Below are positions 1-64,000 of a DNA stretch of 64,000 nt, piece after piece. How positions within the stretch are numbered: position 1 is the stretch's first letter; each line of letters begins with the position of its first letter. Source of the DNA: Capnocytophaga sp. (GTDB taxonomy: Bacteria; Bacteroidota; Bacteroidia; Flavobacteriales; Flavobacteriaceae). Below the pieces are notes generated by a model, which did no database searches, was not told where the DNA came from, and saw only the letters and a program-made list of their open reading frames with translations. The DNA lies in NCBI GenBank assembly GCA_030530525.1, contig JAUMUT010000006.1:1-64000 (forward strand), in the 5' to 3' direction. The position numbers and the translations under genes are program-made.

Positions 1-125
1 CATTGGTTATTTATAGAAAGTCAAATAAAAATATGTGTTAGTCAAATATAGTTTTTAGAAGGACAAATATATATTTTAGTTAGTCATTTTAATATTTTAG
101 TTGATTATTTCTATATTATAAAAAA

Positions 126-162
126 GAAAATGTACTTATCTATTAGACAAGTACATTTTTAT
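126..162 (-). terminator. Terminator of the secreted repeat protein
   Basis: An 11-bp perfect inverted repeat (128-138 with 150-160, arm AAAATGTACTT) lies just past the stop codon at 183. It is followed on the minus strand by a T-rich run, as in an intrinsic terminator. I see no gene in bases 1-182. Confidence 0.7.
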
Positions 163-182
163 GTGTAATTTGTAGGTATATA

Positions 183-1445
183 TTATCTTATAGGAGAGTA
201 AAAATAGTTAGTTTCTCTGATAAGAACAAAATTTTGATTAATTTTAGTATAACGTTTTATGTTTAGTAAAGGATTTTTAGAGATAATAGTTTCTGTTTCT
301 ATGTTTCCTTTATCTTCAACCTCTTCCTTATTTGCCGTAGTTAGGTATGTATATTCATATTTTTCTATTTCTTCCCATTTTTTAGAGTTAGTTTGATAAA
401 TATATTGCACTTCTTGGGTTGTATTTCCGTTATTATCAAAAGTATATGTTATTCGCTCTCCTCTTCCGTCGTTATGAAAGTATTGTATTTCTATATTTCT
501 TTTTTTATCATCGTAGAAATGTATTTCACGTTCGTTTAGTTCCATTTTTTTGCTTACTTCATTAATTTTATAGAAGTTCATAGTAACAGAATGCTCGTTC
601 TCGTCTGTTTTTTGTTCGTGTAAAGAATAATTTTCCCACATTTGTTCTTTTTTATTCCATACTTGGTATAATTTTTCTATCTTATTGGAGTTTTTATCTT
701 CTGTATGTATTGTTTTATAGTCGTTAGTCCATTCATTATTAGAGAAAATAGAAACAATAACAGAGTAATTGTTTTCATTATTAAAGAAATATTCTGTTTT
801 TTGATTATTTACCCAATTATTTCCGTCAAAAGCTAATAGAATTTCTTCTTTTAGGATAGTATCTTTTTCGTAGAAACTCTCTTTTTTTATCATTTGTTTC
901 CATTCGGTGTCTAATGAATCGGTAGAAGTACTTACGTATAAGGTAGTTTTTCCTTTTGGGTTCTCTATAAAATATTCTTCATCAATTTTTCGCCACTCAT
1001 TATTATCTGTATAGACGTATTTTATAGTATAGAAGCGTTCTTTTTCTCTAAAACGTTCTGTTTTATTGTTTTTTTGCCACTTTTTATTGTTAAATAAGGA
1101 TTCTATAATGGTATTTTTATCGTTTTTATCGTAAAAATATTCTACTTTGTATCTTTTTTGCCACTTTTTATTGTTTAAATTACGATAATATTGCTCATAA
1201 TAGTGTATTGTATTATTTTTATTGTAGTATTGAATGATTTTTTGGCTGTCAAAATTGCCATAATGGTTGTATCTGGTAATTTCTAACTGATTTTTTTTGG
1301 GACGAAAGACTTGTTTTACCCCATAAGAGAGCACTTTTTTGTTATTTTCTAAGTCTATTTGCTTGGTTTGGATGCTATCTAACCGAATTTTCTGAGCTTT
1401 TATAGTAGAAAAAGCCAAGCATAAGAGAAGTGTAATATATTTCAT
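183..1445 (-). CDS. Secreted W/Y-rich repeat protein, function unknown
   Basis: I do not recognise this 420-residue protein. An N-terminal signal peptide ends around IKA-QK (residues 15-19), so it is exported. There is no lipobox: the cysteine at position 9 lies inside the hydrophobic core. Most of the mature part is a degenerate repeat of about 30-45 residues, each with a tryptophan (NNKKWQ, NNEW, NNWV), a short basic stretch, then an aromatic strand such as VEYFYD or TEYFFN. At least eight units can be seen. This looks like a beta-rich repeat in the manner of other Bacteroidota secreted proteins with Y-D-N-G-N turns (inference). The gene stands alone with its own terminator. Confidence 0.6.
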   Translation of the reverse strand: MKYITLLLCLAFSTIKAQKIRLDSIQTKQIDLENNKKVLSYGVKQVFRPKKNQLEITRYNHYGNFDSQKIIQYYNKNNTIHYYEQYYRNLNNKKWQKRYKVEYFYDKNDKNTIIESLFNNKKWQKNNKTERFREKERFYTIKYVYTDNNEWRKIDEEYFIENPKGKTTLYVSTSTDSLDTEWKQMIKKESFYEKDTILKEEILLAFDGNNWVNNQKTEYFFNNENNYSVIVSIFSNNEWTNDYKTIHTEDKNSNKIEKLYQVWNKKEQMWENYSLHEQKTDENEHSVTMNFYKINEVSKKMELNEREIHFYDDKKRNIEIQYFHNDGRGERITYTFDNNGNTTQEVQYIYQTNSKKWEEIEKYEYTYLTTANKEEVEDKGNIETETIISKNPLLNIKRYTKINQNFVLIRETNYFYSPIR

Positions 1446-1530
1446 AAAAATATGATAAAGTCTATTTGTTTAGTAATAAAAAAGGGAAGATTTTTGAAGG
1501 GTAGAATTAAAAAAAGAAAGAAATGTAGGA

Positions 1531-1575
1531 TAAAAAATCCCCTTTATTCCTCTTTGAAGTAAGAATAAAGGGGAA
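1531..1575 (-). terminator. Terminator downstream of glnS
   Basis: The arm TCCCCTTTATTC (1538-1549) pairs perfectly with GAATAAAGGGGA (1563-1574). On the minus strand the stem is followed by a run of T. It lies just past the glnS stop at 1598. Confidence 0.85.
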
Positions 1576-1597
1576 ATGTTGTGCTAAAATAATAAAA

Positions 1598-3286
1598 TTA
1601 TGCTTTATCTTCAATTTTAGCCCAAGTATCTTTAAGTCCTACGGTTTTGTTGAATACTAATTTTTCGTTGGAAGAATCTGTATCTACACAAAAATAGCCC
1701 AATCGTTGAAATTGTAGAGTTTTTCCTGCTTTGCTGTCTTTTAGGCTGGGTTCTACGAAAGCGGAAACTATTTTCAAACTCTCCGGATTGATGTAGTTTA
1801 AAAAGCTATCTTCTTGTCTATCAGGTTCTGCGATAGAAAATAATCTATCATAAAGACGAACTTCGGCAGTTATAGCGTGCGGAATAGAAACCCAGTGCAG
1901 TGTGCCTTTTACTTTGCGCAAACTTGCTTCTGTACCGCTACCACTACGGCTATCAGGGTCATATGTGCAATGAATTTCCGTGATATTGCCTTCTTTGTCT
2001 TTTACTACGCTTTCCGCTTTAATGATATAAGCATTTTTCAGGCGAACTTCTCCTCCGAGTTTCAAACGAAAATACTTTTTATCGGCTTCTTCTCTAAAAT
2101 CTTCTCTTTCTATATAAATTTCACGTGAAAAAGGTACTTTCCGATAGGTCATAGGTTCTACTTCGGGGTTATTTTCAGCATCAAGCCATTCTTCTTTACC
2201 TTCTGGATAGTTGGTGATAACTACTTTGATAGGGTCAAGCACAGCCATTACTCGGTTTGCTTTTTTATTCAAATCTTCCCGAACACAAAATTCTAATAAA
2301 GAAACATCAATGAGGTTTTCGCGTTTTGCAATCCCGATAGTATCTGCAAATTTGCGTATTGCTTCGGGGGTATAACCGCGTCTTCGTAGTCCTGAAATGG
2401 TAGGCATACGTGGGTCGTCCCAGCCTGCAACGTAGTTTTCATTTACAAGTTGTAATAATTTACGCTTACTTACTATGGTATGGCTAAGGTTACGTCGAGC
2501 AAATTCTCGTTGTTTAGGGCGTACTTTGCTATTATCATAAATTTGGTCTAAAAACCAATCATATAGCTCTCGGTGAGGTAAAAATTCTAACGTACAAAGC
2601 GAGTGTGAAATTTGTTCTAAATAATCACTTTCGCCGTGTGCCCAATCATACATAGGGTATATGCACCATTTATCGCCCGTGCGATGGTGAGAAGAGTGCA
2701 TAATGCGGTATAGAATAGGGTCACGCATTAGCATATTTGGCGATGCCATATCTATTTTAGCCCGAAGTACATAAGTGCCGTTTTTAAATTCACCATTTTT
2801 CATTCTTTCAAAAAGGGCAAGATTTTCTTCTACCGAAGTATTTCTGTAAGGACTTTCTGTTCCTGCGGTGGTAGGAGTTCCTTTTTGGGCAGCAATTTCT
2901 TCCGAAGTTTGCCCATCTACATAAGCTTTTCCTGCTTGGATAAGAGCAACAGCCCAATCATAAAGTTCTTGAAAATAATCGGAGGCATAACACTCTTTAT
3001 CCCATTGAAAACCAAGCCATTCTACATCTCGGCGGATAGCATCCACATACTCTTGTTCTTCTTTACTTGGGTTGGTATCATCAAAACGAAGATTTACAGG
3101 CGCATTATAGCGCAAACCAAGCCCAAAATTCAAACAAATAGAGCTAGCGTGCCCCAAGTGTAAATAACCATTGGGTTCAGGAGGAAAACGGAAACGTAAT
3201 TTATTGGAAGGAAAACCATTTGCGAGGTCTTCCTCAATTATATTTTCAATAAAGTTATTAGATTTTTCTTTAATTTCTTCTGCCAT
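1598..3286 (-). CDS. glnS: Glutaminyl-tRNA synthetase
   Basis: This class I synthetase charges tRNA-Gln with glutamine in the cytoplasm. At 562 residues it has the usual bacterial GlnRS length. The HIGH-type signature is HLGH at residues 43-46, within the family block PPEPNGYLHLGHA. The KMSKS-type loop is VSKRK near residue 267. The C-terminal half carries the two beta-barrels that read the anticodon. The ATG at 3284-3286 fits a minus-strand -7 box TATCTTTG at 3315-3322. A GlnRS means the genome does not rely only on the transamidation route for Gln-tRNA (inference). aroA lies upstream on the same strand with a promoter box of its own. Confidence 0.97.
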   Translation of the reverse strand: MAEEIKEKSNNFIENIIEEDLANGFPSNKLRFRFPPEPNGYLHLGHASSICLNFGLGLRYNAPVNLRFDDTNPSKEEQEYVDAIRRDVEWLGFQWDKECYASDYFQELYDWAVALIQAGKAYVDGQTSEEIAAQKGTPTTAGTESPYRNTSVEENLALFERMKNGEFKNGTYVLRAKIDMASPNMLMRDPILYRIMHSSHHRTGDKWCIYPMYDWAHGESDYLEQISHSLCTLEFLPHRELYDWFLDQIYDNSKVRPKQREFARRNLSHTIVSKRKLLQLVNENYVAGWDDPRMPTISGLRRRGYTPEAIRKFADTIGIAKRENLIDVSLLEFCVREDLNKKANRVMAVLDPIKVVITNYPEGKEEWLDAENNPEVEPMTYRKVPFSREIYIEREDFREEADKKYFRLKLGGEVRLKNAYIIKAESVVKDKEGNITEIHCTYDPDSRSGSGTEASLRKVKGTLHWVSIPHAITAEVRLYDRLFSIAEPDRQEDSFLNYINPESLKIVSAFVEPSLKDSKAGKTLQFQRLGYFCVDTDSSNEKLVFNKTVGLKDTWAKIEDKA

Positions 3287-3379
3287 CTTTATAATGATAT
3301 ATGATAATTTTCTGCAAAGATAGAAAATTATTTTGAATTTCTACGTTACTCCATCAAGGATTTTATAAAGCATTTTTTC

Positions 3380-4588
3380 TTATTCTAATATTTGAGCTAA
3401 ATCCTCCCAAAAATTGGGGTAAGACTTGCTTACTACTTCCTTATCCTTAATAATTATCGGGATTTTTGTGCAAAGAGTAGCAAATGACATAGCCATTCGG
3501 TGGTCGTTATACGTTTCTATTTCTATATTTTCTATTAATTTTTGAGGTTTTATAAATATCTCATTTTCAGTAGTTTTTACTATTTGTCCTAATTTTTGTA
3601 ATTCGTTTTGTAAGGCTAATAATCGGTCAGTTTCTTTTATTTTTAATGTATGAAGCCCTGTTAAGTGGCATTCTAAGCCCAATCCGACACAAGTAACGGC
3701 GATAGTTTGCGCAATATCAGGAGTATCCGACATTTCTAAACTAAAAAAAGTAGATTTTACTTCATTTTTTTTAATAATTTCTATACCTTCTGGGTGAAAT
3801 ATGGTTTCTACACCAAAAAAATGATATATTTCCGCTGTTTTTCTATCTCCTTGTAGTGAATTTTCTTTAAAATAAGATAAAAAAAGCGAAGTTCCTACCT
3901 TACTTTGTGCAATTAAGCTATAAAAGTAAGAAGCAGCACTCCAATCGGGTTCAATAGTAATCGTTTGTGGTGTTACCGCTTTTTCTTTTTTTATCGTAAT
4001 TTGATTATCTACAAAAGAAGTTTTTACCCCAATTTGGTTAAGCAAAGCCAACGTCATATATATATAAGGAAGAGAAGTGTATTTGCCTATTAGGTTGATT
4101 TTCAGTCCGTTGGTTAAATACGATCCAATAAGTGCAAGTGCAGAAATATATTGGCTACTGGTGTTGGCAAGCAAGGATACTTCTTTTTTTTCTAATTTTT
4201 TACCTATAATTTCCAATGGCGGAAAACCTTCTTTTTCTAAATAATTAATTTCTGCGCCTAATTCTCGGAGCGCATCTACCAATATTTTTATTGGGCGTTC
4301 TTTCATTCTGGAAGAGCCTGTTAAGATAGTTTTTCGCCCTTCTTGGATTGCAAAAAAAGCGGTTAAAAAACGCATAGCTGTTCCTGCGTGCTGAATATCA
4401 ATAACTTCTTGTTGGCTTTGTAAGGCTTTTTGCATTAAAACAGAATCGTCAGAAGTGGAATAGTTTTCCAATTTTATTTCAGGGAACAAAGCCTGCAAGA
4501 GTAATAATCTATTGGTTTCACTTTTAGAACTCTCAATATGTAATTTTTTAGAAGATTTTAGTTGGCTTTTGGGTAAAAAAATATCCAT
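3380..4588 (-). CDS. aroA: 3-phosphoshikimate 1-carboxyvinyltransferase (EPSP synthase)
   Basis: This enzyme joins phosphoenolpyruvate to shikimate 3-phosphate, the sixth step of chorismate synthesis. Family blocks appear in order: SSKSETNR near residue 20 (shikimate binding), AGTAMRFL near 85, TGSSRMKERPI near 105, EPDWSAASY in the middle, SDTPDIA (the conserved catalytic-Asp block), KIKETDR, and YNDHRMAMS near the end. At 402 residues it is somewhat shorter than the enterobacterial enzyme (about 427). The ATG at 4586-4588 is preceded by a -7 box TATCTTTG on the minus strand (plus coordinates 4608-4615). It is transcribed away from the PAS gene. Confidence 0.95.
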   Translation of the reverse strand: MDIFLPKSQLKSSKKLHIESSKSETNRLLLLQALFPEIKLENYSTSDDSVLMQKALQSQQEVIDIQHAGTAMRFLTAFFAIQEGRKTILTGSSRMKERPIKILVDALRELGAEINYLEKEGFPPLEIIGKKLEKKEVSLLANTSSQYISALALIGSYLTNGLKINLIGKYTSLPYIYMTLALLNQIGVKTSFVDNQITIKKEKAVTPQTITIEPDWSAASYFYSLIAQSKVGTSLFLSYFKENSLQGDRKTAEIYHFFGVETIFHPEGIEIIKKNEVKSTFFSLEMSDTPDIAQTIAVTCVGLGLECHLTGLHTLKIKETDRLLALQNELQKLGQIVKTTENEIFIKPQKLIENIEIETYNDHRMAMSFATLCTKIPIIIKDKEVVSKSYPNFWEDLAQILE

Positions 4589-4764
4589 TTACGTGTTATT
4601 TATAGGGCAAAGATACTTTATTTTTGGGTTATTTGGTCGTTAAAAGAAGAAAAAAAAGAGGAAAAATCTACAAAATCTGTTATTTAGAAAAAATATAAAT
4701 TACTGATTATATTAGAATTCCAAATTTTAACATATAAAAAAATGTTAATTTATTAATTGTATTT

Positions 4765-4795
4765 TTGCAACATTGAGTTTTTTTTCGTACCTTTG
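4765..4795 (+). promoter_or_regulatory. Bacteroidota promoter of the PAS gene
   Basis: TTG at 4765-4767, a 20-base spacer, then TACCTTTG at 4788-4795 match the Bacteroidota -33/-7 consensus. A second TAnnTTTG-type octamer, TATTTTTG, ends at 4767. The 4589-4847 gap holds this promoter, the aroA promoter and a short hairpin (TTAACAT/ATGTTAA, 4727-4748). Confidence 0.7.
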
Positions 4796-4847
4796 TAGTG
4801 GAATTAATAGAATGCTATTTATGTTATTTTAACTTAAAAAATTGGTT

Positions 4848-5561
4848 ATGGAACAATCAGGATTAGGAGCTTATATAGAAGCTTTACAAACGGAGTACAA
4901 GCCCGAACCAACGGAGATGAGGGCAAAAGGTTTTTTTTCTCAAAAGTTACAAGAAACAAAACCTCATAAAGTTTCTTTAAATGTATCAATGCCAATAAAT
5001 GGGCAGGCTATTCTTAATAAAGAAATTATTTGGGATAAAAAATTAGTTCTGATGAGTAAAACAGATAAGTACGGAACTATTGAGTATGCCAATGATATTT
5101 TTATTAAAGTATCAGGATATGAAGATTATGAGTTAATTGGAAGTTCTCATAATATCGTGCGTCATCCAGATATGCCAAAAGTAATCTTTAAATATCTTTG
5201 GAATGCCCTTGAAGAAGGTAAAGCTTTTTACGGAGTGTTTAAAAATCTTACCAAAGAAGGCTGTTTTTATTGGGTAATTTCTAATTTTGAAATAAAAAGA
5301 GACCAAAATGGAGATATTGTAAATTATATCAGCTACCGAAAAGCTGTGCCAGAAGGAGTAGTGAAAGATGTAATTGAGCCTTTGTATAAAAGATTGCTAA
5401 AAATAGAGCAAACCAACGGAATGGAGCTCAGTGAGAAGTATTTGGAAGGATTTTTGGAACAACGAAACCAAACTCTTTGCGAATATATTAAAGAAGTAAT
5501 AATGCAATATAGTAAAGACAAAGAGAAAAAAGGCTTCTTTACTAGATTTTTTGCAAAATAG
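4848..5561 (+). CDS. Aer-like PAS domain protein
   Basis: This is a soluble 237-residue protein with one PAS domain at about residues 60-165 and no transmembrane segment. The domain has the Aer/PAS_3 look: a strand reading TDKYGTIEYAND, then SGYEDYELIG, then the NIVRHPDMP block and W-x-I-x-N-F near the end. In Aer such domains bind flavin and sense redox state; whether this one binds a cofactor is not visible. No output domain is attached. The C-terminus is charged and ends in an amphipathic KKGFFTRFFAK tail that might touch a membrane or partner (inference). The ATG at 4848 is preferred over an upstream in-frame TTG at 4842. Confidence 0.8.
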   Translation: MEQSGLGAYIEALQTEYKPEPTEMRAKGFFSQKLQETKPHKVSLNVSMPINGQAILNKEIIWDKKLVLMSKTDKYGTIEYANDIFIKVSGYEDYELIGSSHNIVRHPDMPKVIFKYLWNALEEGKAFYGVFKNLTKEGCFYWVISNFEIKRDQNGDIVNYISYRKAVPEGVVKDVIEPLYKRLLKIEQTNGMELSEKYLEGFLEQRNQTLCEYIKEVIMQYSKDKEKKGFFTRFFAK

Positions 5562-5631
5562 TTAATTTATTAACAAATAGTTTTATTTCATAGTTTTATT
5601 TTAAGTTAATTTTTTTTCATAATATAATTGT

Positions 5632-5670
5632 AAAAAATATGGATTACATTTTTTGTAATCCATATTTTTT
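5632..5670. terminator. Bidirectional terminator between the PAS gene and rlmB
   Basis: A perfect 16-bp inverted repeat (5632-5647 with 5655-5670) has A-rich and T-rich outer ends, so it can stop both converging transcripts. Its right end touches the rlmB stop codon at 5670-5672. Confidence 0.85.
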
Positions 5671-6407
5671 TAAGAATTATTACGTTGCCGAATTGTTTCG
5701 TAAAGGAAAACGCCACAAGCAACAGAAACATTTAAAGAACTAATTTTCCCAAACATAGGAAGTTTAGCTTTATCATCTAAAATTTTTAAAATACTATTAG
5801 AAATACCTGTATCTTCTGCACCCATAACAATAGCCAAAGGTTCTTTTAAAGAAATATTATATATGGTGTTATTTGTTTTTTCAGTAGCTCCAATTACTTT
5901 TATTCCGCTTCCTTGTAGGTAATAAATAGTATCCACAAGGTTATCCACTTTACAAATAGGAATATTATAAACTGCACCTGCTGAGGTTTTTATTGTATCT
6001 GCCGATATGGAAGCAGCTCCTCGTTTTGGCATTATAATTCCGCTAACGCCAGTACATTCGGCAGTTCGGATGATAGCTCCAAAGTTACGCACATCAGACA
6101 AATGGTCAAGAATTAAAAACAAAGGCACTTTCCCGCTTTCGGTGGTAGATACTACCAAATCTTCCAAAGAATAAAATTCAATAGGCGAAATATTTGCTAC
6201 GGCACCTTGGTGGTTTTTGCGTGTTAGCCTGTTAAGTTTTTCTATCGGAACATAAGAAAATACGATATTATTTTTCTCTAAAAGAATACGTAACTCATTG
6301 AAAAGGTCGCCTTTAAGTCCTTTTTGTAAGAAAACTTTATCAATTGTTTTTTGAGCGTTTATAGCCTCTATAATGGCACGAAGCCCAAATATTTGGTTAT
6401 TTTCCAT
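5670..6407 (-). CDS. rlmB: 23S rRNA (guanosine-2'-O)-methyltransferase, RlmB type
   Basis: This SpoU-family (SPOUT) enzyme methylates a ribose in 23S rRNA; RlmB modifies G2251 in E. coli numbering. The N-terminal substrate-binding domain begins with IFGLRAIIEAI. The three SpoU motifs are present: NFGAIIRTAECTG, LAIVMGAEDTGIS and SSLNVSVACGVFLYE, which form the knotted SAM site and dimer face. The length of 245 residues is standard. A -7 box TATTTTTG (minus strand, plus coordinates 6425-6432) lies 17 bases before the ATG. The exact target nucleotide is inferred from the family. Confidence 0.9.
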   Translation of the reverse strand: MENNQIFGLRAIIEAINAQKTIDKVFLQKGLKGDLFNELRILLEKNNIVFSYVPIEKLNRLTRKNHQGAVANISPIEFYSLEDLVVSTTESGKVPLFLILDHLSDVRNFGAIIRTAECTGVSGIIMPKRGAASISADTIKTSAGAVYNIPICKVDNLVDTIYYLQGSGIKVIGATEKTNNTIYNISLKEPLAIVMGAEDTGISNSILKILDDKAKLPMFGKISSLNVSVACGVFLYETIRQRNNS

Positions 6408-6561
6408 TCTATTATTTTGAGTTGCAAAAATACGAAATTTATTTTTAACAAAAAAAGAAAAACTACTCCATAACGGAGTAGTTTTCCAAACAAAACTTAT
6501 TAATAATTAAAAACACACTTTTAAAAATTCAAAATAAAATCAATATATTATAACATTCACT

Positions 6562-7224
6562 TTATACTTTAATAGTTACTTTTGTACGGTCAAAAGCGTT
6601 AGGTTTTATTATAGAAAGGTCATAATCTTGAAAACTTCTCATATAATTTCGGATGGAAGTTCCGTTAGCATCAGCAAAACCATTTTGCCCGCCAGAGTTT
6701 AGATAAGATTTTACATTTCCAACTCCTGCAAGGTGCGCCGCTGCCAAAATTCCCGATTCGGTAACTAAAACACCTGCTATTTTTTTTCCTGCAAATAAAT
6801 TAATTTCTCGTTGTAGTCGCCATTTGTTATGCGAAAGGCTTACTTGAAAAACTTTTTCTTGTAGCTCTGGGCTGTTTAAAAAATCTTCTGAAGAAACTCC
6901 ATAAAATTTTAAAGCAGATTTTCCAAATTGGTATTTGCCCATATAACCATAATCATTGGTAATGAAATAGTTACCTCTTGATTCTCGGTAACCCATTTTC
7001 TCTTTAAATCCTATAAAAGAATTTTTTTCTGTTGTAATTATTGATTGGTGTTCTTCAATGATATTTTCTTGCTGAACCATAGTGTGTAGTGGTTCTTCTA
7101 CGATTAATTCTGCGTGTAATTCTTCTCTTGTTCCTGTTTTATCCCAAAAAATAAATACGGTATCCGTTGCCATAATAAACATTAAAACTGGCAGGTACCA
7201 ATATAGTTTTTTGTTTTTTAGCAT
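6562..7224 (-). CDS. Membrane-anchored lysozyme-fold (lytic transglycosylase-like) protein
   Basis: This 220-residue protein has one N-terminal membrane anchor (about residues 8-28) and an extracytoplasmic domain from about residue 70. The domain carries MGYRESRGNY followed by DYGYMGKYQFGKSAL, a pattern of goose-type lysozyme and lytic transglycosylase folds in which the Glu of RESRG would be catalytic. AAAHLAGVGNV later matches the AHxxG block of these enzymes. It probably cleaves or binds peptidoglycan (inference from fold). Gene-finding pipelines often label such flavobacterial proteins as peptidoglycan-binding. A -7 box TAACTTTG (minus strand, plus 7294-7301) lies about 70 bases upstream. 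Confidence 0.7.
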   Translation of the reverse strand: MLKNKKLYWYLPVLMFIMATDTVFIFWDKTGTREELHAELIVEEPLHTMVQQENIIEEHQSIITTEKNSFIGFKEKMGYRESRGNYFITNDYGYMGKYQFGKSALKFYGVSSEDFLNSPELQEKVFQVSLSHNKWRLQREINLFAGKKIAGVLVTESGILAAAHLAGVGNVKSYLNSGGQNGFADANGTSIRNYMRSFQDYDLSIIKPNAFDRTKVTIKV

Positions 7225-7422
7225 TTTTAAATAATTTCTTTAAGATTTACGTATTTCATAACTGAAAAAGATACTACTTAAAATTTCACGGGGCAAAGTT
7301 ACAACTTTTTAAAAAACTACACTAACCTATCATTAATTTTCTGTTAATTCCTTAAAAAGCTCCATAAAATGTAAAATATTAATAAAAACAATGGATAAAG
7401 AATAATTTTCAGGAATTTTAAA

Positions 7423-8226
7423 TTAAGAAATAAACGGAATTTTTAACACATTACATATGGTTTTTAACACTCCAAAATGGGTATTATCTTCTTCTGTTTC
7501 AAAGTTTGCTTCTGATTTTACTTCTGGTTGAGCGTTTTTCATTGCATAGCTATAATGAGCCATTCGCATCATTTCTAAGTCGTTTAAATAATCTCCAAAA
7601 ACCATAGTCTCGTCCTTAGAAATTCCTGTTTTTTCTTGGATAATTTGGATAGCATTGCCTTTATTGGCAGAAATGTTATTAATGTCAATCCAATTTGTGC
7701 CAGAAAGAGCTACTCGTAAGCCTTCGGCAGCAAAAGGCAATAGTTTTGGCAAAGAGTGAAACCGAGCCCCTAAGCGGTCGCAAATGGTAAGTTTGAAAAT
7801 AGTATCGTCTATTTCCGAAAGATTTTTCACCATTTCCACTTGGTTGTAATGAATTTTAACTTGTTCTTCAATATATTTATCATTGGTGGATAAATAAGCA
7901 CTTTTTTTTCCGCACAAGGCTACTCCTACTTGTGGAATGCTATTACAAGTTTCTACAATTTTGTTAATATGATAGGTAGAAATAGGAATTTCATCTAAAA
8001 TTTCATTTTTTAACAGAGTAAAAGCTCCATTTTCGGCAATAAATCCTATTTTTTCTTTGATAGGTTCAAAAAATTGAAGCAAACTAGAATATTGTCTGCC
8101 ACTTGCTACACAAAAAAGTATATTTCGGCGTTCTAATTCTTCAAAAATAGACATAAAATGAGGAGGGAACGCTCCGTTTTCGCCCAAAAGTGTTCCGTCC
8201 ATATCGGTAACTATTAATTTTATCAT
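7423..8226 (-). CDS. HAD-superfamily Cof-type sugar-phosphate phosphatase
   Basis: This is a 267-residue cytoplasmic phosphatase of the Cof/IIB subfamily. Motif I is DMDGTLL at residues 8-14, with the nucleophilic Asp and the general-acid Asp. Motif II is the Ser of VASGRQ. GFIAENGA marks the cap entry, and motif IV is GDYLNDLEMM near residue 220. Relatives act on sugar phosphates, FMN or pyridoxal phosphate; the substrate cannot be read here. It is the last gene of a compact minus-strand operon after oxyR and a DUF2007-like gene (18-base gap), which hints at a stress-related role (inference). Confidence 0.85.
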   Translation of the reverse strand: MIKLIVTDMDGTLLGENGAFPPHFMSIFEELERRNILFCVASGRQYSSLLQFFEPIKEKIGFIAENGAFTLLKNEILDEIPISTYHINKIVETCNSIPQVGVALCGKKSAYLSTNDKYIEEQVKIHYNQVEMVKNLSEIDDTIFKLTICDRLGARFHSLPKLLPFAAEGLRVALSGTNWIDINNISANKGNAIQIIQEKTGISKDETMVFGDYLNDLEMMRMAHYSYAMKNAQPEVKSEANFETEEDNTHFGVLKTICNVLKIPFIS

Positions 8227-8244
8227 TCTATAATAAAGAGTAAT

Positions 8245-8472
8245 TTATTTTTCGTTCAGGTGTAATTTTTCCATAATTTCATTAGCTTTTTCGTATTGAT
8301 CTTCAAATACAAAAACTTCCTGATTTTGGTCAAAAGACCCAAAACCAGCCATTTGTGCAGAAGCAGCTCTATCTTTTATAATTGGCTCAATATCTACTTC
8401 TTGCAAAGCAGATTGTAATAAAATAACACTTGGGATAGAGCCTTCGTAAATTTTTTTCAATTCTGTTTTCAT
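8245..8472 (-). CDS. DUF2007-like small protein
   Basis: This 75-residue protein resembles the DUF2007 'putative signal transducing protein' family. It starts with a strand and helix (IPSVILLQSALQEVDIEP), has a glycine-rich middle (AQMAGFGSF) and then the strand EVFVFEDQY, giving the small alpha/beta fold of that family. No catalytic residues are evident. Its start lies 3 bases after the oxyR stop, so the two are surely co-transcribed and perhaps translationally coupled. The function is unknown. Confidence 0.75.
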   Translation of the reverse strand: MKTELKKIYEGSIPSVILLQSALQEVDIEPIIKDRAASAQMAGFGSFDQNQEVFVFEDQYEKANEIMEKLHLNEK

Positions 8473-8475
8473 TGT

Positions 8476-9462
8476 TTATAGAGTTAAAGGTTTGTTCTTT
8501 TTATATTTTTTAAGATGTTGAGGGTCAATGATTTTTATATTTTCAAAAGCGATAGCCCCACGTACTATTCCTGAAACTACTCCAAAAAGAGCGTTTATCA
8601 TATTGATTTTCAATTCATTGACGTGGTAAATTAAGCTAATTTCTCTTGCGGGTTCAGGCTCTGAAAAATGATGAAGATGTTTTTGGTTATTTGCGGGCAA
8701 ATTTAGCGTATGCAAGTAGGGCAGGAGGGTCATTCCCATACCTTCATCGGCGAGTTTGATAAGAGTTTCAAAACTACCACTTTTTATTTCAAAAGATTCT
8801 TTTGGTTCTGTGGTTTCGGCTTCAGTTTCGTTTTGTTGGCAAATATTTAAAACACTATCACGGAAGCAATGCCCATCTTGTAGCATTAAAATATCGGTTA
8901 TTTGCAAATCTTCTGTTTGGATATTTTTCTTTCCTGTTAGTCTGTGATTATCAGGTATATAAGCTATAAAAGGCTCATAATACAAAGGTTTTTCTATGAT
9001 TTGTTTTTCTTTTAGAGGAGTAGCAACGATGGCGGCATCAATACTTCCGTCAAGGATAGATTTGATACACTCTTTGGTGTTCATTTCCTCAATTTTGAGT
9101 TCTACTTTTGGGTATTTTTTGAGAAAAGTATTTAAAAACATAGGTAAAAGCGTAGGCATAACGGTTGGGATAATGCCCAATTTGAACCTTCCGCCAATGT
9201 ATCCTTTATATTGAGCGATAATATTTTTTATTCTTTCCGATTCATTGACGATGCTTTCGGCTTGTTTTAGGATTTTTTCGCCTACTTCGGTAATACGGAT
9301 AGGTTTTTTGCTTCGGTCAAAGATAACGACTTCCAGTTCTTCTTCCAATTTATGGATTTGCATACTTAAAGTGGGTTGCGTAACATAACATTTTTCAGCG
9401 GCTAAGCTAAAATTTTTATATTGAGCAACTGCCAAAATATATTGAAATTGTACAATGGTCAT
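8476..9462 (-). CDS. oxyR: LysR-family hydrogen-peroxide regulator OxyR
   Basis: This LysR-type regulator has 328 residues from the ATG at 9460-9462 (MTIVQFQYIL). The N-terminal winged helix-turn-helix contains AAEKCYVTQPTLSMQIHKLEEELEV at residues 19-43. The C-terminal half is the periplasmic-binding-protein-like sensor. The peroxidatic-type cysteine block GHCFRDSVLNIC is present, with two cysteines about nine residues apart, as in OxyR. The divergent neighbour is dps, a classic OxyR target, which supports the call. I prefer the internal ATG because the 16 residues before it are hydrophobic and lie outside the family fold. The two genes downstream follow closely. Confidence 0.9.
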   Translation of the reverse strand: MTIVQFQYILAVAQYKNFSLAAEKCYVTQPTLSMQIHKLEEELEVVIFDRSKKPIRITEVGEKILKQAESIVNESERIKNIIAQYKGYIGGRFKLGIIPTVMPTLLPMFLNTFLKKYPKVELKIEEMNTKECIKSILDGSIDAAIVATPLKEKQIIEKPLYYEPFIAYIPDNHRLTGKKNIQTEDLQITDILMLQDGHCFRDSVLNICQQNETEAETTEPKESFEIKSGSFETLIKLADEGMGMTLLPYLHTLNLPANNQKHLHHFSEPEPAREISLIYHVNELKINMINALFGVVSGIVRGAIAFENIKIIDPQHLKKYKKNKPLTL

Positions 9463-9471
9463 AGTATTTAA

Positions 9472-9498
9472 TGGTATTTGAATTTTCAATATTGGTAT
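9472..9498. promoter_or_regulatory. Candidate OxyR operator in the oxyR-dps gap
   Basis: The hexamer TGGTAT occurs at 9472-9477 and again at 9493-9498, exactly 21 bases apart, or about two helical turns. It lies just upstream of oxyR and within reach of the dps promoter. LysR regulators bind such phased half-sites. That OxyR binds here is inference. Confidence 0.35.
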
Positions 9499-9543
9499 AA
9501 AAAAAATCAATGTAAAAAGAAAATTTCACAACGAGAATAGTTA

Positions 9544-9551
9544 TACCTTTG
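9544..9551 (+). promoter_or_regulatory. -7 box of dps
   Basis: TACCTTTG matches TAnnTTTG and lies 25 bases before the dps ATG. There is no good TTG at the -33 position, as expected for a promoter that needs an activator. Confidence 0.6.
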
Positions 9552-9576
9552 CATCAGAATTTAAAAATAGATTTTT

Positions 9577-10056
9577 ATGAGTTATAATAGTTTAGGGCTT
9601 GACAAAGCCAAAGTTGAAAAAGTAGCCAATGCGCTCAATATATTGCTTGCTAATTATCAAACATATTATCAAAATCTTCGTGGGGTACATTGGAATATCA
9701 AAGGGAAACGTTTCTTTGAACTTCATATAAAATTTGAAGAACTTTATAATGCAGCTCAGGCGCAAGTAGATGAAATCGCAGAGCGAATTTTAACACTTGG
9801 AGGAGTTCCTTTCCATACTTTTGATAGTTATGTAAAAAATTCTTCTGTACCTGTGGGCGAAAATATTTTTGATGATGAAAAAACAGTTCGTCTTGTAGCC
9901 GATAGCATTAGTGAATTGCTAAGAATAGAGAGAGAAATACTTGCACTTGCTGATGAAGCAAATGACGAAGGCACCACTTCTCTTATTAGCGACCTTGTTA
10001 CAGAACAAGAAAAAAACAACTGGATGCTTAGAGCGTATTTGAACGAAACTATTTAA
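9577..10056 (+). CDS. dps: Dps ferritin-like DNA-protecting protein
   Basis: This 159-residue mini-ferritin oxidises ferrous iron with peroxide and stores it in a 12-subunit shell. The ferroxidase ligands are in Dps spacing: H38, H50, D65 and E69 (HWNIKG, FFELHIKFEELY, DEIAER). The N-terminus is short and lacks a lysine-rich DNA-binding tail, so protection is probably by iron and peroxide removal rather than strong DNA binding (inference). It is divergent from oxyR and ends in its own terminator, which fits peroxide-induced expression. Confidence 0.95.
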   Translation: MSYNSLGLDKAKVEKVANALNILLANYQTYYQNLRGVHWNIKGKRFFELHIKFEELYNAAQAQVDEIAERILTLGGVPFHTFDSYVKNSSVPVGENIFDDEKTVRLVADSISELLRIEREILALADEANDEGTTSLISDLVTEQEKNNWMLRAYLNETI

Positions 10057-10074
10057 ATAAGTATTTTCTAAAAG

Positions 10075-10101
10075 GCTGTGATATTTTCACAGCTTTTTTT
10101 A
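10075..10101 (+). terminator. Terminator of dps
   Basis: GCTGTGA (10075-10081) pairs with TCACAGC (10087-10093), followed by eight T. It lies 18 bases after the dps stop. Confidence 0.85.
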
Positions 10102-11046
10102 TTGAAATAAATTTTTAATTTTCCCAAAGAAACCACTTTCTTTATCAGGATTTACTAATTGTAATAATTCTTTTCTATTTAATTGAATAACCATATAATG
10201 CCCGTCTAAAAAAACACATTTATTTTTTGGCATTCGTTCCAAAAAAACATCATAAGGCAACATATGCGCTTGATAATCATCTTCTTTATTAGGGTCGCCT
10301 TTATGAGTCATTAGAGAAATTTGCCATTGCGTAATATCTTTTTGTTCCAAATTATATTGTGTAATATCAATAATAGGCGGATGTTCATAAGGCAAAATAG
10401 TAACAACATCTTGGGTAAGGACGTAATGCCCGAAAATTTCATTATTTTCTTTTTGGAAAAACATTTGACTGGCAATGAAAGCATCAAAATGATATAGCTG
10501 ATAATCCAACATATTGCTAAATTCTTTCGCCATATCTTCGGCTTCTAAAATTTGGTTAGCCATTTTTTTATTAATGACAATAGGTCGTAAAATACTAAAA
10601 ATCACGCTATTGCTATCTTCATTTTTTAAATGAGCTAAAATAGATTTTATACCGAAATTGATATCTTGCATAAAATCATAATCTACATTGTTAGGAGCGT
10701 AAATAGTTCCGTGTTCGTCTATTACATTGGTTTGCAAATGTGTTGCTATATTTTCAATAAAACAAAGAGCAATGTGCCAATCGGAAATGGTACTGGGAGT
10801 ATTAACCCGAATATCATAAGAATTTTCTTGTTCATCATAACTTATTTCCGAGCCACGACCGCTCACGCCCAACTCGCCAAATAATAAAACACCAAAGTGG
10901 TTTAAAGGGGCATTCATTATTTCTTGATAATTATCGTGGTCTTCTTTTATAGAAAATTGAGATAATTTCCCATTGGAACAAGCAAGTAACTCATTGGGAG
11001 ACATTATCTTACGTTCTGTATTTTTTATGCAAAAAGTAACGCTCAT
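10099..11046 (-). CDS. Conserved protein of unknown function (possibly DUF4299)
   Basis: This is a 315-residue cytoplasmic protein from the ATG at 11044-11046 (MSVTFCIKN). It has no signal peptide or membrane segment. It begins with a beta strand and continues through mixed segments such as NHFGVLLFGELGVSGRGSEI and DWHIALCFIENIATHL, and ends with the basic-aromatic tail FFGKIKNLFQ. The start and layout remind me of the DUF4299 family, but I cannot confirm that. The longer reading frame starting with TTG at 11070 is rejected because a -7 box TATATTTG (plus 11068-11075) overlaps that codon. The gene stands alone. Confidence 0.6.
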   Translation of the reverse strand: MSVTFCIKNTERKIMSPNELLACSNGKLSQFSIKEDHDNYQEIMNAPLNHFGVLLFGELGVSGRGSEISYDEQENSYDIRVNTPSTISDWHIALCFIENIATHLQTNVIDEHGTIYAPNNVDYDFMQDINFGIKSILAHLKNEDSNSVIFSILRPIVINKKMANQILEAEDMAKEFSNMLDYQLYHFDAFIASQMFFQKENNEIFGHYVLTQDVVTILPYEHPPIIDITQYNLEQKDITQWQISLMTHKGDPNKEDDYQAHMLPYDVFLERMPKNKCVFLDGHYMVIQLNRKELLQLVNPDKESGFFGKIKNLFQ

Positions 11047-11067
11047 TCTGTTTTTATTTATCTTTTG

Positions 11068-11075
11068 CAAATATA
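11068..11075 (-). promoter_or_regulatory. -7 box that fixes the start of the 10.1-11.0 kb gene
   Basis: On the minus strand this reads TATATTTG. It lies 22 bases before the ATG at 11046 and covers the in-frame TTG at 11070, so that codon is upstream of the transcript start. Confidence 0.6.
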
Positions 11076-11189
11076 GAATTTTATTTTGTAATAAGGGAAG
11101 TTTTTAATAAAATTGTATTTAATTATGATTTTTTAAGAAATAGAAAAATAATAAAAATTAAAATAATAGCATAATAATATAAAAAAATG

Positions 11190-11197
11190 TATCTTTG
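11190..11197 (+). promoter_or_regulatory. -7 box of the MscS channel gene
   Basis: TATCTTTG overlaps the first in-frame ATG (11187), so translation must begin later, at 11208 or more likely 11217. Confidence 0.6.
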
Positions 11198-11216
11198 CAG
11201 ATTAAAAATGCTAAAA

Positions 11217-12935
11217 ATGCTTTTAAAAAGATATTTTTTTTATATATTTCTCCTTTTTTCGTGGGGTAATGTTGCTCAAACGCAAGATAGTTTGCTCTTA
11301 AACTTGCAAGAACAAATAAAAGAATTAAAAAAACTTCGTGTTAAAGATTCTTTAAAAATAGATATTTTAAGCACAGAATTGCAAACTATTATTATTGAAG
11401 GGCAAAAAGTAGAAGATAAAAAAGAAGATTCTACTTTGATAAAAAAGCGAATTACTGAAATTCAGCGGTTAAAATCTCAAACCGAAGGCGCTCCCATTAT
11501 CATAGAAAATGATACTTTGTATAAAATATTTGCAACTGTGGGAGGCTATACCCCATTGGAGCGGGCGCGGCTAACTTCTTCTAAAATAAAAAAAGTAGCC
11601 GAAGATGTTATTTATTATTCAGATTCTCTGATAGTTAGAAAACAAGAAGATATTCAGTTTATTTGTTATCGAGGAGAAATTTTGCAGGTAGTAACCCCCA
11701 CAGATGCACTTTGGTTTGGCATTTCAGATGACGAACTTTCGCATATTTTTTTAGATAAAATAAATAAAAATATAAAAAAATATAGAGTAGAACATAGCTT
11801 CAAAACTAAATTATGGCGAATAGGCGAACTTGCTTTGATGATTTTTGCAATAGCAGCTTTTTTCTTTGGGTTACGTTTTTTATTCCGAAAGCTACAAGTG
11901 TCTTTCTTTAAAATGAAATTTTATGACAAAGGTATTCGGATAAAAAATTATAACTTACTTAACCGAAATCAAATTCATAATATAGTTTCTAAAATATTGA
12001 TGCTCATACATTTAGTGCTATTTTTTGTAGTTTTATTTTCTACTATCCCTTTTGCGCTAAAATTATTTCCATCTACTAAAATATGGGCAGAAAAATTACA
12101 AAAACTTATATTAGAGCCTTTTATAACGATATGGAATGCAATTATTGATTATTTGCCCAATTTGGTGATTATTTGTATTATTTTATTTATTACTAAATTG
12201 ATAATGAACCTCTTACGTTATTTTTTATACGAAATAGAACGAGGTGCTTTAAAGATAAAGGATTTTTATAGAGAATGGGCAAAACCAACGTATAACATCA
12301 TTCGTGGTCTGTTGATTTGTTTTGTCTTGATAATAATTTTTCCTTATTTGCCTGGCGCAGGTTCATTTGCTTTTCAAGGAGTTTCTGTATTTTTAGGTTT
12401 GTTAATTTCCTTAGGGTCTTCTTCTACTATTTCCAACGCAATTGCAGGAATATTAATTACTTATATGCGTCCGTTTAAGGAAAATGATTGGATAAAAACA
12501 GGAAATATAACAGGCTTGGTAGTAAGGAGAAATAGTTTAGTAACAAGGCTAAAAACTATTAATAATGAAGAAGTTACGGTGCCTAATTCGGCTATTTTGA
12601 CAGGTTCTACGATTAATTATTCTTCCATCGGGAAAATGCAAGGATTGGTGATAACTGCCCAAGTATCTGTTAGTTATGATGTGGATTATGAAAAAGTAAC
12701 CGATTTACTTATTGAGGCTGCTGTATCTACCAAAGGGATTTGTAATAAAGTAAAACCTTACGTTTTTCAAATTTCTCTTAATGAAATAAATGCCACATAT
12801 GAAATAAACGCTGTAACAGATGATCCTCAAAATATGTACTATATAAAATCGGATTTGATAAAAAACATTCAGCATACATTCAGGCAACGAAACGTACGAC
12901 TTAGTTCTATAAAGTATATAGAAATCAGAAAATAA
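11217..12935 (+). CDS. MscS-family mechanosensitive channel, large form
   Basis: This inner-membrane channel opens under membrane tension to release solutes on osmotic downshock. From the ATG at 11217 it has 572 residues, twice the length of E. coli MscS. A signal peptide (cleavage near VAQ-TQ) and a periplasmic, coiled-coil-prone region of about 170 residues come first. About five membrane segments follow. The last holds the pore helix with LGLLISLGSSSTISNAIAGI, then the beta domain VRRNSLVTRLKTINNEEVTVPNS and a short alpha-beta C-terminus. Earlier ATGs at 11187 and 11208 lie in or almost at the -7 box. It ends at a shared terminator. Confidence 0.9.
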   Translation: MLLKRYFFYIFLLFSWGNVAQTQDSLLLNLQEQIKELKKLRVKDSLKIDILSTELQTIIIEGQKVEDKKEDSTLIKKRITEIQRLKSQTEGAPIIIENDTLYKIFATVGGYTPLERARLTSSKIKKVAEDVIYYSDSLIVRKQEDIQFICYRGEILQVVTPTDALWFGISDDELSHIFLDKINKNIKKYRVEHSFKTKLWRIGELALMIFAIAAFFFGLRFLFRKLQVSFFKMKFYDKGIRIKNYNLLNRNQIHNIVSKILMLIHLVLFFVVLFSTIPFALKLFPSTKIWAEKLQKLILEPFITIWNAIIDYLPNLVIICIILFITKLIMNLLRYFLYEIERGALKIKDFYREWAKPTYNIIRGLLICFVLIIIFPYLPGAGSFAFQGVSVFLGLLISLGSSSTISNAIAGILITYMRPFKENDWIKTGNITGLVVRRNSLVTRLKTINNEEVTVPNSAILTGSTINYSSIGKMQGLVITAQVSVSYDVDYEKVTDLLIEAAVSTKGICNKVKPYVFQISLNEINATYEINAVTDDPQNMYYIKSDLIKNIQHTFRQRNVRLSSIKYIEIRK

Positions 12936-12951
12936 AGCTCATTAAGGGAAT

Positions 12952-12982
12952 AAAAAAAGCACTTCATTAGAAGTGCTTTTTT
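12952..12982. terminator. Bidirectional terminator between the MscS gene and secDF
   Basis: GCACTTC (12959-12965) pairs with GAAGTGC (12970-12976). The stem continues with A-run and T-run ends on the two sides, so it serves both converging genes. Confidence 0.85.
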
Positions 12983-12996
12983 GTTATAGAAAATAT

Positions 12997-15900
12997 TTAT
13001 TTGTCTTCTTTTTCGTCTTCTTCAGACTTTTTGGTAGTATCATAAACTAATGGTGTAGCCACAAAGATAGAAGAATAAGTACCTGCAACAACCCCTATAA
13101 TCATTGCAAACATAAATCCTCGTAGAGTTTCTCCACCAAAGATAAATATAGCAAGCAAGGTGAATAAGGTAGTTAAAGAAGTATTCAATGTACGGCTAAG
13201 GGTTGTACTGACAGCCGAATCCAAATTGTATCTTGTCCAGCCTTTTTCATTAGTAACTTCTCTAATTCGGTCAAAGATAATCACCGTATCGTTAAGCGAG
13301 TATCCAATTACGGTAAGAATTGCCGCAATGAAAGATTGGTCAATTTCCAAACTGAAAGGCATTACAGAATAAAGCAATGAGAACACTCCTAAGATGATAA
13401 GAACATCGTGAGTAAGTGCTGCAACTGCTCCGAAAGAGAATTGCCATTTTCTGAAACGCAATAAAATATAAAGGAAGATAACAGCAAGTGAACCGATAAC
13501 AGCCCACGAAGCACTAGATTTAATATCTTCGGCAATACTTGGACCTGTTTTGTCTGATTTCATTACTCCAAGACCTCTTCCATTCATAAATTCGGTATAA
13601 GAAATATCTTCTCCCATAAATGGTTTTAGGTCTCGGTACAAAATTTCTTGTATTTCATTATCTACCGCAGTACTTTCTTCTTGTACTTTGTATTTAGTAG
13701 AAAGTTTTACTTGGTTTGCACTACCAAAAGTTTTTACCTCTACATTTCCTAAAGAATTTTTAAGAGCTTCGGCTATTTCCGTTGTTTTTACAGGATTTTT
13801 GAAACGAATTTGGTACGAACGACCTCCAACAAAGTCAATACCTTGGTCAAAACCACGAGTAAAGATAGAACCTAAACTAACCAAAATCATTACAATAGAA
13901 ATAGAATACCAAAGTTTTCTTCTTTTAATGAAATGATAATGAACATTTGCCAAAATATTTTTAGTAATAGGAGTAGAGAAAGCCAAATCTCCTCCTTTTG
14001 CTACTTTTCTATCAATAAATAAACGAGTAATGAAAATAGCTGTAAATAAAGAAGTTACAATACCAATCATTAAGGTTGTTGCAAATCCTTTAATAGGCCC
14101 ACTACCAAAGATAAACAATACTACCCCTGTTAAGAAAGTGGTAATGTTAGAGTCTAAGATAGAAGAAAGTGCGTGTTTGAACCCGTCTGTAACTGCAACA
14201 GAAAGTGCTTTACCTGCCCTGAGTTCTTCCCTGATACGTTCAAAGATAATCACATTGGCATCAATAGCCATACCTATGGTAAGAACAATACCCGCAATAC
14301 CTGGCAGAGTAAGCACAGAATGCAAGCTCGCTAAAACACCAAAAATAAGTAAAATATTGAAAAATAGGGTAAAATCAGCATATACCCCAGCACGTCCGTA
14401 GTAGAATAACATCCAAAGGAAAATAAATCCGCCAGCGATAACGAACGACATAAATCCGTTATTGATAGCCTCTTGCCCAAGAGATGGTCCTACGATTTCT
14501 GACTGAATAATATCTGCCGAAGCTGGTAATTTACCTGCACGAAGTACGTTTGCTAAGTCTTGCGCTTCTGCAACGGTGAAGTTTCCTGTTATTTGTGAGT
14601 TACCTCCTGCAATGGCTCCGTTTGTAACACCTGGTGCAGAATAAACAATATTATCCAAAACAATGGCAATATTACCTTGTTCAGTATAAGCTTTTCCTGT
14701 TAAATTTTCCCAAATTTTAGCTCCTTTGCTATCCATATTCATAGAAACACAAGGCTGGCTTCGGTGGTCATAAGTTTGCACAGCATCGGTAATAACACCA
14801 CCTGTTAAAGGTGCTTCGTTGTTACGATTTCCTCGTAAAGCATACAATTCTACAAGGTCAGATTTTCTAAGAAGGCTACGTAGTTGGTCTTTGAATTTAG
14901 TAGCTTCGGTTGGGTTTGCATTTTCGTATTCTAATGGAATAAATTGATTATAAAGCTGTTTTAAATCACTTAATTTATGAGGTTTCCCGAAAGCGAAACG
15001 AGCATATTTAAGATGGTTTGGTAACAATCTTTTTCCGTCTTCTGAATGGAAATAAGAAAGTAATTTCGTAGTATCTGAAGCTAAAAAATACCCAATAGAA
15101 GGCGAATTTGCACCAGAAGTAAGCTGAATAAGGTCATAAATAGGGTTAGCTTTTGGAGCAACAACAGAATCTTTTTTATCAATTTTAGCCAAAAGTGTAT
15201 CTACTTCACTTTGTGTAGCCTCTGCTACTTCTACTTTTTCAGGGTCTAATTTTGCTTGAAGTACGTTGTTCAAATCTGCAAAATATTGATTGAAATCATT
15301 TGCTTTGAAAGTTTCCCAAAACTCTAACTGAGCAGTACTTTGTAACAAATTTTTAACACGAGAAATATCCTTCGCTCCAGGAAGTTCTACCGATATACGT
15401 CCAGAATTACCCAAACGTTTAATATCAGGGTTAGAAACTCCAAATTTGTCTATACGTTTGCGCAATACCTCAAAGGCAGAAGAAATAGACTCATCAAGTT
15501 TATTACGAATAATAGGACGCACTTGGTTGTTAGGCATTTGCGGTGTTATAAGTCCGCTAAGTGTCTTATTACCAAATACATCTGGTGCAGAAAGCTGTCC
15601 GCCATTTCTTTCAAAAGCCTCAAAGAAAAGGTCAATGTAAGTTTTATCTGTTTCTCGAAGTCCTTTATCTGCTTCGTCTAACGATTTTTCAAAAATGGCA
15701 TTTTTAGAATTATCTGCCAATTCTCTTAAAATGTCTTTAACAGAAATTTGTAAAGTTACGTTAATACCTCCTTTTAGGTCAAGACCTTGTTTTAGCTCTT
15801 CGTCTTTTACTTGTTTGTAAGTATAATTTACAACACCCAAGTTATAAACCGATTCATTACCAATAGAATCCAAATATCTATCGACAATTTTCTCTCGTTT

Positions 15901-16056
15901 TGCGTTGTAATCTTCCTCAGAACTTGGTACTTTTAACTCTGCAAACTTGCGAGCTTTACTCTCCACATTGTTCGCTACAAATGTGAAAGACAGCTGGTAA
16001 ATACTGACTAACCCAAATAAAATAGCAAACAATTTTACTAATCCTTTGTTTTGCAT
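12997..16056 (-). CDS. secDF: Fused protein translocase subunit SecDF
   Basis: This 1019-residue fusion of SecD and SecF uses proton flow to help pull Sec substrates across the inner membrane. The SecD part (residues 1 to about 690) has one N-terminal membrane helix, the large periplasmic P1 domain (LKGGINVTLQI near 100, the DGKRL and NDEAPL-like blocks), and the membrane core with GIAGIVLTIGMAIDANVIIFERIREEL. The SecF part begins near residue 705 and repeats the core as TVIGYSLNDTVIIFDRIREV. Fusion into one chain is usual in Bacteroidota. The C-terminus is acidic. A -7 box TATATTTG (plus 16090-16097) precedes the ATG. Confidence 0.97.
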   Translation of the reverse strand: MQNKGLVKLFAILFGLVSIYQLSFTFVANNVESKARKFAELKVPSSEEDYNAKREKIVDRYLDSIGNESVYNLGVVNYTYKQVKDEELKQGLDLKGGINVTLQISVKDILRELADNSKNAIFEKSLDEADKGLRETDKTYIDLFFEAFERNGGQLSAPDVFGNKTLSGLITPQMPNNQVRPIIRNKLDESISSAFEVLRKRIDKFGVSNPDIKRLGNSGRISVELPGAKDISRVKNLLQSTAQLEFWETFKANDFNQYFADLNNVLQAKLDPEKVEVAEATQSEVDTLLAKIDKKDSVVAPKANPIYDLIQLTSGANSPSIGYFLASDTTKLLSYFHSEDGKRLLPNHLKYARFAFGKPHKLSDLKQLYNQFIPLEYENANPTEATKFKDQLRSLLRKSDLVELYALRGNRNNEAPLTGGVITDAVQTYDHRSQPCVSMNMDSKGAKIWENLTGKAYTEQGNIAIVLDNIVYSAPGVTNGAIAGGNSQITGNFTVAEAQDLANVLRAGKLPASADIIQSEIVGPSLGQEAINNGFMSFVIAGGFIFLWMLFYYGRAGVYADFTLFFNILLIFGVLASLHSVLTLPGIAGIVLTIGMAIDANVIIFERIREELRAGKALSVAVTDGFKHALSSILDSNITTFLTGVVLFIFGSGPIKGFATTLMIGIVTSLFTAIFITRLFIDRKVAKGGDLAFSTPITKNILANVHYHFIKRRKLWYSISIVMILVSLGSIFTRGFDQGIDFVGGRSYQIRFKNPVKTTEIAEALKNSLGNVEVKTFGSANQVKLSTKYKVQEESTAVDNEIQEILYRDLKPFMGEDISYTEFMNGRGLGVMKSDKTGPSIAEDIKSSASWAVIGSLAVIFLYILLRFRKWQFSFGAVAALTHDVLIILGVFSLLYSVMPFSLEIDQSFIAAILTVIGYSLNDTVIIFDRIREVTNEKGWTRYNLDSAVSTTLSRTLNTSLTTLFTLLAIFIFGGETLRGFMFAMIIGVVAGTYSSIFVATPLVYDTTKKSEEDEKEDK

Positions 16057-16241
16057 TTTTACAATTATTTATAATCTTTCAAAAATTGCGCAAATATAGG
16101 AAATTTCCATAAAATATCGTAGATTTATTTGTTAAAAATTAAGTTTTTATAAAGAAGAAAAAATATAGTACCAAGAGAGTGTAATCTAAATAATTGTAAA
16201 TCAGTATTTTATATTAAAAATAGGGAAAAATATGTTAAAAA

Positions 16242-16274
16242 TAAAAAGCCTCAAATTAGTTCTGAGGCTTTTAT
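16242..16274 (-). terminator. Terminator downstream of the DUF4476 gene
   Basis: AAAAGCCTCA (16244-16253) pairs perfectly with TGAGGCTTTT (16263-16272). A short T-rich run follows on the minus strand, next to the stop at 16277. Confidence 0.8.
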
Positions 16275-16276
16275 TG

Positions 16277-17131
16277 TTATCTGTAATCTCTTACATATTC
16301 CATAAGTTGTTTTTTATCACTCGAGAAAGTAAATATTTGATAAACAACGAAAAAATTGTTTTTATCTACACAAATAGGATATAATTTTTTTGCCATAGTT
16401 AGTTTAGCTTTATCAAAAGAAAAGGCAGAGGCTAATTCTTTGATTTGCTGTGAAGTAAAAGCTGTTGTACGCATTTGTTGCTCTATGAAAATGGCTTTCT
16501 CATCATCAAAGGTATAATTTTGTCGAAGATTAGATATAAAATTTCTAAATACATCATCTGGCATAACATTCGCTTGTATGAAGATTTCATTTTGGGCAAA
16601 TCCTCTATTATTTCGGTAAGGATTATTCCAAATATCATTCCAATTTTCTACTCCATACCATTGACTTTCAATAGGATAAGAAGCTAATTCATACAATCCA
16701 TATTGTGTAAAAAAGTCTAATACAACCCGAGTATCATTTTTTGCAAAAATAGTAGTTCTGTATATCAAATATCCGTTGGCATAGATAGAAAGTGGTTGCC
16801 TGCCTGCACCAACATCAAAGAAACGAAATTTACCATTAGAATTGCTAATTTGCTGATTCCCAAGCTCTATTGTAAAAAAGCCAACTTCTGGAATACGAAT
16901 AAAAACCTCTGAGTATCCGAAATTTACATTCCATTGATAATTAATTTGTGTATTTCTATGTTGTTGTAAATCAATGGGTTTTAGTTCTTTATTCCCATCT
17001 ATCCATTCCATACGTTGTACATTAATTTCTGATGGTTTTGCTTCATTTTTTAATAAAGTACCCATTTTTCCTGCTTCTTGTGCAAAGATAAATTGGGATA
17101 AAAAAATACCAAAAAAAGCTAATTTTTTCAT
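16277..17131 (-). CDS. Secreted DUF4476 domain protein
   Basis: This 284-residue exported protein has a signal peptide ending at FAQ (residues 1-18). The middle is beta-rich, and the C-terminal 90 residues match the helical DUF4476 pattern: DDVFRNFISNLRQ, FDDEKAIFIEQ, FTSQQIKELASAF, FDKAKLTMAKKLYP and VYQIFTFSSDKKQLMEYV. DUF4476 proteins are common in Bacteroidota and have no agreed function; the helical repeat suggests binding. Its ATG is 2 bases past the pssA stop, so it is the downstream gene of a pssA operon. Confidence 0.8.
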   Translation of the reverse strand: MKKLAFFGIFLSQFIFAQEAGKMGTLLKNEAKPSEINVQRMEWIDGNKELKPIDLQQHRNTQINYQWNVNFGYSEVFIRIPEVGFFTIELGNQQISNSNGKFRFFDVGAGRQPLSIYANGYLIYRTTIFAKNDTRVVLDFFTQYGLYELASYPIESQWYGVENWNDIWNNPYRNNRGFAQNEIFIQANVMPDDVFRNFISNLRQNYTFDDEKAIFIEQQMRTTAFTSQQIKELASAFSFDKAKLTMAKKLYPICVDKNNFFVVYQIFTFSSDKKQLMEYVRDYR

Positions 17132-17133
17132 TT

Positions 17134-17832
17134 TTATAATTTTTTTGTGATTTTCATAAAAACAGATAGCAATATGTATGCCACAATGATAAGAGGGATT
17201 CCTAAAACTTTGAATATCAATAATAAAATAATAGAAATTACTAAGAAAAGATATTTTATTGCGTTGTTTTTTAAGGAAAAATCTTTGAATTTTAGTGCAA
17301 AAAGTTCTATTTCGCTATTAAGCAAATAACAACTAAGGAGTGTAATACTAAGCAAACCCCATAAAGGAAGATAAAAAAATGTTAAATTATCGTCCATTTG
17401 GCCAACTCCTAACCCAACAATAAACAAGGCATTGGCGGGTGTAGGAAGCCCAATAAAAGAAGAGGTTTGCCGAGTGTCAATGTTAAATTTTGCTAATCGG
17501 TAAGCAGAGGCTAACGTGATGAGGAAGCCTGAAAAAGGAATTAATTCGTAAAAGCCTCCATAAGAAGGAGTTACATTACTTATTAGTAGAAACATTACTT
17601 GCCCAGGTACAACACCAGAGGTTACCATATCTGCCAAAGAATCTAATTGTAAGCCCAAAGGGGAAGAGACTTTTAACATTCGGGCTACAAATCCGTCAAA
17701 AAAATCAAATACAATTCCTAAAAAAATCCAAAATAAAGTCCCTTTAAAATATCCAATGGAGGCGTATTGTAGGGCTATTAAACCACAAAATAAATTTAAA
17801 AGTGTTAAAAAATTTGGGATATGTTTTTTCAT
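17134..17832 (-). CDS. pssA: CDP-diacylglycerol-serine O-phosphatidyltransferase
   Basis: This membrane enzyme makes phosphatidylserine from CDP-diacylglycerol and serine, the precursor of phosphatidylethanolamine. It has 232 residues and about seven hydrophobic segments. The CDP-alcohol phosphotransferase signature is complete: DFFDGFVARMLKVSSPLG then LDSLAD (D-x2-D-G-x2-A-R-x8-G-x3-D-x3-D) at about residues 43-68. It is the short, integral-membrane form found in Bacillus and Bacteroidota, not the peripheral E. coli type. It leads directly into the DUF4476 gene. Confidence 0.93.
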   Translation of the reverse strand: MKKHIPNFLTLLNLFCGLIALQYASIGYFKGTLFWIFLGIVFDFFDGFVARMLKVSSPLGLQLDSLADMVTSGVVPGQVMFLLISNVTPSYGGFYELIPFSGFLITLASAYRLAKFNIDTRQTSSFIGLPTPANALFIVGLGVGQMDDNLTFFYLPLWGLLSITLLSCYLLNSEIELFALKFKDFSLKNNAIKYLFLVISIILLLIFKVLGIPLIIVAYILLSVFMKITKKL

Positions 17833-17856
17833 TATATTAAATTGAAGGTAAGAAAT

Positions 17857-17912
17857 AGCAAAGGAATATTATCCAAGTTTTGTATTACTTGATGAATATT
17901 CCTTTGCTTTTT
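17857..17912. terminator. Long-loop hairpin downstream of the cupin gene
   Basis: A perfect 14-bp stem (17857-17870 with 17895-17908, arm AGCAAAGGAATATT) has a 24-base loop. It lies between the cupin stop (17927) and the pssA start. The T-run is better on the plus side, so its role as a minus-strand terminator is likely but not certain. Confidence 0.6.
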
Positions 17913-17926
17913 AGATTAATAAAAAA

Positions 17927-18268
17927 TTATTGTTGTGAAACGTTTTCTACTCGTTCTACCTTATCGTGTTTAGAAAGAGTTAGACGTACAATGCTGTTTT
18001 CCAGAGCAATAAGGTTGTGAGGCACTGCGCCTTCCAACGTAAGCATATCGCCTTTTTCTAAGTGAAGAACTTCGTTATTTACTCCGAAATCCACTTTTCC
18101 TTCAAAAAGTTCCACCACAATAGGGTAGGGTGTTTGGTGTTCTTTCATTTCTTGCCCTTTTGCCATTGTGATGCGGATTTCTTTGGAGAAAGAAGTTTCT
18201 AAAAGGGGTTCTACATTGGCTCTGTCCGCTTTGTAGGTTATGTTTTTGGTTAATGAATTTGTTTTCAT
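17927..18268 (-). CDS. Small single-domain cupin protein
   Basis: This 113-residue protein is one cupin barrel. The first motif includes GQEMKEHQTPYPIVVELFEGKVDFG and the second LEKGDMLTLEGAVPHNLIAL. Single histidines remain (H43 region and the PHN histidine), so a metal site may be partial. Small cupins of this kind are annotated only by fold. It follows the repeat lipoprotein gene by 20 bases on the same strand and has no promoter box of its own that I can see, so it is probably the last gene of that run. Confidence 0.75.
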   Translation of the reverse strand: MKTNSLTKNITYKADRANVEPLLETSFSKEIRITMAKGQEMKEHQTPYPIVVELFEGKVDFGVNNEVLHLEKGDMLTLEGAVPHNLIALENSIVRLTLSKHDKVERVENVSQQ

Positions 18269-18288
18269 TGGTTTATGTATTTAAATTA

Positions 18289-20412
18289 TTAAAAATAAGC
18301 AACTCCTATGGTGATATTCTTCCAAGTTGGAGTATTTTGGTATGTTGTTTTTATGGTATCGTCTTTTACAAATACGTTTATAGAATTAGTTGAAAAAGGA
18401 TTTCCTTTTAGGGTAGGAGGAGTTTCAGGCTCTAAATAAATAGAGGTTAATTGATGACAATCATTGAAAGCTCCAAAACCTATTTCTTTAACATTTTCAG
18501 GGATAATAACCGAGTGAATAGCAAAACAATTAGCAAAAGCCATACGACCAATTGTTGTTACAGAATCAGGAATATTTATACTTTCTAAGCGAATACAATT
18601 TGTAAAAGTGTTATCCTGAATTTTAGTAAGTCCATTTGGCAATTCAATAGATTTTAATCTTCTACAATTTTGAAAAGCTCCAATACCTATTTCTGTAACT
18701 TTATTGCCAATTATGATACTTGTGAGTTGTTGTGTATTAGTGTTTTCAGAAAAGGCATAAATACCAATTTTGATGATATTTTTTAGTACAGGGTCGGTAT
18801 TCATATTGAGGTGTTTGGTTGTGAGGTTTTTCCATCTTACCAATGTGGTTTTATCCGTAGATAATTCATAATCAATCCCTTCTTTAAATATAGTGGTATT
18901 GGTTAAAGAAATACCTTCGCCCCAGCCAGTATTTGTTTTTGGTCCAAAGAGAATTTTATCTTCTGTTTGGATATAGAAATCTCCTTCTTTACCGATGGCG
19001 TTGTCAGGATTGGTAGTTCCTGAATAGATTTTTGTTCCGCTTTCGCCAATTGCTTTATGTTCGCTTTTTACACCATCTAAGACCCAATATCCATCGGTAC
19101 TGATAGTTATTTTTGTGCCATCTTTTCCTTTTTGTCCATCGTTACCAATTGCTTTTACATTGATAACACTTCCGTTTATTTTCCAATATCCGTTTTCTAT
19201 TTCAATGGTAGGAGTATTTCCGTCGTTTCCTTTTTCACCTTGTGCTTTTTGGTTGGTATTTATGTCATTAATGTGCCAAAATCCGTTTTTTATTTCCAAT
19301 TTTGGAGTATTTCCGTCGTTACCAATAGCTTTTTTATCGGTTTTTTCTCCATTAATAACCCAAAATCCGTCTTCACTGATGGAAATCGTAGGTGTTGTGC
19401 CATTATTTCCGTCATTTCCTTTTTCACCTTGTGCTTTTTGACCAGTATTTACGTCGTTAATGAACCAAAATCCATTTTTTATTTCTAATTTAGGAGTATT
19501 TCCGTCGTTTCCTTGTGTTTTTTGAGATGTTTTTTCTCCATTAATAACCCAAAATCCGTCTTCACTGATGGAAATCGTAGGTGTTGTGCCATTATTTCCG
19601 TCATTTCCTTTTTCACCTTGTGCTTTTTGACCAGTATTTACGTCGTTAATGTACCAAAATCCATTTTTTATGGTAAAAGTAGGAACATTGGCATCTTTTC
19701 CGTCTTTCCCGATGGCTTTTTTATCGGTTTTTTCTCCGTTAATAATCCAAAACCCATCTTCACTGATGGAAATCGTAGGTGTTGTACCGTTATTTCCGTC
19801 GTTTCCTTGTGCTTTTTGAGATGTTTTTTCTCCATTAATAACCCAAAACCCGTCTTCACTGATGGAAATCGTAGGTGTTGTGCCATTATTTCCGTCATTT
19901 CCTTTTTCACCTTGTGCTTTTTGGTTGGTATTTACGTCATTAATGTACCAAAAACCGTCTTTTATTTCCAATTTTGGAGTATTTCCATCGTTTCCTACGG
20001 CTTTTTTATTTGTTTTTTCTCCGTTGATAACCCAAAATCCGTCTTCACTGATAGAAATAGTAGGCGCATCGAGTACAGCTTTTTGAGATGTTTTCTCTCC
20101 ATTAATGTACCAAAAACCGTCTTTTATTTCAATTTTAGGTGTATTTCCGTCTTTTCCGTCAGTTCCTTTAAGATTTACAATAGGATTTCCCCAATTTCCG
20201 TCCTTTTTAGGTCCATAGAGATTGTATGAAGACAAATCTATGAAAAAATCTCCGTCTTTACCAAAGTTTGCTGCTGGGGCATTGTTCCCAGAGAGAATCG
20301 TCTTAGCATCTTCCCCTTTGGTATAGATATATTCGGTTTCTGTCTTAGTACATTTTACGCTAATGAAAACAACCGAAAGAGCAATGCATAATGTGGAAAA
20401 AAATTTTCTCAT
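18289..20412 (-). CDS. Repeat surface lipoprotein with BspA-type leucine-rich C-terminal domain
   Basis: A signal peptide and lipid cysteine (C21) anchor this 707-residue protein in the outer membrane. After a spacer with DGDFFID and LYGPKKDGNWG come twelve modules (residues about 88-450) built on G(F/Y)W-x-I-N and ending near QKA or KKA. They are joined by collagen-like Gly-Xaa-Xaa links such as GEKGNDGNNGTTP. A second copy of the spacer module (GKEGDFYI, LFGPKTNTGWG) follows at about 463-497. Residues about 540-700 are five 23-residue LRR_5/BspA-type repeats (IGxxAFxNCxxLxSIxIP). BspA-type repeats in other oral bacteria bind host matrix proteins; adhesion here is inference. No type IX sorting domain is seen. 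Confidence 0.85.
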   Translation of the reverse strand: MRKFFSTLCIALSVVFISVKCTKTETEYIYTKGEDAKTILSGNNAPAANFGKDGDFFIDLSSYNLYGPKKDGNWGNPIVNLKGTDGKDGNTPKIEIKDGFWYINGEKTSQKAVLDAPTISISEDGFWVINGEKTNKKAVGNDGNTPKLEIKDGFWYINDVNTNQKAQGEKGNDGNNGTTPTISISEDGFWVINGEKTSQKAQGNDGNNGTTPTISISEDGFWIINGEKTDKKAIGKDGKDANVPTFTIKNGFWYINDVNTGQKAQGEKGNDGNNGTTPTISISEDGFWVINGEKTSQKTQGNDGNTPKLEIKNGFWFINDVNTGQKAQGEKGNDGNNGTTPTISISEDGFWVINGEKTDKKAIGNDGNTPKLEIKNGFWHINDINTNQKAQGEKGNDGNTPTIEIENGYWKINGSVINVKAIGNDGQKGKDGTKITISTDGYWVLDGVKSEHKAIGESGTKIYSGTTNPDNAIGKEGDFYIQTEDKILFGPKTNTGWGEGISLTNTTIFKEGIDYELSTDKTTLVRWKNLTTKHLNMNTDPVLKNIIKIGIYAFSENTNTQQLTSIIIGNKVTEIGIGAFQNCRRLKSIELPNGLTKIQDNTFTNCIRLESINIPDSVTTIGRMAFANCFAIHSVIIPENVKEIGFGAFNDCHQLTSIYLEPETPPTLKGNPFSTNSINVFVKDDTIKTTYQNTPTWKNITIGVAYF
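19060..20150. repeat. Near-identical tandem coding repeats inside the surface lipoprotein
   Basis: The twelve protein modules are encoded by highly similar DNA. Bases 19341-19462 and 19530-19651 are identical over 122 bases, 189 bases (63 codons) apart. A third near-identical copy starts around 19830. Unequal recombination could add or remove whole modules in frame. Confidence 0.9.
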
Positions 20413-20434
20413 TATAAATTATAAAAAAGTTATA

Positions 20435-20806
20435 TTAATATTCTAATTTTAGCATAGATAATTTATTGTCAAAAACATAGGCGATATTTTCTGCCCGTAG
20501 CTTGGCTTCTTCGGCTATTTCGCCAATAAATTGTTCATCAATATTTTGCTTGAAAATCTCTACCCATCGGTCAAAATGATGACTTTCAATAGGTAGAGGG
20601 ATATGTTTTTGGAAAGGATTTCCGCGGTAATCGCCTTCTCCGAGTAATAATTTACTCCAAAAGGCGTACATAATAGGTAAATGCGTAGCCCAATTTATTT
20701 TAGCAAAATCATTAAAAATATAAGATAAACCTTCATCTTTATTGACTTTATCATAGAAAGAATCTACCATTTGGCGTATATCTTCTTGTGTTTCTATATC
20801 GTGCAT
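20435..20806 (-). CDS. Group III truncated hemoglobin
   Basis: This small globin has 123 residues from the ATG at 20804-20806 (MHDIETQ). The family pattern is clear: FYDKVNKDEGLSYIF, INWATHLPIMYAFWSKLLLG, then IESHHFDRWVEIF, in which H77 is the likely proximal heme ligand. Group III globins are cytoplasmic and are thought to handle oxygen, nitric oxide or peroxide. The longer frame starting at TTG 20821 is rejected because the promoter box overlaps it. The surface lipoprotein gene starts 22 bases after its stop on the same strand. Confidence 0.9.
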   Translation of the reverse strand: MHDIETQEDIRQMVDSFYDKVNKDEGLSYIFNDFAKINWATHLPIMYAFWSKLLLGEGDYRGNPFQKHIPLPIESHHFDRWVEIFKQNIDEQFIGEIAEEAKLRAENIAYVFDNKLSMLKLEY

Positions 20807-20818
20807 ATTATTTTTTTG

Positions 20819-20850
20819 CAAAAGTATTATTAATTTTTATGATAAACAAA
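20819..20850 (-). promoter_or_regulatory. Promoter of the globin gene
   Basis: On the minus strand, TTG (plus 20848-20850), a 21-base spacer and TACTTTTG (plus 20819-20826) match the Bacteroidota consensus. The leader before the ATG at 20806 is very short. Confidence 0.7.
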
Positions 20851-20918
20851 TTTTCCTTATAAAATAATTATTTTAGTGTTTTTTTTGTTAATAAATACTT
20901 ATGTTAAAGATATTTTGC

Positions 20919-21896
20919 TTAAAATTGAATATTAATTCCGTATATTTGTGTATCTTCCAAAATGGAAGTAGAAAAACGCAAATGGTATTTTTTTGGAGTT
21001 TCTACCACATTAGTTTTATGTTTGGTAATACGTGTATTTGCTATGTTTTTCCCGATGAGATAGCCCATAAAAATAGCGATAGGATAATCGGAAGCCCAAT
21101 GTACTTTGCTTTGCATCATCTCAAACCCGAGCAAGCCCAAGGCGGTATAACTAACGGGTTTTATCCATTTTTTTTCAGGATAATTTTCAATAAGAACAGT
21201 TACGGCAGCCATAGCAGTGGTAAGGTGTCCGGAAGGCATAGCGTCGTAATTGGAGGTGTGTTTTTGGTATGCCGAAAAGCTCGGAGCAAAATTCCAATGG
21301 CTGTGCCGTCTGCCGTCATTCATTGTAATAAATGGACTTTCTCGCCCAGTGAGGCGTTTTATAGGTTGTACAAAAAGCCCTGTAACGGCAATACTTTCTA
21401 AAACTTGCATCGCTGTGCTTTGCGCTCGGTAATCCTTAGTGATGAGTCCGTAAGTAGCTAATCCTCCGCTTATTAGGATAAAAGTAGTTCCGTTACCCAA
21501 AAGGTATAATCCTGAATTGAGGTCGGTAGGAATGTTTTCTAACGGGCCCAATTTTTGGTAACTATGATTAGGATTTAACCCTAAATTTTCTCCCAAATTT
21601 CTACTTTCATTAATCAACCAAGGATCGGCAGGCATTAGCGCACCCGTAGCAACAAGCGAAGCGATTCCGTAAGGATAATAAGGCTTTGCTACAAAATCCG
21701 AAGCGGTGTTAAGAAAGTTTCTCGGAATTTTATTTACCAAATGATAAATTTTAGGCTTTTTATAGCTAAAAGTTTCATTTTCAGATATTTGATAAAACTG
21801 AATGTCTTTATTTTCTGAGGAAAAATCTAAACTATCTATTTCTTGTGTTATTCCTAAAAAAGGGAATAAGGTAAAGAAAAAAAGGATTTTTTTCAT
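20919..21896 (-). CDS. PAP2-family phosphatase
   Basis: This exported or membrane phosphatase of 325 residues has a signal peptide ending near ITQ-E. The three PAP2 motifs are present: KRLTGRESPF (motif 1), MPSGHLTTAMA (motif 2, catalytic His) and SKVHWASDYPIA (motif 3, nucleophilic His and Asp). Relatives remove phosphate from phosphatidate, undecaprenyl pyrophosphate or lipid A; the substrate cannot be assigned. It is third in a minus-strand run of S4 protein, phosphoribosyltransferase and PAP2, with 15- and 22-base gaps. Confidence 0.88.
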   Translation of the reverse strand: MKKILFFFTLFPFLGITQEIDSLDFSSENKDIQFYQISENETFSYKKPKIYHLVNKIPRNFLNTASDFVAKPYYPYGIASLVATGALMPADPWLINESRNLGENLGLNPNHSYQKLGPLENIPTDLNSGLYLLGNGTTFILISGGLATYGLITKDYRAQSTAMQVLESIAVTGLFVQPIKRLTGRESPFITMNDGRRHSHWNFAPSFSAYQKHTSNYDAMPSGHLTTAMAAVTVLIENYPEKKWIKPVSYTALGLLGFEMMQSKVHWASDYPIAIFMGYLIGKNIANTRITKHKTNVVETPKKYHLRFSTSILEDTQIYGINIQF

Positions 21897-21918
21897 TTAA
21901 ATACTATTTTTTAGATAA

Positions 21919-22407
21919 TTAATGCAAATAAGCCTCTGAATTTTCGCCAAAACGTACTTCTATATGCTCTTGTAATGATGTAGAAAGAGAAATGCCTTTA
22001 AAATCTGCTTTTACAGGATATTTTTTATGATTTCTATCTACTAAAACGGCTGTTTTTAAGCGTTTTAGAGGTACTTCCAAGAAATGTTTTACGCCATAAA
22101 TAAGCGTTGTTCCTGTGCTTAAAACATCATCTACCAAAACAACAGATTGGTTGGTGTATTCTTCTTTTGGTAAAGAAGTAGAAATAGGTTCTAAAACGTT
22201 GGTTTTGTTTATTTTAACTTTACAAAGTTTAATAGAAATATCACATATTTTAGAAAGTTCTGTGTGTAATTTTTCTGCCAAAATATAGCCATTTTCCTGA
22301 ATGCCAGCAAGGATAAATTCTTGCTCATTTAGGTTGGTTTCGTATATTTGATAGGCAATTCTTCGTATTTTATGCTCTATTTGTTGGTGGTTTAAAATGG
22401 TTGTCAT
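21919..22407 (-). CDS. Phosphoribosyltransferase-domain protein
   Basis: This 162-residue type I phosphoribosyltransferase has the PRPP-binding loop VVLVDDVLSTGTTLIYGV at about residues 87-104, and the N-terminal hood with GIQENGYILAEKL. The fold matches PyrR and hypoxanthine-type enzymes. Bacteroidota carry several such genes annotated only as phosphoribosyltransferase. It sits between an S4 RNA-binding gene and a PAP2 gene. That would suit an RNA-linked role like PyrR, but the context is weak. Confidence 0.8.
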   Translation of the reverse strand: MTTILNHQQIEHKIRRIAYQIYETNLNEQEFILAGIQENGYILAEKLHTELSKICDISIKLCKVKINKTNVLEPISTSLPKEEYTNQSVVLVDDVLSTGTTLIYGVKHFLEVPLKRLKTAVLVDRNHKKYPVKADFKGISLSTSLQEHIEVRFGENSEAYLH

Positions 22408-22422
22408 TTTTATAAAATTTAA

Positions 22423-22821
22423 TTATTCATCATCGTTTTCTAAGGAGAAATCTTTTTCGGGGTAGAACCAATCGTCAAGGTCTCTTCTATCTTTTTTGGT
22501 AGGTCGTCCTTCTCCTTTTTTTCGGTAATAATCTTGTGCAAGTTTCTGTAATTCAGCGTGTTCAAATGCTTCTGGTGGAGTGTTATCTGTTCGGTACAAA
22601 TTTACTAATTTTGCTCCCACGCGCGATTCGGGAATGTCATTTATAACCATTTCATAATTTATTTGGTCTTTACGAATGGTAATTTTGTCTTGCACAAAAA
22701 TTTCTTTGGAGGCTTTGGCTACTTCTCCATTTATTTTTATATGTCCTTTCTTGCAGGCTTCGGTGGCTATATTTCGGGTTTTATACACCCGAATGCACCA
22801 TAAATATTTATCAATTCTCAT
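22423..22821 (-). CDS. S4-domain RNA-binding protein, Hsp15-like
   Basis: This 132-residue protein starts with an S4 domain: MRIDKYLWCIRVYKTRNIATEACKK is cut here as MRIDKYLWCIRVYKTR at residues 1-16, followed by GHIKINGEVAKASKEI. The C-terminal third is charged (RKKGEGRPTKKDRRDLDD). This matches Hsp15 (HslR), which rescues stalled 50S subunits carrying nascent chains in E. coli. It is the first gene of the run with the phosphoribosyltransferase and PAP2 genes. Confidence 0.85.
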   Translation of the reverse strand: MRIDKYLWCIRVYKTRNIATEACKKGHIKINGEVAKASKEIFVQDKITIRKDQINYEMVINDIPESRVGAKLVNLYRTDNTPPEAFEHAELQKLAQDYYRKKGEGRPTKKDRRDLDDWFYPEKDFSLENDDE

Positions 22822-22994
22822 CGTATTTTTCGTTTAAAAGAATATGTTTTTGTAAATATGGCAACGTTAATCTTTGCTATTCAATAGATTATATTAAATA
22901 GAATTAAAAAATCATAATAGTTGCAAAAAACTATGCAAAAATACGAGAAATTTTGTAACTTGCACCCAATTTTATAAATTTATAATTAAAAATA

Positions 22995-23804
22995 ATGAAA
23001 CACAAAAATTTCTTAGCAATTGGGCTTTTAGTTTTTGCTTTATTTTCGTGCAAAAAAGATAATAACGGCGTAACCATTCGAGATTATAACGAAGTAGCCG
23101 TAGAAAATGAACGGGATATTCAAACCTATTTGAAAACGCATTTTGCTTACTTGGATACCAATAATAATGTAGTGATAGACACCATAGCAGGAGCAAATGC
23201 AAGTCAAACTTCTTTGTTAAATGACACTAACTTGAAGAAAAAAACGCTCAAAGTAAGAATAACTGATAATTCGTATCTTGACCATACAATGTATTATATT
23301 ATTTTTAAAGAAGGAACAGGCGAACAAGCAACGGTAGCAGATAGGTCGTATGTACTTTATAAAGGACAAACATTGAAAAATAAAGTTTTTGAAAATGCTA
23401 AAAAATTAACACAAAACAATTGGTTTGATCTCTTAGGGGATAGAACAAGAAATAATAACGGAATGATTTACGGATTCCGTGAAGCCGTAGCCTTGTTAAA
23501 AGCTGCTCCTATACAAGATTTGCCAGAAAACCAAGACGGAACACTCTCTTTGCCATCCAATTACGGAATAGGGCTATTTATTATGCCAGCAGCATTGGCT
23601 TATTATACAGGAAGTACCAATATTCCTGCATATTCACCTGTTGTTTTTGAAATAAATTTATTAAAAACAGAACATATTGACCACGATGCAGATGGTATTC
23701 CTTCTATTAATGAAATAAATCATCAAGAAGACGGAATAATTTCTTACCCTGATTGTAACGGAAACGGAGTAGTAGATTATTTGGATAGCAGAAAGTGTAA
23801 TTAA
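22995..23804 (+). CDS. FKBP-type peptidyl-prolyl isomerase-like lipoprotein
   Basis: This is a 269-residue lipoprotein with its lipid cysteine at C19 (FALFSC). The residues after it, KKDNN, resemble the lysine-acidic surface-export signal known from Capnocytophaga lipoproteins, so it may reach the cell surface (inference). Residues about 90-230 follow the FKBP pattern: a GTGEQA start, RSYVLYKGQTL, a W-F-D-L-L-G strand, IYGFREAVALL, NYGIGLFIMP and the closing IPAYSPVVFEINLL. The last 40 residues add acidic D-x-D-x-D-G loops (DHDADGIPS, DCNGNGVVD) that look like calcium-binding thrombospondin-3 or EF-hand loops. Gliding protein GldI is a distant relative. Confidence 0.8.
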   Translation: MKHKNFLAIGLLVFALFSCKKDNNGVTIRDYNEVAVENERDIQTYLKTHFAYLDTNNNVVIDTIAGANASQTSLLNDTNLKKKTLKVRITDNSYLDHTMYYIIFKEGTGEQATVADRSYVLYKGQTLKNKVFENAKKLTQNNWFDLLGDRTRNNNGMIYGFREAVALLKAAPIQDLPENQDGTLSLPSNYGIGLFIMPAALAYYTGSTNIPAYSPVVFEINLLKTEHIDHDADGIPSINEINHQEDGIISYPDCNGNGVVDYLDSRKCN

Positions 23805-23818
23805 AAACGAAATAAAGA

Positions 23819-24937
23819 ATGATTTCTGTTAAAAAAATAATAACGACAAAGGAAATGAAAGACTTTGTTAAATTCCCTTTTTCGTTATATAAAAATAGTA
23901 AAACTTGGGTGTCACCTATTATTAAAGATGAATTGGCAACCTTTGACGCTTCCAAAAATCCTGCATTTGAAAACGCCGAAGCAGAGTTTTTTTTAGCATA
24001 TAAAAACAATATAGTCGTTGGGCGAATAGCGGTTATTATCAATAAATACGAATTAGAAAAAGGAATAAAAAAAGTTCGTTTTGGTTGGTTGGATATGATT
24101 GATGATGTAGAAGTAACCCGCGCTCTTCTCCAAAAAGCAGAAGAAAAAGCAAAAGAACTACATTTGGAATACATAGAAGGTCCAATGGGATTTTCTAATA
24201 TGGACAAAGTAGGCGTGCAAACCGAAGGCTATGAAGAAGTAGGAAGTATGGTTACTTGGACAAATTTCCCGTACTATTCCTCTCATTTAGAGCAACTTGG
24301 GCTTAGCAAAGAAAAAGGATATATAGAAAGTTATTTCTATACGCAAGGCATTGATGAACAATGGTTTTACAAAATGGGCGATGTAGTAGAGAAACGTTAT
24401 CAGCTTACTTTTGCCCCAATAAAAACGAATAAAGACATTATTCCATATGTAGATGAAATGTTTGATTTGTTTAACGAAAGCTATGCCAATCTTTCTTCAT
24501 TTATCCCTGTTAGCCAAAGACAAAAAGATTATTTTAAAGAAAAATATATCCCGTTTGTAGAGCCAGAATTTATTAAATTTATTTTAGATAAAAACGGGAA
24601 AATAATCTGTTTTGCGATTGTATTACCTTCATTTTCAGAAGCATTACAAAAAGCAAAAGGCAAATTATTTCCTTTCGGATTTTTACATTTACTCAAAGCA
24701 TTGAAAAAACCAAAAACAGTAGATTTTTATCTTATTGGCATCACGCCAGAGTATCAATCCAAAGGTGTTCCTGCTATGCTTTTCCGAGAATATTATAAAA
24801 TATTTAAGAAAAAAGGGGTAGAAAAATGCGTTATTACACCCGAATTGGAAAATAATATTATGGTACAAAAATTATGGAAGAACTTTAACGTTACAGATTT
24901 TGGAAAACGAGCTACTTACAGAAAAAATATTGTATAA
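23819..24937 (+). CDS. GNAT-like N-acetyltransferase family protein
   Basis: This is a 372-residue cytoplasmic protein. The N-terminal half has GNAT-like features (AEFFLAYKNNIVVGRIAVIIN, then FGWLDMIDD and LLQKAEEKAKELHLEYIEGPMGFSNMD). The C-terminal part repeats the fold with FYLIGITPEYQSKGVPAMLFREYYKIFKKKG cut to its core ITPEYQSKGVPAMLFREY, the usual acetyl-CoA loop. It resembles the large YghO-type family found across Bacteroidota. No substrate is known. It starts 14 bases after the FKBP-like gene, so the two are co-transcribed. Confidence 0.75.
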   Translation: MISVKKIITTKEMKDFVKFPFSLYKNSKTWVSPIIKDELATFDASKNPAFENAEAEFFLAYKNNIVVGRIAVIINKYELEKGIKKVRFGWLDMIDDVEVTRALLQKAEEKAKELHLEYIEGPMGFSNMDKVGVQTEGYEEVGSMVTWTNFPYYSSHLEQLGLSKEKGYIESYFYTQGIDEQWFYKMGDVVEKRYQLTFAPIKTNKDIIPYVDEMFDLFNESYANLSSFIPVSQRQKDYFKEKYIPFVEPEFIKFILDKNGKIICFAIVLPSFSEALQKAKGKLFPFGFLHLLKALKKPKTVDFYLIGITPEYQSKGVPAMLFREYYKIFKKKGVEKCVITPELENNIMVQKLWKNFNVTDFGKRATYRKNIV

Positions 24938-24941
24938 ATAT

Positions 24942-24979
24942 AAAAAAACAGGCTATCATTTTAGACAGCCTGTTTTTTT
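24942..24979. terminator. Bidirectional terminator between the GNAT gene and the 25 kb lipoprotein
   Basis: A perfect 13-bp inverted repeat (24942-24954 with 24967-24979) ends in seven A and seven T, so it can stop both converging genes. Confidence 0.9.
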
Positions 24980-24993
24980 GTGAATAAATAATT

Positions 24994-25548
24994 TTACCTT
25001 GTCCAACTGACCATAAGGCGTTTTATTTTTGCCGTGTCAGGAATGTCATTGATTGTAAAATCTCCTGATATAGAAGCAATTAAATCACTTTTGTCAAAAG
25101 CAAAATAAAGATTACTATTCTTTGGCATTACAACAACGGTGGTCAAAGATTGCTCAAAATCAAAATCAGAATACACTTTTTTAATGTCAGCAAAAGTACT
25201 TTCTAAGGAAATTCCGTTTTCTGTTTTGAATCTTGCGTCCATTATTTGGATATTTGCAATGTATTGCGTTTTGTCTTCATTAGGTTGCGTAGGAGTAAGC
25301 TCTAAAAGTTGTTTTTTTTCACCATTTTTATCAAAAATAGAAAAACGCTCTTGGCTTGCATAACGAAATTCGCCATCAAAAGCAGATTTTACCAAAGAAT
25401 CTTTGGCATAAATAGAATCTAACTGGCTGGTTTTGTTATTTTTACTTAATACTCCAACACTATCATTAGTAATTAAGAATTTTTTATCAATATTATTACA
25501 ACTTATTATAGATAAAGCAATTACAGAAAGAAAAATAGAAGATTTCAT
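24994..25548 (-). CDS. Small lipoprotein of unknown function
   Basis: I do not recognise this 184-residue lipoprotein beyond its export signal, with the lipid cysteine at C17 (LSIISC). The mature part is beta-rich. It has the block ENGISLESTFADIKKVYSDFDF followed by NSNLYFAFDKSDL, here given only in outline: a 'rises with step K' helix and a strand, seen in several lipoproteins that report on envelope state (weak resemblance to DUF1131). The gene follows the HerA-like ATPase by 23 bases on the same strand. Confidence 0.6.
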   Translation of the reverse strand: MKSSIFLSVIALSIISCNNIDKKFLITNDSVGVLSKNNKTSQLDSIYAKDSLVKSAFDGEFRYASQERFSIFDKNGEKKQLLELTPTQPNEDKTQYIANIQIMDARFKTENGISLESTFADIKKVYSDFDFEQSLTTVVVMPKNSNLYFAFDKSDLIASISGDFTINDIPDTAKIKRLMVSWTR

Positions 25549-25571
25549 TTATACTATTTTTATGTTGTTAT

Positions 25572-27098
25572 TTATTTTTTTAACACTTTACTAAGAACAC
25601 CAAATACTCCACGGATGAATGTTGCACTTGTAAGTAGCTTAATTACAGGATTTTGCGCAGTACTTCTACGAGTAGTGCTGGTGGTTCGGGTAGAGGTTTC
25701 TGTTTTTCTGTTTTTTTCTTCTTTATTTTTTTCTTCCTCATTTTGAATGCGTTGTACTTTGGCTGTCAAAATTTCGTAAGCACTTTCGCGGTCTATAACT
25801 TCATTATATTTTGGTTTTAAAGAAGAATTGTTAATTAGTGTTCTTAGTTCGTTATCTGTAAGAATATCCATACGGCTCATAGGCGAACACATCATTGTTT
25901 CTACTAACGGCGTTGGGCGACCTTTGGTATCCAAAGCAGTGAAAAAAGCATCGCCAATGCCAAGAGTAGTAAGGTTTTCGGCTACGTCATAAAATTCTGT
26001 GACAGGATAGTTTTGAGCCGTTAGCTTAATGGCTTGTCGGTCTTTGGCCGTGAAAGCTCTTAGAGCGTGTTGTATTTTCATACCAAGTTGAGAGAGTACC
26101 GCATCGGGGATATCCGTAGGGTTTTGGGTACAGAAAATAAGTCCAACTCCCTTAGAACGAATGAGTTTCACGATATTTTCCAATTGGTTAAGCAATGCTT
26201 TGGACGCTTGATTGAAAATTAAATGAGCTTCGTCAATGAAAATTACCAATTTTGGTTTTTCCATATCTCCAATTTCTGGAAATGTATTATAAATTTCAGC
26301 AAGCAAGCAAAGCATAAAGGTGGAGAACATTTTTGGTCGGTCTTGAATATCATTTAGACGAATAATATTAACATAACCTTCTCCTTTGCTATTGGTACGA
26401 AGCAAGTCTTCCACTTCAAAACTTCTTTCCCCGAAAAATAAAGATGCCCCTTGGTTTTCCAATTCTACAATTTTCCTTAGAATAGCACTGGTAGAAGAAC
26501 TAGATATTCTTCCATATTCCGCTTCAAACTCACTTTTTCCTTCTTCGGTGGCGTATTGTAATATTTTTTTGAGGTCTTTCAGGTCTAAAAGAGGATAATT
26601 ATGGTCATCACAATATTTAAAAACCACAGCCAAAACGCCTTCTTGTACATCAGAAAGGTCTAAAATACGAGAGAGTAAAACCGAACCAAATTCAGAAACC
26701 GTAGCCCGAAGCCGTACGCCATCTTGTTCAGAAATGGTAAGCAATTCAACAGGGAAATTTTGAGGCGTGTATGTTAGCCCCATTTTTCCGTAACGTTCTG
26801 TTATAAAGGATTTTTCTTCTCCTTTTTCGGCTATTCCGCTAAGGTCTCCTTTTAAGTCCATCAAAAGGGTTGGTACGCCTTTTTTGGATAAATTTTCCGC
26901 TAAGGATTGTAAGGTTTTCGTTTTTCCTGTTCCTGTTGCTCCTGCTATTAATCCGTGTCGGTTCAGGGTTTTAAGTGGTAATTTTACAAAAGTATCTTTT
27001 TGTACTTCTCCGTTATAAATAGCTCCTCCAAGAGTGATAAAATCTCCATTGAACTGATAGCCAGAAAGTATGGTTTCTCTAAATTTTTCTACTGACAT
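25572..27098 (-). CDS. HerA-like / DUF853 ATPase
   Basis: This P-loop ATPase of the HerA-FtsK superfamily (YjgR/DUF853 group) has 508 residues from the ATG at 27096-27098. Walker A is GATGTGKT at residues 53-60 and Walker B is LVIFIDEAH in the middle. LIFCTQNPTDIPDAVLSQLG marks sensor 1 with the arginine-finger region after it, and the family's C-terminal block PLVETMMCSPMSRM is present. A charged, Thr/Arg-rich linker near residue 465 precedes a hydrophobic tail. DUF853 proteins are widespread but their role is unsettled. The longer frame to 27167 is rejected because a promoter overlaps its TTG. Confidence 0.85.
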   Translation of the reverse strand: MSVEKFRETILSGYQFNGDFITLGGAIYNGEVQKDTFVKLPLKTLNRHGLIAGATGTGKTKTLQSLAENLSKKGVPTLLMDLKGDLSGIAEKGEEKSFITERYGKMGLTYTPQNFPVELLTISEQDGVRLRATVSEFGSVLLSRILDLSDVQEGVLAVVFKYCDDHNYPLLDLKDLKKILQYATEEGKSEFEAEYGRISSSSTSAILRKIVELENQGASLFFGERSFEVEDLLRTNSKGEGYVNIIRLNDIQDRPKMFSTFMLCLLAEIYNTFPEIGDMEKPKLVIFIDEAHLIFNQASKALLNQLENIVKLIRSKGVGLIFCTQNPTDIPDAVLSQLGMKIQHALRAFTAKDRQAIKLTAQNYPVTEFYDVAENLTTLGIGDAFFTALDTKGRPTPLVETMMCSPMSRMDILTDNELRTLINNSSLKPKYNEVIDRESAYEILTAKVQRIQNEEEKNKEEKNRKTETSTRTTSTTRRSTAQNPVIKLLTSATFIRGVFGVLSKVLKK

Positions 27099-27156
27099 TT
27101 TTAAAATATTGTAAATGAATAAGTTATTTGTATTTTTCTTAGTTAAGAAAATTGCA

Positions 27157-27186
27157 CGAAGATACAAAATATTTTTTATACTCCAA
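27157..27186 (-). promoter_or_regulatory. Promoter of the HerA-like gene
   Basis: On the minus strand, TTG (plus 27184-27186), a 19-base spacer and TATCTTCG (plus 27157-27164) fit the consensus with one mismatch in the -7 box. Confidence 0.5.
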
Positions 27187-27332
27187 TATTTTTAGAGAAA
27201 TATAACTAATATTTTCTTATCTTTAACAATATTGTTTATTGCTTTTACAATCCTTTTTTTTCGTAAATAAAATAAAAAAATCCTTAAAAAAATATTATTT
27301 TTTACTTTGTTAATAAAAAAATAGAAAGAAAG

Positions 27333-27357
27333 TGGGAAAAAGTGGTGTAAAGTGGGA
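27333..27357 (+). promoter_or_regulatory. MraZ operator upstream of mraZ
   Basis: Three 5-base elements, TGGGA (27333-27337), TGGTG (27343-27347) and TGGGA (27353-27357), are repeated with an exact 10-bp period, each preceded by AAAG or GAAAG. This matches the phased TGGGN boxes that MraZ binds in its own promoter in other bacteria. They cover the -33 region, ten bases before the -7 box, so binding should repress the cluster. Confidence 0.85.
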
Positions 27358-27366
27358 AAAAGTTTA

Positions 27367-27374
27367 TATCTTTG
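27367..27374 (+). promoter_or_regulatory. -7 box of the dcw cluster promoter
   Basis: TATCTTTG lies directly after the MraZ boxes and overlaps an in-frame TTG at 27372. That places the true mraZ start at the ATG 27393. Confidence 0.75.
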
Positions 27375-27392
27375 ACGCGAATTTCTAAACAG

Positions 27393-27848
27393 ATGATAAA
27401 CTTTTTTGAAACATATGAATGTAAGGCAGATTCCAAAGGTAGAATAATGATACCTTCTGGACTTAAATCGCTTATGGACAATGTGTTACAAAATGGTTTG
27501 GTACTAAAACGTTCTATTTATAAACCTTGTATTGAGTTGTATCCGCGTGAAGAATGGCAACAAATTCGGGAGAAATTGAGCAAGCTAAATCAGTTTAATC
27601 CGGAGCATTTGGCGTTTATTCGGCTTTATACGGCAGGCGTTAAAGAGGTAGAAATAGATGCTTCTGGGCGTTTTCTTATCCCTAAATTGTTATTTGACTT
27701 TGCTAAAATAGAAAAAGAAATCGTTTTAGTGCCAAGTATCAATTTTATTGAAATTTGGGATAAAAATTTATATGAAAAAGAAATTAATTCTATAAATGAA
27801 GAAGATTTTATGCGTTTAACCGAAAAAATTATGGGAGGGAATGAGTAA
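27393..27848 (+). CDS. mraZ: Transcriptional regulator MraZ
   Basis: MraZ has 151 residues from the ATG at 27393 (MINFFETYECKADSKGR). It is a double AbrB/SpoVT-like protein that forms rings and binds phased TGGGN boxes to control the division and wall cluster. The two family motifs D-x-K-G-R and D-x-x-G-R are present: ADSKGRIMIPSGL near residue 10 and EIDASGRFLIPKLL near residue 86. Three matching operator boxes lie 36-60 bases upstream, so the gene very likely represses itself and the genes after it. Its stop overlaps the rsmH start by 8 bases. Confidence 0.95.
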   Translation: MINFFETYECKADSKGRIMIPSGLKSLMDNVLQNGLVLKRSIYKPCIELYPREEWQQIREKLSKLNQFNPEHLAFIRLYTAGVKEVEIDASGRFLIPKLLFDFAKIEKEIVLVPSINFIEIWDKNLYEKEINSINEEDFMRLTEKIMGGNE

Positions 27849-28740
27849 TTATCATACATCGGTATTATTATCAGAAAGTGTAGAAGGCTTAAATATTCAG
27901 CCTGACGGAGTGTATGTAGATGTAACCTTTGGCGGTGGCGGGCATTCGCGAGAAATACTTCGTCAATTGGGCGAAAATGGCAAACTTTATGCCTTTGACC
28001 AAGATAAAGATGCTTTGGAAAATGAATTGAAAGACCCTCGTTTTACGCTTATTCATCAGAATTTCAGGTATTTAAAACGTTTTTTACGATTTTATGGAGT
28101 TAGTAAAGTAGATGGTATTTTAGGAGATTTTGGCGTTTCTTCGCATCAGTTTGATGAACCTTCGCGCGGGTTTTCTACTCGTTTTGATGCTGATTTGGAT
28201 ATGCGAATGAACCAAGACGACGCCAAAAGTGCTTATACTATATTAAATACGTATGAAGAACAAGCCTTGTCTGCTATTTTTTATGAATATAGTGAGCTGA
28301 AAAACGCTCGGCAAATAGCCAAAGCAATTGTAGAATACAGGCAAAACAAAGAAATAAAAACCAGTGGTGAGTTGCAACAAATTTTAAAAAAATGGCTACC
28401 AAAATTTAAGGAAAATAAAATTTTAGCTCAAATTTTTCAAGGCATTCGGATAGAAGTAAATGATGAGATAAATGTTCTGAAAGAATTTTTGCTTCAAACC
28501 CCCGAAGTTCTTAAAAAAGGAGGAAGACTCAGCCTCATTAGTTATCATTCGTTGGAAGATAGATTGGTAAAACGTTTTATCAGAGACGGAAAATTTTCTG
28601 GCGAAGCCGAAAAAGATATGTTTGGGCATAGCCAAGTTCCGCTAAAAAAAGTAGGAAATTTAATAGTGCCTTCTGAGCAAGAAATAGCAATAAATAACCG
28701 TGCAAGAAGTGCAAAATTGCGAATAGCAGAAAGAATTTAA
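27841..28740 (+). CDS. rsmH: 16S rRNA (cytosine-N4)-methyltransferase RsmH
   Basis: This SAM-dependent enzyme methylates C1402 of 16S rRNA at N4 (formerly MraW). It has 299 residues. The SAM site VDVTFGGGGHSREIL is at about residues 27-41, followed by LYAFDQD and the block GILGDFGVSSHQFDEPSRGFS, and near the end the typical ISYHSLEDRLVKRF. The start overlaps mraZ, and GGAGGGA just before the ATG makes a rare good Shine-Dalgarno site for this genome. RsmI, which methylates the same base on the ribose, is at 54.3 kb. Confidence 0.95.
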   Translation: MSNYHTSVLLSESVEGLNIQPDGVYVDVTFGGGGHSREILRQLGENGKLYAFDQDKDALENELKDPRFTLIHQNFRYLKRFLRFYGVSKVDGILGDFGVSSHQFDEPSRGFSTRFDADLDMRMNQDDAKSAYTILNTYEEQALSAIFYEYSELKNARQIAKAIVEYRQNKEIKTSGELQQILKKWLPKFKENKILAQIFQGIRIEVNDEINVLKEFLLQTPEVLKKGGRLSLISYHSLEDRLVKRFIRDGKFSGEAEKDMFGHSQVPLKKVGNLIVPSEQEIAINNRARSAKLRIAERI

Positions 28741-28741
28741 A

Positions 28742-29068
28742 ATGAAACAAGTAAAAGAACGAATAGTAAAATTATTAAAAGTAGATTTTTTGGTAGGCGA
28801 AAATGCCCTGAAAAATTGGATAATGATTCTCTTTGGGCTTTTCCTTTGTATAATAATGATTTATAGTGCGCATCTTTTTGAACAAAAAGTACATACCATT
28901 TCTAAACTAACCGATGAAGTGCAAGACCTTAGTAGCGAATTTGTAGATGTACGTTCGCAGTTACAACGAGTAAAATTAGAATCAAGCGTATTAAAATCTT
29001 TAAAAGATAGTGGGTTAAAACAATCAGAAACGCCACCTAATAAAATAAAAGTAATCGTAAAGCAATGA
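28742..29068 (+). CDS. ftsL: FtsL-like division protein
   Basis: This 108-residue bitopic membrane protein sits in the FtsL position. It has a short cytoplasmic N-terminus, one membrane helix (WIMILFGLFLCIIMIYSA, about residues 26-43), then a periplasmic coiled coil with leucine/valine heptads (KLTDEVQDLSSEFVDVRSQL). This is the FtsL_2 type of Bacteroidota. FtsL links the divisome to the FtsWI synthase. The gene starts 1 base after rsmH, and its TGA overlaps the ftsI ATG (ATGA). Confidence 0.85.
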   Translation: MKQVKERIVKLLKVDFLVGENALKNWIMILFGLFLCIIMIYSAHLFEQKVHTISKLTDEVQDLSSEFVDVRSQLQRVKLESSVLKSLKDSGLKQSETPPNKIKVIVKQ

Positions 29069-31065
29069 AAGAAGAAGTTCAGAAAGACAAAACCATTACC
29101 ATTCGGACAATTATTATAGCCGTAGGTATGCTTCTTTTTGCGCTGGCGATTTTTGTAAAACTTCTTGATTTGTATTTCAATGGGGAAAAATACGAAAAAT
29201 TAATAGAAGAAAACACGATAAAAGAATTTGTCGTTCAGCCTAATAGAGGTAATTTATATTCAGATGATGGGAGCTTATTGGCAACCTCCATCACACGGTA
29301 TGATATTCGGTTTGATGCCAAAGTGCCAAAAGAAAAAGATTTTCAAAAAAATGTAAAACCATTATCCGATTCTCTGGCAAAAATGCTCAAAAAAGACCCC
29401 GCATATTATTCCAAATTACTCAAAGATGCGTACAAACAAAAAAGTAGATATTTGCTCTTGGCGCGCAATTTAGGCTATGACGAATGTATGCGAGTGAAAA
29501 AATTTCCTCTCTTGGAAAAAGGAGCTTATAAAGGCGGTTTGATAGTAGAAGCCAAAACCTCGCGCGAATATCCGTTAGGGGCTATTGCTCACCGAATTGT
29601 AGGTTATGACCGAATGGACGAAAATGGCAAACATTTGCAAGTTGGTCTGGAAGGGGCGTTCAGTAAATATCTTTCAGGGATAGAAGGCAAGCAACTCAAA
29701 CAAAAAATAGCCAAAGGCGAATGGAAACCTGTAAATAATAGTAACGAAATAGAACCACAAGATGGGTATGATGTTGTTTCTACTATTAATATTAATATTC
29801 AGGATATTACGCACCACGCTTTGCTCACGCAGTTAGAGAAATTCCAAGCCGACCACGGGTGTGCCATAGTGATGGAAGTAAGCACAGGCGAAATTAAAGC
29901 TATTTCCAATCTTGGAAAAACTTCTAACGGGAAATATGCCGAGAGATTTAATTATGCCATTGGCGAAACGTATGAGCCTGGTTCCGTTTTCAAAACAATG
30001 TCGCTCGTTACCATAATGGAAGAAGCAGCCATTGATACGACCTATGTGGTTAATACGCAAAACGGAGTAATATCTTATTACGGACACGAGGTAAGAGACT
30101 CTAACAGAAAAGGTTACGGAGAAATTAATCTTTCCAAAGCTATGCAAGTATCTTCCAATACGGCAATAGTAAAGGCAGTACACGATTTATTTCATAAAGA
30201 ACCTAAAAAATTTGTCAATCGTCTTAATAAAATGAATTTAAATTCCAAATTAGGAATTTCTATCAGTGGCGAAGGAACTCCAAAAATTCCTCAGCCCAAC
30301 CAAAGAGATTGGAGCGGTATTTCCTTGGAATGGATGGCATACGGCTATGGTGTAGAAATGACTCCTTTGCAAGTTTTAACATTTTATAATGCTATTGCAA
30401 ATGATGGAATAATGCTAAAACCACGAATGATAAAAGAAGTAAAACAATGGAATAAAACCGTTGAAAAATTTGATTTGGAAGTAATTAACAGCAATATTTG
30501 CTCGCCAACAACAGCAAATAAAATAAAAAAAGTTCTTGAAAATACAGTAAAATACGGAACAGGGAAAGCCCTTTATTCGCCCAATTTCTCAATGGCAGGG
30601 AAAACAGGAACCGCTCAAAAAGACTATAATGATAAAAACAAATTAGGCTATATTTCCTCTTTTGCAGGTTTTTTTCCAGCGGATAACCCTAAATATTCGT
30701 GTATTGTCGTGATTCATAACCCTGATAAAAAGATTGGTTATTATGGTGCAGATGTTTCAGGACCCGTTTTTAAGAGTATCGCTCAGAAAATTTATACCAA
30801 TTCTTTGCTTATAGATACCATTGAAGATGTAGAAGAGCCAAGCCAAAGCGTACAGAAGAGTAATAAACGTTATGCAGAGATTACTCAAAAATATAAAACC
30901 ATCGTTCCTAATGTGATAGGAATGAGCGCAATGGACGCTATTGCTATTTTGGAAAATTTAGGCTTAAATGTTATCGTTTCAGGAACAGGAAAGGTAAAAG
31001 AACAATCTATTTCTGGTGGAGAGCGCATCGGGCGAAATAGAACTATTAGAATTGTTTTATCTTAA
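29065..31065 (+). CDS. ftsI: Division transpeptidase FtsI (PBP3 type) with PASTA domain
   Basis: This class B penicillin-binding protein of 666 residues crosslinks septal peptidoglycan. It has an N-terminal membrane helix (residues about 10-30) and a dimerisation domain. The transpeptidase domain carries its three active-site motifs: S-x-x-K in EPGSVFKTMS, S-x-N in SSNTAIV and K-T-G in AGKTGTAQ. The last 60 residues are a PASTA domain (IVPNVIGMSAMDAIAILENLG as outline), as in many Bacteroidota and Gram-positive relatives but not in E. coli PBP3. The gene overlaps ftsL by 4 bases. Confidence 0.95.
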   Translation: MKEEVQKDKTITIRTIIIAVGMLLFALAIFVKLLDLYFNGEKYEKLIEENTIKEFVVQPNRGNLYSDDGSLLATSITRYDIRFDAKVPKEKDFQKNVKPLSDSLAKMLKKDPAYYSKLLKDAYKQKSRYLLLARNLGYDECMRVKKFPLLEKGAYKGGLIVEAKTSREYPLGAIAHRIVGYDRMDENGKHLQVGLEGAFSKYLSGIEGKQLKQKIAKGEWKPVNNSNEIEPQDGYDVVSTININIQDITHHALLTQLEKFQADHGCAIVMEVSTGEIKAISNLGKTSNGKYAERFNYAIGETYEPGSVFKTMSLVTIMEEAAIDTTYVVNTQNGVISYYGHEVRDSNRKGYGEINLSKAMQVSSNTAIVKAVHDLFHKEPKKFVNRLNKMNLNSKLGISISGEGTPKIPQPNQRDWSGISLEWMAYGYGVEMTPLQVLTFYNAIANDGIMLKPRMIKEVKQWNKTVEKFDLEVINSNICSPTTANKIKKVLENTVKYGTGKALYSPNFSMAGKTGTAQKDYNDKNKLGYISSFAGFFPADNPKYSCIVVIHNPDKKIGYYGADVSGPVFKSIAQKIYTNSLLIDTIEDVEEPSQSVQKSNKRYAEITQKYKTIVPNVIGMSAMDAIAILENLGLNVIVSGTGKVKEQSISGGERIGRNRTIRIVLS

Positions 31066-31084
31066 AACAATAAAAAATAAACCA

Positions 31085-32536
31085 ATGATACTAAAAGAAA
31101 TATTAAAAAACATATCGGTACTGCAATTTATAGGAAATAATGCCTTAGAAATAACAGATGTTACCCAAGATTCGCGAAAAATAGAACAAGGAACTCTATT
31201 TATCGCGATAAAAGGAGCAAATTCAGACGGGCATTCTTTCATAAATAAAGCAATACAAGCAGGAGCTAAGGCTATTCTTTGTCAAGAGTTGCCAAAAGAG
31301 CTTCCTGAGGATATTTCTTTTATAAAAGTAGAAGATACTACCTTAGCAATGCCAATAATTGCTGCCAATTTCTACCAAAATCCTTCAAAAGAACTAAAAT
31401 TAGTAGGAGTAACAGGCACCAATGGCAAAACTACTATCTCTACTTTGCTTTTTCACCTCTTTAAACAAGCAGGTTATAAAGTTGGACTTATTTCTACCAT
31501 TGCTATTTACATAAATGATAAGCAATATGAAACAAAAAATACCACTCCCGATGCATTAACGCTTCATTATATACTAAGAAAGATGCGAAATGAAGGGGTA
31601 GAATATTGCTTTATGGAAGTAAGTTCGCACGGAATTGCTTTGCATCGTATTGATGGGCTTCATTTTGTAGGCGGAATATTTACCAATCTTACTCACGATC
31701 ATTTAGATTTTCATAAAACTTTCGCAGAGTATAGAGACACGAAGAAAAAATTCTTTGACCTTCTTCCAAAAGATGCTTTTGCCATCACCAATCACGATGA
31801 CAAGAACGGAGATTTTATGTTGCAGAACACCAAAGCACATAAATACACCTACGCCCTAAAATCTTTTGCCGATTATAGAGCGCAAATTATAGAAAACACC
31901 CTTTCGGGCTTAGTATTGCGTATTAACCAGAAGGAAATTTGGACAAACCTTATCGGCGAATTTAACGCATACAATCTTTTAGCAATTTATGCCACTGCCA
32001 TCTCTCTTGGAATGGATAAAGAAGAAGTAGAAAAAGGAATAACGCTACTGCATTCGGTTAATGGAAGATTTCAATACTTTATTTCTCCTAATAAAATAAC
32101 CGTAATTGTAGATTATGCCCACACTCCCGATGCTTTGAAGAACGTTTTGGAAACCATACAAAGCATTCGCACAGGCAACGAAACTCTTTTTACTATCGTA
32201 GGTTGTGGCGGTAATAGAGATAAGAGCAAAAGACCGCTTATGGCAAGCATCGCAACATCATTAAGTAATAAAGTAGTCTTCACCTCAGATAATCCAAGAG
32301 ACGAAGACCCCGAAATTATATTAAAAGAGATGGAAACAGGCGTACCATCGCAGTTTCATAATAAATATCTTGTCATTTCAGATAGAGAGCAAGCAATAAA
32401 AACCATTTGTAGCTTCGCAAAAAGTGGTGATATTATCCTTATAGCAGGAAAAGGACACGAAACCTATCAAGAAATTAAAGGAAAACGTATCCATTTTGAT
32501 GATATGGAGCAAGCAAAGCAATATTTTGCATCATAA
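31085..32536 (+). CDS. murE: UDP-MurNAc-tripeptide synthetase, meso-diaminopimelate type
   Basis: This Mur ligase adds the third stem residue to UDP-MurNAc-L-Ala-D-Glu. It has 483 residues from the ATG at 31085; an earlier frame running back into ftsI is rejected. The P-loop GTNGKTT is near residue 112, the Mur-family block HGIALHRIDG follows, and DNPRDEDP appears near 400. The DNPR motif marks enzymes that use meso-diaminopimelate rather than lysine, so the wall is of the meso-DAP type. The catalytic carbamylated lysine lies in the middle domain. Confidence 0.95.
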   Translation: MILKEILKNISVLQFIGNNALEITDVTQDSRKIEQGTLFIAIKGANSDGHSFINKAIQAGAKAILCQELPKELPEDISFIKVEDTTLAMPIIAANFYQNPSKELKLVGVTGTNGKTTISTLLFHLFKQAGYKVGLISTIAIYINDKQYETKNTTPDALTLHYILRKMRNEGVEYCFMEVSSHGIALHRIDGLHFVGGIFTNLTHDHLDFHKTFAEYRDTKKKFFDLLPKDAFAITNHDDKNGDFMLQNTKAHKYTYALKSFADYRAQIIENTLSGLVLRINQKEIWTNLIGEFNAYNLLAIYATAISLGMDKEEVEKGITLLHSVNGRFQYFISPNKITVIVDYAHTPDALKNVLETIQSIRTGNETLFTIVGCGGNRDKSKRPLMASIATSLSNKVVFTSDNPRDEDPEIILKEMETGVPSQFHNKYLVISDREQAIKTICSFAKSGDIILIAGKGHETYQEIKGKRIHFDDMEQAKQYFAS

Positions 32537-32556
32537 ATTATCTTTTTTAATAAAAA

Positions 32557-32585
32557 AACGAATAAAAAATAAAATTAATATAGTA
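32557..32585 (+). repeat. Intergenic repeat copy 1, upstream of mraY
   Basis: AACGAATAAAAAATAAA followed by TTAATATAGTA lies just before the mraY start. A near copy lies before murD at 34070-34098. The sense is shared, and both sit right upstream of a Mur-pathway start codon. Confidence 0.5.
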
Positions 32586-32590
32586 AAAAA

Positions 32591-33814
32591 ATGCTATACC
32601 ATCTATTTGATTATTTACATAGAGAATATAACCTAACAGGAGCGGGAATGTTTCAATATTTATCGTTCAGAGCGGGACTTTCTATCATCATTTCCCTTCT
32701 GATAGCCACTCTTATAGGTAAAAAAATCATTAAAAAACTATATAAACTCCAAATTGGGGAAACGGTAAGAGACTTAGGGCTGGAAGGACAGAAAGAAAAA
32801 GCAGGAACACCTACAATGGGAGGGATTATCATTATCCTTTCCCTACTAATACCCGTTATTTTATTAGCAAAATTGAGCAATATTTATATCCTATTGCTCA
32901 TTGTATCTACCATATGGCTCGGTGTGATAGGTTTTGCAGACGATTATATTAAAGTATTTAAGAAAAATAAAGATGGACTAAAAGGAAAATTCAAAATATT
33001 GGGGCAAGTTGGCTTAGGACTCATCGTTGGGCTTACTTTATACTTCCATCCAAGTGTAACAGTAAAGAATGAATATGCACAAGCGTCCAAAAATAAGACC
33101 ATAACACGCAATATTCCCCTAATGGAAGAGGTAAAATCTACCAAAACGACCATTCCTTTTATGAAAAACAACGAATTTGATTATGCAGACCTCATAAAAT
33201 GGACAGGAAACGACTATAAAAGTTGGGTATGGCTCATTTTTGTTCCAATAGTAATCTTTATTGTTACCGCAGTATCCAACGGAGCTAACTTAACAGACGG
33301 AATTGATGGCTTAGCAGCAGGAAGTTCGGCAATAATAGTGCTAACTTTGGGCTTATTTGCGTGGGTTTCGGGGAATATTATCTTTTCAGAGTACTTAAAT
33401 ATAATGTATATCCCCAATGTAGGAGAAGTTACTATCTTCGTAGCGGCATTTGCAGGGGCTTTAATAGGATTTTTGTGGTATAATACGTATCCTGCACAGG
33501 TTTTTATGGGAGATACAGGCAGTTTAACGATAGGAGGTATCATAGCAGTGCTTGCCATTATGGTAAGAAAAGAATTATTAATCCCGATACTTTGTGGTAT
33601 ATTCTTAATAGAAAATTTATCCGTAGTAATGCAAGTAGCTTATTTCAAATATACGAAGAAAAAATACGGAGAAGGACGAAGAATATTCTTAATGTCGCCT
33701 TTGCATCACCATTTTCAGAAAAAAGGATACCACGAAAGCAAAATTGTAATGCGTTTTCTAATAGTTGGGATATTTTTAGCAGTAATTTCATTCATTACAC
33801 TAAAAATTAGATAG
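32591..33814 (+). CDS. mraY: Phospho-MurNAc-pentapeptide transferase MraY
   Basis: This inner-membrane enzyme loads phospho-MurNAc-pentapeptide onto undecaprenyl phosphate to make lipid I. It has 407 residues and about ten membrane segments. Conserved blocks are GFADDYIKV (the Asp pair), [20 protein letters not shown] and [12 protein letters not shown] soluble insert of roughly 60 residues (about residues 155-215) makes it longer than the 360-residue E. coli protein, as in other Bacteroidota. It starts 54 bases after murE. Confidence 0.95.
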
Positions 33815-34109
33815 TAAAAACGAATTTTTTGTTACCATAAAAGAATAAATATATACATAAATAGAGTGGTTTTGTAGTAAAAACAACAATGTATATAGAT
33901 AAAATGAAGGTGAATATGCTTAAAACTACTTTGTAGGTAATAAAAACGCTTGTGTATATTTATAAATGAGATAAGTATAAAGATAAAAAGCATAAGAAAA
34001 TTAATAAAATTACTATGTATATAAAAAACAAGGTGGAAAATAACATAAAAAGAATATGTATATAGTAATAACGAATAAAAAATAAAGCTAATAGAGTATT
34101 TTAAAAGAT
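33815..34109. other. Long AT-rich spacer between mraY and murD with a 63-bp periodic element
   Basis: The 295-base gap is the longest in the cluster. TGTATAT occurs at 33890, 33953, 34016 and 34057, so the first three are exactly 63 bases apart; the DNA between them is only loosely similar. It ends in the second copy of the intergenic repeat at 34070-34098. I see no credible gene; the minus-strand frame there is hydrophobic noise from A/T bias. Confidence 0.6.
34070..34098 (+). repeat. Intergenic repeat copy 2, upstream of murD
   Basis: AACGAATAAAAAATAAA is identical to the copy before mraY and is followed by GCTAATAGAGTA in place of ATTAATATAGTA. It ends 11 bases before the murD ATG. Confidence 0.5.
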
Positions 34110-35444
34110 ATGAAGAAGTTAGTAATATTAGGAGGAGGAGAAAGTGGAGTAGGAGCGGCTGTTTTGGGTAAAGAGAAAGGTTGGGATGTGTTTTTATCCG
34201 ATAAATCTTTATTAAAACAGAAATATAAAGAAGAATTGAACGCAATAAATGTTCGTTGGGAAGAAGGCAAACATACCGAAGAGGAAATATTATCTGCCAA
34301 CTGCATTATAAAAAGTCCTGGAATACCAGATAAAGTAGAGCTTATTCAAAAGGCAAAAGAAAAGGGAATTGAAATTATATCCGAAATTGAATTTGCCTAT
34401 CGTTATACCAAAGGAAAAATTATCGCTATAACAGGAAGCAATGGCAAAACCACCACCACGAGCCTTTTATATTATATTTTAAAGAATGCAGGCTTGAATG
34501 TTGGAGTAGGAGGGAACATCGGGTATAGTTTTGCGCGTATGGTAGCACAAGAAGATAAAGAATATTATGTGTTAGAGATAAGTAGTTTTCAGTTAGATGG
34601 CATAAAAACATTTAAACCGAATATTGCCCTACTGCTAAACATCACCCCAGACCATTTAGATAGGTACGATTATAAAATGGAGAACTATATAGCATCTAAG
34701 TTTCGTATTACAGAAAACCAAACCGAAGAAGATTATCTAATATACGATGCCGATGACCCTATCACCAAAGAAGAGATACAAAAGCGAAATATAAAAGCAC
34801 AAATTATTCCTTTCACCTTAGAAAGAGAAGTAAAACAAGGAGCATATTGCCTTAATAATGAAATAACATCAATTATAAACAATAATACAATGAATATGTC
34901 AGCAAATGAACTTACCATCAAAGGGAAACATAACGTAAAAAATGCGATGGCTGCTACCATCGGGGCGCAATTAGTAAATATAAGAAAACAAACCATTCGT
35001 GAAAATGTTACAGGCTTCAAAGGTGTAGAACACAGATTGGATTTTGTTAGAGAAATAAACAACGTTCGTTATATCAACGACTCCAAAGCAACTAATATCA
35101 ACTCAGTTTATTTTGCCTTAGAGTCTATGTCAGATAATGTAATCCTAATTCTTGGAGGACAAGATAAAGGAAATGATTATAACATCCTTATTCCTTTTGT
35201 AAAACAGAAAGTAAAGGCTATTATATGCTTAGGTTTGGATAATGAAAAGATAAAACAAACCTTCCAAAGCATCGTTCCGCAAATTATAGAAACCAAATCA
35301 ATGATTGATGCGGTAACTAACTCTCATAACTTAGCCAAAGCAGGAGATACCGTTCTTCTTTCACCGGCTTGTGCGAGTTTTGACTTATTTACAAGTTACG
35401 AAGACCGAGGAAACCAGTTCGTAGAGTGCGTGAAAAACCTATAA
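34110..35444 (+). CDS. murD: UDP-MurNAc-L-alanine:D-glutamate ligase
   Basis: This Mur ligase adds D-glutamate to UDP-MurNAc-L-Ala. It has 444 residues. The N-terminal Rossmann-like domain starts LVILGGGESGVGAA. The P-loop GSNGKTTTTSLL is at about 109-120, NITPDHLDRY follows near 180, and INDSKATN with ALESM appears near 325, as in MurD. The start follows a 295-base spacer with no clear -7 box. murD and ftsW are only 4 bases apart. Confidence 0.95.
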   Translation: MKKLVILGGGESGVGAAVLGKEKGWDVFLSDKSLLKQKYKEELNAINVRWEEGKHTEEEILSANCIIKSPGIPDKVELIQKAKEKGIEIISEIEFAYRYTKGKIIAITGSNGKTTTTSLLYYILKNAGLNVGVGGNIGYSFARMVAQEDKEYYVLEISSFQLDGIKTFKPNIALLLNITPDHLDRYDYKMENYIASKFRITENQTEEDYLIYDADDPITKEEIQKRNIKAQIIPFTLEREVKQGAYCLNNEITSIINNNTMNMSANELTIKGKHNVKNAMAATIGAQLVNIRKQTIRENVTGFKGVEHRLDFVREINNVRYINDSKATNINSVYFALESMSDNVILILGGQDKGNDYNILIPFVKQKVKAIICLGLDNEKIKQTFQSIVPQIIETKSMIDAVTNSHNLAKAGDTVLLSPACASFDLFTSYEDRGNQFVECVKNL

Positions 35445-35448
35445 AAAT

Positions 35449-36693
35449 ATGCAAAGTATAAGAAAATACTTAAAAGGGGACTTTGCCTTGTGGGGCATTT
35501 TCCTCTTTTTTGTCCTTGTATCCTTTTTACCCGTGTATAGTGCAAGTAGTAACTTGGTATATGTAGAAGGAAAGGGGACAACTATACAATATTTCTTCCG
35601 ACATTTTATCCTGATGGGCTTTGGTATTGTCATTGTTTTCATATTACACCGATTTCAGTACCGATATTTCCGCCCCATTTCCAGAATAGGGCTATTACTC
35701 TCGTGGGTGCTTCTTTTTGTTGTTTTACTAAAAGGAACTACCATTGAAGGAGCTAATGCAAGTAGGTGGTTATACATTTTTGGTATCTCATTTCAGCCAT
35801 CTGCCTTTGCAATGATAGTTTTACTGATGTATGTAGCCTCTTATTTGGCAGATAATTACGGACAAAAAATTAATTTTAGAGAGAGTTTCATCGCATTATG
35901 GATTCCGGTATTCATTACCGTAGGAATGGTCGCTATTCCTAACCTTTCCACGGGGGCAATAATGTTCTTGATGGTTATTTTATTAGTATTTATTGGCAAA
36001 TATCCTATAAAATATATTATTAATATTGGATTTTTCGGGATACTCTTGGCAGTGGTTTTCTTTTTATTTGTAAAAGCCTTCCCCGATGCTATGCCAAACA
36101 GGGTAGATACGTGGATGAGCCGTATAGAAGTCTTTATAAATGGAGATAAACAAGAAAATTATCAATCAGAACGAGCAAAAATGGCCATAGTATCTGGTGG
36201 GTTGTTCGGACAAGGAGCTGGGAAAAGTGTAATGAAAAATTTACTTCCACAAAGTTCTTCCGATTTTATATTTTCAATCATTATTGATGAGTATGGACTT
36301 ATCGGAGGGCTTGTAATAATCTTTTTCTTTGTTGCAATGCTATTAAGATTTGTTGCAATATCTACAAAATCTTCTACAATATTCGGAAAATTACTCGTTA
36401 TAGGCGTAGGATTGCCCATAGTGCTACAAGCCTTTATCAATATGGGGGTTGCAGTAGGTTTATTGCCCGTAACAGGACAAAATCTACCCTTTATTACTAG
36501 TGGAGGAACATCTATCTGGATGACTTGTTTTGCATTAGGAATTGTTTTATCTGTAAGCGCAAGGGAAGATAAGAAACAAAGTAATAAAAACGAAGGGAAA
36601 AAACAAAAAAGTAAAGAGAAAAACGATAAAAATGAGCAAAAAGAAGACGAAAGTGAAGAAAATGAAATAGAAAGTATAATGAAGGAAGAGTGA
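35449..36693 (+). CDS. ftsW: Division peptidoglycan glycosyltransferase FtsW
   Basis: FtsW is the SEDS-family polymerase partner of FtsI at the septum. It has 414 residues and about nine or ten membrane segments. Family landmarks are ANASRWLYIFGISFQPSAFAM near residue 103, YQSERAKMAIVSGGLFGQGAGKS near 235, FIFSIIIDEYGLIGG and the closing LPFITSGGTSIW, given here in pieces. After the last helix the protein ends in an unusually long charged tail of about 45 residues (residues 370-414), rich in Lys, Glu and Asn, that would face the cytoplasm. Confidence 0.93.
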   Translation: MQSIRKYLKGDFALWGIFLFFVLVSFLPVYSASSNLVYVEGKGTTIQYFFRHFILMGFGIVIVFILHRFQYRYFRPISRIGLLLSWVLLFVVLLKGTTIEGANASRWLYIFGISFQPSAFAMIVLLMYVASYLADNYGQKINFRESFIALWIPVFITVGMVAIPNLSTGAIMFLMVILLVFIGKYPIKYIINIGFFGILLAVVFFLFVKAFPDAMPNRVDTWMSRIEVFINGDKQENYQSERAKMAIVSGGLFGQGAGKSVMKNLLPQSSSDFIFSIIIDEYGLIGGLVIIFFFVAMLLRFVAISTKSSTIFGKLLVIGVGLPIVLQAFINMGVAVGLLPVTGQNLPFITSGGTSIWMTCFALGIVLSVSAREDKKQSNKNEGKKQKSKEKNDKNEQKEDESEENEIESIMKEE

Positions 36694-36820
36694 AGTAGAG
36701 AAAAGATGTACTGCAATGAACCAAATACCTACTAAAATAGACTAAAAACCTACAAAAATACGTTTTCTACTCATAAAATAATAAAGAAGAAGATAAGAAG
36801 TAATAAAAAAGAAAAGTGAA

Positions 36821-37903
36821 ATGAAAAAAATAATCTTATCAGGAGGCGGAACAGGAGGACATATTTATCCTGCGATTGCCATAGCAGACGAACTGAAAAA
36901 GAGATTGCCTGATACCGAATTTCTTTTCGTAGGAGCAAGCGATAGAATGGAAATGCAACGTGTTCCACAAGCAGGATATCCTATAAAAGGGCTACAAATA
37001 GCAGGAATACAACGTAAATTATCTTTAAAAAACCTATTATTACCTTTCAAATTACTTAAAAGTTTATATCAAGCAAGGCAAATTATTAAAGAATTTCAGC
37101 CAGATGCGGTAATAGGAACAGGCGGATATGCCTCTGCACCCACTTTGAAGGCCGCACAATGGCTTGGAGTGCCTTATTTTGTTCAAGAACAGAACTCTTA
37201 TGCAGGAATTACCAACCAATGGGTAGGAAAAAAAGCCAATAAAATATTTGTGGCTTACCAAAATATGGAAAAATTTTTCCCAAAAACAAAAATTTCTATC
37301 ACGGGTAACCCAATTCGGGCAGGATTAGCCAATATTCAAGATAAAAATAAAACATCTTTGAAGGCTTTTTCTCTGAAAGAAAATATTTTTACGTTACTTG
37401 TTTTAGGTGGAAGTCTTGGAGCAAAAAGTATTAACGAATTGATAAACAATAATTTATCTTTTTTTGAAGAAAATAACATACAAATAATATGGCAATGCGG
37501 GAAATTTTATTACGAAGCGTATAAAAATAAACAAACGGCACAAGTGCAAATACGTCCGTTTATAGAAAATATGGAAGAAGCCTATGCCGTTGCCGATGTT
37601 ATTATTTCGCGTGCGGGAGCAAGTTCTGTAAGTGAGCTTTGTGTGGTGGGCAAGCCTGTTATTTTTATTCCCTCACCTAATGTAGCCGAAGACCATCAGA
37701 CTAAGAATGCGCAAGCTATCGCAGATAAAAATGCGGCTATTTTACTAAAAGAAAATGAATTAGAAGAGAAATTTCAAACAACATTTTTAGAGATTTTAAA
37801 GAATGATGAAAAAAGAAAACAACTTTCTGAAAATATAAAATCTTTGGCAAAACCCAATGCTACTTCTCAAATTGTAGATGAAATTCTCAAAATAATCGGA
37901 TAA
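36821..37903 (+). CDS. murG: Lipid II synthase MurG
   Basis: This GT-B glycosyltransferase adds GlcNAc to lipid I to give lipid II, at the inner face of the membrane. It has 360 residues. The N-terminal loop [19 protein letters not shown] is at residues 7-25, [12 protein letters not shown] at about 98, then [12 protein letters not shown] and [24 protein letters not shown] near 265 and [14 protein letters not shown] complete the donor site. It is the last gene of the cluster here; murC does not follow. The 127-base gap before it is AT-rich with no clear box. Confidence 0.96.
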
Positions 37904-37906
37904 AGG

Positions 37907-37938
37907 AAAAGGTTGCTAATTATTTGTAGCAACCTTTT
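37907..37938. terminator. Bidirectional terminator ending the dcw cluster and purN
   Basis: AAAAGGTTGCTA (37907-37918) pairs perfectly with TAGCAACCTTTT (37927-37938). It lies 3 bases after the murG stop and just before the purN stop at 37944. Confidence 0.9.
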
Positions 37939-37943
37939 ATTTT

Positions 37944-38513
37944 TTATTTTGCAAATAGCAGATATTCAATTACTTTCGGGAAATATTCATATTCTAACGA
38001 ATGAATTTTTTCGGCAAGGCTTTCGGGGGTATCCGTAGGCAAAATTTCTGTTTTCTCTTGAAGAATAATTTTTCCTTCATCATAATGTTCATTAGCAAAA
38101 TGAATCGTTATTCCGCTTTGTTTTTCTTGGTTTTCTATAACAGCTTTATGCACATTCATTCCGTACATTCCTTTTCCTCCGTATTTTGGCAATAAAGAAG
38201 GGTGAATGTTAATAATTTTACTTGGAAAATTTTGGATAATATCTTCTGGAAATTTCCATAAAAATCCTGCCAAAACTATCAAATCAGGATGAATAATTTT
38301 CAAAATATTACGAATATGATTGGTGTCGTAAAAACATTTTTTATCAAAAACAAGATAAGGAATTTCCATTTTTTTGGCTCTGTCCAATACGCCCGCCTTA
38401 GGATTGTTGGACAGAATTAGGGAAATTTCTATATCAGGATTTCCTGAAAAATATTCGTAAATACGTTGTGCATTGCTCCCAGAACCAGAGGCGAAAATAA
38501 CTATTTTTTTCAT
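37944..38513 (-). CDS. purN: Phosphoribosylglycinamide formyltransferase
   Basis: This enzyme transfers a formyl group from 10-formyl-THF to glycinamide ribonucleotide in purine synthesis. It has 189 residues. The start is IVIFASGSGSNAQRI. The catalytic stretch INIHPSLLPKYGGKGMYG holds the Asn and His, and HYDEGKIILQ holds the catalytic Asp near residue 146. It lies downstream of pgk on the same strand but behind a terminator. Confidence 0.95.
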   Translation of the reverse strand: MKKIVIFASGSGSNAQRIYEYFSGNPDIEISLILSNNPKAGVLDRAKKMEIPYLVFDKKCFYDTNHIRNILKIIHPDLIVLAGFLWKFPEDIIQNFPSKIINIHPSLLPKYGGKGMYGMNVHKAVIENQEKQSGITIHFANEHYDEGKIILQEKTEILPTDTPESLAEKIHSLEYEYFPKVIEYLLFAK

Positions 38514-38545
38514 AATGAAGATTTAAGAATTATTTAAAAGAAAAA

Positions 38546-38573
38546 TCCTGCCTTAAAATACTCTAAGACAGGA
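38546..38573 (-). terminator. Terminator of pgk
   Basis: TCCTGCCTTA (38546-38555) pairs with TAAGACAGGA (38564-38573) with one G-U type position. A T-rich run follows on the minus strand. Confidence 0.75.
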
Positions 38574-38582
38574 AATATAATT

Positions 38583-39770
38583 TTATTCGTAAATAGCCTG
38601 AATACCAGGAAGTATTTTCCCTTCAAGACTTTCTAACATAGCGCCACCACCAGTAGAAACGTAGCTTACGCGGTCTTCAAAACCAAATTGTTTTACGGCA
38701 GCCACCGAGTCGCCACCTCCTACAAGAGAGAACGCTCCGTTTTTGGTAGCTTCGGCAACAAATTCGCCAATGGCAATTGTTCCTTTTGCGAAGTTAGGCA
38801 TTTCAAAAACACCCACAGGCCCATTCCAAAGAATAGTTTTAGATTTTAATAAAATATCTTTATTGTTAGCCAAAGTTTCAGGACCGGAATCCAAGCCTTC
38901 CCAATCCTCAGGAATATTATTAGCTTTAACTATTTGAGTTTCTGTGTTATTATCAAAATCTTTACCAACTACAACATCAATAGGAAGATATACATTTACG
39001 CCCAAATTTTTAGCTTTTTCTAAAATTTCAAGAGCCAAATCCAATTTGTCATTTTCGCAAATAGATTTTCCTATTTTTCCTCCTAATGCTTTGATAAAAG
39101 TATAAGCCATACCTCCACCAATGATTAAATTATTTACTTTTGGTAAAATATTTTCAATAATGGTAATTTTTGAAGAAACTTTGGAACCTCCGAGGATAGC
39201 TGTTACAGGTTTTTCGCCTGTTTTCATTACTTTTTCAATACTTTCAATTTCTTTGGCAAGCAAATAACCAAAACATTTTGCAGTTGGGAAGAATTTCGCC
39301 AAAATAGTAGTAGAAGCGTGTGCTCTGTGTGCCGTTCCGAAGGCATCATTTACGTAAATATCTCCTAATTTTGCTAATTTACTTGCAAATTCTTCATTTC
39401 CTTTTTCTTCTTCTGGATGGAAACGAACATTTTCAAGTAAAAGAACTTCGCCTGCTTTTAGTTCTTTTGCTGCTTTTTCGGCAACTTCACCGATGCAATC
39501 TTCTGCAAAATGTACAGGAACGCCCAATACTTCACCTACTTTTTTTACAATGTGAGAAAGAGAATATTTGTCTTCTTTTCCTTTTGGACGACCGAAATGC
39601 GTCATCAAAATGGCACTTCCGCCATCATTCAAAATCTTTAAAATAGTAGGCTTTGCAGCTTCAATACGAGTAACGTCGGTTACTTCAAAGTTTTCATTTA
39701 CAGGAACATTAAAATCCACACGGATAAGAGCTTTTTTATCCTTAAAGTTAAAATTGTCTATTGTTTTCAT
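38583..39770 (-). CDS. pgk: Phosphoglycerate kinase
   Basis: This glycolytic enzyme moves phosphate between 1,3-bisphosphoglycerate and ADP. It has 395 residues. Motifs are RVDFNVPV near residue 17, [14 protein letters not shown] near 60, [36 protein letters not shown], and [14 protein letters not shown] with STGGGAMLE near the end. A -7 box TAACTTTG (minus strand, plus 39788-39795) lies 17 bases before the ATG. It lies between murG and murC, in the segment that splits the wall cluster. Confidence 0.97.
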
Positions 39771-39834
39771 TAATGCTGAATTTTTGTCAAAGTTACGAAA
39801 AAAAATAGGAAAAAACAGTTTTAAAATAAAAAAA

Positions 39835-40251
39835 TTATTCGCCTTTATACGTTATTTTTCCGTCAATGTATAATTGTTTTTCTACATCGTTATAGGTGTA
39901 TTTCCCTTTTTGGTAAATATGGCTTTCGGTTTGTTCTAAAATAACGTTTTCCTCATCAGAAGGCAAGAAAAGTTCTGCTTTATTTTTTTCTGAATTAAAA
40001 ACAACAAACGCACTGATAACGGCGTCATTTCCTTTCACATCCAAAGGATTAAGGCGAGTACCTTCATTAAAAACTTGAATGCAATTTTGCAAAAGTTCGC
40101 TCCAAGTTTGTCCTGCGCTTATAAGACAGCCGTGTTTATCCGTTTGACCGCCGATAAGTGGTTCATTTTCATTCATTTGTGGTTTGTTTTTGTTAGAATT
40201 ACAAGATAAAAATAGTAAAGAACAAAATGTTAAAATGCTTAGTTTTTTCAT
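39835..40251 (-). CDS. Small lipoprotein of unknown function
   Basis: I recognise no named family. This 138-residue lipoprotein has a lipid cysteine at C17 (LLFLSC). The middle has the block [19 protein letters not shown] and then [19 protein letters not shown], with two cysteines about 17 residues apart that could form a disulfide. The rest is beta-rich. A -7 box TATCTTTG (minus strand, plus 40271-40278) shows that it has its own promoter. Similar short lipoproteins with the HGC...C pattern are, to my memory, common in Bacteroidota. Confidence 0.6.
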
Positions 40252-40313
40252 AATAGAAATTTATAAAATGCAAAGATAAAAAAAAATAGAATAAAATAAT
40301 GCTAATAAAAACA

Positions 40314-40349
40314 AAAAATCCCTTTTTCAAAAGAGAAAAAAGGATTTTT
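40314..40349 (-). terminator. Terminator of the NAD(P)H oxidoreductase gene
   Basis: An imperfect inverted repeat (AAAAATCCCTTTTTC at 40314-40328 against GAGAAAAAAGGATTTTT at 40333-40349) lies 8 bases after the stop and ends in T on the minus strand. Confidence 0.65.
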
Positions 40350-40356
40350 GTAGAAA

Positions 40357-40911
40357 TTATAAACTTTTTAGTTTTGCCACTAAACGTTCTGCGTGTTCTT
40401 TGGCTTTTTGTTGTACAGCTGTCAAAACTTCTTCTGGCATAACTCCTGGAATATAAAGTGTTCCGTAAGTAATTACAGGCTCTACAAATTCCAAATGAGA
40501 GAAGTTGGCAGTCTGTCTGTGTGGGTAAAGAAAGTCTGCAAAAGGATAGCTTTTTTCGCCTTTTTGATAGTTTTCTTCACCTGAACCAGTTGTGAAAGAA
40601 AGTAAAAGTTTTTTTCCTTCCAATTGATGAGCTGGACCAAAAGCGAAACCATACGCAAAAACATCATCTAACCATTTTTTAAGAAGCGCAGGGATAGAAT
40701 ACCAATTCACAGGGAATTGCCATACGATAACATCTGCTTTAAGAAGTTTTTCTTGTTCTGCTTCTATATCAAATTGGTAATTAGGATATAATTCTGCAAG
40801 ATTGCTAATTTGTACTTCTGGAAGAAGTTTTTTTACTTCTTCTAATATTACTTTGTTAGCGTTAGAAATTTGTGGGGTTGCGTGCCCATTGATGATTAAT
40901 ACATTTTTCAT
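40357..40911 (-). CDS. NAD(P)H-dependent flavodoxin-fold oxidoreductase (MdaB/KefF-like)
   Basis: This is a 184-residue flavoprotein with the flavodoxin-2 fold that reduces quinones or similar compounds using NAD(P)H. It starts MKNVLIINGHATPQISNAN, the flavin phosphate loop. WQFPVNWYSIPALLKKWLDDVFAYGFAFGP (quoted in part: WQFPVNWYSIPALLKKW) is typical of MdaB and KefF. LLSFTTGSGEENY follows. A -7 box TATCTTTG (minus strand, plus 40973-40980) lies about 60 bases upstream. The substrate is unknown. Confidence 0.88.
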   Translation of the reverse strand: MKNVLIINGHATPQISNANKVILEEVKKLLPEVQISNLAELYPNYQFDIEAEQEKLLKADVIVWQFPVNWYSIPALLKKWLDDVFAYGFAFGPAHQLEGKKLLLSFTTGSGEENYQKGEKSYPFADFLYPHRQTANFSHLEFVEPVITYGTLYIPGVMPEEVLTAVQQKAKEHAERLVAKLKSL

Positions 40912-41030
40912 TGGTGTACTATTTAAATGATTCTAAAATTTATTTATAAAATATTCTAAATTATTTCAGGTGCAAAGATATGTTTTTTTTAAAATAAAAA
41001 TATGGAACTACTTCAATATTTTTTCAAAAA

Positions 41031-42140
41031 TTAATCAAAGGAATAAACAGGGTAATAGTCATTTCGTATTTCTGCACGGAAACCATAATCGTTAAGATTG
41101 TTTAAAAACAATTCATCATACATATAATGAATTTGCCAATCGTAAGGCTGAGTACGTACATACATTGGGTTGTTTTTCAATAAGATAGGAATATCTCTCA
41201 ATTGTGAAATGAGTGTAAGCATATCTCGTAAAGAAAGATTGTCGGCGGTTATTTGCTCTGCTTCTATCATAATTTTTGAATTAGGGAAGCCCCAATCTAT
41301 TTGTTTGTCATTCCATAATTTATCATAGCTGGTAAGGGTAACTTGCAAGGTTTCGCCTTTTCGTTCAGATTCGCTAAGTTTAAGAGAAAGCATTTTTAAT
41401 AAATTAGAAAAAATGATTTCTCTATCGGTATTTTGTTTAAAAATAAGTTGATAGGAAGCGTTTTTCTTATCAGAAATATTAATTTGCGAAGTATTAACAT
41501 TTTTTAAGAAAGCTAAAATTTGCTTTAAACTTCCTCTAAGCCCAATTAATTCAGGACTAACTTGCTCTATATTAATAGTTTGTGCGTAAGAAGAAGTAAT
41601 AGGTGTTATTTTAAAATCGCCATCAATTTTTATTTCTTCTACATTTTCTATTTCATAAGATTTGTATTGCAAAAATGACTGAATAGGAACGGATTTTGTG
41701 TTCTGTTTCAAAAATTTATCTATTTGATAATCTTTCAAATCAGAAGGATTTCCTTTCCATAATACTTTTCCATCGGCATTGAGTAACATTCCGTAAGGGA
41801 GAGATTTTACTTTGTTGTTTTTAAAATTCTGTCCGTCATAATCAAGGCTTACGGCAAGTTTTGTGGTGTGTTTTTGTAAAAATTTGCGAACAACATCAGG
41901 ATTTTCTTCGGTAAGAGAAACAATATAGAGTTGTTTGGCGTATTTTTCTTGTAAAACATTCAAATATTTAGCTACATTAATACACGGAGCGCACCAAGTA
42001 GCCCAATAATCAATAAAAAACAGCTGTTTATTGTCAGGACTTGCCGCTTGTGAGTATTGCAAACGCTCAGACATTACGATTTGTGCGTTTATTCCTTGTC
42101 CTAATAGTATAAAAAGTAATAAAAAAATATTTTTTTTCAT
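41031..42140 (-). CDS. Exported thioredoxin-like protein with a C-terminal domain of unknown function
   Basis: This 369-residue protein has a signal peptide ending at INAQ (residue 20). A TlpA/ResA-type thioredoxin domain follows with the active site WATWCAPC (C50 and C53) and the cis-Pro region SLPYGMLLNADG. From about residue 160 a second domain of 200 residues follows that I cannot name. It has helices like LKQILAFLKNVN and LRDMLTLISQLRDIPIL and may resemble the DUF3738 type (weak). TlpA-like proteins usually reduce periplasmic disulfides. A -7 box TACTTTTG (minus strand, plus 42187-42194) precedes it. Confidence 0.8.
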   Translation of the reverse strand: MKKNIFLLLFILLGQGINAQIVMSERLQYSQAASPDNKQLFFIDYWATWCAPCINVAKYLNVLQEKYAKQLYIVSLTEENPDVVRKFLQKHTTKLAVSLDYDGQNFKNNKVKSLPYGMLLNADGKVLWKGNPSDLKDYQIDKFLKQNTKSVPIQSFLQYKSYEIENVEEIKIDGDFKITPITSSYAQTINIEQVSPELIGLRGSLKQILAFLKNVNTSQINISDKKNASYQLIFKQNTDREIIFSNLLKMLSLKLSESERKGETLQVTLTSYDKLWNDKQIDWGFPNSKIMIEAEQITADNLSLRDMLTLISQLRDIPILLKNNPMYVRTQPYDWQIHYMYDELFLNNLNDYGFRAEIRNDYYPVYSFD

Positions 42141-42511
42141 AGCAAATCAAAATTTAGTTGGTTTCTATTTTTAATAAATTAAAATCCAAAAGTAAGAATT
42201 TTTCATCAAAAAACAAATGTATAAAAAGTATTCAGAATAAAAACCTGAATTGGAGAGCAAATATACAATATAAATTTGGAATAATAATCAAATTGTTGAA
42301 AAATAATCTATTTTGTTGAATAAAAACAATTTTTTTAACAACTATCTTATTTATTTTATATTAAAAAAGGAATAAATATTTCTTTGAAATTAATTTAAAT
42401 AATGTAAATAAAAAGGCTAATAATCAAAAAAAATATAAAATTCTTTGTAGGATAATACATTATTCGTAATTTTGTAGGTTGGTAACAATATAAAAAAATA
42501 AGATAAAAAAG
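42141..42511. other. 371-base AT-rich intergenic region
   Basis: No gene is seen. It holds divergent promoters: TACTTTTG (plus 42187-42194) and a possible second box TATATTTG (42258-42265) for the minus-strand thioredoxin gene, and the nhaC promoter. TTGTTGAA occurs at 42293-42300 and 42313-42320, exactly 20 bases apart, and may be a protein-binding site. Confidence 0.5.
42445..42474 (+). promoter_or_regulatory. Promoter of nhaC-murC
   Basis: TTG (42445-42447), a 19-base spacer and TAATTTTG (42467-42474) match the Bacteroidota consensus, 37 bases before the nhaC ATG. Confidence 0.75.
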
Positions 42512-43975
42512 ATGAATTCCCCCGAAAAAAAAGTTAATATTAGCCTTTTTGAAGCCTTTTTACCTATTGTGGTGTTGGTTATTTTATTGGCATATAATGT
42601 TTTTTATGTGTATAAAGATAATTCTTTGGGAGGGTCTAACCAATTTGTGCTTTTAATTGGCGCAGCAATTGCCGCTATGGTGGGTATTCGTAGAAAAGTT
42701 TCGTTAGAATTAATGGCGGATACCATATATAATAATATAAAATCAACAAGTGGAGCTATTCTTATTCTTTTGATGGTAGGTGCGCTCTCTGGTACTTGGC
42801 TTTTGAGCGGGATAATTCCGTCAATGATATATTACGGAATGAAAATTTTAACTCCGTCCATTTTTTTGTTTGCAAGTGTGGTTATTTGTGCGTTGGTGTC
42901 TTTGGCTATTGGAAGTAGTTGGACAACATCGGCAACGATAGGAATAGCCTTGGTAGGGATAGGAAGTGCCTTGGGCATTCCGCAAGGGCTAATAGGAGGA
43001 GCAATTATTTCAGGAGGATATTTTGGAGATAAAATGTCGCCAATGAGTGATACTACAAGCCTTACTTCGGCGGTGGCAGGGACGGATATTTTTACGCATA
43101 TCCGATATATGATTTTTACAACTTTACCAAGTATTTTGCTTACTTTACTGATTTTTCTTATCATAGGTTTTACGATTGATACACACGGCATTTCGGATAC
43201 ACATATTATAGAAGAAGGAATAAAATCTCAATTTCATATTACTCCATTGGTTTTCCTTGCGCCTTGTATTGTTCTTTTTATGATTTATAAAAAAGTAAAT
43301 CCCTTAGCATCAATGTTTTGCGGAATAATTTTAGGAGTACTTACTGCGCTTATTTTTCAGAGAGATTTGCTTTTAACCCTTACCAATTCAGATTCGTATC
43401 AATTTAGAGAATTATACCAATTAATTATGGATACGATAACCGTTTCTACTCATATTCCCACAGATATTCCCGTTTTGGCAACTCTTTTCTCCTCCGCAGG
43501 AATGGCAGGAATGCTTAACACTATTTGGCTGATTATCTGTGCGATGACTTTCGGAGGAGTAATGGAAGCTATAGGAGCGTTAGAGAAAATAACATCTTTT
43601 CTATTGCATTTATTTACTTCTATTTTTGGGCTTTTTGCAAGTACGGTGGCTAGTTGTTTGGCACTAAATATTACCACTTCGGATCAATATTTATCTCTTG
43701 TTGTACCAGGGAAAATGTTTGCCGAAGCCTACCGAAGAAAAGGGCTTGCCCCTGAAAATCTTAGCCGTACATTGGAAGATGCAGGTACAGTAACCTCTGT
43801 GCTTGTCCCTTGGAATACTTGTGCGGCATACAATAGTAGCGTGTTGGGCATACCTACGCTTAGTTATTTGCCTTATGCGTTTTTTAATATTATTAGCCCG
43901 TTTATGACGCTTATTTTTGCTTTATTTAATATAAAAATACGAAAAATTATTCATAACGAAACCGATGAAAAATAA
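42512..43975 (+). CDS. nhaC: Na+/H+ antiporter, NhaC family
   Basis: This 487-residue inner-membrane exchanger has about 11-12 membrane segments. NhaC-type landmarks are SLAIGSSWTTSATIGIAL near residue 128, GGAIISGGYFGDKMSPMSDTT near 160 (cut here), the block TSDQYLSLVVPGKMF, and LEDAGTVTSVLVPWNTCAAY near 430. It moves sodium out for protons, or possibly other cations or small acids, since NhaC relatives differ. murC overlaps its end by 11 bases, so the transporter and a wall enzyme are expressed together, an uncommon pairing. Confidence 0.9.
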   Translation: MNSPEKKVNISLFEAFLPIVVLVILLAYNVFYVYKDNSLGGSNQFVLLIGAAIAAMVGIRRKVSLELMADTIYNNIKSTSGAILILLMVGALSGTWLLSGIIPSMIYYGMKILTPSIFLFASVVICALVSLAIGSSWTTSATIGIALVGIGSALGIPQGLIGGAIISGGYFGDKMSPMSDTTSLTSAVAGTDIFTHIRYMIFTTLPSILLTLLIFLIIGFTIDTHGISDTHIIEEGIKSQFHITPLVFLAPCIVLFMIYKKVNPLASMFCGIILGVLTALIFQRDLLLTLTNSDSYQFRELYQLIMDTITVSTHIPTDIPVLATLFSSAGMAGMLNTIWLIICAMTFGGVMEAIGALEKITSFLLHLFTSIFGLFASTVASCLALNITTSDQYLSLVVPGKMFAEAYRRKGLAPENLSRTLEDAGTVTSVLVPWNTCAAYNSSVLGIPTLSYLPYAFFNIISPFMTLIFALFNIKIRKIIHNETDEK

Positions 43976-45341
43976 AGAATTACAAGAATTTGAAAATATA
44001 TATTTTATAGGAATAGGAGGGATAGGAATGTCTGCCTTAGCACAATATTTTCTTCAAATAGGGAAAAATGTTTCAGGCTATGACAGAACCCCTTCGGAAG
44101 TAACGCAAATGCTTGAAAAACAAGGGATAAAAGTTCATTTTGAAGATAATATTGACTTTATTTCAAGCGAATATAAAAATAAAGAAAATACTTTGGTCGT
44201 TTATACGCCCGCCATTCCGAAAGAGCATTTGGAACTAAATTATTTCTTAAAAAATGATTTTGCCATAATGAAGCGTTCAGAGGCTTTGGGGCTTATTACC
44301 CGAGCGAGTTTTTGCCTTGCAGTGGCAGGAACGCACGGAAAATCTACAACAAGTTGCATCTTGGCTCATATTTTAGTAGAAAATAACGCACCTGTAAGTG
44401 CTTTTTTAGGAGCAATTTCAGAAAATTTTAACAGCAATTGGATTACCAAAGGGAAAGAAATAACCGTAGTAGAGGCAGATGAATTTGACCGCTCTTTTTT
44501 GCGCTTATCACCTGATATTGCGTGTGTTACCGCTATGGATAGCGATCATTTGGATATTTATGGTAATGAAGAAAATTTCCAACAAGGATTTTTAGATTTC
44601 ACTAAAAAAATAAAAACCAACGGAAAACTTATTTATCGTAATGGCTTGCCTCTCCGTGGTATAACTTACGGGATAGAAGATAATTCTGATTATCAAATTA
44701 AAAATATTAAAGTAGAAAAAGGAGCGTATTGCTTTGATATTCAGTATATTGATAAAGAAAATCATAAAGAGCAAATCATAAAAAATTGTATTTTGCAACA
44801 ACCTGGCAAGCATAATCTCCTTAACGCACTTGCTGCCGTAGCAATGGCACATCAGGCAGGGTTTGATTTGGAAAAATTAGCACGTGCTTTGGAAAGTTTC
44901 AAAGGTGTAAAAAGACGTTTTTCTTATCAGCTGAATACTGAAAATCAAGTGCTTATAGATGATTATGCGCATCACCCAACAGAGTTGAATGCTCTCTATC
45001 AAGGTGCGAGAGAAATGCATCCAAATCAGGAAATAACCATCATTTTTCAACCGCATTTATTCACTCGTACGCGCGATTTTGCAGATGGTTTTGCAGAAAG
45101 CCTTTCCAAGTTTGACAAAGTGCTACTTTTAGATATTTATCCCGCACGAGAGCTTCCCATACAAGGAATTACTTCCGATTGGTTATTGTCAAAAATCACA
45201 AATTCTAACAAATTTTTAGTCCATAAAGACCTACTTTTAGAGTGGCTGAAAGAAAATCCTTCCCCAATTTTGGTAATGGCTGGTGCAGGAGATATAGGAG
45301 TTGAAGTGGAAAAAGTGAAAAATTATTTGTTAAAAAAATAA
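43965..45341 (+). CDS. murC: UDP-N-acetylmuramate-L-alanine ligase
   Basis: MurC adds L-alanine to UDP-MurNAc, the first stem-peptide step. It has 458 residues. The N-terminal IGGIGMSALAQYF is at about residue 16, the P-loop GTHGKSTTS near 122, VVEADEFDRSF near 168, and DDYAHHPTEL near 325. The N-terminus is similar to the Mpl ligase, but the gene context and motifs favour MurC. It is separated by about 6 kb from murG, its usual upstream neighbour, and is read through from nhaC by an 11-base overlap. Confidence 0.9.
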   Translation: MKNKELQEFENIYFIGIGGIGMSALAQYFLQIGKNVSGYDRTPSEVTQMLEKQGIKVHFEDNIDFISSEYKNKENTLVVYTPAIPKEHLELNYFLKNDFAIMKRSEALGLITRASFCLAVAGTHGKSTTSCILAHILVENNAPVSAFLGAISENFNSNWITKGKEITVVEADEFDRSFLRLSPDIACVTAMDSDHLDIYGNEENFQQGFLDFTKKIKTNGKLIYRNGLPLRGITYGIEDNSDYQIKNIKVEKGAYCFDIQYIDKENHKEQIIKNCILQQPGKHNLLNALAAVAMAHQAGFDLEKLARALESFKGVKRRFSYQLNTENQVLIDDYAHHPTELNALYQGAREMHPNQEITIIFQPHLFTRTRDFADGFAESLSKFDKVLLLDIYPARELPIQGITSDWLLSKITNSNKFLVHKDLLLEWLKENPSPILVMAGAGDIGVEVEKVKNYLLKK

Positions 45342-45344
45342 AAA

Positions 45345-46286
45345 ATGAAAATATTACATATTGATAGTAATCATAAATTAATGTTAAATCAGCTCAATGA
45401 AGCTGGTTTTCAGAATGATATAGACTATACCAGTAGTAAAGAAGAAATAGAAAAAAAAATACAAAACTATGACGGAATAGTTATTCGTAGTCGTTTTTCT
45501 ATTGATAAAAATTTTATAGACAAAGCAACTAATTTAAAATTCATTGCAAGGGTAGGAGCAGGGTTGGAAAACATTGATTGTCAGTATGCTGAAAGTAAAA
45601 ATATTCAGTTAATTTCTTCTCCAGAAGGAAACCGAAATGCCGTTGGTGAGCATACTTTGGGCTTACTTTTAGCGTTGCTAAATCATTTTAAAAAAGCAGA
45701 CCAAGAGATAAAAAAAGGAATTTGGCTAAGAGAAGAAAATAGAGGTTATGAGCTGGATTACCTCACCGTAGGTATAATTGGTTACGGAAATATGGGCAAA
45801 TCTTTCGCTAAAAAACTTCGTGGATTTGATTGTCTAGTACTTTGTTATGATATTAAGGAAAATGTAGGCGATGCCAATGCTAAGCAGGTTTCTTTGGAAG
45901 AATTTCAAAAAAGTGTAGATATTCTTAGTTTGCATACTCCCGAAACTCCTTTAACAAAAAATATGATAAATAAAGAGTTTATCCATTCATTTTCCAAAAA
46001 TTTTTGGCTAATCAATACCGCTCGTGGCAAGTCCGTAAATACAGCCGACCTTGTAGAAGCTCTTAAAACAGGGAAAATAAAAGGTGCAGGCTTAGATGTT
46101 TTGGAGTACGAAGAGTCTTCTTTTGAAAATTTCTTTACCAAAAAACTTCCAGAACCTTTTGAGTATCTTATCAATGCAGAAAACGTGATTCTGACACCGC
46201 ATATTGCAGGCTGGACAATGGAAAGTAAAACCAAATTGGCACAAGTAATTGTTGATAAAATTAAATTATTAGCAAATAAAAAATAA
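45345..46286 (+). CDS. D-2-hydroxyacid dehydrogenase (phosphoglycerate dehydrogenase-like)
   Basis: This 313-residue NAD-dependent dehydrogenase has the family layout: a substrate domain with VIRSRF, then ARVGAGLENID (catalytic Arg nearby), the NAD loop VGIIGYGNMGKSFAKKL near 144, INTARGKSVNTADLVEAL, and LTPHIAGWT with the catalytic His near 286. It lacks the C-terminal ACT domain of long SerA proteins. It could make 3-phosphohydroxypyruvate for serine or act on another 2-hydroxyacid. It starts 3 bases after murC, so it belongs to the nhaC-murC operon. Confidence 0.85.
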   Translation: MKILHIDSNHKLMLNQLNEAGFQNDIDYTSSKEEIEKKIQNYDGIVIRSRFSIDKNFIDKATNLKFIARVGAGLENIDCQYAESKNIQLISSPEGNRNAVGEHTLGLLLALLNHFKKADQEIKKGIWLREENRGYELDYLTVGIIGYGNMGKSFAKKLRGFDCLVLCYDIKENVGDANAKQVSLEEFQKSVDILSLHTPETPLTKNMINKEFIHSFSKNFWLINTARGKSVNTADLVEALKTGKIKGAGLDVLEYEESSFENFFTKKLPEPFEYLINAENVILTPHIAGWTMESKTKLAQVIVDKIKLLANKK

Positions 46287-46292
46287 AAATAT

Positions 46293-46300
46293 TATCTTTG
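46293..46300 (+). promoter_or_regulatory. -7 box of hisS
   Basis: TATCTTTG lies 48 bases before the hisS ATG and just after the dehydrogenase stop. No clear TTG is seen at -33. Confidence 0.55.
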
Positions 46301-46348
46301 CAACCAATTTATTTTCAAATAGATATAATAAATATAGAATAAAAAAAT

Positions 46349-47713
46349 ATGGCAAAACCAAGTATCCCGAAAGGAACTCGTGATTTCTCGCCCGAAGAAC
46401 TTTCTAAACGAAATTATATTTTCCAAACTATTAGAAAAAACTTTGAAACCTTTGGTTTTCAACCAATTGAAACGCCAAGTTTTGAAAAATATGAAACCCT
46501 AATGGGAAAATATGGAGAAGAAGGCGACCGACTTATTTTCAAAATTCTTAACGTAGGAGATTTTTCCAAAGAAGCTAATCCACAAGACTGGGAAAATAAA
46601 AATATAGCCAAATTATCACCACAAATAGCAGGAAAAGCACTCCGTTATGACCTTACTGTGCCTTTTGCGCGCTATGTCGTTCAGCATCAAAACGAAATAA
46701 CTTTCCCTTTCAAACGTTACCAAATTCAGCCTGTTTGGCGTGCAGACAGACCTCAAAAAGGTCGTTTTCGTGAGTTTTATCAATGTGATGCCGATGTTGT
46801 CGGGGCAAATAGTCTTTGGCAAGAAATAGAACTTATTCAGTTGTATGATAGCGTATTTACTTCGCTGAATATCAAAGGAGTAACTATAAAAATCAATCAC
46901 AGAAAAATACTCAGTGGTTTTGCTGAAATCATTGAACAAAGTGATAAATTAATTGATTTTACAGTTGCCTTAGATAAGTTGGATAAAATAGGACAAGAAA
47001 AAGTAGAGGAAGAAATGCGTAGCAAAGGAATTTCTGACGCTGCCATAGAAAAAATTCAGCCTATTTTTAACTTAAAAGGTTCTTTTTTACAAAAAATTAA
47101 CGTTCTAAAAGAGATTTTAGCAACTTCTGAGGTAGGCTTACAAGGAATTGAAGATTTATTATTTATTTATGAAAAAATAAATACACTAAGTTTGCAAACA
47201 GCTGATTTAGAGCTTGATGTAACCTTAGCTCGCGGTTTAAATTATTATACAGGAGCAATTTTTGAAGTTGCTGCCCCAAAAGAAGTGCAATTGGGCTCTA
47301 TTGGAGGTGGAGGTCGTTATGATAATTTAACAAGTATTTTCGGACTTAATAACATAAGTGGTGTTGGTATTTCTTTCGGGCTTGATAGAATTTTCTTGGT
47401 AATGGAAGAACTTGGGCTTTTCCCATCGGAAATAAGCCAAACCTTAGATGTTCTTTTTGCTAATTTAGGAGATTTGGAAGCGTTAAAATCTTTTGAATTA
47501 GCTCGAAAACTTCGTAAAAAAGGCTTGAAAACAGAGGTTTTTCCAGAAAATACAAAGCTAAAAAAACAGCTAAATTATGCCGATAAACGAAAGGTGAAAA
47601 ATGTAATTATTATTGGTGAAGAAGAGCTTTCTAAGTCAGTATTTGCAATCAAAAATATGCAAACAGGCGAACAAAAGAGCTATCATTTTTCAGAAATAGA
47701 AACGATTTTCTAA
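46349..47713 (+). CDS. hisS: Histidyl-tRNA synthetase
   Basis: This class II synthetase charges tRNA-His. It has 454 residues. Motif 1 is GTRDFSPEE at residues 9-17 and following. Motif 2 includes QPVWRADRPQKGRFREFYQCDADVVG (part: VWRADRPQKGRFREF) near 130. The His-binding block is ARGLNYYTGAIFE near 292, and motif 3 is SGVGISFGLDRI near 335. The C-terminal anticodon domain follows. The gene lies between its own -7 box and terminator. Confidence 0.96.
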   Translation: MAKPSIPKGTRDFSPEELSKRNYIFQTIRKNFETFGFQPIETPSFEKYETLMGKYGEEGDRLIFKILNVGDFSKEANPQDWENKNIAKLSPQIAGKALRYDLTVPFARYVVQHQNEITFPFKRYQIQPVWRADRPQKGRFREFYQCDADVVGANSLWQEIELIQLYDSVFTSLNIKGVTIKINHRKILSGFAEIIEQSDKLIDFTVALDKLDKIGQEKVEEEMRSKGISDAAIEKIQPIFNLKGSFLQKINVLKEILATSEVGLQGIEDLLFIYEKINTLSLQTADLELDVTLARGLNYYTGAIFEVAAPKEVQLGSIGGGGRYDNLTSIFGLNNISGVGISFGLDRIFLVMEELGLFPSEISQTLDVLFANLGDLEALKSFELARKLRKKGLKTEVFPENTKLKKQLNYADKRKVKNVIIIGEEELSKSVFAIKNMQTGEQKSYHFSEIETIF

Positions 47714-47720
47714 ACGATAA

Positions 47721-47746
47721 AACTGACTTTTAAAAGTCAGTTTTTT
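47721..47746 (+). terminator. Terminator of hisS
   Basis: AACTGACTTTT (47721-47731) pairs with AAAAGTCAGTT (47732-47742), followed by more T. It lies 7 bases after the stop. Confidence 0.8.
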
Positions 47747-47763
47747 GTTAATAATAACTAAAA

Positions 47764-49014
47764 ATGCAAGATATTATTATTATAGGTGGAGGAGCTTGTG
47801 GCTTTTTTACTGCTATAAATATTGCCGAAAAATCGCCAAATAAACGAATTCTAATTTTAGAAAAAGGCAAAGAAGGGCTGTCCAAAGTCCGCATTTCTGG
47901 CGGTGGCAGGTGCAATGTTACCAATGCCGAACCTAATATTTCACAATTTGTTAAAAATTACCCAAGAGGAGAAAAAGAACTTATAAGTCCGTTTTATCAA
48001 TTTTCAAATAAAGAACTTATTCAATGGTTTGAAAATAAAGGAGTTAAGTTAAAAACAGAAACAGACGGAAGAGTATTTCCTCTCTCTAATAGTTCCCAAA
48101 CTATAATAGATTGTTTTCTTAAAGAAATTAAGAAAAATAATATACATATCTTGTATCAGCAAAATGTTTCTGATATTTCACAAGAAAAAGATATTTGGAA
48201 AATAACTACTCAAAATCAGTCTTTTAGCTCAAAAAAAGTAATTATTACTACGGGAAGTAATCCGAAAATTTGGAATATTTTACAAAAATTAGGACATACA
48301 ATAGTTACTCCTGTTCCTTCACTTTTTACGTTCAATACAGATTCTACTTTTATTAAAGACTTGGCAGGAATTTCTCAAAAAGTAGAAATTTTTTTATTAG
48401 ATAAAAATAATAAACCTCTGAAAATCAAGAATAAAAGAGTAGATAACGGAGGGCTTGTAGCATCTTTGCTTATTACTCACTGGGGATTTAGTGGCCCAGC
48501 TATTTTAAAACTTTCCGCATTTGGTGCAAGGATTTTGGCACAAGAAAATTATCAATTCAAGATACAAATTAATTGGCTTTCATCTGAAGAAAACAAGCTA
48601 AACCAAGAAGAAATTATTTCTATTTTACAAGAAAATAAATTAAAAAATAGCAAAAAAGAAATACAAAATTTTATTCCTTTTTCTTTTTCTAAACGATTGT
48701 GGATTAGGATTTTAGAATTTTCAGGTATTTTACCTCATCAGCTTTGGAGTGAGCTTAATAAGGCACAAATACGATCTTTATCATCAATGTTAATGGCTTC
48801 GGTTTTTGAAATTAATGGCAAATCTACATTTAAAGAAGAATTTGTAACAGCAGGCGGAGTTTCTTTAAAAGAAATAGATTTTAAAACTTTTGAAAGCAAA
48901 CGCTTTCCTAATTTATATTTAGGGGGAGAGGTTTTGGATATAGATGCAATTACAGGTGGTTTTAATTTTCAAAATGCTTGGACAGCGGGATATATTATAG
49001 CTCAGAATATTTAG
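47764..49014 (+). CDS. HI0933-family flavoprotein (BaiN/RdsA-like)
   Basis: This FAD-binding oxidoreductase of 416 residues starts with the Rossmann loop IIIGGGACGFFTAIN, followed by KVRISGGGRCNVTN near residue 41. The VTTGSNPKIW-type strand and the C-terminal AGGVSLKEID, LGGEVLDIDAITGGFNFQNAW are typical of the HI0933 family. Relatives act on rRNA (RdsA, dihydrouridine synthesis in 23S rRNA) or bile acids (BaiN); general labels include aminoacetone oxidase. The substrate here is unknown. It follows the hisS terminator closely. Confidence 0.85.
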   Translation: MQDIIIIGGGACGFFTAINIAEKSPNKRILILEKGKEGLSKVRISGGGRCNVTNAEPNISQFVKNYPRGEKELISPFYQFSNKELIQWFENKGVKLKTETDGRVFPLSNSSQTIIDCFLKEIKKNNIHILYQQNVSDISQEKDIWKITTQNQSFSSKKVIITTGSNPKIWNILQKLGHTIVTPVPSLFTFNTDSTFIKDLAGISQKVEIFLLDKNNKPLKIKNKRVDNGGLVASLLITHWGFSGPAILKLSAFGARILAQENYQFKIQINWLSSEENKLNQEEIISILQENKLKNSKKEIQNFIPFSFSKRLWIRILEFSGILPHQLWSELNKAQIRSLSSMLMASVFEINGKSTFKEEFVTAGGVSLKEIDFKTFESKRFPNLYLGGEVLDIDAITGGFNFQNAWTAGYIIAQNI

Positions 49015-49079
49015 TATTTCATTAAGATATTACCTTATAAAATTAACTTATAATTAATCAAAAAGAAGAAGCTAAATTG

Positions 49080-49087
49080 TACTTTTG
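49080..49087 (+). promoter_or_regulatory. -7 box of the 49.1 kb lipoprotein gene
   Basis: TACTTTTG lies 26 bases before the ATG at 49113. No good -33 element is seen. Confidence 0.55.
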
Positions 49088-49112
49088 CTAATAATTTTTA
49101 AATATTACAGAA

Positions 49113-50288
49113 ATGTCGTTAAAAAAACAATTTATTGCAAGCCTTATTGGGCTTACTATGTTGTTTTCTTGCTCGAAAGACAACAATGGTACAACAGAGG
49201 CAACCCCTACGGATGCTAAAAAAACTATTGAAACTACAATGGATAGTTTCTACAATTGTTTAAAAAATTTGAATGATGGTAGTTTTTCAAAGTTTTTATA
49301 TGATGTAGCTTTTGAGCAGGTAAAAACAGGAAAAACAAGACAAGTGTATGTTGGTGGATATTGGGATAATGAAAAGCAACAATATATTTCTCAATATGCT
49401 CAAAAAGAAGAAACCACAGAATGGCTGACTTTTTTGGCAGAAAAATACGAGGAAAACATAGGAAAATTTATTAAAAATAAACAATATTTTAATTTCCAAG
49501 AGCTAAAAGGAGTTTATACCTATAATAAAAATGCTTCCCGATGGGAAAAAACGGCTAATTCTTCCAAATTAGAATTTTATTTCCCCGCAGATTCTAAAAT
49601 AATAACCAATAATGCTAAATTGGTAATAGAAAATTATTCAGATAAAGAAATAACTTTCCAAAACGAGAAAGTACGATTGCCTATTACTATTTCTTTGTTT
49701 GCTTCTGTGGATAACGAAAAAGTTTTCTCTTTGGAGGTAAATAATGTGGATTATGAGGTAACCTCTAATATATTGATGCCTATAAAAGCCAATGTAACCA
49801 TATTTTCTAATCCCTTCACTACCAATATTCGTTTAGAAAGAAAAACGCCTACTGTTTTTGATTTTGCATTTAATTTTTCTTCTCCACAAGGTTGTTCTAC
49901 TACGGCAAATGCTGAAATTACATTGCAAAATTCAAATTTTGATAGTTTTAGTGCTTTTGATAAAGATGTAAAAAAGATACAATTAACCATTGGGCATAAT
50001 GATTTGAATATCATAGCCAATGCAGATATAGAAGGGCTTTTTAAATCTAAAAAAGGAAATGAAAAATATTCGTCAGAGCAAATTAATACCTACATAAAAA
50101 TGGAAGTATTTAAAGGAAGAAATGAAAAGTTAGCAGACCTTAATTATGTAGAAGATGCCAATGGAAATTTTGCCCCAGAGCTTATTTTCTCTGATGGAAC
50201 AAAAGAAAAAGCAGAAAAATATATATCTGATTTTGATGTAAAAATAGAACAAATTTTCAAAAAATTCTTAGATGCAAATAAAGATTAA
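49113..50288 (+). CDS. Lipoprotein of unknown function, likely surface-exposed
   Basis: I do not recognise this 391-residue protein. The signal peptide ends in a lipobox with C20 (TMLFSC). SKDNN follows the cysteine; the K-D pair resembles the surface-export signal of Capnocytophaga lipoproteins (inference). The mature chain starts helical (KKTIETTMDSFYNCLKNLNDG), then is beta-rich (KLEFYFPADSKII, RLPITISLFASV, VTIFSNPFTTNIRLE), and ends in a helix (YISDFDVKIEQIFKKFL). No catalytic motif is seen. The following outer-membrane barrel gene overlaps its end by 17 bases, so the two proteins probably work together. Confidence 0.6.
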   Translation: MSLKKQFIASLIGLTMLFSCSKDNNGTTEATPTDAKKTIETTMDSFYNCLKNLNDGSFSKFLYDVAFEQVKTGKTRQVYVGGYWDNEKQQYISQYAQKEETTEWLTFLAEKYEENIGKFIKNKQYFNFQELKGVYTYNKNASRWEKTANSSKLEFYFPADSKIITNNAKLVIENYSDKEITFQNEKVRLPITISLFASVDNEKVFSLEVNNVDYEVTSNILMPIKANVTIFSNPFTTNIRLERKTPTVFDFAFNFSSPQGCSTTANAEITLQNSNFDSFSAFDKDVKKIQLTIGHNDLNIIANADIEGLFKSKKGNEKYSSEQINTYIKMEVFKGRNEKLADLNYVEDANGNFAPELIFSDGTKEKAEKYISDFDVKIEQIFKKFLDANKD

Positions 50289-50838
50289 ACATTGCTTATT
50301 TTGTTTATTATTGATAACCAATACGATTGCTCTCTCCCAAGAGGGCAATCTTGTTTTAGATAAAAGACACCAGTTAGGAATAGGAATTTCTAAATTTCTC
50401 AATAACATTTTCCCATCAGATAATAATGCTTTTTTATTAGAATATAGATACTTATATAAAGAAAAAAATGCGTACAGGTTAGGAGGAGATTACCGCACAG
50501 AAACTTCTTCTGATGGTTTGTATGAAATAGGTGTAAAAGTAGGAATAGATCGTACATTTCGTAAAAATAATAGATGGTTTTTCTATTATGGTATAGATTT
50601 CGGTGGGCGATATTTGTACTATATTGACAGAGAGCAGAGCTTGACAAATATTACACTTAATCCATTTTTTGGGATACAATATCACCTTTCCGAGAATTTT
50701 TCTATAAGTACAGAGCCTGGTTTGTTTTTTAGGTATAATTTTTCTAAGGAAGAACGTTCGTTTAGCGAAAAAAATAAAAGTTGGATAGAAAGTAGATTAG
50801 CAAAAATAGGAGTTATCCAAGTTAATTTCCACTTTTAA
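50272..50838 (+). CDS. Predicted outer-membrane beta-barrel protein
   Basis: This 188-residue protein has a signal peptide ending at ALSQEG and a mature part made of short alternating strands with aromatic ends: AFLLEYRYLYKEK, AYRLGGDYRTE, WFFYYGIDFGGRYLYYI, ILNPFFGIQYHLS-type and FSISTEPGLFFRYNFS. It fits an 8-stranded OmpA- or PorT-like barrel ending in the aromatic QVNFHF, a typical outer-membrane C-terminus. The family is unknown. It overlaps the lipoprotein gene before it by 17 bases. Confidence 0.65.
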   Translation: MQIKIKHCLFCLLLITNTIALSQEGNLVLDKRHQLGIGISKFLNNIFPSDNNAFLLEYRYLYKEKNAYRLGGDYRTETSSDGLYEIGVKVGIDRTFRKNNRWFFYYGIDFGGRYLYYIDREQSLTNITLNPFFGIQYHLSENFSISTEPGLFFRYNFSKEERSFSEKNKSWIESRLAKIGVIQVNFHF

Positions 50839-50856
50839 AGAAGAAATATAAAAAAC

Positions 50857-50888
50857 AAAAAAGATTATCTTTTAGATAATCTTTTTTT
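50857..50888. terminator. Terminator between the barrel gene and rpsT
   Basis: AAAAAAGATTATCT (50857-50870) pairs with AGATAATCTTTTTT (50874-50887) around a 3-base loop. The A and T ends allow use in both directions. Confidence 0.85.
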
Positions 50889-50931
50889 ATAACCAATTAA
50901 TAATTTAATATAAATACAAAATGTTGTATAA

Positions 50932-51189
50932 TTAAGCTGCTAATTTATTGATTTTTTTCATTAATCCACTTTTTAAGTTTCCAGCTTTGTTTTTGTGGAT
51001 AATGTTTCTTTTAGCTAATTTATCAATCATAGAAACTACAGAAGGAAGAAGTTCTTTTGCTACAGCTACATCTTCTGTATTACGCAAACGCTTAATAGCG
51101 TTACGAGTAGTTTTATGTTGGTAACGATTTCTTAAACGAGCTACCTCATTTCTTCTAATTCTTTTTAATGCTGACTTATGGTTTGCCAT
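50932..51189 (-). CDS. rpsT: 30S ribosomal protein S20
   Basis: S20 is an 85-residue, basic, all-helical protein that binds 16S rRNA early in 30S assembly. The start [21 protein letters not shown] and the end [13 protein letters not shown] are typical. It lies downstream of two tRNA-Glu genes on the same strand. No clear -7 box lies between the tRNA and rpsT, and a small hairpin (GTGGC/GCCAC, 51215-51229) sits in the leader. Either co-transcription with the tRNAs or an unseen promoter is possible. Confidence 0.95.
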
Positions 51190-51214
51190 TTTATTATTTT
51201 TTTAAATTATAAAT

Positions 51215-51229
51215 GTGGCATATAGCCAC
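51215..51229 (-). promoter_or_regulatory. Small hairpin in the rpsT leader
   Basis: GTGGC (51215-51219) and GCCAC (51225-51229) form a 5-bp stem with loop ATATA between tRNA-Glu and rpsT. It could be an S20 feedback site, a processing site or a weak attenuator; none can be chosen from sequence. Confidence 0.3.
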
Positions 51230-51249
51230 GTGTCATTTATTGAATTTTG

Positions 51250-51321
51250 TAGTCCGTAGGGGAATCGAACCCCTGTTACCAGGATGAAAACCTGGCGTCC
51301 TAACCCCTAGACGAACGGACC
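51250..51321 (-). tRNA. tRNA-Glu (UUC), copy 1
   Basis: This 72-base cloverleaf has acceptor GGTCCGT/ACGGACT (one G-U pair), anticodon stem CCAGG/CCTGG with loop TTTTCAT (anticodon TTC), and T-arm AGGGG-TTCGATT-CCCCT. CCA is not encoded. Confidence 0.95.
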
Positions 51322-51359
51322 AAATTTAAATATTATTTCAAATGAAAAAAATTATTTCG

Positions 51360-51431
51360 TAGCCCGTAAGGGAATCGAACCCTTCTTACCAGGATGAAAA
51401 CCTGGCGTCCTAACCGATAGACGAACGGGCC
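51360..51431 (-). tRNA. tRNA-Glu (UUC), copy 2
   Basis: This is a second 72-base cloverleaf in tandem, 38 bases from the first. It has acceptor GGCCCGT/ACGGGCT, the same anticodon arm (loop TTTTCAT, anticodon TTC), and T-arm AAGGG-TTCGATT-CCCTT. It differs from copy 1 in the acceptor, D loop and T stem. CCA is not encoded. Confidence 0.95.
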
Positions 51432-51617
51432 ATTTCAAAGAAAATATATATCCTGAATTGCGAGTGCAAAATTACAACTTTTTTTTAAATCTGCAAGTAT
51501 TTCTTTGAAAAAAAATACTTATTTTTATAAAATATTTTTTAAGTCATTGAAAATCAGTAAATTATAAAAATAAATATTTTTAAATTATCCTTAAAAATAA
51601 GAAATTTTATTCGTTTT

Positions 51618-54230
51618 TTAGATAAATTGTTGTGCTTCTTTCAAGGCTTTTTCTATTCCTTCTGGATTTTTTCCGCCTGCTGTCGCAAAAAATGGCTGTC
51701 CGCCTCCGCTACCTTGTATATATTTTCCTAATTCACGAACTATTTTTCCTGCGTCTAAGCCTTTTTTAGCTACCAAATCTTTAGAAATATAACAAAGGAG
51801 CATAGCTTTGCCTTCTGCGGTTTCAGACCCGAAAACGATAAAAGCATTAGGAACGTTTTCGCCCAATTCAAAAGCTAAATTCTTCATACTTCCTACGTCC
51901 AATGTTGTTTTTTCTGCCAAGAAAAGAATATCATTATGAAGAATCATTTTGGTTTTCAGTTCAATAGCTATTTGTTTGGCTTGTTCTTTTTTTATTTCTT
52001 CCAATTCTTTATGCAATTGTGCATTTTCTAATTGGAGATTAACGATAGATTTAACAGGATTATTAGGGTTTTTCAGAGAATTTTTTATTTCGATTAATAG
52101 TTTTTCTTGTTCTCTGTAATAATCTAATACTTTATAATTGGTAATGGCTTCAATACGGCGTATTCCTGCGGCTACTGCTCCTTCGGAAAGAATTTTGAAA
52201 AACCAAATATCGCCAGTGTTTTTTACGTGCGTACCACCGCAAAGCTCTTTGCTATCTCCAAACTGAATCATACGGACTTTATCGCCGTATTTTTCACCAA
52301 AGAGCGCCATAGCCCCAGCTTCTTTTGCTTCTTGTATAGGAATACTTCTAAATTCTTGTAAATCAATTCGGTCTAAAATTTTCTTATTAACGAAAATTTC
52401 AATTTCTTTTAGTTCTTCTTCGGTTAATTTAGCAAAATGCGAAAAATCAAAACGAAGAGAAGACGCATCTACTCTTGAGCCTTTTTGTTCTACGTGTTTC
52501 CCTAAAATTTCTCTTAGAGCTTGGTGCAATAAATGCGTAGCAGAGTGGTGAGAGCTTATTGCTTCTCGCCATATTTTAGAGACTTTGGCACGGAAAGGCG
52601 AATCAGGACTTTCGGGGAGAGTTTCGGAAAGATGAATAATTAAATTATTTTCTTTCTTTGTATCAATAATATAGGTAATTTCTCCGTTTGGAGCTTCTAA
52701 CATACCAACATCGCCTACTTGTCCGCCACCCTCAGCATAGAAAGGTGTCATATTGAATACTAATTGGTATAAAACGCCGTCTTTATTGCTTTCTACCTTA
52801 CGATAACGGGTAATTCTTACCATAGCCTCTAAGGTATCGTAGCCAACAAATTCCTCTTCTTCATCTTCTTTTAAGATAACCCAATCATCTGTTTTTACTT
52901 GTGCCGCAGCTCTGGAACGCTCTTTTTGTTTTTGTAATTCGGCTTCAAATCCTTCTTTATCTAATGTATAGCCATTTTCGGAAAGAATTAGCGAAGTCAA
53001 ATCAATAGGGAAACCGTAAGTATCGTATAATTCAAATGCTTTTGCTCCTGAAATATGTTTTTCTTTTGCACTATGCATCATAGCATCAAGAAGAATAAGC
53101 CCTTGCCCAATGGTACGAAGGAAAGAATTTTCTTCTTCTTTAATTACGTTTTGGATAATGTACATTTGGCTTGGCAATTCAGGGAAAAATTCGCCCATTT
53201 GGTTAGCCAAAGTACTTACTATTTTATAGATGAAAGGCTCTTTTTGGTCAAGATAAGTATAACCATAACGAATAGCGCGGCGTAAGATACGACGAATTAC
53301 GTACCCTGCTTCGGTATTGCTAGGAAGTTGCCCCTCTGCGATAGAAAACGAAACGGCACGAATATGGTCGGCAATTACACGGAAAGCAACATCTGCCTTA
53401 GGGTCGTCACCATATTTTTTACCTGTAATTTCCTCTATACGTTCAATTAATGGAGTGAAAACATCGGTATCGTAATTTGATTTTTTTCCTTGTAAAACCA
53501 TACAAAGACGCTCAAATCCCATACCTGTATCCACGTGATGAGAAGCCAAACGCTCCAAACTTCCGTCGGCTTTTCGGTTGAATTGCATAAAGACCAAATT
53601 CCAGATTTCCACCACTTGTGGATGGTCGTTATTTACCAAATCTCGCCCAGGAATGAGTTTTTTTTCTTCCTCAGAACGCAAATCTACGTGAATTTCGGTA
53701 CAAGGGCCACACGGACCTTGGTCGCCCATTTCCCAGAAATTATCTTTTTTATTTCCGTTAAGAATACGTTCTTCTGGTAGGTGTTTTTTCCAAAACTCAA
53801 ACGCTTCTGTATCACGTTCTAAATTTTCGTGCGTATCTCCCTCAAAAATAGTAACATAGAGTATATCTTTGGATATTCCATATACTTCGGTAAGTAGCTC
53901 CCACGCCCAGTCAATGGCTTCTTTTTTGAAATAATCTCCAAAGGACCAATTGCCAAGCATTTCAAACATAGTATGATGGTAAGTATCGTGCCCAACTTCC
54001 TCTAAATCATTATGTTTTCCTGAAACACGAAGGCATTTTTGAGTATCGGCAATACGCGTACTTTGTGGTTTGGCATTGCCTAAAAAATAGTCTTTGAATT
54101 GGTTCATTCCTGCATTGGTAAACATCAGCGTTGGGTCGTTTTTGATAACCATTGGTGCAGAAGGTACAATAAGGTGTTTTTTAGATTCAAAAAACTCTAA
54201 AAATTTTATACGAATATCTCTTGATTTCAT
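51618..54230 (-). CDS. alaS: Alanyl-tRNA synthetase
   Basis: This large class II synthetase charges tRNA-Ala and clears misacylated serine and glycine. It has 870 residues. The catalytic part starts with [11 protein letters not shown]-type residues, then [19 protein letters not shown] near 30-48. The editing site has [11 protein letters not shown] (H-x3-H) and [13 protein letters not shown] (Cys and His), both intact. The C-terminal oligomerisation domain ends with [17 protein letters not shown] -7 box TATTTTTG (minus strand, plus 54247-54254) lies 16 bases before the ATG. Confidence 0.97.
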
Positions 54231-54306
54231 TTTTGAAAATTTACTGCAAAAATAGAAAATTTATTTAAATTAACGATTATAAAAATTAAATTATTCTGAC
54301 AAAGAA

Positions 54307-54978
54307 TTATTTTTTTCCTTCTATGATAAGAACAATTTCTCCTTTTGGAGGGTTGCTTTGGTAATAAGAATACAAGTCGGATAGGCTTCCACGCTTGGTT
54401 TCTTCATAAATTTTGGTAAGCTCACGGCTTACAGAGGCTTGTCGTTCTTCTCCTAAAAAAGTAATAAAATCTTGCAAAGTTTTTGTTAATTTGTAAGGAG
54501 AAACATAGAAAATCATTGTACGAGGCTCATTTTCAAGGGCTTTCAGTCGGGTTTGTTTTCCTTTTTTATCAGGGAGAAAGCCTTCAAAAACGAAGCGTTC
54601 GTTAGGCAAACCGCTATTTATAAGGGCTGGGACAAAGGCAGTAGCGCCAGGTAGGCTTTCTACATCAATATTTTCACGAATACATTCTCTTACCAATAAA
54701 AATCCTGGGTCGGAGATGGCAGGTGTCCCCGCATCTGTAATTAAAGCAATATCTTGTCCGTTTTTAATTTGCTGAATAACAGTATGTAACGTTTGATGTT
54801 CGTTAAATTTATGATGGCTTTGCATAGGTGTATTTATTTGAAAATGTTTGAGAAGTTTTCCGCTATTTCGGGTATCTTCTGCTAATATAACATTCACATT
54901 TTTAAGTACTTGCAAAGCTCGTAGTGTAATATCTTCCAAATTTCCTATTGGGGTAGGTACAAGATAAAGTTTTGCCAT
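54307..54978 (-). CDS. rsmI: 16S rRNA (cytidine-2'-O)-methyltransferase RsmI
   Basis: RsmI methylates the ribose of C1402 in 16S rRNA, next to the site of RsmH. It has 223 residues in the tetrapyrrole-methylase fold: LYLVPTPIGNLEDITLRAL at residues 4-22, ILAEDTRNSGKLL, LITDAGTPAISDPGFLLV near 78, LPGATAFVPALINSGLP, and RELTKIYEET near 188. It lacks the C-terminal helical extension of longer relatives. It follows an unnamed gene by 3 bases. Confidence 0.95.
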   Translation of the reverse strand: MAKLYLVPTPIGNLEDITLRALQVLKNVNVILAEDTRNSGKLLKHFQINTPMQSHHKFNEHQTLHTVIQQIKNGQDIALITDAGTPAISDPGFLLVRECIRENIDVESLPGATAFVPALINSGLPNERFVFEGFLPDKKGKQTRLKALENEPRTMIFYVSPYKLTKTLQDFITFLGEERQASVSRELTKIYEETKRGSLSDLYSYYQSNPPKGEIVLIIEGKK

Positions 54979-54981
54979 AAA

Positions 54982-55674
54982 TTAATTAAATTTTTTAGAA
55001 ATAATGGAAATAAATCGTTCTTCGTATTCTTCTTTTCCTTGCCAATTGTTAAAATTTGGCTTTATTTTTTGTTGAATAAATTGAATACATTCTTTTTCAG
55101 TTGGGTATTGATTTAAAACCAATAAAGCCTTGGTATAATCCTCTGTTTCACCATTAAAAAGATGCTTGATAAAAGCTAATTTGTCATTTAAACCTATTTG
55201 GATATTTTGATTAGCTATAATCTTGTCATTCAGTGTTTTAGGAGCTTCTTTGATTTGTTCATTGATAGAAGTTTTTTGTTCAAAGACCAAATCTTGGGCT
55301 ACTTGTGCCAAAATATCTTCCAAGAAAGGAGTATTTTTTATTTCTTCGGTGTGTTTTGGAGTGCTTTCTGGTTCAAAATTTTCTGTTATTTTATCAGAAA
55401 GAATATTTTCTTCGTCTTTTTGTATATCTTCTTGTTTTTCAATGTTTTGAGTGGATTTGTTTTCTATTGGAGGATATATTTTTTCAATATCAGAACTTAA
55501 ATTTTTTAACTTTTCTTGGTCTTTAATATTTTTTTCTAAAAAATTGAGAATAGTTAATTTTTCGTAAATATTGCGTATTTCTTGTAATAATAAACCAGAA
55601 TGTTTTAAAAATAAAGGATTATTTATTATTTTTTTGGCTAATTGTATAACTTCTTGTTCTAAATTTTCTTTCAT
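54982..55674 (-). CDS. Conserved flavobacterial protein of unknown function
   Basis: This 230-residue soluble protein has no signal peptide. Residues 1-70 are helical and coiled-coil-like. Residues about 70-130 are a low-complexity acidic linker (EKQEDIQKDEENI). The last 85 residues are a well-ordered domain starting LNDKIIANQNIQIGLNDKL, with FIKHLFNGETEDY, PTEKECIQFI, and the end NNWQGKEEYEERF. I recall this C-terminal domain as conserved in flavobacteria, but it has no assigned role. It lies 3 bases upstream of rsmI in one operon and is divergent from tdk. Confidence 0.7.
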   Translation of the reverse strand: MKENLEQEVIQLAKKIINNPLFLKHSGLLLQEIRNIYEKLTILNFLEKNIKDQEKLKNLSSDIEKIYPPIENKSTQNIEKQEDIQKDEENILSDKITENFEPESTPKHTEEIKNTPFLEDILAQVAQDLVFEQKTSINEQIKEAPKTLNDKIIANQNIQIGLNDKLAFIKHLFNGETEDYTKALLVLNQYPTEKECIQFIQQKIKPNFNNWQGKEEYEERFISIISKKFN

Positions 55675-55690
55675 AAAACTAAAATTAAAG

Positions 55691-55721
55691 TTGTTTTATA
55701 TGGAATATGTTAATATCTTTG
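55691..55721 (+). promoter_or_regulatory. Promoter of tdk
   Basis: TTG (55691-55693), a 20-base spacer and TATCTTTG (55714-55721) match the consensus, 27 bases before the tdk ATG. Confidence 0.75.
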
Positions 55722-55748
55722 CAAACCATTTTTTAGACTTAAAAAAAT

Positions 55749-56336
55749 ATGTTTCTTGAAAATACCGTTAATCATAAAGAGCAGTTTGGTTGGATAGAAG
55801 TAATCTGTGGCTCAATGTTTTCTGGCAAAACGGAAGAACTTATCCGAAGGTTACGCCGTGCGCAGTTTGCTAAACAAAAAGTAGAAATTTTCAAACCGGA
55901 GTTGGATACTCGCTACCATTCTGAAAATGTAGTTTCTCATAATGCGAATGAAATTCATTCTACACCTGTTCCTTCGGCTTCGGCAATTTGGGAATTAGCA
56001 AAAAATTGTGATGTTGTAGGAATTGATGAAGCACAATTTTTTGAAGAAGACCTTATTGAGGTGTGTAATAATCTTGCTAATAATGGCGTTCGGGTTATTG
56101 TAGCGGGCTTGGATATGGATTTTTTAGGCAAGCCTTTCGGGCCAATGCCCAACCTGATGGCAACTGCCGAATATGTAACCAAAGTACACGCAGTTTGTAC
56201 CCGAACAGGGAATTTGGCACATTATAGTTTCCGGAAAACAGAGAGTAATTCTCAATTTCTGTTAGGCGAACAAGATGATTATGAACCTCTTAGCCGAGCA
56301 GCTTATTTTAAAGCAATGCAAGAAAAAACGTCCTAA
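55749..56336 (+). CDS. tdk: Thymidine kinase, type II
   Basis: This enzyme phosphorylates thymidine to dTMP in the salvage route. It has 195 residues. The P-loop [14 protein letters not shown] is at residues 21-34, VGIDEAQFF near 91, and the lid region [18 protein letters not shown] near 147. Most type II thymidine kinases bind a structural zinc with four Cys or His residues. Here only one cysteine (VCTRT) remains at the first pair, and the C-terminal pair is missing ([12 protein letters not shown]), so zinc is probably absent. The catalytic Glu and other active-site parts look intact. Confidence 0.93.
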
Positions 56337-56358
56337 GATTGTTCTATTATAATATATC

Positions 56359-56400
56359 AAGGTTTTAACTAAATACTTAATTTTTAGTTAAAACCTTTTG
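56359..56400. terminator. Terminator between tdk and the LysM glucosaminidase gene
   Basis: A 15-bp perfect inverted repeat (56359-56373 with 56383-56397, arm AAGGTTTTAACTAAA) lies between the converging stops, with T following on the plus side. Confidence 0.8.
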
Positions 56401-56402
56401 TA

Positions 56403-57314
56403 TTACTGACTAATGATTAACTTTTGTCCTAAATTAATGTTAGGATTAGATAATTTATTAAATAACATTAAATTTTCTACCGAAGTTCCTGTTTTTTTAG
56501 AAATTCCGTAAAGGGTATCTCCTTTTTGTACAATGTAAGTTTTTTGAGATGAATTTAACTTTTTTATGTTATTTTTAACTTGAATAGAGTCTTTTTCTCG
56601 TGAAACTTCTTGTCCTTTCGGAGGGATATAAGTACCTGAATCTTCAACAAAAGCGTGTCCTAATACTTGTTCGTCATATTTATGTAAATCGTATTTACTA
56701 ATTAGAGCCAATAATTTTTGAGGATATTTTGGGTCTGTGGCGTATCCTGCTTTTTTTAACCCATAAGCCCAACTTTTATAATCTCCTGGTTTATAGTCAA
56801 ATAAGAAATTATATCGTTTTCTATTTACTAAAAACAAAGAATGATCTTCGAAAGATTCTTCGGCGTGTTTGTATTTTCGGAAACATTCTCCTTTTTCATC
56901 GTCATCGTGCGAGATAGAATCTCCTTCCCAGCCCAAGTGGCACTTTATCCCGAAGTGGTTTTGTGCGTATCTTGCCAAACGTCCTTGTCCCGAACCACTT
57001 TCCAAAATAGCCTGAGCAAGCGTAATACTTGCAGGAATGTTATAGCGTTGCATCTCTACCATTGCGATAGTTTTGTAAGTATCAATATACTCCCGAATAA
57101 GCGCAGGAGTAACGGTAAGAGCCGAAGTAGCTTCTAATTTTTCAGCTTCTTCAAAAGTGGTGGTTGTTTTTGTTGTGTTCGTATTGGTAGAGTGGTTATT
57201 TTTTGTGTTGGAATGGCTATTGGTTACTTTTTTTCTTGTATTGGTCTTTTTACTGGTTCTACAAGAGGCAACCAATAGAAGTAGAGTACATAAACTAATC
57301 AATTTTATTTTCAT
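56403..57314 (-). CDS. Lipoprotein N-acetylglucosaminidase with LysM domain
   Basis: This is a 303-residue peptidoglycan hydrolase. A signal peptide with lipid cysteine C18 (LLVASC) is followed by a Thr/Asn/Ser/Lys-rich linker. The glucosaminidase domain (GH73-like, about residues 70-220) has LAQAILESGSGQGRLA and the block NHFGIKCHLGWEGDS, in which the Glu of LESG is the likely catalytic acid. A C-terminal LysM (YIVQKGDTLYGISKKTGTS, about 257-301) binds the wall. It would trim glycan strands during growth or separation. Its start overlaps the PLP-enzyme gene by 20 bases. Confidence 0.88.
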   Translation of the reverse strand: MKIKLISLCTLLLLVASCRTSKKTNTRKKVTNSHSNTKNNHSTNTNTTKTTTTFEEAEKLEATSALTVTPALIREYIDTYKTIAMVEMQRYNIPASITLAQAILESGSGQGRLARYAQNHFGIKCHLGWEGDSISHDDDEKGECFRKYKHAEESFEDHSLFLVNRKRYNFLFDYKPGDYKSWAYGLKKAGYATDPKYPQKLLALISKYDLHKYDEQVLGHAFVEDSGTYIPPKGQEVSREKDSIQVKNNIKKLNSSQKTYIVQKGDTLYGISKKTGTSVENLMLFNKLSNPNINLGQKLIISQ

Positions 57315-58221
57315 AATGCAAAATTTCTTTATTTTGTTTTTTTAATTTTTGGTTTATTCCGAAAATTCCTTGCAAGCCACCTGTATGAATGGCTAAAATT
57401 TTAGAATTTTTCGGGAAAAATTGTTTTTCAATAAGATTAAAAATACCAAAAATCATTTTTCCAGTATAAATAGGGTCTAATGGAATATTGGTTTTATCGT
57501 AAAAATCATTTAAAAAATGAATAAATTCGTCATTAATTTTAGCATATCCGCCCAAATTATAAGAATGAATAAGCTTCCAATTGTGTTTTGTTGTCATTTT
57601 TTTTATTTCTTCTTCTAAAAAACGACCATTAAGAGCAGGAAAACCTAAAATTTTTTGATTTTCTTGGGAAGAATTTATTAATCCTGAAATTGTTCCACCC
57701 GTTCCTACCGCTGTGGTGATAAAATTAAACATATTATCCTCAGGGATTAATATTTCCTCGCAACCTTTCACGGCAAAAGAGTTTGTACCTCCTTCGGGAA
57801 CGTAATAAAAGTCTCCAAACTTTTCCTTTAAATAGGCTTTAAATTCATTGGTGTGTTTTTGCCGAAAATCTGTTCGAGAAACAAAATCAAATTCCATTCC
57901 GCAAGATTGTGCATAGCGAAGTGTTGGATTTTCGGATATTTTACTTCTTAATTCATCTCCACGTATTACACCAATAGTAGGAATAGAAGCTATTTGCCCA
58001 GCCGCTGCAGTTGCCGAAATATGATTGGAATATGCCCCACCAAAGGTGATGATTTTCGGGTAACCTTTTGCCTTCGCTTCTTGCAAATTGTATTTGAGCT
58101 TTCGGAATTTATTCCCCGAGACTTTTGGGTGCGTTTTGTCTTCTCTTTTTATGTAAAGCTCTATTCCATTATCAAAAGTTATAGGAACTTTTTCGTTGAT
58201 AATTTCTGGAATTTGTATCAT
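57295..58221 (-). CDS. PLP enzyme of the ACC deaminase / D-cysteine desulfhydrase family
   Basis: This 308-residue fold-type II PLP enzyme has the Schiff-base lysine in KVSGNKFRKLKY near residue 36, FGGAYSNHISATAAA near 62, and the phosphate loop VGTGGTISGL near 168. The family includes ACC deaminase and D-cysteine desulfhydrase; substrate choice depends on a few residues I cannot judge. A -7 box TATCTTTG (minus strand, plus 58281-58288) lies 60 bases before the ATG. The LysM glucosaminidase gene overlaps its 3' end, a tight but functionally odd pairing. Confidence 0.85.
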   Translation of the reverse strand: MIQIPEIINEKVPITFDNGIELYIKREDKTHPKVSGNKFRKLKYNLQEAKAKGYPKIITFGGAYSNHISATAAAGQIASIPTIGVIRGDELRSKISENPTLRYAQSCGMEFDFVSRTDFRQKHTNEFKAYLKEKFGDFYYVPEGGTNSFAVKGCEEILIPEDNMFNFITTAVGTGGTISGLINSSQENQKILGFPALNGRFLEEEIKKMTTKHNWKLIHSYNLGGYAKINDEFIHFLNDFYDKTNIPLDPIYTGKMIFGIFNLIEKQFFPKNSKILAIHTGGLQGIFGINQKLKKQNKEILHYENKID

Positions 58222-58361
58222 TTTTCTATTAGAATATTGGTTAAATAATTCATAATCTTAGCTTTATGCTAAAATGGGGTCAAAGATATATCTTTTTTGG
58301 CTAAAAAAAAATAGCTTTCTTTCTTTTGTTGAAAACTATTTTTTTATAATGATTTATAATG

Positions 58362-58973
58362 TTATTTTACGAATAAAGAAAAAGCCTTTTTATCTTCTAT
58401 AAAGCCTTCTAATGTGCTGTTAGGTAGTATTTTACCTGTGCCAGCGGGTGTTCCTGTAAATAGTAAATCTCCTTTGCGAAGCGTAAAAAACTGAGAAACG
58501 TAAGCTATTAGCGACGGAATAGTCCATATCATTTGCGAGGTATTCCCTTTTTGGATAATTTGATTATTTTTTGATAAATGAAAGTTTATATTCTGCTCAT
58601 TATCAAATATTTCCTTTTGAAAAAAAGTTCCTACGACAGCAGAACCATCAAAAGCTTTTGCCATTTCCCAAGGGAGTCCTTTTTCTTTTAGCTTTGTTTG
58701 TATATCCCGAGCGGTAAAATCTATTCCTAAGCCAATTTCTTCATAATATTTATTAGCAAATTTTTCAGAAATATATTTACCTTGTTTGGAAATTTTAATA
58801 ATTATTTCGGTTTCATAATGAATTTCATTAGAAAAATCAGGAATATAGTAAGGTTGTTCCAAGTTATGCACCGCCGTATCTGGCTTTATGAAAATAATAG
58901 GCTCTGTTGGAGGCTCATTTCCCAATTCTAAGGCGTGTGCTTTATAGTTTCTTCCGATACAAATAATTTTCAT
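58362..58973 (-). CDS. Fumarylacetoacetate hydrolase-family protein
   Basis: This 203-residue single-domain FAH protein starts MKIICIGRNYKAHALELGN. It shows the metal-binding Glu pair in IHYETEIIIKI, the Asp block GLGIDFTARDIQ, and the closing GDLLFTGTPAGTGKI. Such proteins act as acylpyruvate hydrolases or oxaloacetate tautomerase/decarboxylases; the exact reaction is unknown here. It stands alone. A TAACTTTG box on the minus strand (plus 59101-59108) is the only candidate promoter, 128 bases upstream. Confidence 0.88.
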   Translation of the reverse strand: MKIICIGRNYKAHALELGNEPPTEPIIFIKPDTAVHNLEQPYYIPDFSNEIHYETEIIIKISKQGKYISEKFANKYYEEIGLGIDFTARDIQTKLKEKGLPWEMAKAFDGSAVVGTFFQKEIFDNEQNINFHLSKNNQIIQKGNTSQMIWTIPSLIAYVSQFFTLRKGDLLFTGTPAGTGKILPNSTLEGFIEDKKAFSLFVK

Positions 58974-59273
58974 AGTTTATTGTTTTTCAATTAATTATAA
59001 ATTGATGAAAAAATATTAAAATCTTTTATTGTGTTAATTTATAAATAAAAAATCCTAAAAGAGAGTGAATTAAAAAACACTAAAATTCAGGAATTTTGGG
59101 CAAAGTTACAATAAATAAATGGATTATTTCTTTTTGAGTATAGAAAAAAGAGTAATTAAGATAAATTATGATTTGTAATTAATATTCTTATTGATAATCA
59201 GTAAGTTAAAAAGAGAAATACGATAAAATATTTAAATTATTATTTCTGTTTTTGTAGTCTAATTCCTGCTTTT

Positions 59274-59323
59274 GGTATAGAAAACCCTCTTTTATTCTTC
59301 TTACAATTCTTTTTTTCTATACC
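59274..59323. promoter_or_regulatory. Inverted repeat over the barrel operon promoter
   Basis: GGTATAGAAAA (59274-59284) and TTTTCTATACC (59313-59323) are a perfect 11-bp inverted repeat with arm centres 39 bases apart. The right arm overlaps the -7 box, so a protein bound to both arms could loop the DNA and block or tune transcription. It is not hairpin-terminator-like. Confidence 0.5.
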
Positions 59324-59327
59324 TTTG
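59320..59327 (+). promoter_or_regulatory. -7 box of the barrel / LytTR operon
   Basis: TACCTTTG overlaps an in-frame TTG at 59325, which moves the true start to the GTG at 59355. No TTG is seen at the -33 position. Confidence 0.65.
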
Positions 59328-59354
59328 CCCCCACAATACTTAAATCATTCTTTT

Positions 59355-60296
59355 GTGAAAAAGACACTTACCTTTATAACCCTGCTTTTTGCTGTGGGGG
59401 CTTTTGCGCAGATTAGCGTAAAAACGGAATATATCACCAACTCCAAGTTCTACGATGCGGTGAGCGATAGCAACATAGGCGATGGCTCGGCGATGATTTA
59501 TTCGGTGGGGGCTTTGGTACCTCTCTCTATGCAAGCACCTGATGAGGAAGACCCTTACCAGCGTCCTACGGTATGGGGGGTAGCGCTTAACAGCACTTTT
59601 GTACAGATGAATAACCACCACTTCCCTGTGGAAAAAGAACACCCCTCACAGGTGATGAACCTCGGAGCGAGTGTGGTTCATTTGCGCCCTTTGAAAACAC
59701 GTTGGTCTATGCTAATGGCACTTGGGGTGGGAAGCTATACCCCCGAAAACCGACTTTCGTCTATTCATATAGGTGAAAATGTGTTGGCTAATGGTGCATT
59801 AGTGTTTGTATGGCATTACAACGCCCACCTTGAAGTGGGTGGAGGAGTCGCACTAAACAATACCTTTGGCTACCCTATGGTATTCCCTGCGCTTTATGTG
59901 AAATACAAAGGAGGCTTTGGAGACAAATTCACTATTGAGGCAGCTTCTATTGATGGGGCTAAGGTGGCGCTGGGGTATAATTACCGCGAAAACCTCACCT
60001 TGAAATTAGTTGCCAATGTGGGAGGTTATTCGGCTTACCTAAGGCGCAACGGACAAAAGGAAATGTTCAGTCAGCAGACTTTTTTTGCAGGCTTGCAACC
60101 TGAGTTCAAGATAGGAAAGCACCTAACAATCCCTATTACTGTTGGTGGTAGCTTTATCCGCTCTGGGCGTTATAGGGAGCGTACTCTTAAAGATATGTTC
60201 AAATCCGAAGCTAAGGGAGAAAACGGCGAAACGCGTTCCAGTGTGTTCCTCCCTGCTTTGTACTTTGCCGCGGGAATTACTCTTTTTGGTAATTAA
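59355..60296 (+). CDS. Outer-membrane beta-barrel protein (DUF6268-like)
   Basis: From the GTG at 59355 the protein has 313 residues and a clear signal peptide (KKTLTFITLLFAVGAFAQ). The rest reads as a barrel of long strands: TVWGVALNSTFVQM, WSMLMALGVGSY, AHLEVGGGVALNN, KFTIEAASIDGAKVALGYNY and LKLVANVGGYSAYL, ending in FAAGITLFGN. The pattern resembles the DUF6268 outer-membrane family (not verified). The earlier TTG at 59325 lies inside the promoter. It is first in an apparent operon with another barrel and a LytS/LytTR pair. Its G+C content is clearly higher than that of the region upstream. Confidence 0.75.
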   Translation: MKKTLTFITLLFAVGAFAQISVKTEYITNSKFYDAVSDSNIGDGSAMIYSVGALVPLSMQAPDEEDPYQRPTVWGVALNSTFVQMNNHHFPVEKEHPSQVMNLGASVVHLRPLKTRWSMLMALGVGSYTPENRLSSIHIGENVLANGALVFVWHYNAHLEVGGGVALNNTFGYPMVFPALYVKYKGGFGDKFTIEAASIDGAKVALGYNYRENLTLKLVANVGGYSAYLRRNGQKEMFSQQTFFAGLQPEFKIGKHLTIPITVGGSFIRSGRYRERTLKDMFKSEAKGENGETRSSVFLPALYFAAGITLFGN

Positions 60297-60358
60297 TAGC
60301 TACGACCTTCGGTAAAGTTGAATAATTTGTTATCAATAATTATAAACATATATAGAAA

Positions 60359-60946
60359 ATGAAAAGAATTATTACCTTTGTAGCCTTGATAGCGATGACC
60401 GCTACGGCTACAGCACAAGTAAAATTTGGCGTCCATGCGGGTGCTGGAATTGGATTGATGAGCAAAGATGTTCACGACGACCGCTATGAAGGACAAAACA
60501 AAACGGACAAAGAGCCTTTTAGCACCTCTTCTTATGGTGGTTTCTTTGTTGAAATCCCTGCTTCTGAGAAATTATTGTTAGATCTTGGGGCAATGTACAC
60601 TAATTATTCCACTATAGGAAAGGGAAGAACGATGCTTCACAGAATTGATGTGCCTCTGGCTATCAAATACGATATCAGTGGGTTACGTCCTAAAGTAGGA
60701 GGCTATGTGAGTTATATCCCTGGGGTTACTTCTTTTGAAAACAAATACCGTTCATTAACCAGAAAGGATATTGAAAAATTTGACTATGGGGCGCTCTTCG
60801 GTTTGGAATATAACTTCAATGAAAAGTACTTTATAGAAACCAATTTCTATTTAGGATTAGCCAATCTCCTCACCAAAGATCCTCGCCACAGTAGCGACTA
60901 TTTGCGCACACGCTCTATCCTTATAGGAGTAGGATACAGATTTTAA
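60359..60946 (+). CDS. Porin-family outer-membrane beta-barrel protein
   Basis: This 195-residue protein has a signal peptide (MKRIITFVALIAMTATATAQ) and a compact barrel: VKFGVHAGAGIGLM, LLLDLGAMYTNYS, PLAIKYDISGLRPKVGGYVSYIPG (part) and ALFGLEYNFNEKYFIETNFY, ending with ILIGVGYRF, a standard outer-membrane C-terminus. It fits the OMP_b-brl_2 / PorT-like group. It lies 62 bases after the first barrel gene with no terminator between. The kinase gene follows 20 bases later. Confidence 0.78.
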   Translation: MKRIITFVALIAMTATATAQVKFGVHAGAGIGLMSKDVHDDRYEGQNKTDKEPFSTSSYGGFFVEIPASEKLLLDLGAMYTNYSTIGKGRTMLHRIDVPLAIKYDISGLRPKVGGYVSYIPGVTSFENKYRSLTRKDIEKFDYGALFGLEYNFNEKYFIETNFYLGLANLLTKDPRHSSDYLRTRSILIGVGYRF

Positions 60947-60966
60947 TGAATAATGATTAATGGTTA

Positions 60967-62046
60967 ATGAATGAAAATCCATACATATTTTTAAAGAATA
61001 ATTTCTTCTTGCAGTTCCTTATTGCCGATAGATTTCGTATCTATCGGCATATTGTGGCTTGTAGCTCATTATTGCTATTTTTCATGCTGGGCAGACAATG
61101 GGGTGATTACGAAGGAATGATAGACTATTGGGATTGGATAGAGAAATGGTTGGGGATTACCGCTACTTTTTACTTGAATATGTACGTGCTTATTCCACGT
61201 TTTTTCTTCAAAGGGAAGCTCGCTACCTATATCATCCTCCTTACGCTATGGGTACTTTTTATGTTGGGCTCTACCTATTATCTCAATTTTGTACTATGGA
61301 AAGACTATATGATTGGGAAAGAAATCAAAATAGCATCAAAAATTCCTGTTTCTGTAGCAATTTTTTCTAGTATGGTATATATAGTACCCTTTATAATGAC
61401 TTCTACGCTTATCAAAATCTTTCAAGTATGGGTAAAAGATAACGAGAGGATGCAGGAATTGGAGCGACAAGCCACCGAAAGTGAACTGCAAGCCCTAAGA
61501 AGCCAAATACAACCGCACTTTTTGTTCAATATGCTCAACAGTATCAATACTTTGTTGTATATCGACCCTGAAAAAGCCTCTTATACCATCACAAAACTAT
61601 CCGATTTCTTGCGACATTTGCTCTATCAAACGCACGAAGAACAGGTTTTTCTCAGTTCGGAACTGCGTTTTTTAAACGATTATCTCTCTTTGGAAGCTAT
61701 GCGCCGCGATGATTTCACCTACAAGCTCATTTATAGCGAAAAGAACATACAAGGCATACAAATTCCTCCTAATATTTTGCTCATCTTAGCCGAAAATGCT
61801 GTAAAACACAGTGCCGATGCTCTTGCACCTACCTATATCTATATGGATTGTGAAATAAAAGAAGACTTTTTGTATTTTTCTGTACGCAATTCAGTACCTT
61901 TGCAACCCGCTAACAGCCGAAAGCAAAGTGGTATAGGCTTGCCCAATATACAACGCCGATTGGAGTTGCTTTATGGCAATAACTTCCTTTTGCTAAGTGA
62001 GCCATCGGATAGCGAATATGTAGTAACCTTAAAATTTCCCTTATGA
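60967..62046 (+). CDS. LytS/YehU-type sensor histidine kinase
   Basis: This 359-residue inner-membrane kinase has about four N-terminal membrane segments (residues about 27-155), a short coiled coil (ERMQELERQATESELQALRSQ in outline), then the His_kinase domain. The phospho-acceptor block is IQPHFLFNMLNSINTLL near residue 180, the N box LILAENAVKHSADAL near 275, and the G box KQSGIGLPNIQRRLELLYG near 330. There is no large sensing domain, so the signal is read through the membrane part or a partner. Its stop overlaps the regulator start (ATGA). Confidence 0.9.
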   Translation: MNENPYIFLKNNFFLQFLIADRFRIYRHIVACSSLLLFFMLGRQWGDYEGMIDYWDWIEKWLGITATFYLNMYVLIPRFFFKGKLATYIILLTLWVLFMLGSTYYLNFVLWKDYMIGKEIKIASKIPVSVAIFSSMVYIVPFIMTSTLIKIFQVWVKDNERMQELERQATESELQALRSQIQPHFLFNMLNSINTLLYIDPEKASYTITKLSDFLRHLLYQTHEEQVFLSSELRFLNDYLSLEAMRRDDFTYKLIYSEKNIQGIQIPPNILLILAENAVKHSADALAPTYIYMDCEIKEDFLYFSVRNSVPLQPANSRKQSGIGLPNIQRRLELLYGNNFLLLSEPSDSEYVVTLKFPL

Positions 62047-62741
62047 ATTGTTTGCTTGTAGATGATGAACCTTTGGCGCGTATCGGTATGGAACGCCTCA
62101 TCAGGCAATATAGTAGTTTGCAACTGTTGGGTACGTTCAGAAACACCGTAGGCATTGCCGATTTCCTCAAAGACAACGAAGTACATTTGCTCTTTTTGGA
62201 TATAGAAATGCCAGGTGTCAATGGGGTAGCGTTTGCTAGAACATTACCAAAGGATACTTTGGTAATATTCACTACGGCTTACAGCGAATACGCTTTGGAG
62301 AGCTACGAGGTAGATGCTATTGACTATTTGGTAAAGCCTATCACCCCTGAGCGCTTCAAAAGAGCGGTAGCCAAAGCCGAGAATTACTACCAATTGCTTC
62401 ATCAGCAGAAAACGGATTTTGAAGTCAGCGATACGCAATGCATCAGCATTCGTGCCAACCGGCGCAACTACCGCATTGCCCACACCGATATTCTTTACAT
62501 TGAAGCCCTGAAAGACTACGTGATTATCCACACCCCAACGGAGCGGTATATCACTTGGATTAACCTCAAAAACATACACAGCCAATTGCCTGCTTCGGTT
62601 TTCCTACGCGTAAACAAAAGCTATGTGGTGAATGTAGCGCATATCACTTCCTACACACATCAGTTTATCTGCATAGGGGAGACAGAGATACCTATTGGGA
62701 GAGTTTATCAGGAAGAGATTTTAAGGGCATTGACCCAATAA
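62043..62741 (+). CDS. LytTR-family response regulator
   Basis: This two-domain regulator of 232 residues has a receiver domain (residues 1-115) with the acidic pair D7-D8, phospho-acceptor D53 in FLDIEMPGVNGV, the Thr of FTTAYSEYAL and Lys of YLVKPI. A LytTR DNA-binding domain follows (about 135-230): SIRANRRNYRIAHTDILYIEAL then FLRVNKSYVVNVAHI. LytTR proteins bind short direct repeats. No such pair stands out upstream, but the 59.3 kb inverted repeat is a candidate. It overlaps the kinase gene by 4 bases. Confidence 0.92.
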   Translation: MNCLLVDDEPLARIGMERLIRQYSSLQLLGTFRNTVGIADFLKDNEVHLLFLDIEMPGVNGVAFARTLPKDTLVIFTTAYSEYALESYEVDAIDYLVKPITPERFKRAVAKAENYYQLLHQQKTDFEVSDTQCISIRANRRNYRIAHTDILYIEALKDYVIIHTPTERYITWINLKNIHSQLPASVFLRVNKSYVVNVAHITSYTHQFICIGETEIPIGRVYQEEILRALTQ

Positions 62742-62782
62742 CAAGCGTAATAAGCACTAATCTAACAACTAATTACTAACAA

Positions 62783-63310
62783 CTAACGATAAATCTTTTC
62801 CATTACCAACTCAACAGTAGGCTGGTGATAGTTGCCGTCTTTATCTCTGATAGTGTTGAATATATAGGCAGGTCTAAGGCGAGGGCAGTTCAATGCTAAG
62901 AACTGATAGAAGTAGTTATGAGCGTAGAACATATAAGGCATAAACTCGCGCTGGAAGTCGTTTTCACACTCAAATTCATTGTTGATGATGATACGCACAA
63001 AAGCAGCAATGTCCTCACGGGTAAGGTCTGTGTGCTTTACAGGGTCGGGCATAGCCAAATCAAAGGCAAAGACTTCTATACCATTGCCTTCCCACCACTC
63101 CCAGAGCCACGTATCGGAAAGGTCTTTGCCGGTGAGCTCACTGAGGTAGGTTTCCATTGCCTTGTATTCTTTATCAAATACTTCTTTGGGGGTGCCATTG
63201 GGTTGGGCATCCCAAAAGGCTTCGTACTTAATCAAGCGGTCTAAAATCAAAGGGTACAACCTTTCAGCGGTTGCAAAATCGGGACGTAATTCTTTTCTTA
63301 GGGTGTTCAT
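62783..63310 (-). CDS. Hypothetical helical protein
   Basis: I do not recognise this 175-residue cytoplasmic protein. It is mostly helical and rich in aromatics. Notable segments are DLSDTWLWEWWEGNGIEVF and YMFYAHNYFYQFLALNCPRL. There is no signal peptide. The G+C content is as high as in the preceding operon. It is convergent with the LytTR gene (41-base gap) and lies 12 bases downstream of the alpha/beta hydrolase gene on the same strand, so it is probably co-transcribed with it. Confidence 0.6.
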   Translation of the reverse strand: MNTLRKELRPDFATAERLYPLILDRLIKYEAFWDAQPNGTPKEVFDKEYKAMETYLSELTGKDLSDTWLWEWWEGNGIEVFAFDLAMPDPVKHTDLTREDIAAFVRIIINNEFECENDFQREFMPYMFYAHNYFYQFLALNCPRLRPAYIFNTIRDKDGNYHQPTVELVMEKIYR

Positions 63311-63322
63311 TTTGAGTAGGGG

Positions 63323-64000
63323 TTAGGGGTTAGACTGATAGATAAACTGAGTAATTGCCTCAATCAATTTAGATGAAACAGGTATATCAGGATTGAGGTA
63401 AGATTGTTGGTTTTCCTGCACTGTTTTTACTTCTTTCAGGATGTGATTCATTCCTTCTATCAAAAGGAGTTGTGCTTTGGGTTGTGCTTCTTTAAGAAGT
63501 TGCGCTTCTTTAGTTTCTACTTGTAAATCATTAGTTCCTTGTAGGATAAGGATAGGGATTTGCAATTTGGCAATTTCTTTAGCAGGGTCGTATTGGAACC
63601 AAGAAATAAGGTAAGGTTGGACGCTTTTTCTAAATACAGGGGCTAAATAAGGTGATACATTTTCTACTTGTATTCCTTTTTTCAACTGATTGAGAATATT
63701 TTGGCTTTCTTCCAAAAGTTGAGGAGCATTCTTTCCTATTTGTTCTTCAATAAGTGTCGCACTATTGTTGCCAGCTCCTGAAAGAGAGACTAATTTAGAA
63801 ATAGGCGTTTTTTGAGCCACTATGAGTCCTATCAGGGCACCTTCAGAGTGTCCAATAATTGTGATATTCTTATACTTTCCCTTAAAGTAATTTACTACCA
63901 AAAGGGCGTCATTTACTTCGTCTTCAAAGGTGAGTTTATCTTCTTGTACATTACCTTTGCTTATTTGTGCTATGATACGCTTATCGTAACGAAACACAGC
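63323..64000 (-). CDS. Alpha/beta hydrolase, truncated by the window edge
   Basis: At least the last 225 codons are visible; the frame stays open to the last base, so the N-terminus lies outside. The first residues in view, VFRYDKR, are an internal motif of the family, so the GTG at 63995-63997 is not the true start. The nucleophile elbow GHSEGALIG is at about residue 48 of the visible part, LQGTNDLQVE holds the acidic residue near 162, and GMNHIL holds the catalytic His near 185. The substrate is unknown. The gene is followed closely by the 175-residue hypothetical gene. Confidence 0.85.
   Translation of the reverse strand, partial: AVFRYDKRIIAQISKGNVQEDKLTFEDEVNDALLVVNYFKGKYKNITIIGHSEGALIGLIVAQKTPISKLVSLSGAGNNSATLIEEQIGKNAPQLLEESQNILNQLKKGIQVENVSPYLAPVFRKSVQPYLISWFQYDPAKEIAKLQIPILILQGTNDLQVETKEAQLLKEAQPKAQLLLIEGMNHILKEVKTVQENQQSYLNPDIPVSSKLIEAITQFIYQSNP

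Follow-up and report, generated by a model that had tools for sequence, protein, structure and literature searches.

The 64,000-nucleotide window of DNA analyzed here, from the mouth bacterium Capnocytophaga sp., contains a gene for a lipoprotein in which a repeat array is enclosed by two related small modules, here called bookends. The question it raises is what such a protein builds, and how the array came to lie between the bookends. The ORF (18289-20412, minus strand) starts with ATG and predicts a protein of 707 aa, at the coordinates given in an earlier note on this sequence. The order of elements proposed there, a lipid anchor, a bookend, an array of twelve modules, a second bookend and a leucine-rich LRR_5 domain, was borne out, with agreement among the lipobox with Cys21, the family HMM, the core counts and Pfam. 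The features are as follows.

18289-20412, minus strand: whole gene, 707-aa lipoprotein (ORF; starts 22 bp downstream of a same-strand globin gene)
20350-20412, minus strand: signal peptide and lipobox with Cys21 (VFISVK-C) (sequence; helix 2-17 in the AlphaFold model; Cys21-Thr-Lys invariant in 9 aligned proteins)
20305-20349, minus strand: tether after the lipidated Cys, TKTETEYIY..., with Lys at +3 and no K-(D/E)2 (compared with PMC5080379)
20161-20304, minus strand: bookend B1, residues 37-84, GDFFID..NLYGPK..GNWG (family HMM; fold model with pLDDT 92-97; fold match to collagen XV/XVIII trimerization domains)
19036-20160, minus strand: twelve G(F/Y)W modules, residues 85-459, with short Gly-X-Y links, resembling the C-terminal half of DUF4988 (Pfam; core count and shuffles)
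19215-19808, minus strand: 189-bp A+B module pair, 3.1 tandem copies, 86% (Tandem Repeats Finder)
18892-19035, minus strand: bookend B2, residues 460-507, GDFYIQ..ILFGPK..TGWG (family HMM; bookend tree)
18772-18891, minus strand: linker and LRR N-cap, DYELS.D.TTLVRWKN...LNMNTDP.L (kept in all orthologs)
18394-18771, minus strand: LRR_5 (BspA-type) domain of five rungs, residues 548-673 (PF13306, 104 bits; pLDDT ~90, five strands)
18292-18393, minus strand: C-terminal cap, residues 674-707 (AlphaFold model, helix 685-692)
20919-21896, minus strand: neighbouring PAP2-family gene (orthologs in three other Capnocytophaga genomes have it close by too)

LRR_5 (PF13306) matched residues 548-673 with a score of 104.3 bits against a Pfam cut-off of 27.7. 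In the full-length AlphaFold model, which is confident for this domain only (pLDDT ~90), five strands recur at a spacing of 23 residues (565, 588, 611, 634 and 657); the five repeats counted from the sequence are therefore confirmed. Matches of the model in the PDB were LRR proteins, for example 6mlx (TpLRR) and 4fs7. When it was compared with a viral structure library, LRR, collagen-like and tail-fibre proteins were found, the latter two with TM-scores too low to have meaning. The BspA-type proteins of Bacteroidetes likewise carry an LRR_5 domain on a lipoprotein, but in the present protein the domain has just five rungs and is placed on a bookended stalk.

The array contains twelve G[FY]W cores, at residues 99, 125, 153, 188, 220, 251, 286, 314, 349, 377, 408 and 441, whereas 2000 shuffles of the region averaged 0.09 and never exceeded 2. 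The earlier count of twelve is thus correct, but the modules are not the near-identical copies they were taken for. Their pairwise identity averages 52% (range 26-96%), and there are two classes, with the consensus ISISEDGFWVINGEKT for class A and LEIKxGFWYINDVNT for class B, plus two divergent copies. Identity is ~70-96% within a class (slightly lower for module 1) and ~33-52% between classes. The order is B A B A A B A B A B followed by the two divergent C-terminal copies, with the classes mostly alternating, and the unit of recent duplication is the 189-bp A+B pair listed above. Links of Gly-X-Y type do exist between the modules, as the earlier note had it, but they are short, with at most four triplets in a row, and Pfam Collagen (PF01391) was not called on this protein.

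The modules match DUF4988 (PF16378) with 87 bits against a cut-off of 30, in 8 stretches; across the genome, matches to this profile occur at 5 separate places, all of them within this gene. The region matched repeatedly is positions 57-142 of the 183 in the profile. Positions 1-56 are unmatched and the best stretches begin at 57-68, so that the match is a partial, C-terminal one. The protein thus shares the C-terminal part of the profile with DUF4988 proteins many times over, but it lacks the N-terminal third and has the remainder tandemly repeated between bookends. A literature search for the role of DUF4988 gave nothing beyond a listing in an expression table, and the module profile had no match among PDB sequences at E up to 1. 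Structure prediction, which the earlier note had suggested for one module and for the whole protein, was informative for the parts: the LRR domain, the bookend and the modules fold confidently, and each module is predicted as three short strands (mean pLDDT roughly 78-88) in a model of B1 plus three modules built with a better alignment. The relative orientation of the modules is, however, not fixed in these single-chain models (pTM 0.36 for the full-length protein, 0.43 for B1 plus three modules).

An HMM search found the module gene in 11 of 20 Capnocytophaga genomes, once in each, although in 2 of the 11 (G001 and G002) it is split between contigs. The twelve modules seen here are the highest number, compared with 2 to 8 elsewhere. 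In two draft genomes (L049/L050 and L051/L052) the gene is broken at contig ends inside modules, as expected of repeat collapse. Module numbers from short-read assemblies, perhaps including the present one, may be minimum values.

The bookend motif DGDFxI...(Y/F)GPK is found at about residues 37-84 and 460-507, and the family HMM detects both. The second was originally described as a second copy of the first. Two bookends do flank the array, but they are only ~40% identical, and B2 is therefore not a fresh copy of B1. In this genome the bookend HMM found 12 bookends in six proteins, exactly two in each, and the five other proteins carry the pair without a module array. The present protein has the lipobox, the exactly two bookends and the LRR_5 domain that characterize the Capnocytophaga bookend-pair family. 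Across the genus, the count covered 49 ORFs with bookends from 15 Capnocytophaga genomes: 42 contain exactly two and the other 7 a single one, and the number never exceeds two. Four of these 7 represent just two proteins, each divided by contig ends, in G001 and G002. The distance between bookend starts ranges from 117 to 1263 bp, the maximum being that of the present gene.

A tree of 39 bookends separated all 19 B1 from all 20 B2 sequences with a single change, whether or not an array was present; label shuffles needed ~13 changes, so that the separation is far from chance. The alignment has few columns and the deep branch itself is modestly supported (SH-aLRT 91, bootstrap only 38). On the same tree, presence of the array requires 6 changes. 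Since the two bookends separate regardless of the array, they appear to be an old pair into which the array was inserted later, and on the evidence of the tree the pair predates the modules. The recent duplication of one bookend around an array, which was considered as an alternative origin, is ruled out by the age and distinctness of B1 and B2. The presence of bookends on both sides of the array had been called unexpected. We do not share this view, because the pair is what stays constant across the family and is older than the array, which is the newcomer.

What lies between the bookends is variable. Among 32 two-bookend ORFs compared, the insert ranges from 10 to 382 aa and is of one of three kinds: a spacer of 10-14 aa, pure Gly-X-Y, or Gly-X-Y together with modules. 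Four of the five paralogs in the present genome have inserts of 10-14 aa, and the remaining one, at 39 aa, includes 11 Gly-X-Y triplets. Other Capnocytophaga paralogs (L033, L080 to L084) carry perfect Gly-X-Y runs, 19 to 73 triplets long, and pure Gly-X-Y inserts contain 73 triplets in L080, 66 in L081, 45 in L082, 34 in L033 and 27 in L084. In the orthologs, 2 to 8 modules are interleaved with Gly-X-Y, the longest run being 6 to 15 triplets, and Pfam Collagen scores above its cut-off in two of them (L040 and L043) and in the paralog L038. The present protein is the extreme case, with the longest insert and the most modules; Gly-X-Y accounts for 75 of its 382 insert residues and, with runs of no more than four triplets, a continuous triple helix is impossible in it.

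A second tree was built from B1, B2 and the start of the LRR region, without the insert. In it, all nine proteins that bear modules group together (97/93 support), and the simplest history is one addition of modules to a lineage that already had the bookend pair; by this tree the modules have a single origin. Insert type changed at least 5 times on the tree, from which it follows that the rod was remodelled repeatedly. The family thus offers a natural series, from no rod through a pure collagen rod and a mixed rod to an almost pure beta-module rod, and a curiosity of repeats becomes a testable family of stalks with fixed ends and a variable insert. A different arrangement is found in a 1219-aa lipoprotein of the same genome (L036:7834-11493, plus strand). 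It has LRR_5-type repeats at both ends and many 'PxxISLKVGETxxVxIxGNGDYEI' beta-module repeats in the middle, and its gene adjoins two bookend-pair genes; it is another stalk-like solution.

The nature of the bookend itself was approached through its predicted fold, which is confident (pLDDT 92-97 in the model of B1 plus three modules). A Foldseek search with the 135-residue model gave no match at E under 0.001. When Foldseek candidates were re-aligned, the top three among solved structures were 3n3f (collagen XV; Z 5.0, 50 of 54 residues, rmsd 3.2), 3hon (4.8) and 9bnc (4.5; collagen XVIII), and the phage protein Mtd came next, with its N-terminal part (Z 2.8). The predicted bookend fold resembles that of the collagen XV/XVIII trimerization domain over 50-52 of 54-57 residues, with Z-scores of 5.0-4.5 that are middling for a domain of ~55 residues. 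The two domains are alike in size (~55 aa), in a nearly full-length predicted fold and in standing at the end of a collagenous region, but the collagen domain is an animal one, and the bookend shares only 6-12% identity with it and has no sequence signal. In a direct comparison with the collagen XVIII domain, hhalign gave a probability of 0.1 and 2450 of 5000 shuffles scored as high. The bookend had no match in Pfam, and its profile had none among PDB sequences at E up to 1 and only chance-level matches at 10. A motif that was also found in collagen XVIII (1% of shuffles) had been devised after the fold match was seen and is not counted as evidence. The resemblance is no less likely to reflect convergence than descent. 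The middling fold match gains weight only from its setting, since in this family the domain is found at both ends of collagen, and in phage tail-fibre proteins it lies next to Gly-X-Y.

Taken together, these results point to a homotrimeric outer-membrane lipoprotein that would act as a stalk presenting LRR_5 heads, with trimerization-type bookends at both ends of its rod; we give this reading a probability of about 60%. Cys21 would be lipidated and anchor the protein to the outer membrane, while B1 and B2, as small trimerization-type domains, would register and cap the two rod ends. The family rod would be a collagen-like triple helix, which in the module-bearing clade may have been partly or mostly replaced by three-stranded beta modules of the DUF4988 C-half. 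Three chains would associate in parallel, with the LRR_5 heads at the far end offering a binding surface. Rod length would be the evolvable part, since segments between the bookends could be gained, lost or exchanged, the latest growth of the present array probably having occurred by tandem duplication of the 189-bp A+B pair. The earlier note had already suggested a rod that holds the LRR domain away from the cell. A single-chain AlphaFold model shows no rod by itself (pTM 0.36), but the suggestion is supported by the sister proteins, in which the same bookends enclose uninterrupted (Gly-X-Y)n collagen, a rod by nature. The layout of an N-terminal anchor region, a stalk of variable length and a C-terminal head is shared with bacterial collagen-like adhesins such as Legionella Lcl, which has a collagen-like stalk of variable length and a C-terminal head, is a trimer by MALS and appears lollipop-shaped by electron microscopy (PMC11162425). 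The bookend family differs from Lcl in its anchor, a lipid instead of an N-terminal helix, in the two bookends at the stalk ends and in its LRR_5 head, which takes the place of DUF1566; in the present protein, collagen is also mostly replaced by beta modules. The best-supported account is that the protein would work as such adhesins do, and it may offer a testable case of bacterial stalks being adjusted in length and composition.

The same domains could instead form a monomeric string of beads, in which bookends and modules are independent single-chain beta domains, the Gly-X-Y links are flexible charged spacers and collagen ancestry has been lost in this protein. Both kinds of domain do fold confidently as single chains, and the short triplet runs, the small Gly-X-Y share of the insert and the uncalled Pfam Collagen model are what such a protein would show. 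However, long collagen, for which three chains are needed, lies between the same bookends in sister proteins; orthologs place the same modules beside long collagen runs; and the best fold match of the bookend is a trimerization domain. On this balance we consider a monomer rather unlikely. Location is a separate matter, because a lipoprotein facing the periplasm could serve as a spacer or LRR scaffold within the envelope and not as a surface adhesin. A 73-triplet collagen rod measures ~63 nm by the usual collagen rise, and sister rods of this length would be too long for the periplasm unless lying flat. The minimal surface-export signal of C. canimorsus lipoproteins is K-(D/E)2, best as C-X-K-(D/E)2-X, and in tests with SiaC, KD alone, with one acidic residue after the Lys, was insufficient for surface display (PMC5080379). 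The present protein, with CTKTETE from the lipobox Cys onward, lacks the minimal signal, and C-X-K-(D/E)2 is found in just 1 of 34 bookend family members, as would be expected of periplasm-facing proteins. On the other hand, Lys at +3 is invariant in all 34 bookend lipoproteins, this one included; it is present at this position in 72% of the surface lipoproteins of C. canimorsus, whose periplasm-facing lipoproteins show no highly conserved residue (PMC5080379). Either a weaker export signal works or the 34 proteins are not surface displayed, and the family could serve to probe how strictly the signal is required. The earlier note called the protein a surface lipoprotein; judged from the tether sequence, surface display is plausible, and we see only a small chance of a periplasmic orientation.

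Bookends also occur in phage tail-fibre and minor tail proteins, and the array with its bookends might accordingly be tail-fibre debris fused to a lipoprotein and devoid of any stalk function. Conservation speaks against this, and we regard it as highly improbable: 11 of 20 genomes retain the architecture, each with a single module gene, the frames are open throughout and B1 and B2 are conserved. The gene neighbourhood is also partly kept. The PAP2-family gene lies two genes upstream of the stalk gene and close upstream of the orthologs L041, L046 and L051 as well, which makes these orthologs by position too. Between the two genes lies a bacterial-type globin gene (PF01152; 20435-20821, minus strand), which ends just before the stalk-gene start codon; nothing lies between in L041, and a different gene does so in L046. 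In public genomes, relatives were found in C. sputigena, C. periodontitidis, C. leadbetteri, C. gingivalis, C. bilenii and two further oral Capnocytophaga taxa.

If the bookend is a trimerization domain, an unnamed module common to phage tail fibres and bacteria of the mouth would gain a function, and the C-terminal part of DUF4988 a role. Tentatively, the bookend may be a general prokaryotic and phage trimerization domain, absent from Pfam and with a collagen XV/XVIII-type fold, that caps interchangeable collagen and beta-module rods without breaking the trimer, so that the length and stiffness of stalks could evolve by segment swapping; we think this possible but less likely than not. Protein gp176 of Burkholderia phage FLC6 has the bookend (a YGPK..W module) twice with Gly-X-Y between, as in the Capnocytophaga family, but it is a virion part that has neither lipobox nor LRR. 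A protein of ~1000 aa (L096), from a genome of the same family (G035), contains around ten tandem bookends with pieces of Gly-X-Y and has a C-terminal part that resembles a phage tail-fibre or collar protein; here the bookend is free-standing outside Capnocytophaga. A database entry labelled 'Bacteriophage sp.' (L063, MT837658.1) is unannotated and encodes an MFS-type transporter, two OmpA-like outer-membrane proteins and a lipoprotein with DUF4988-like modules; it has the look of a bacterial contig rather than a phage.
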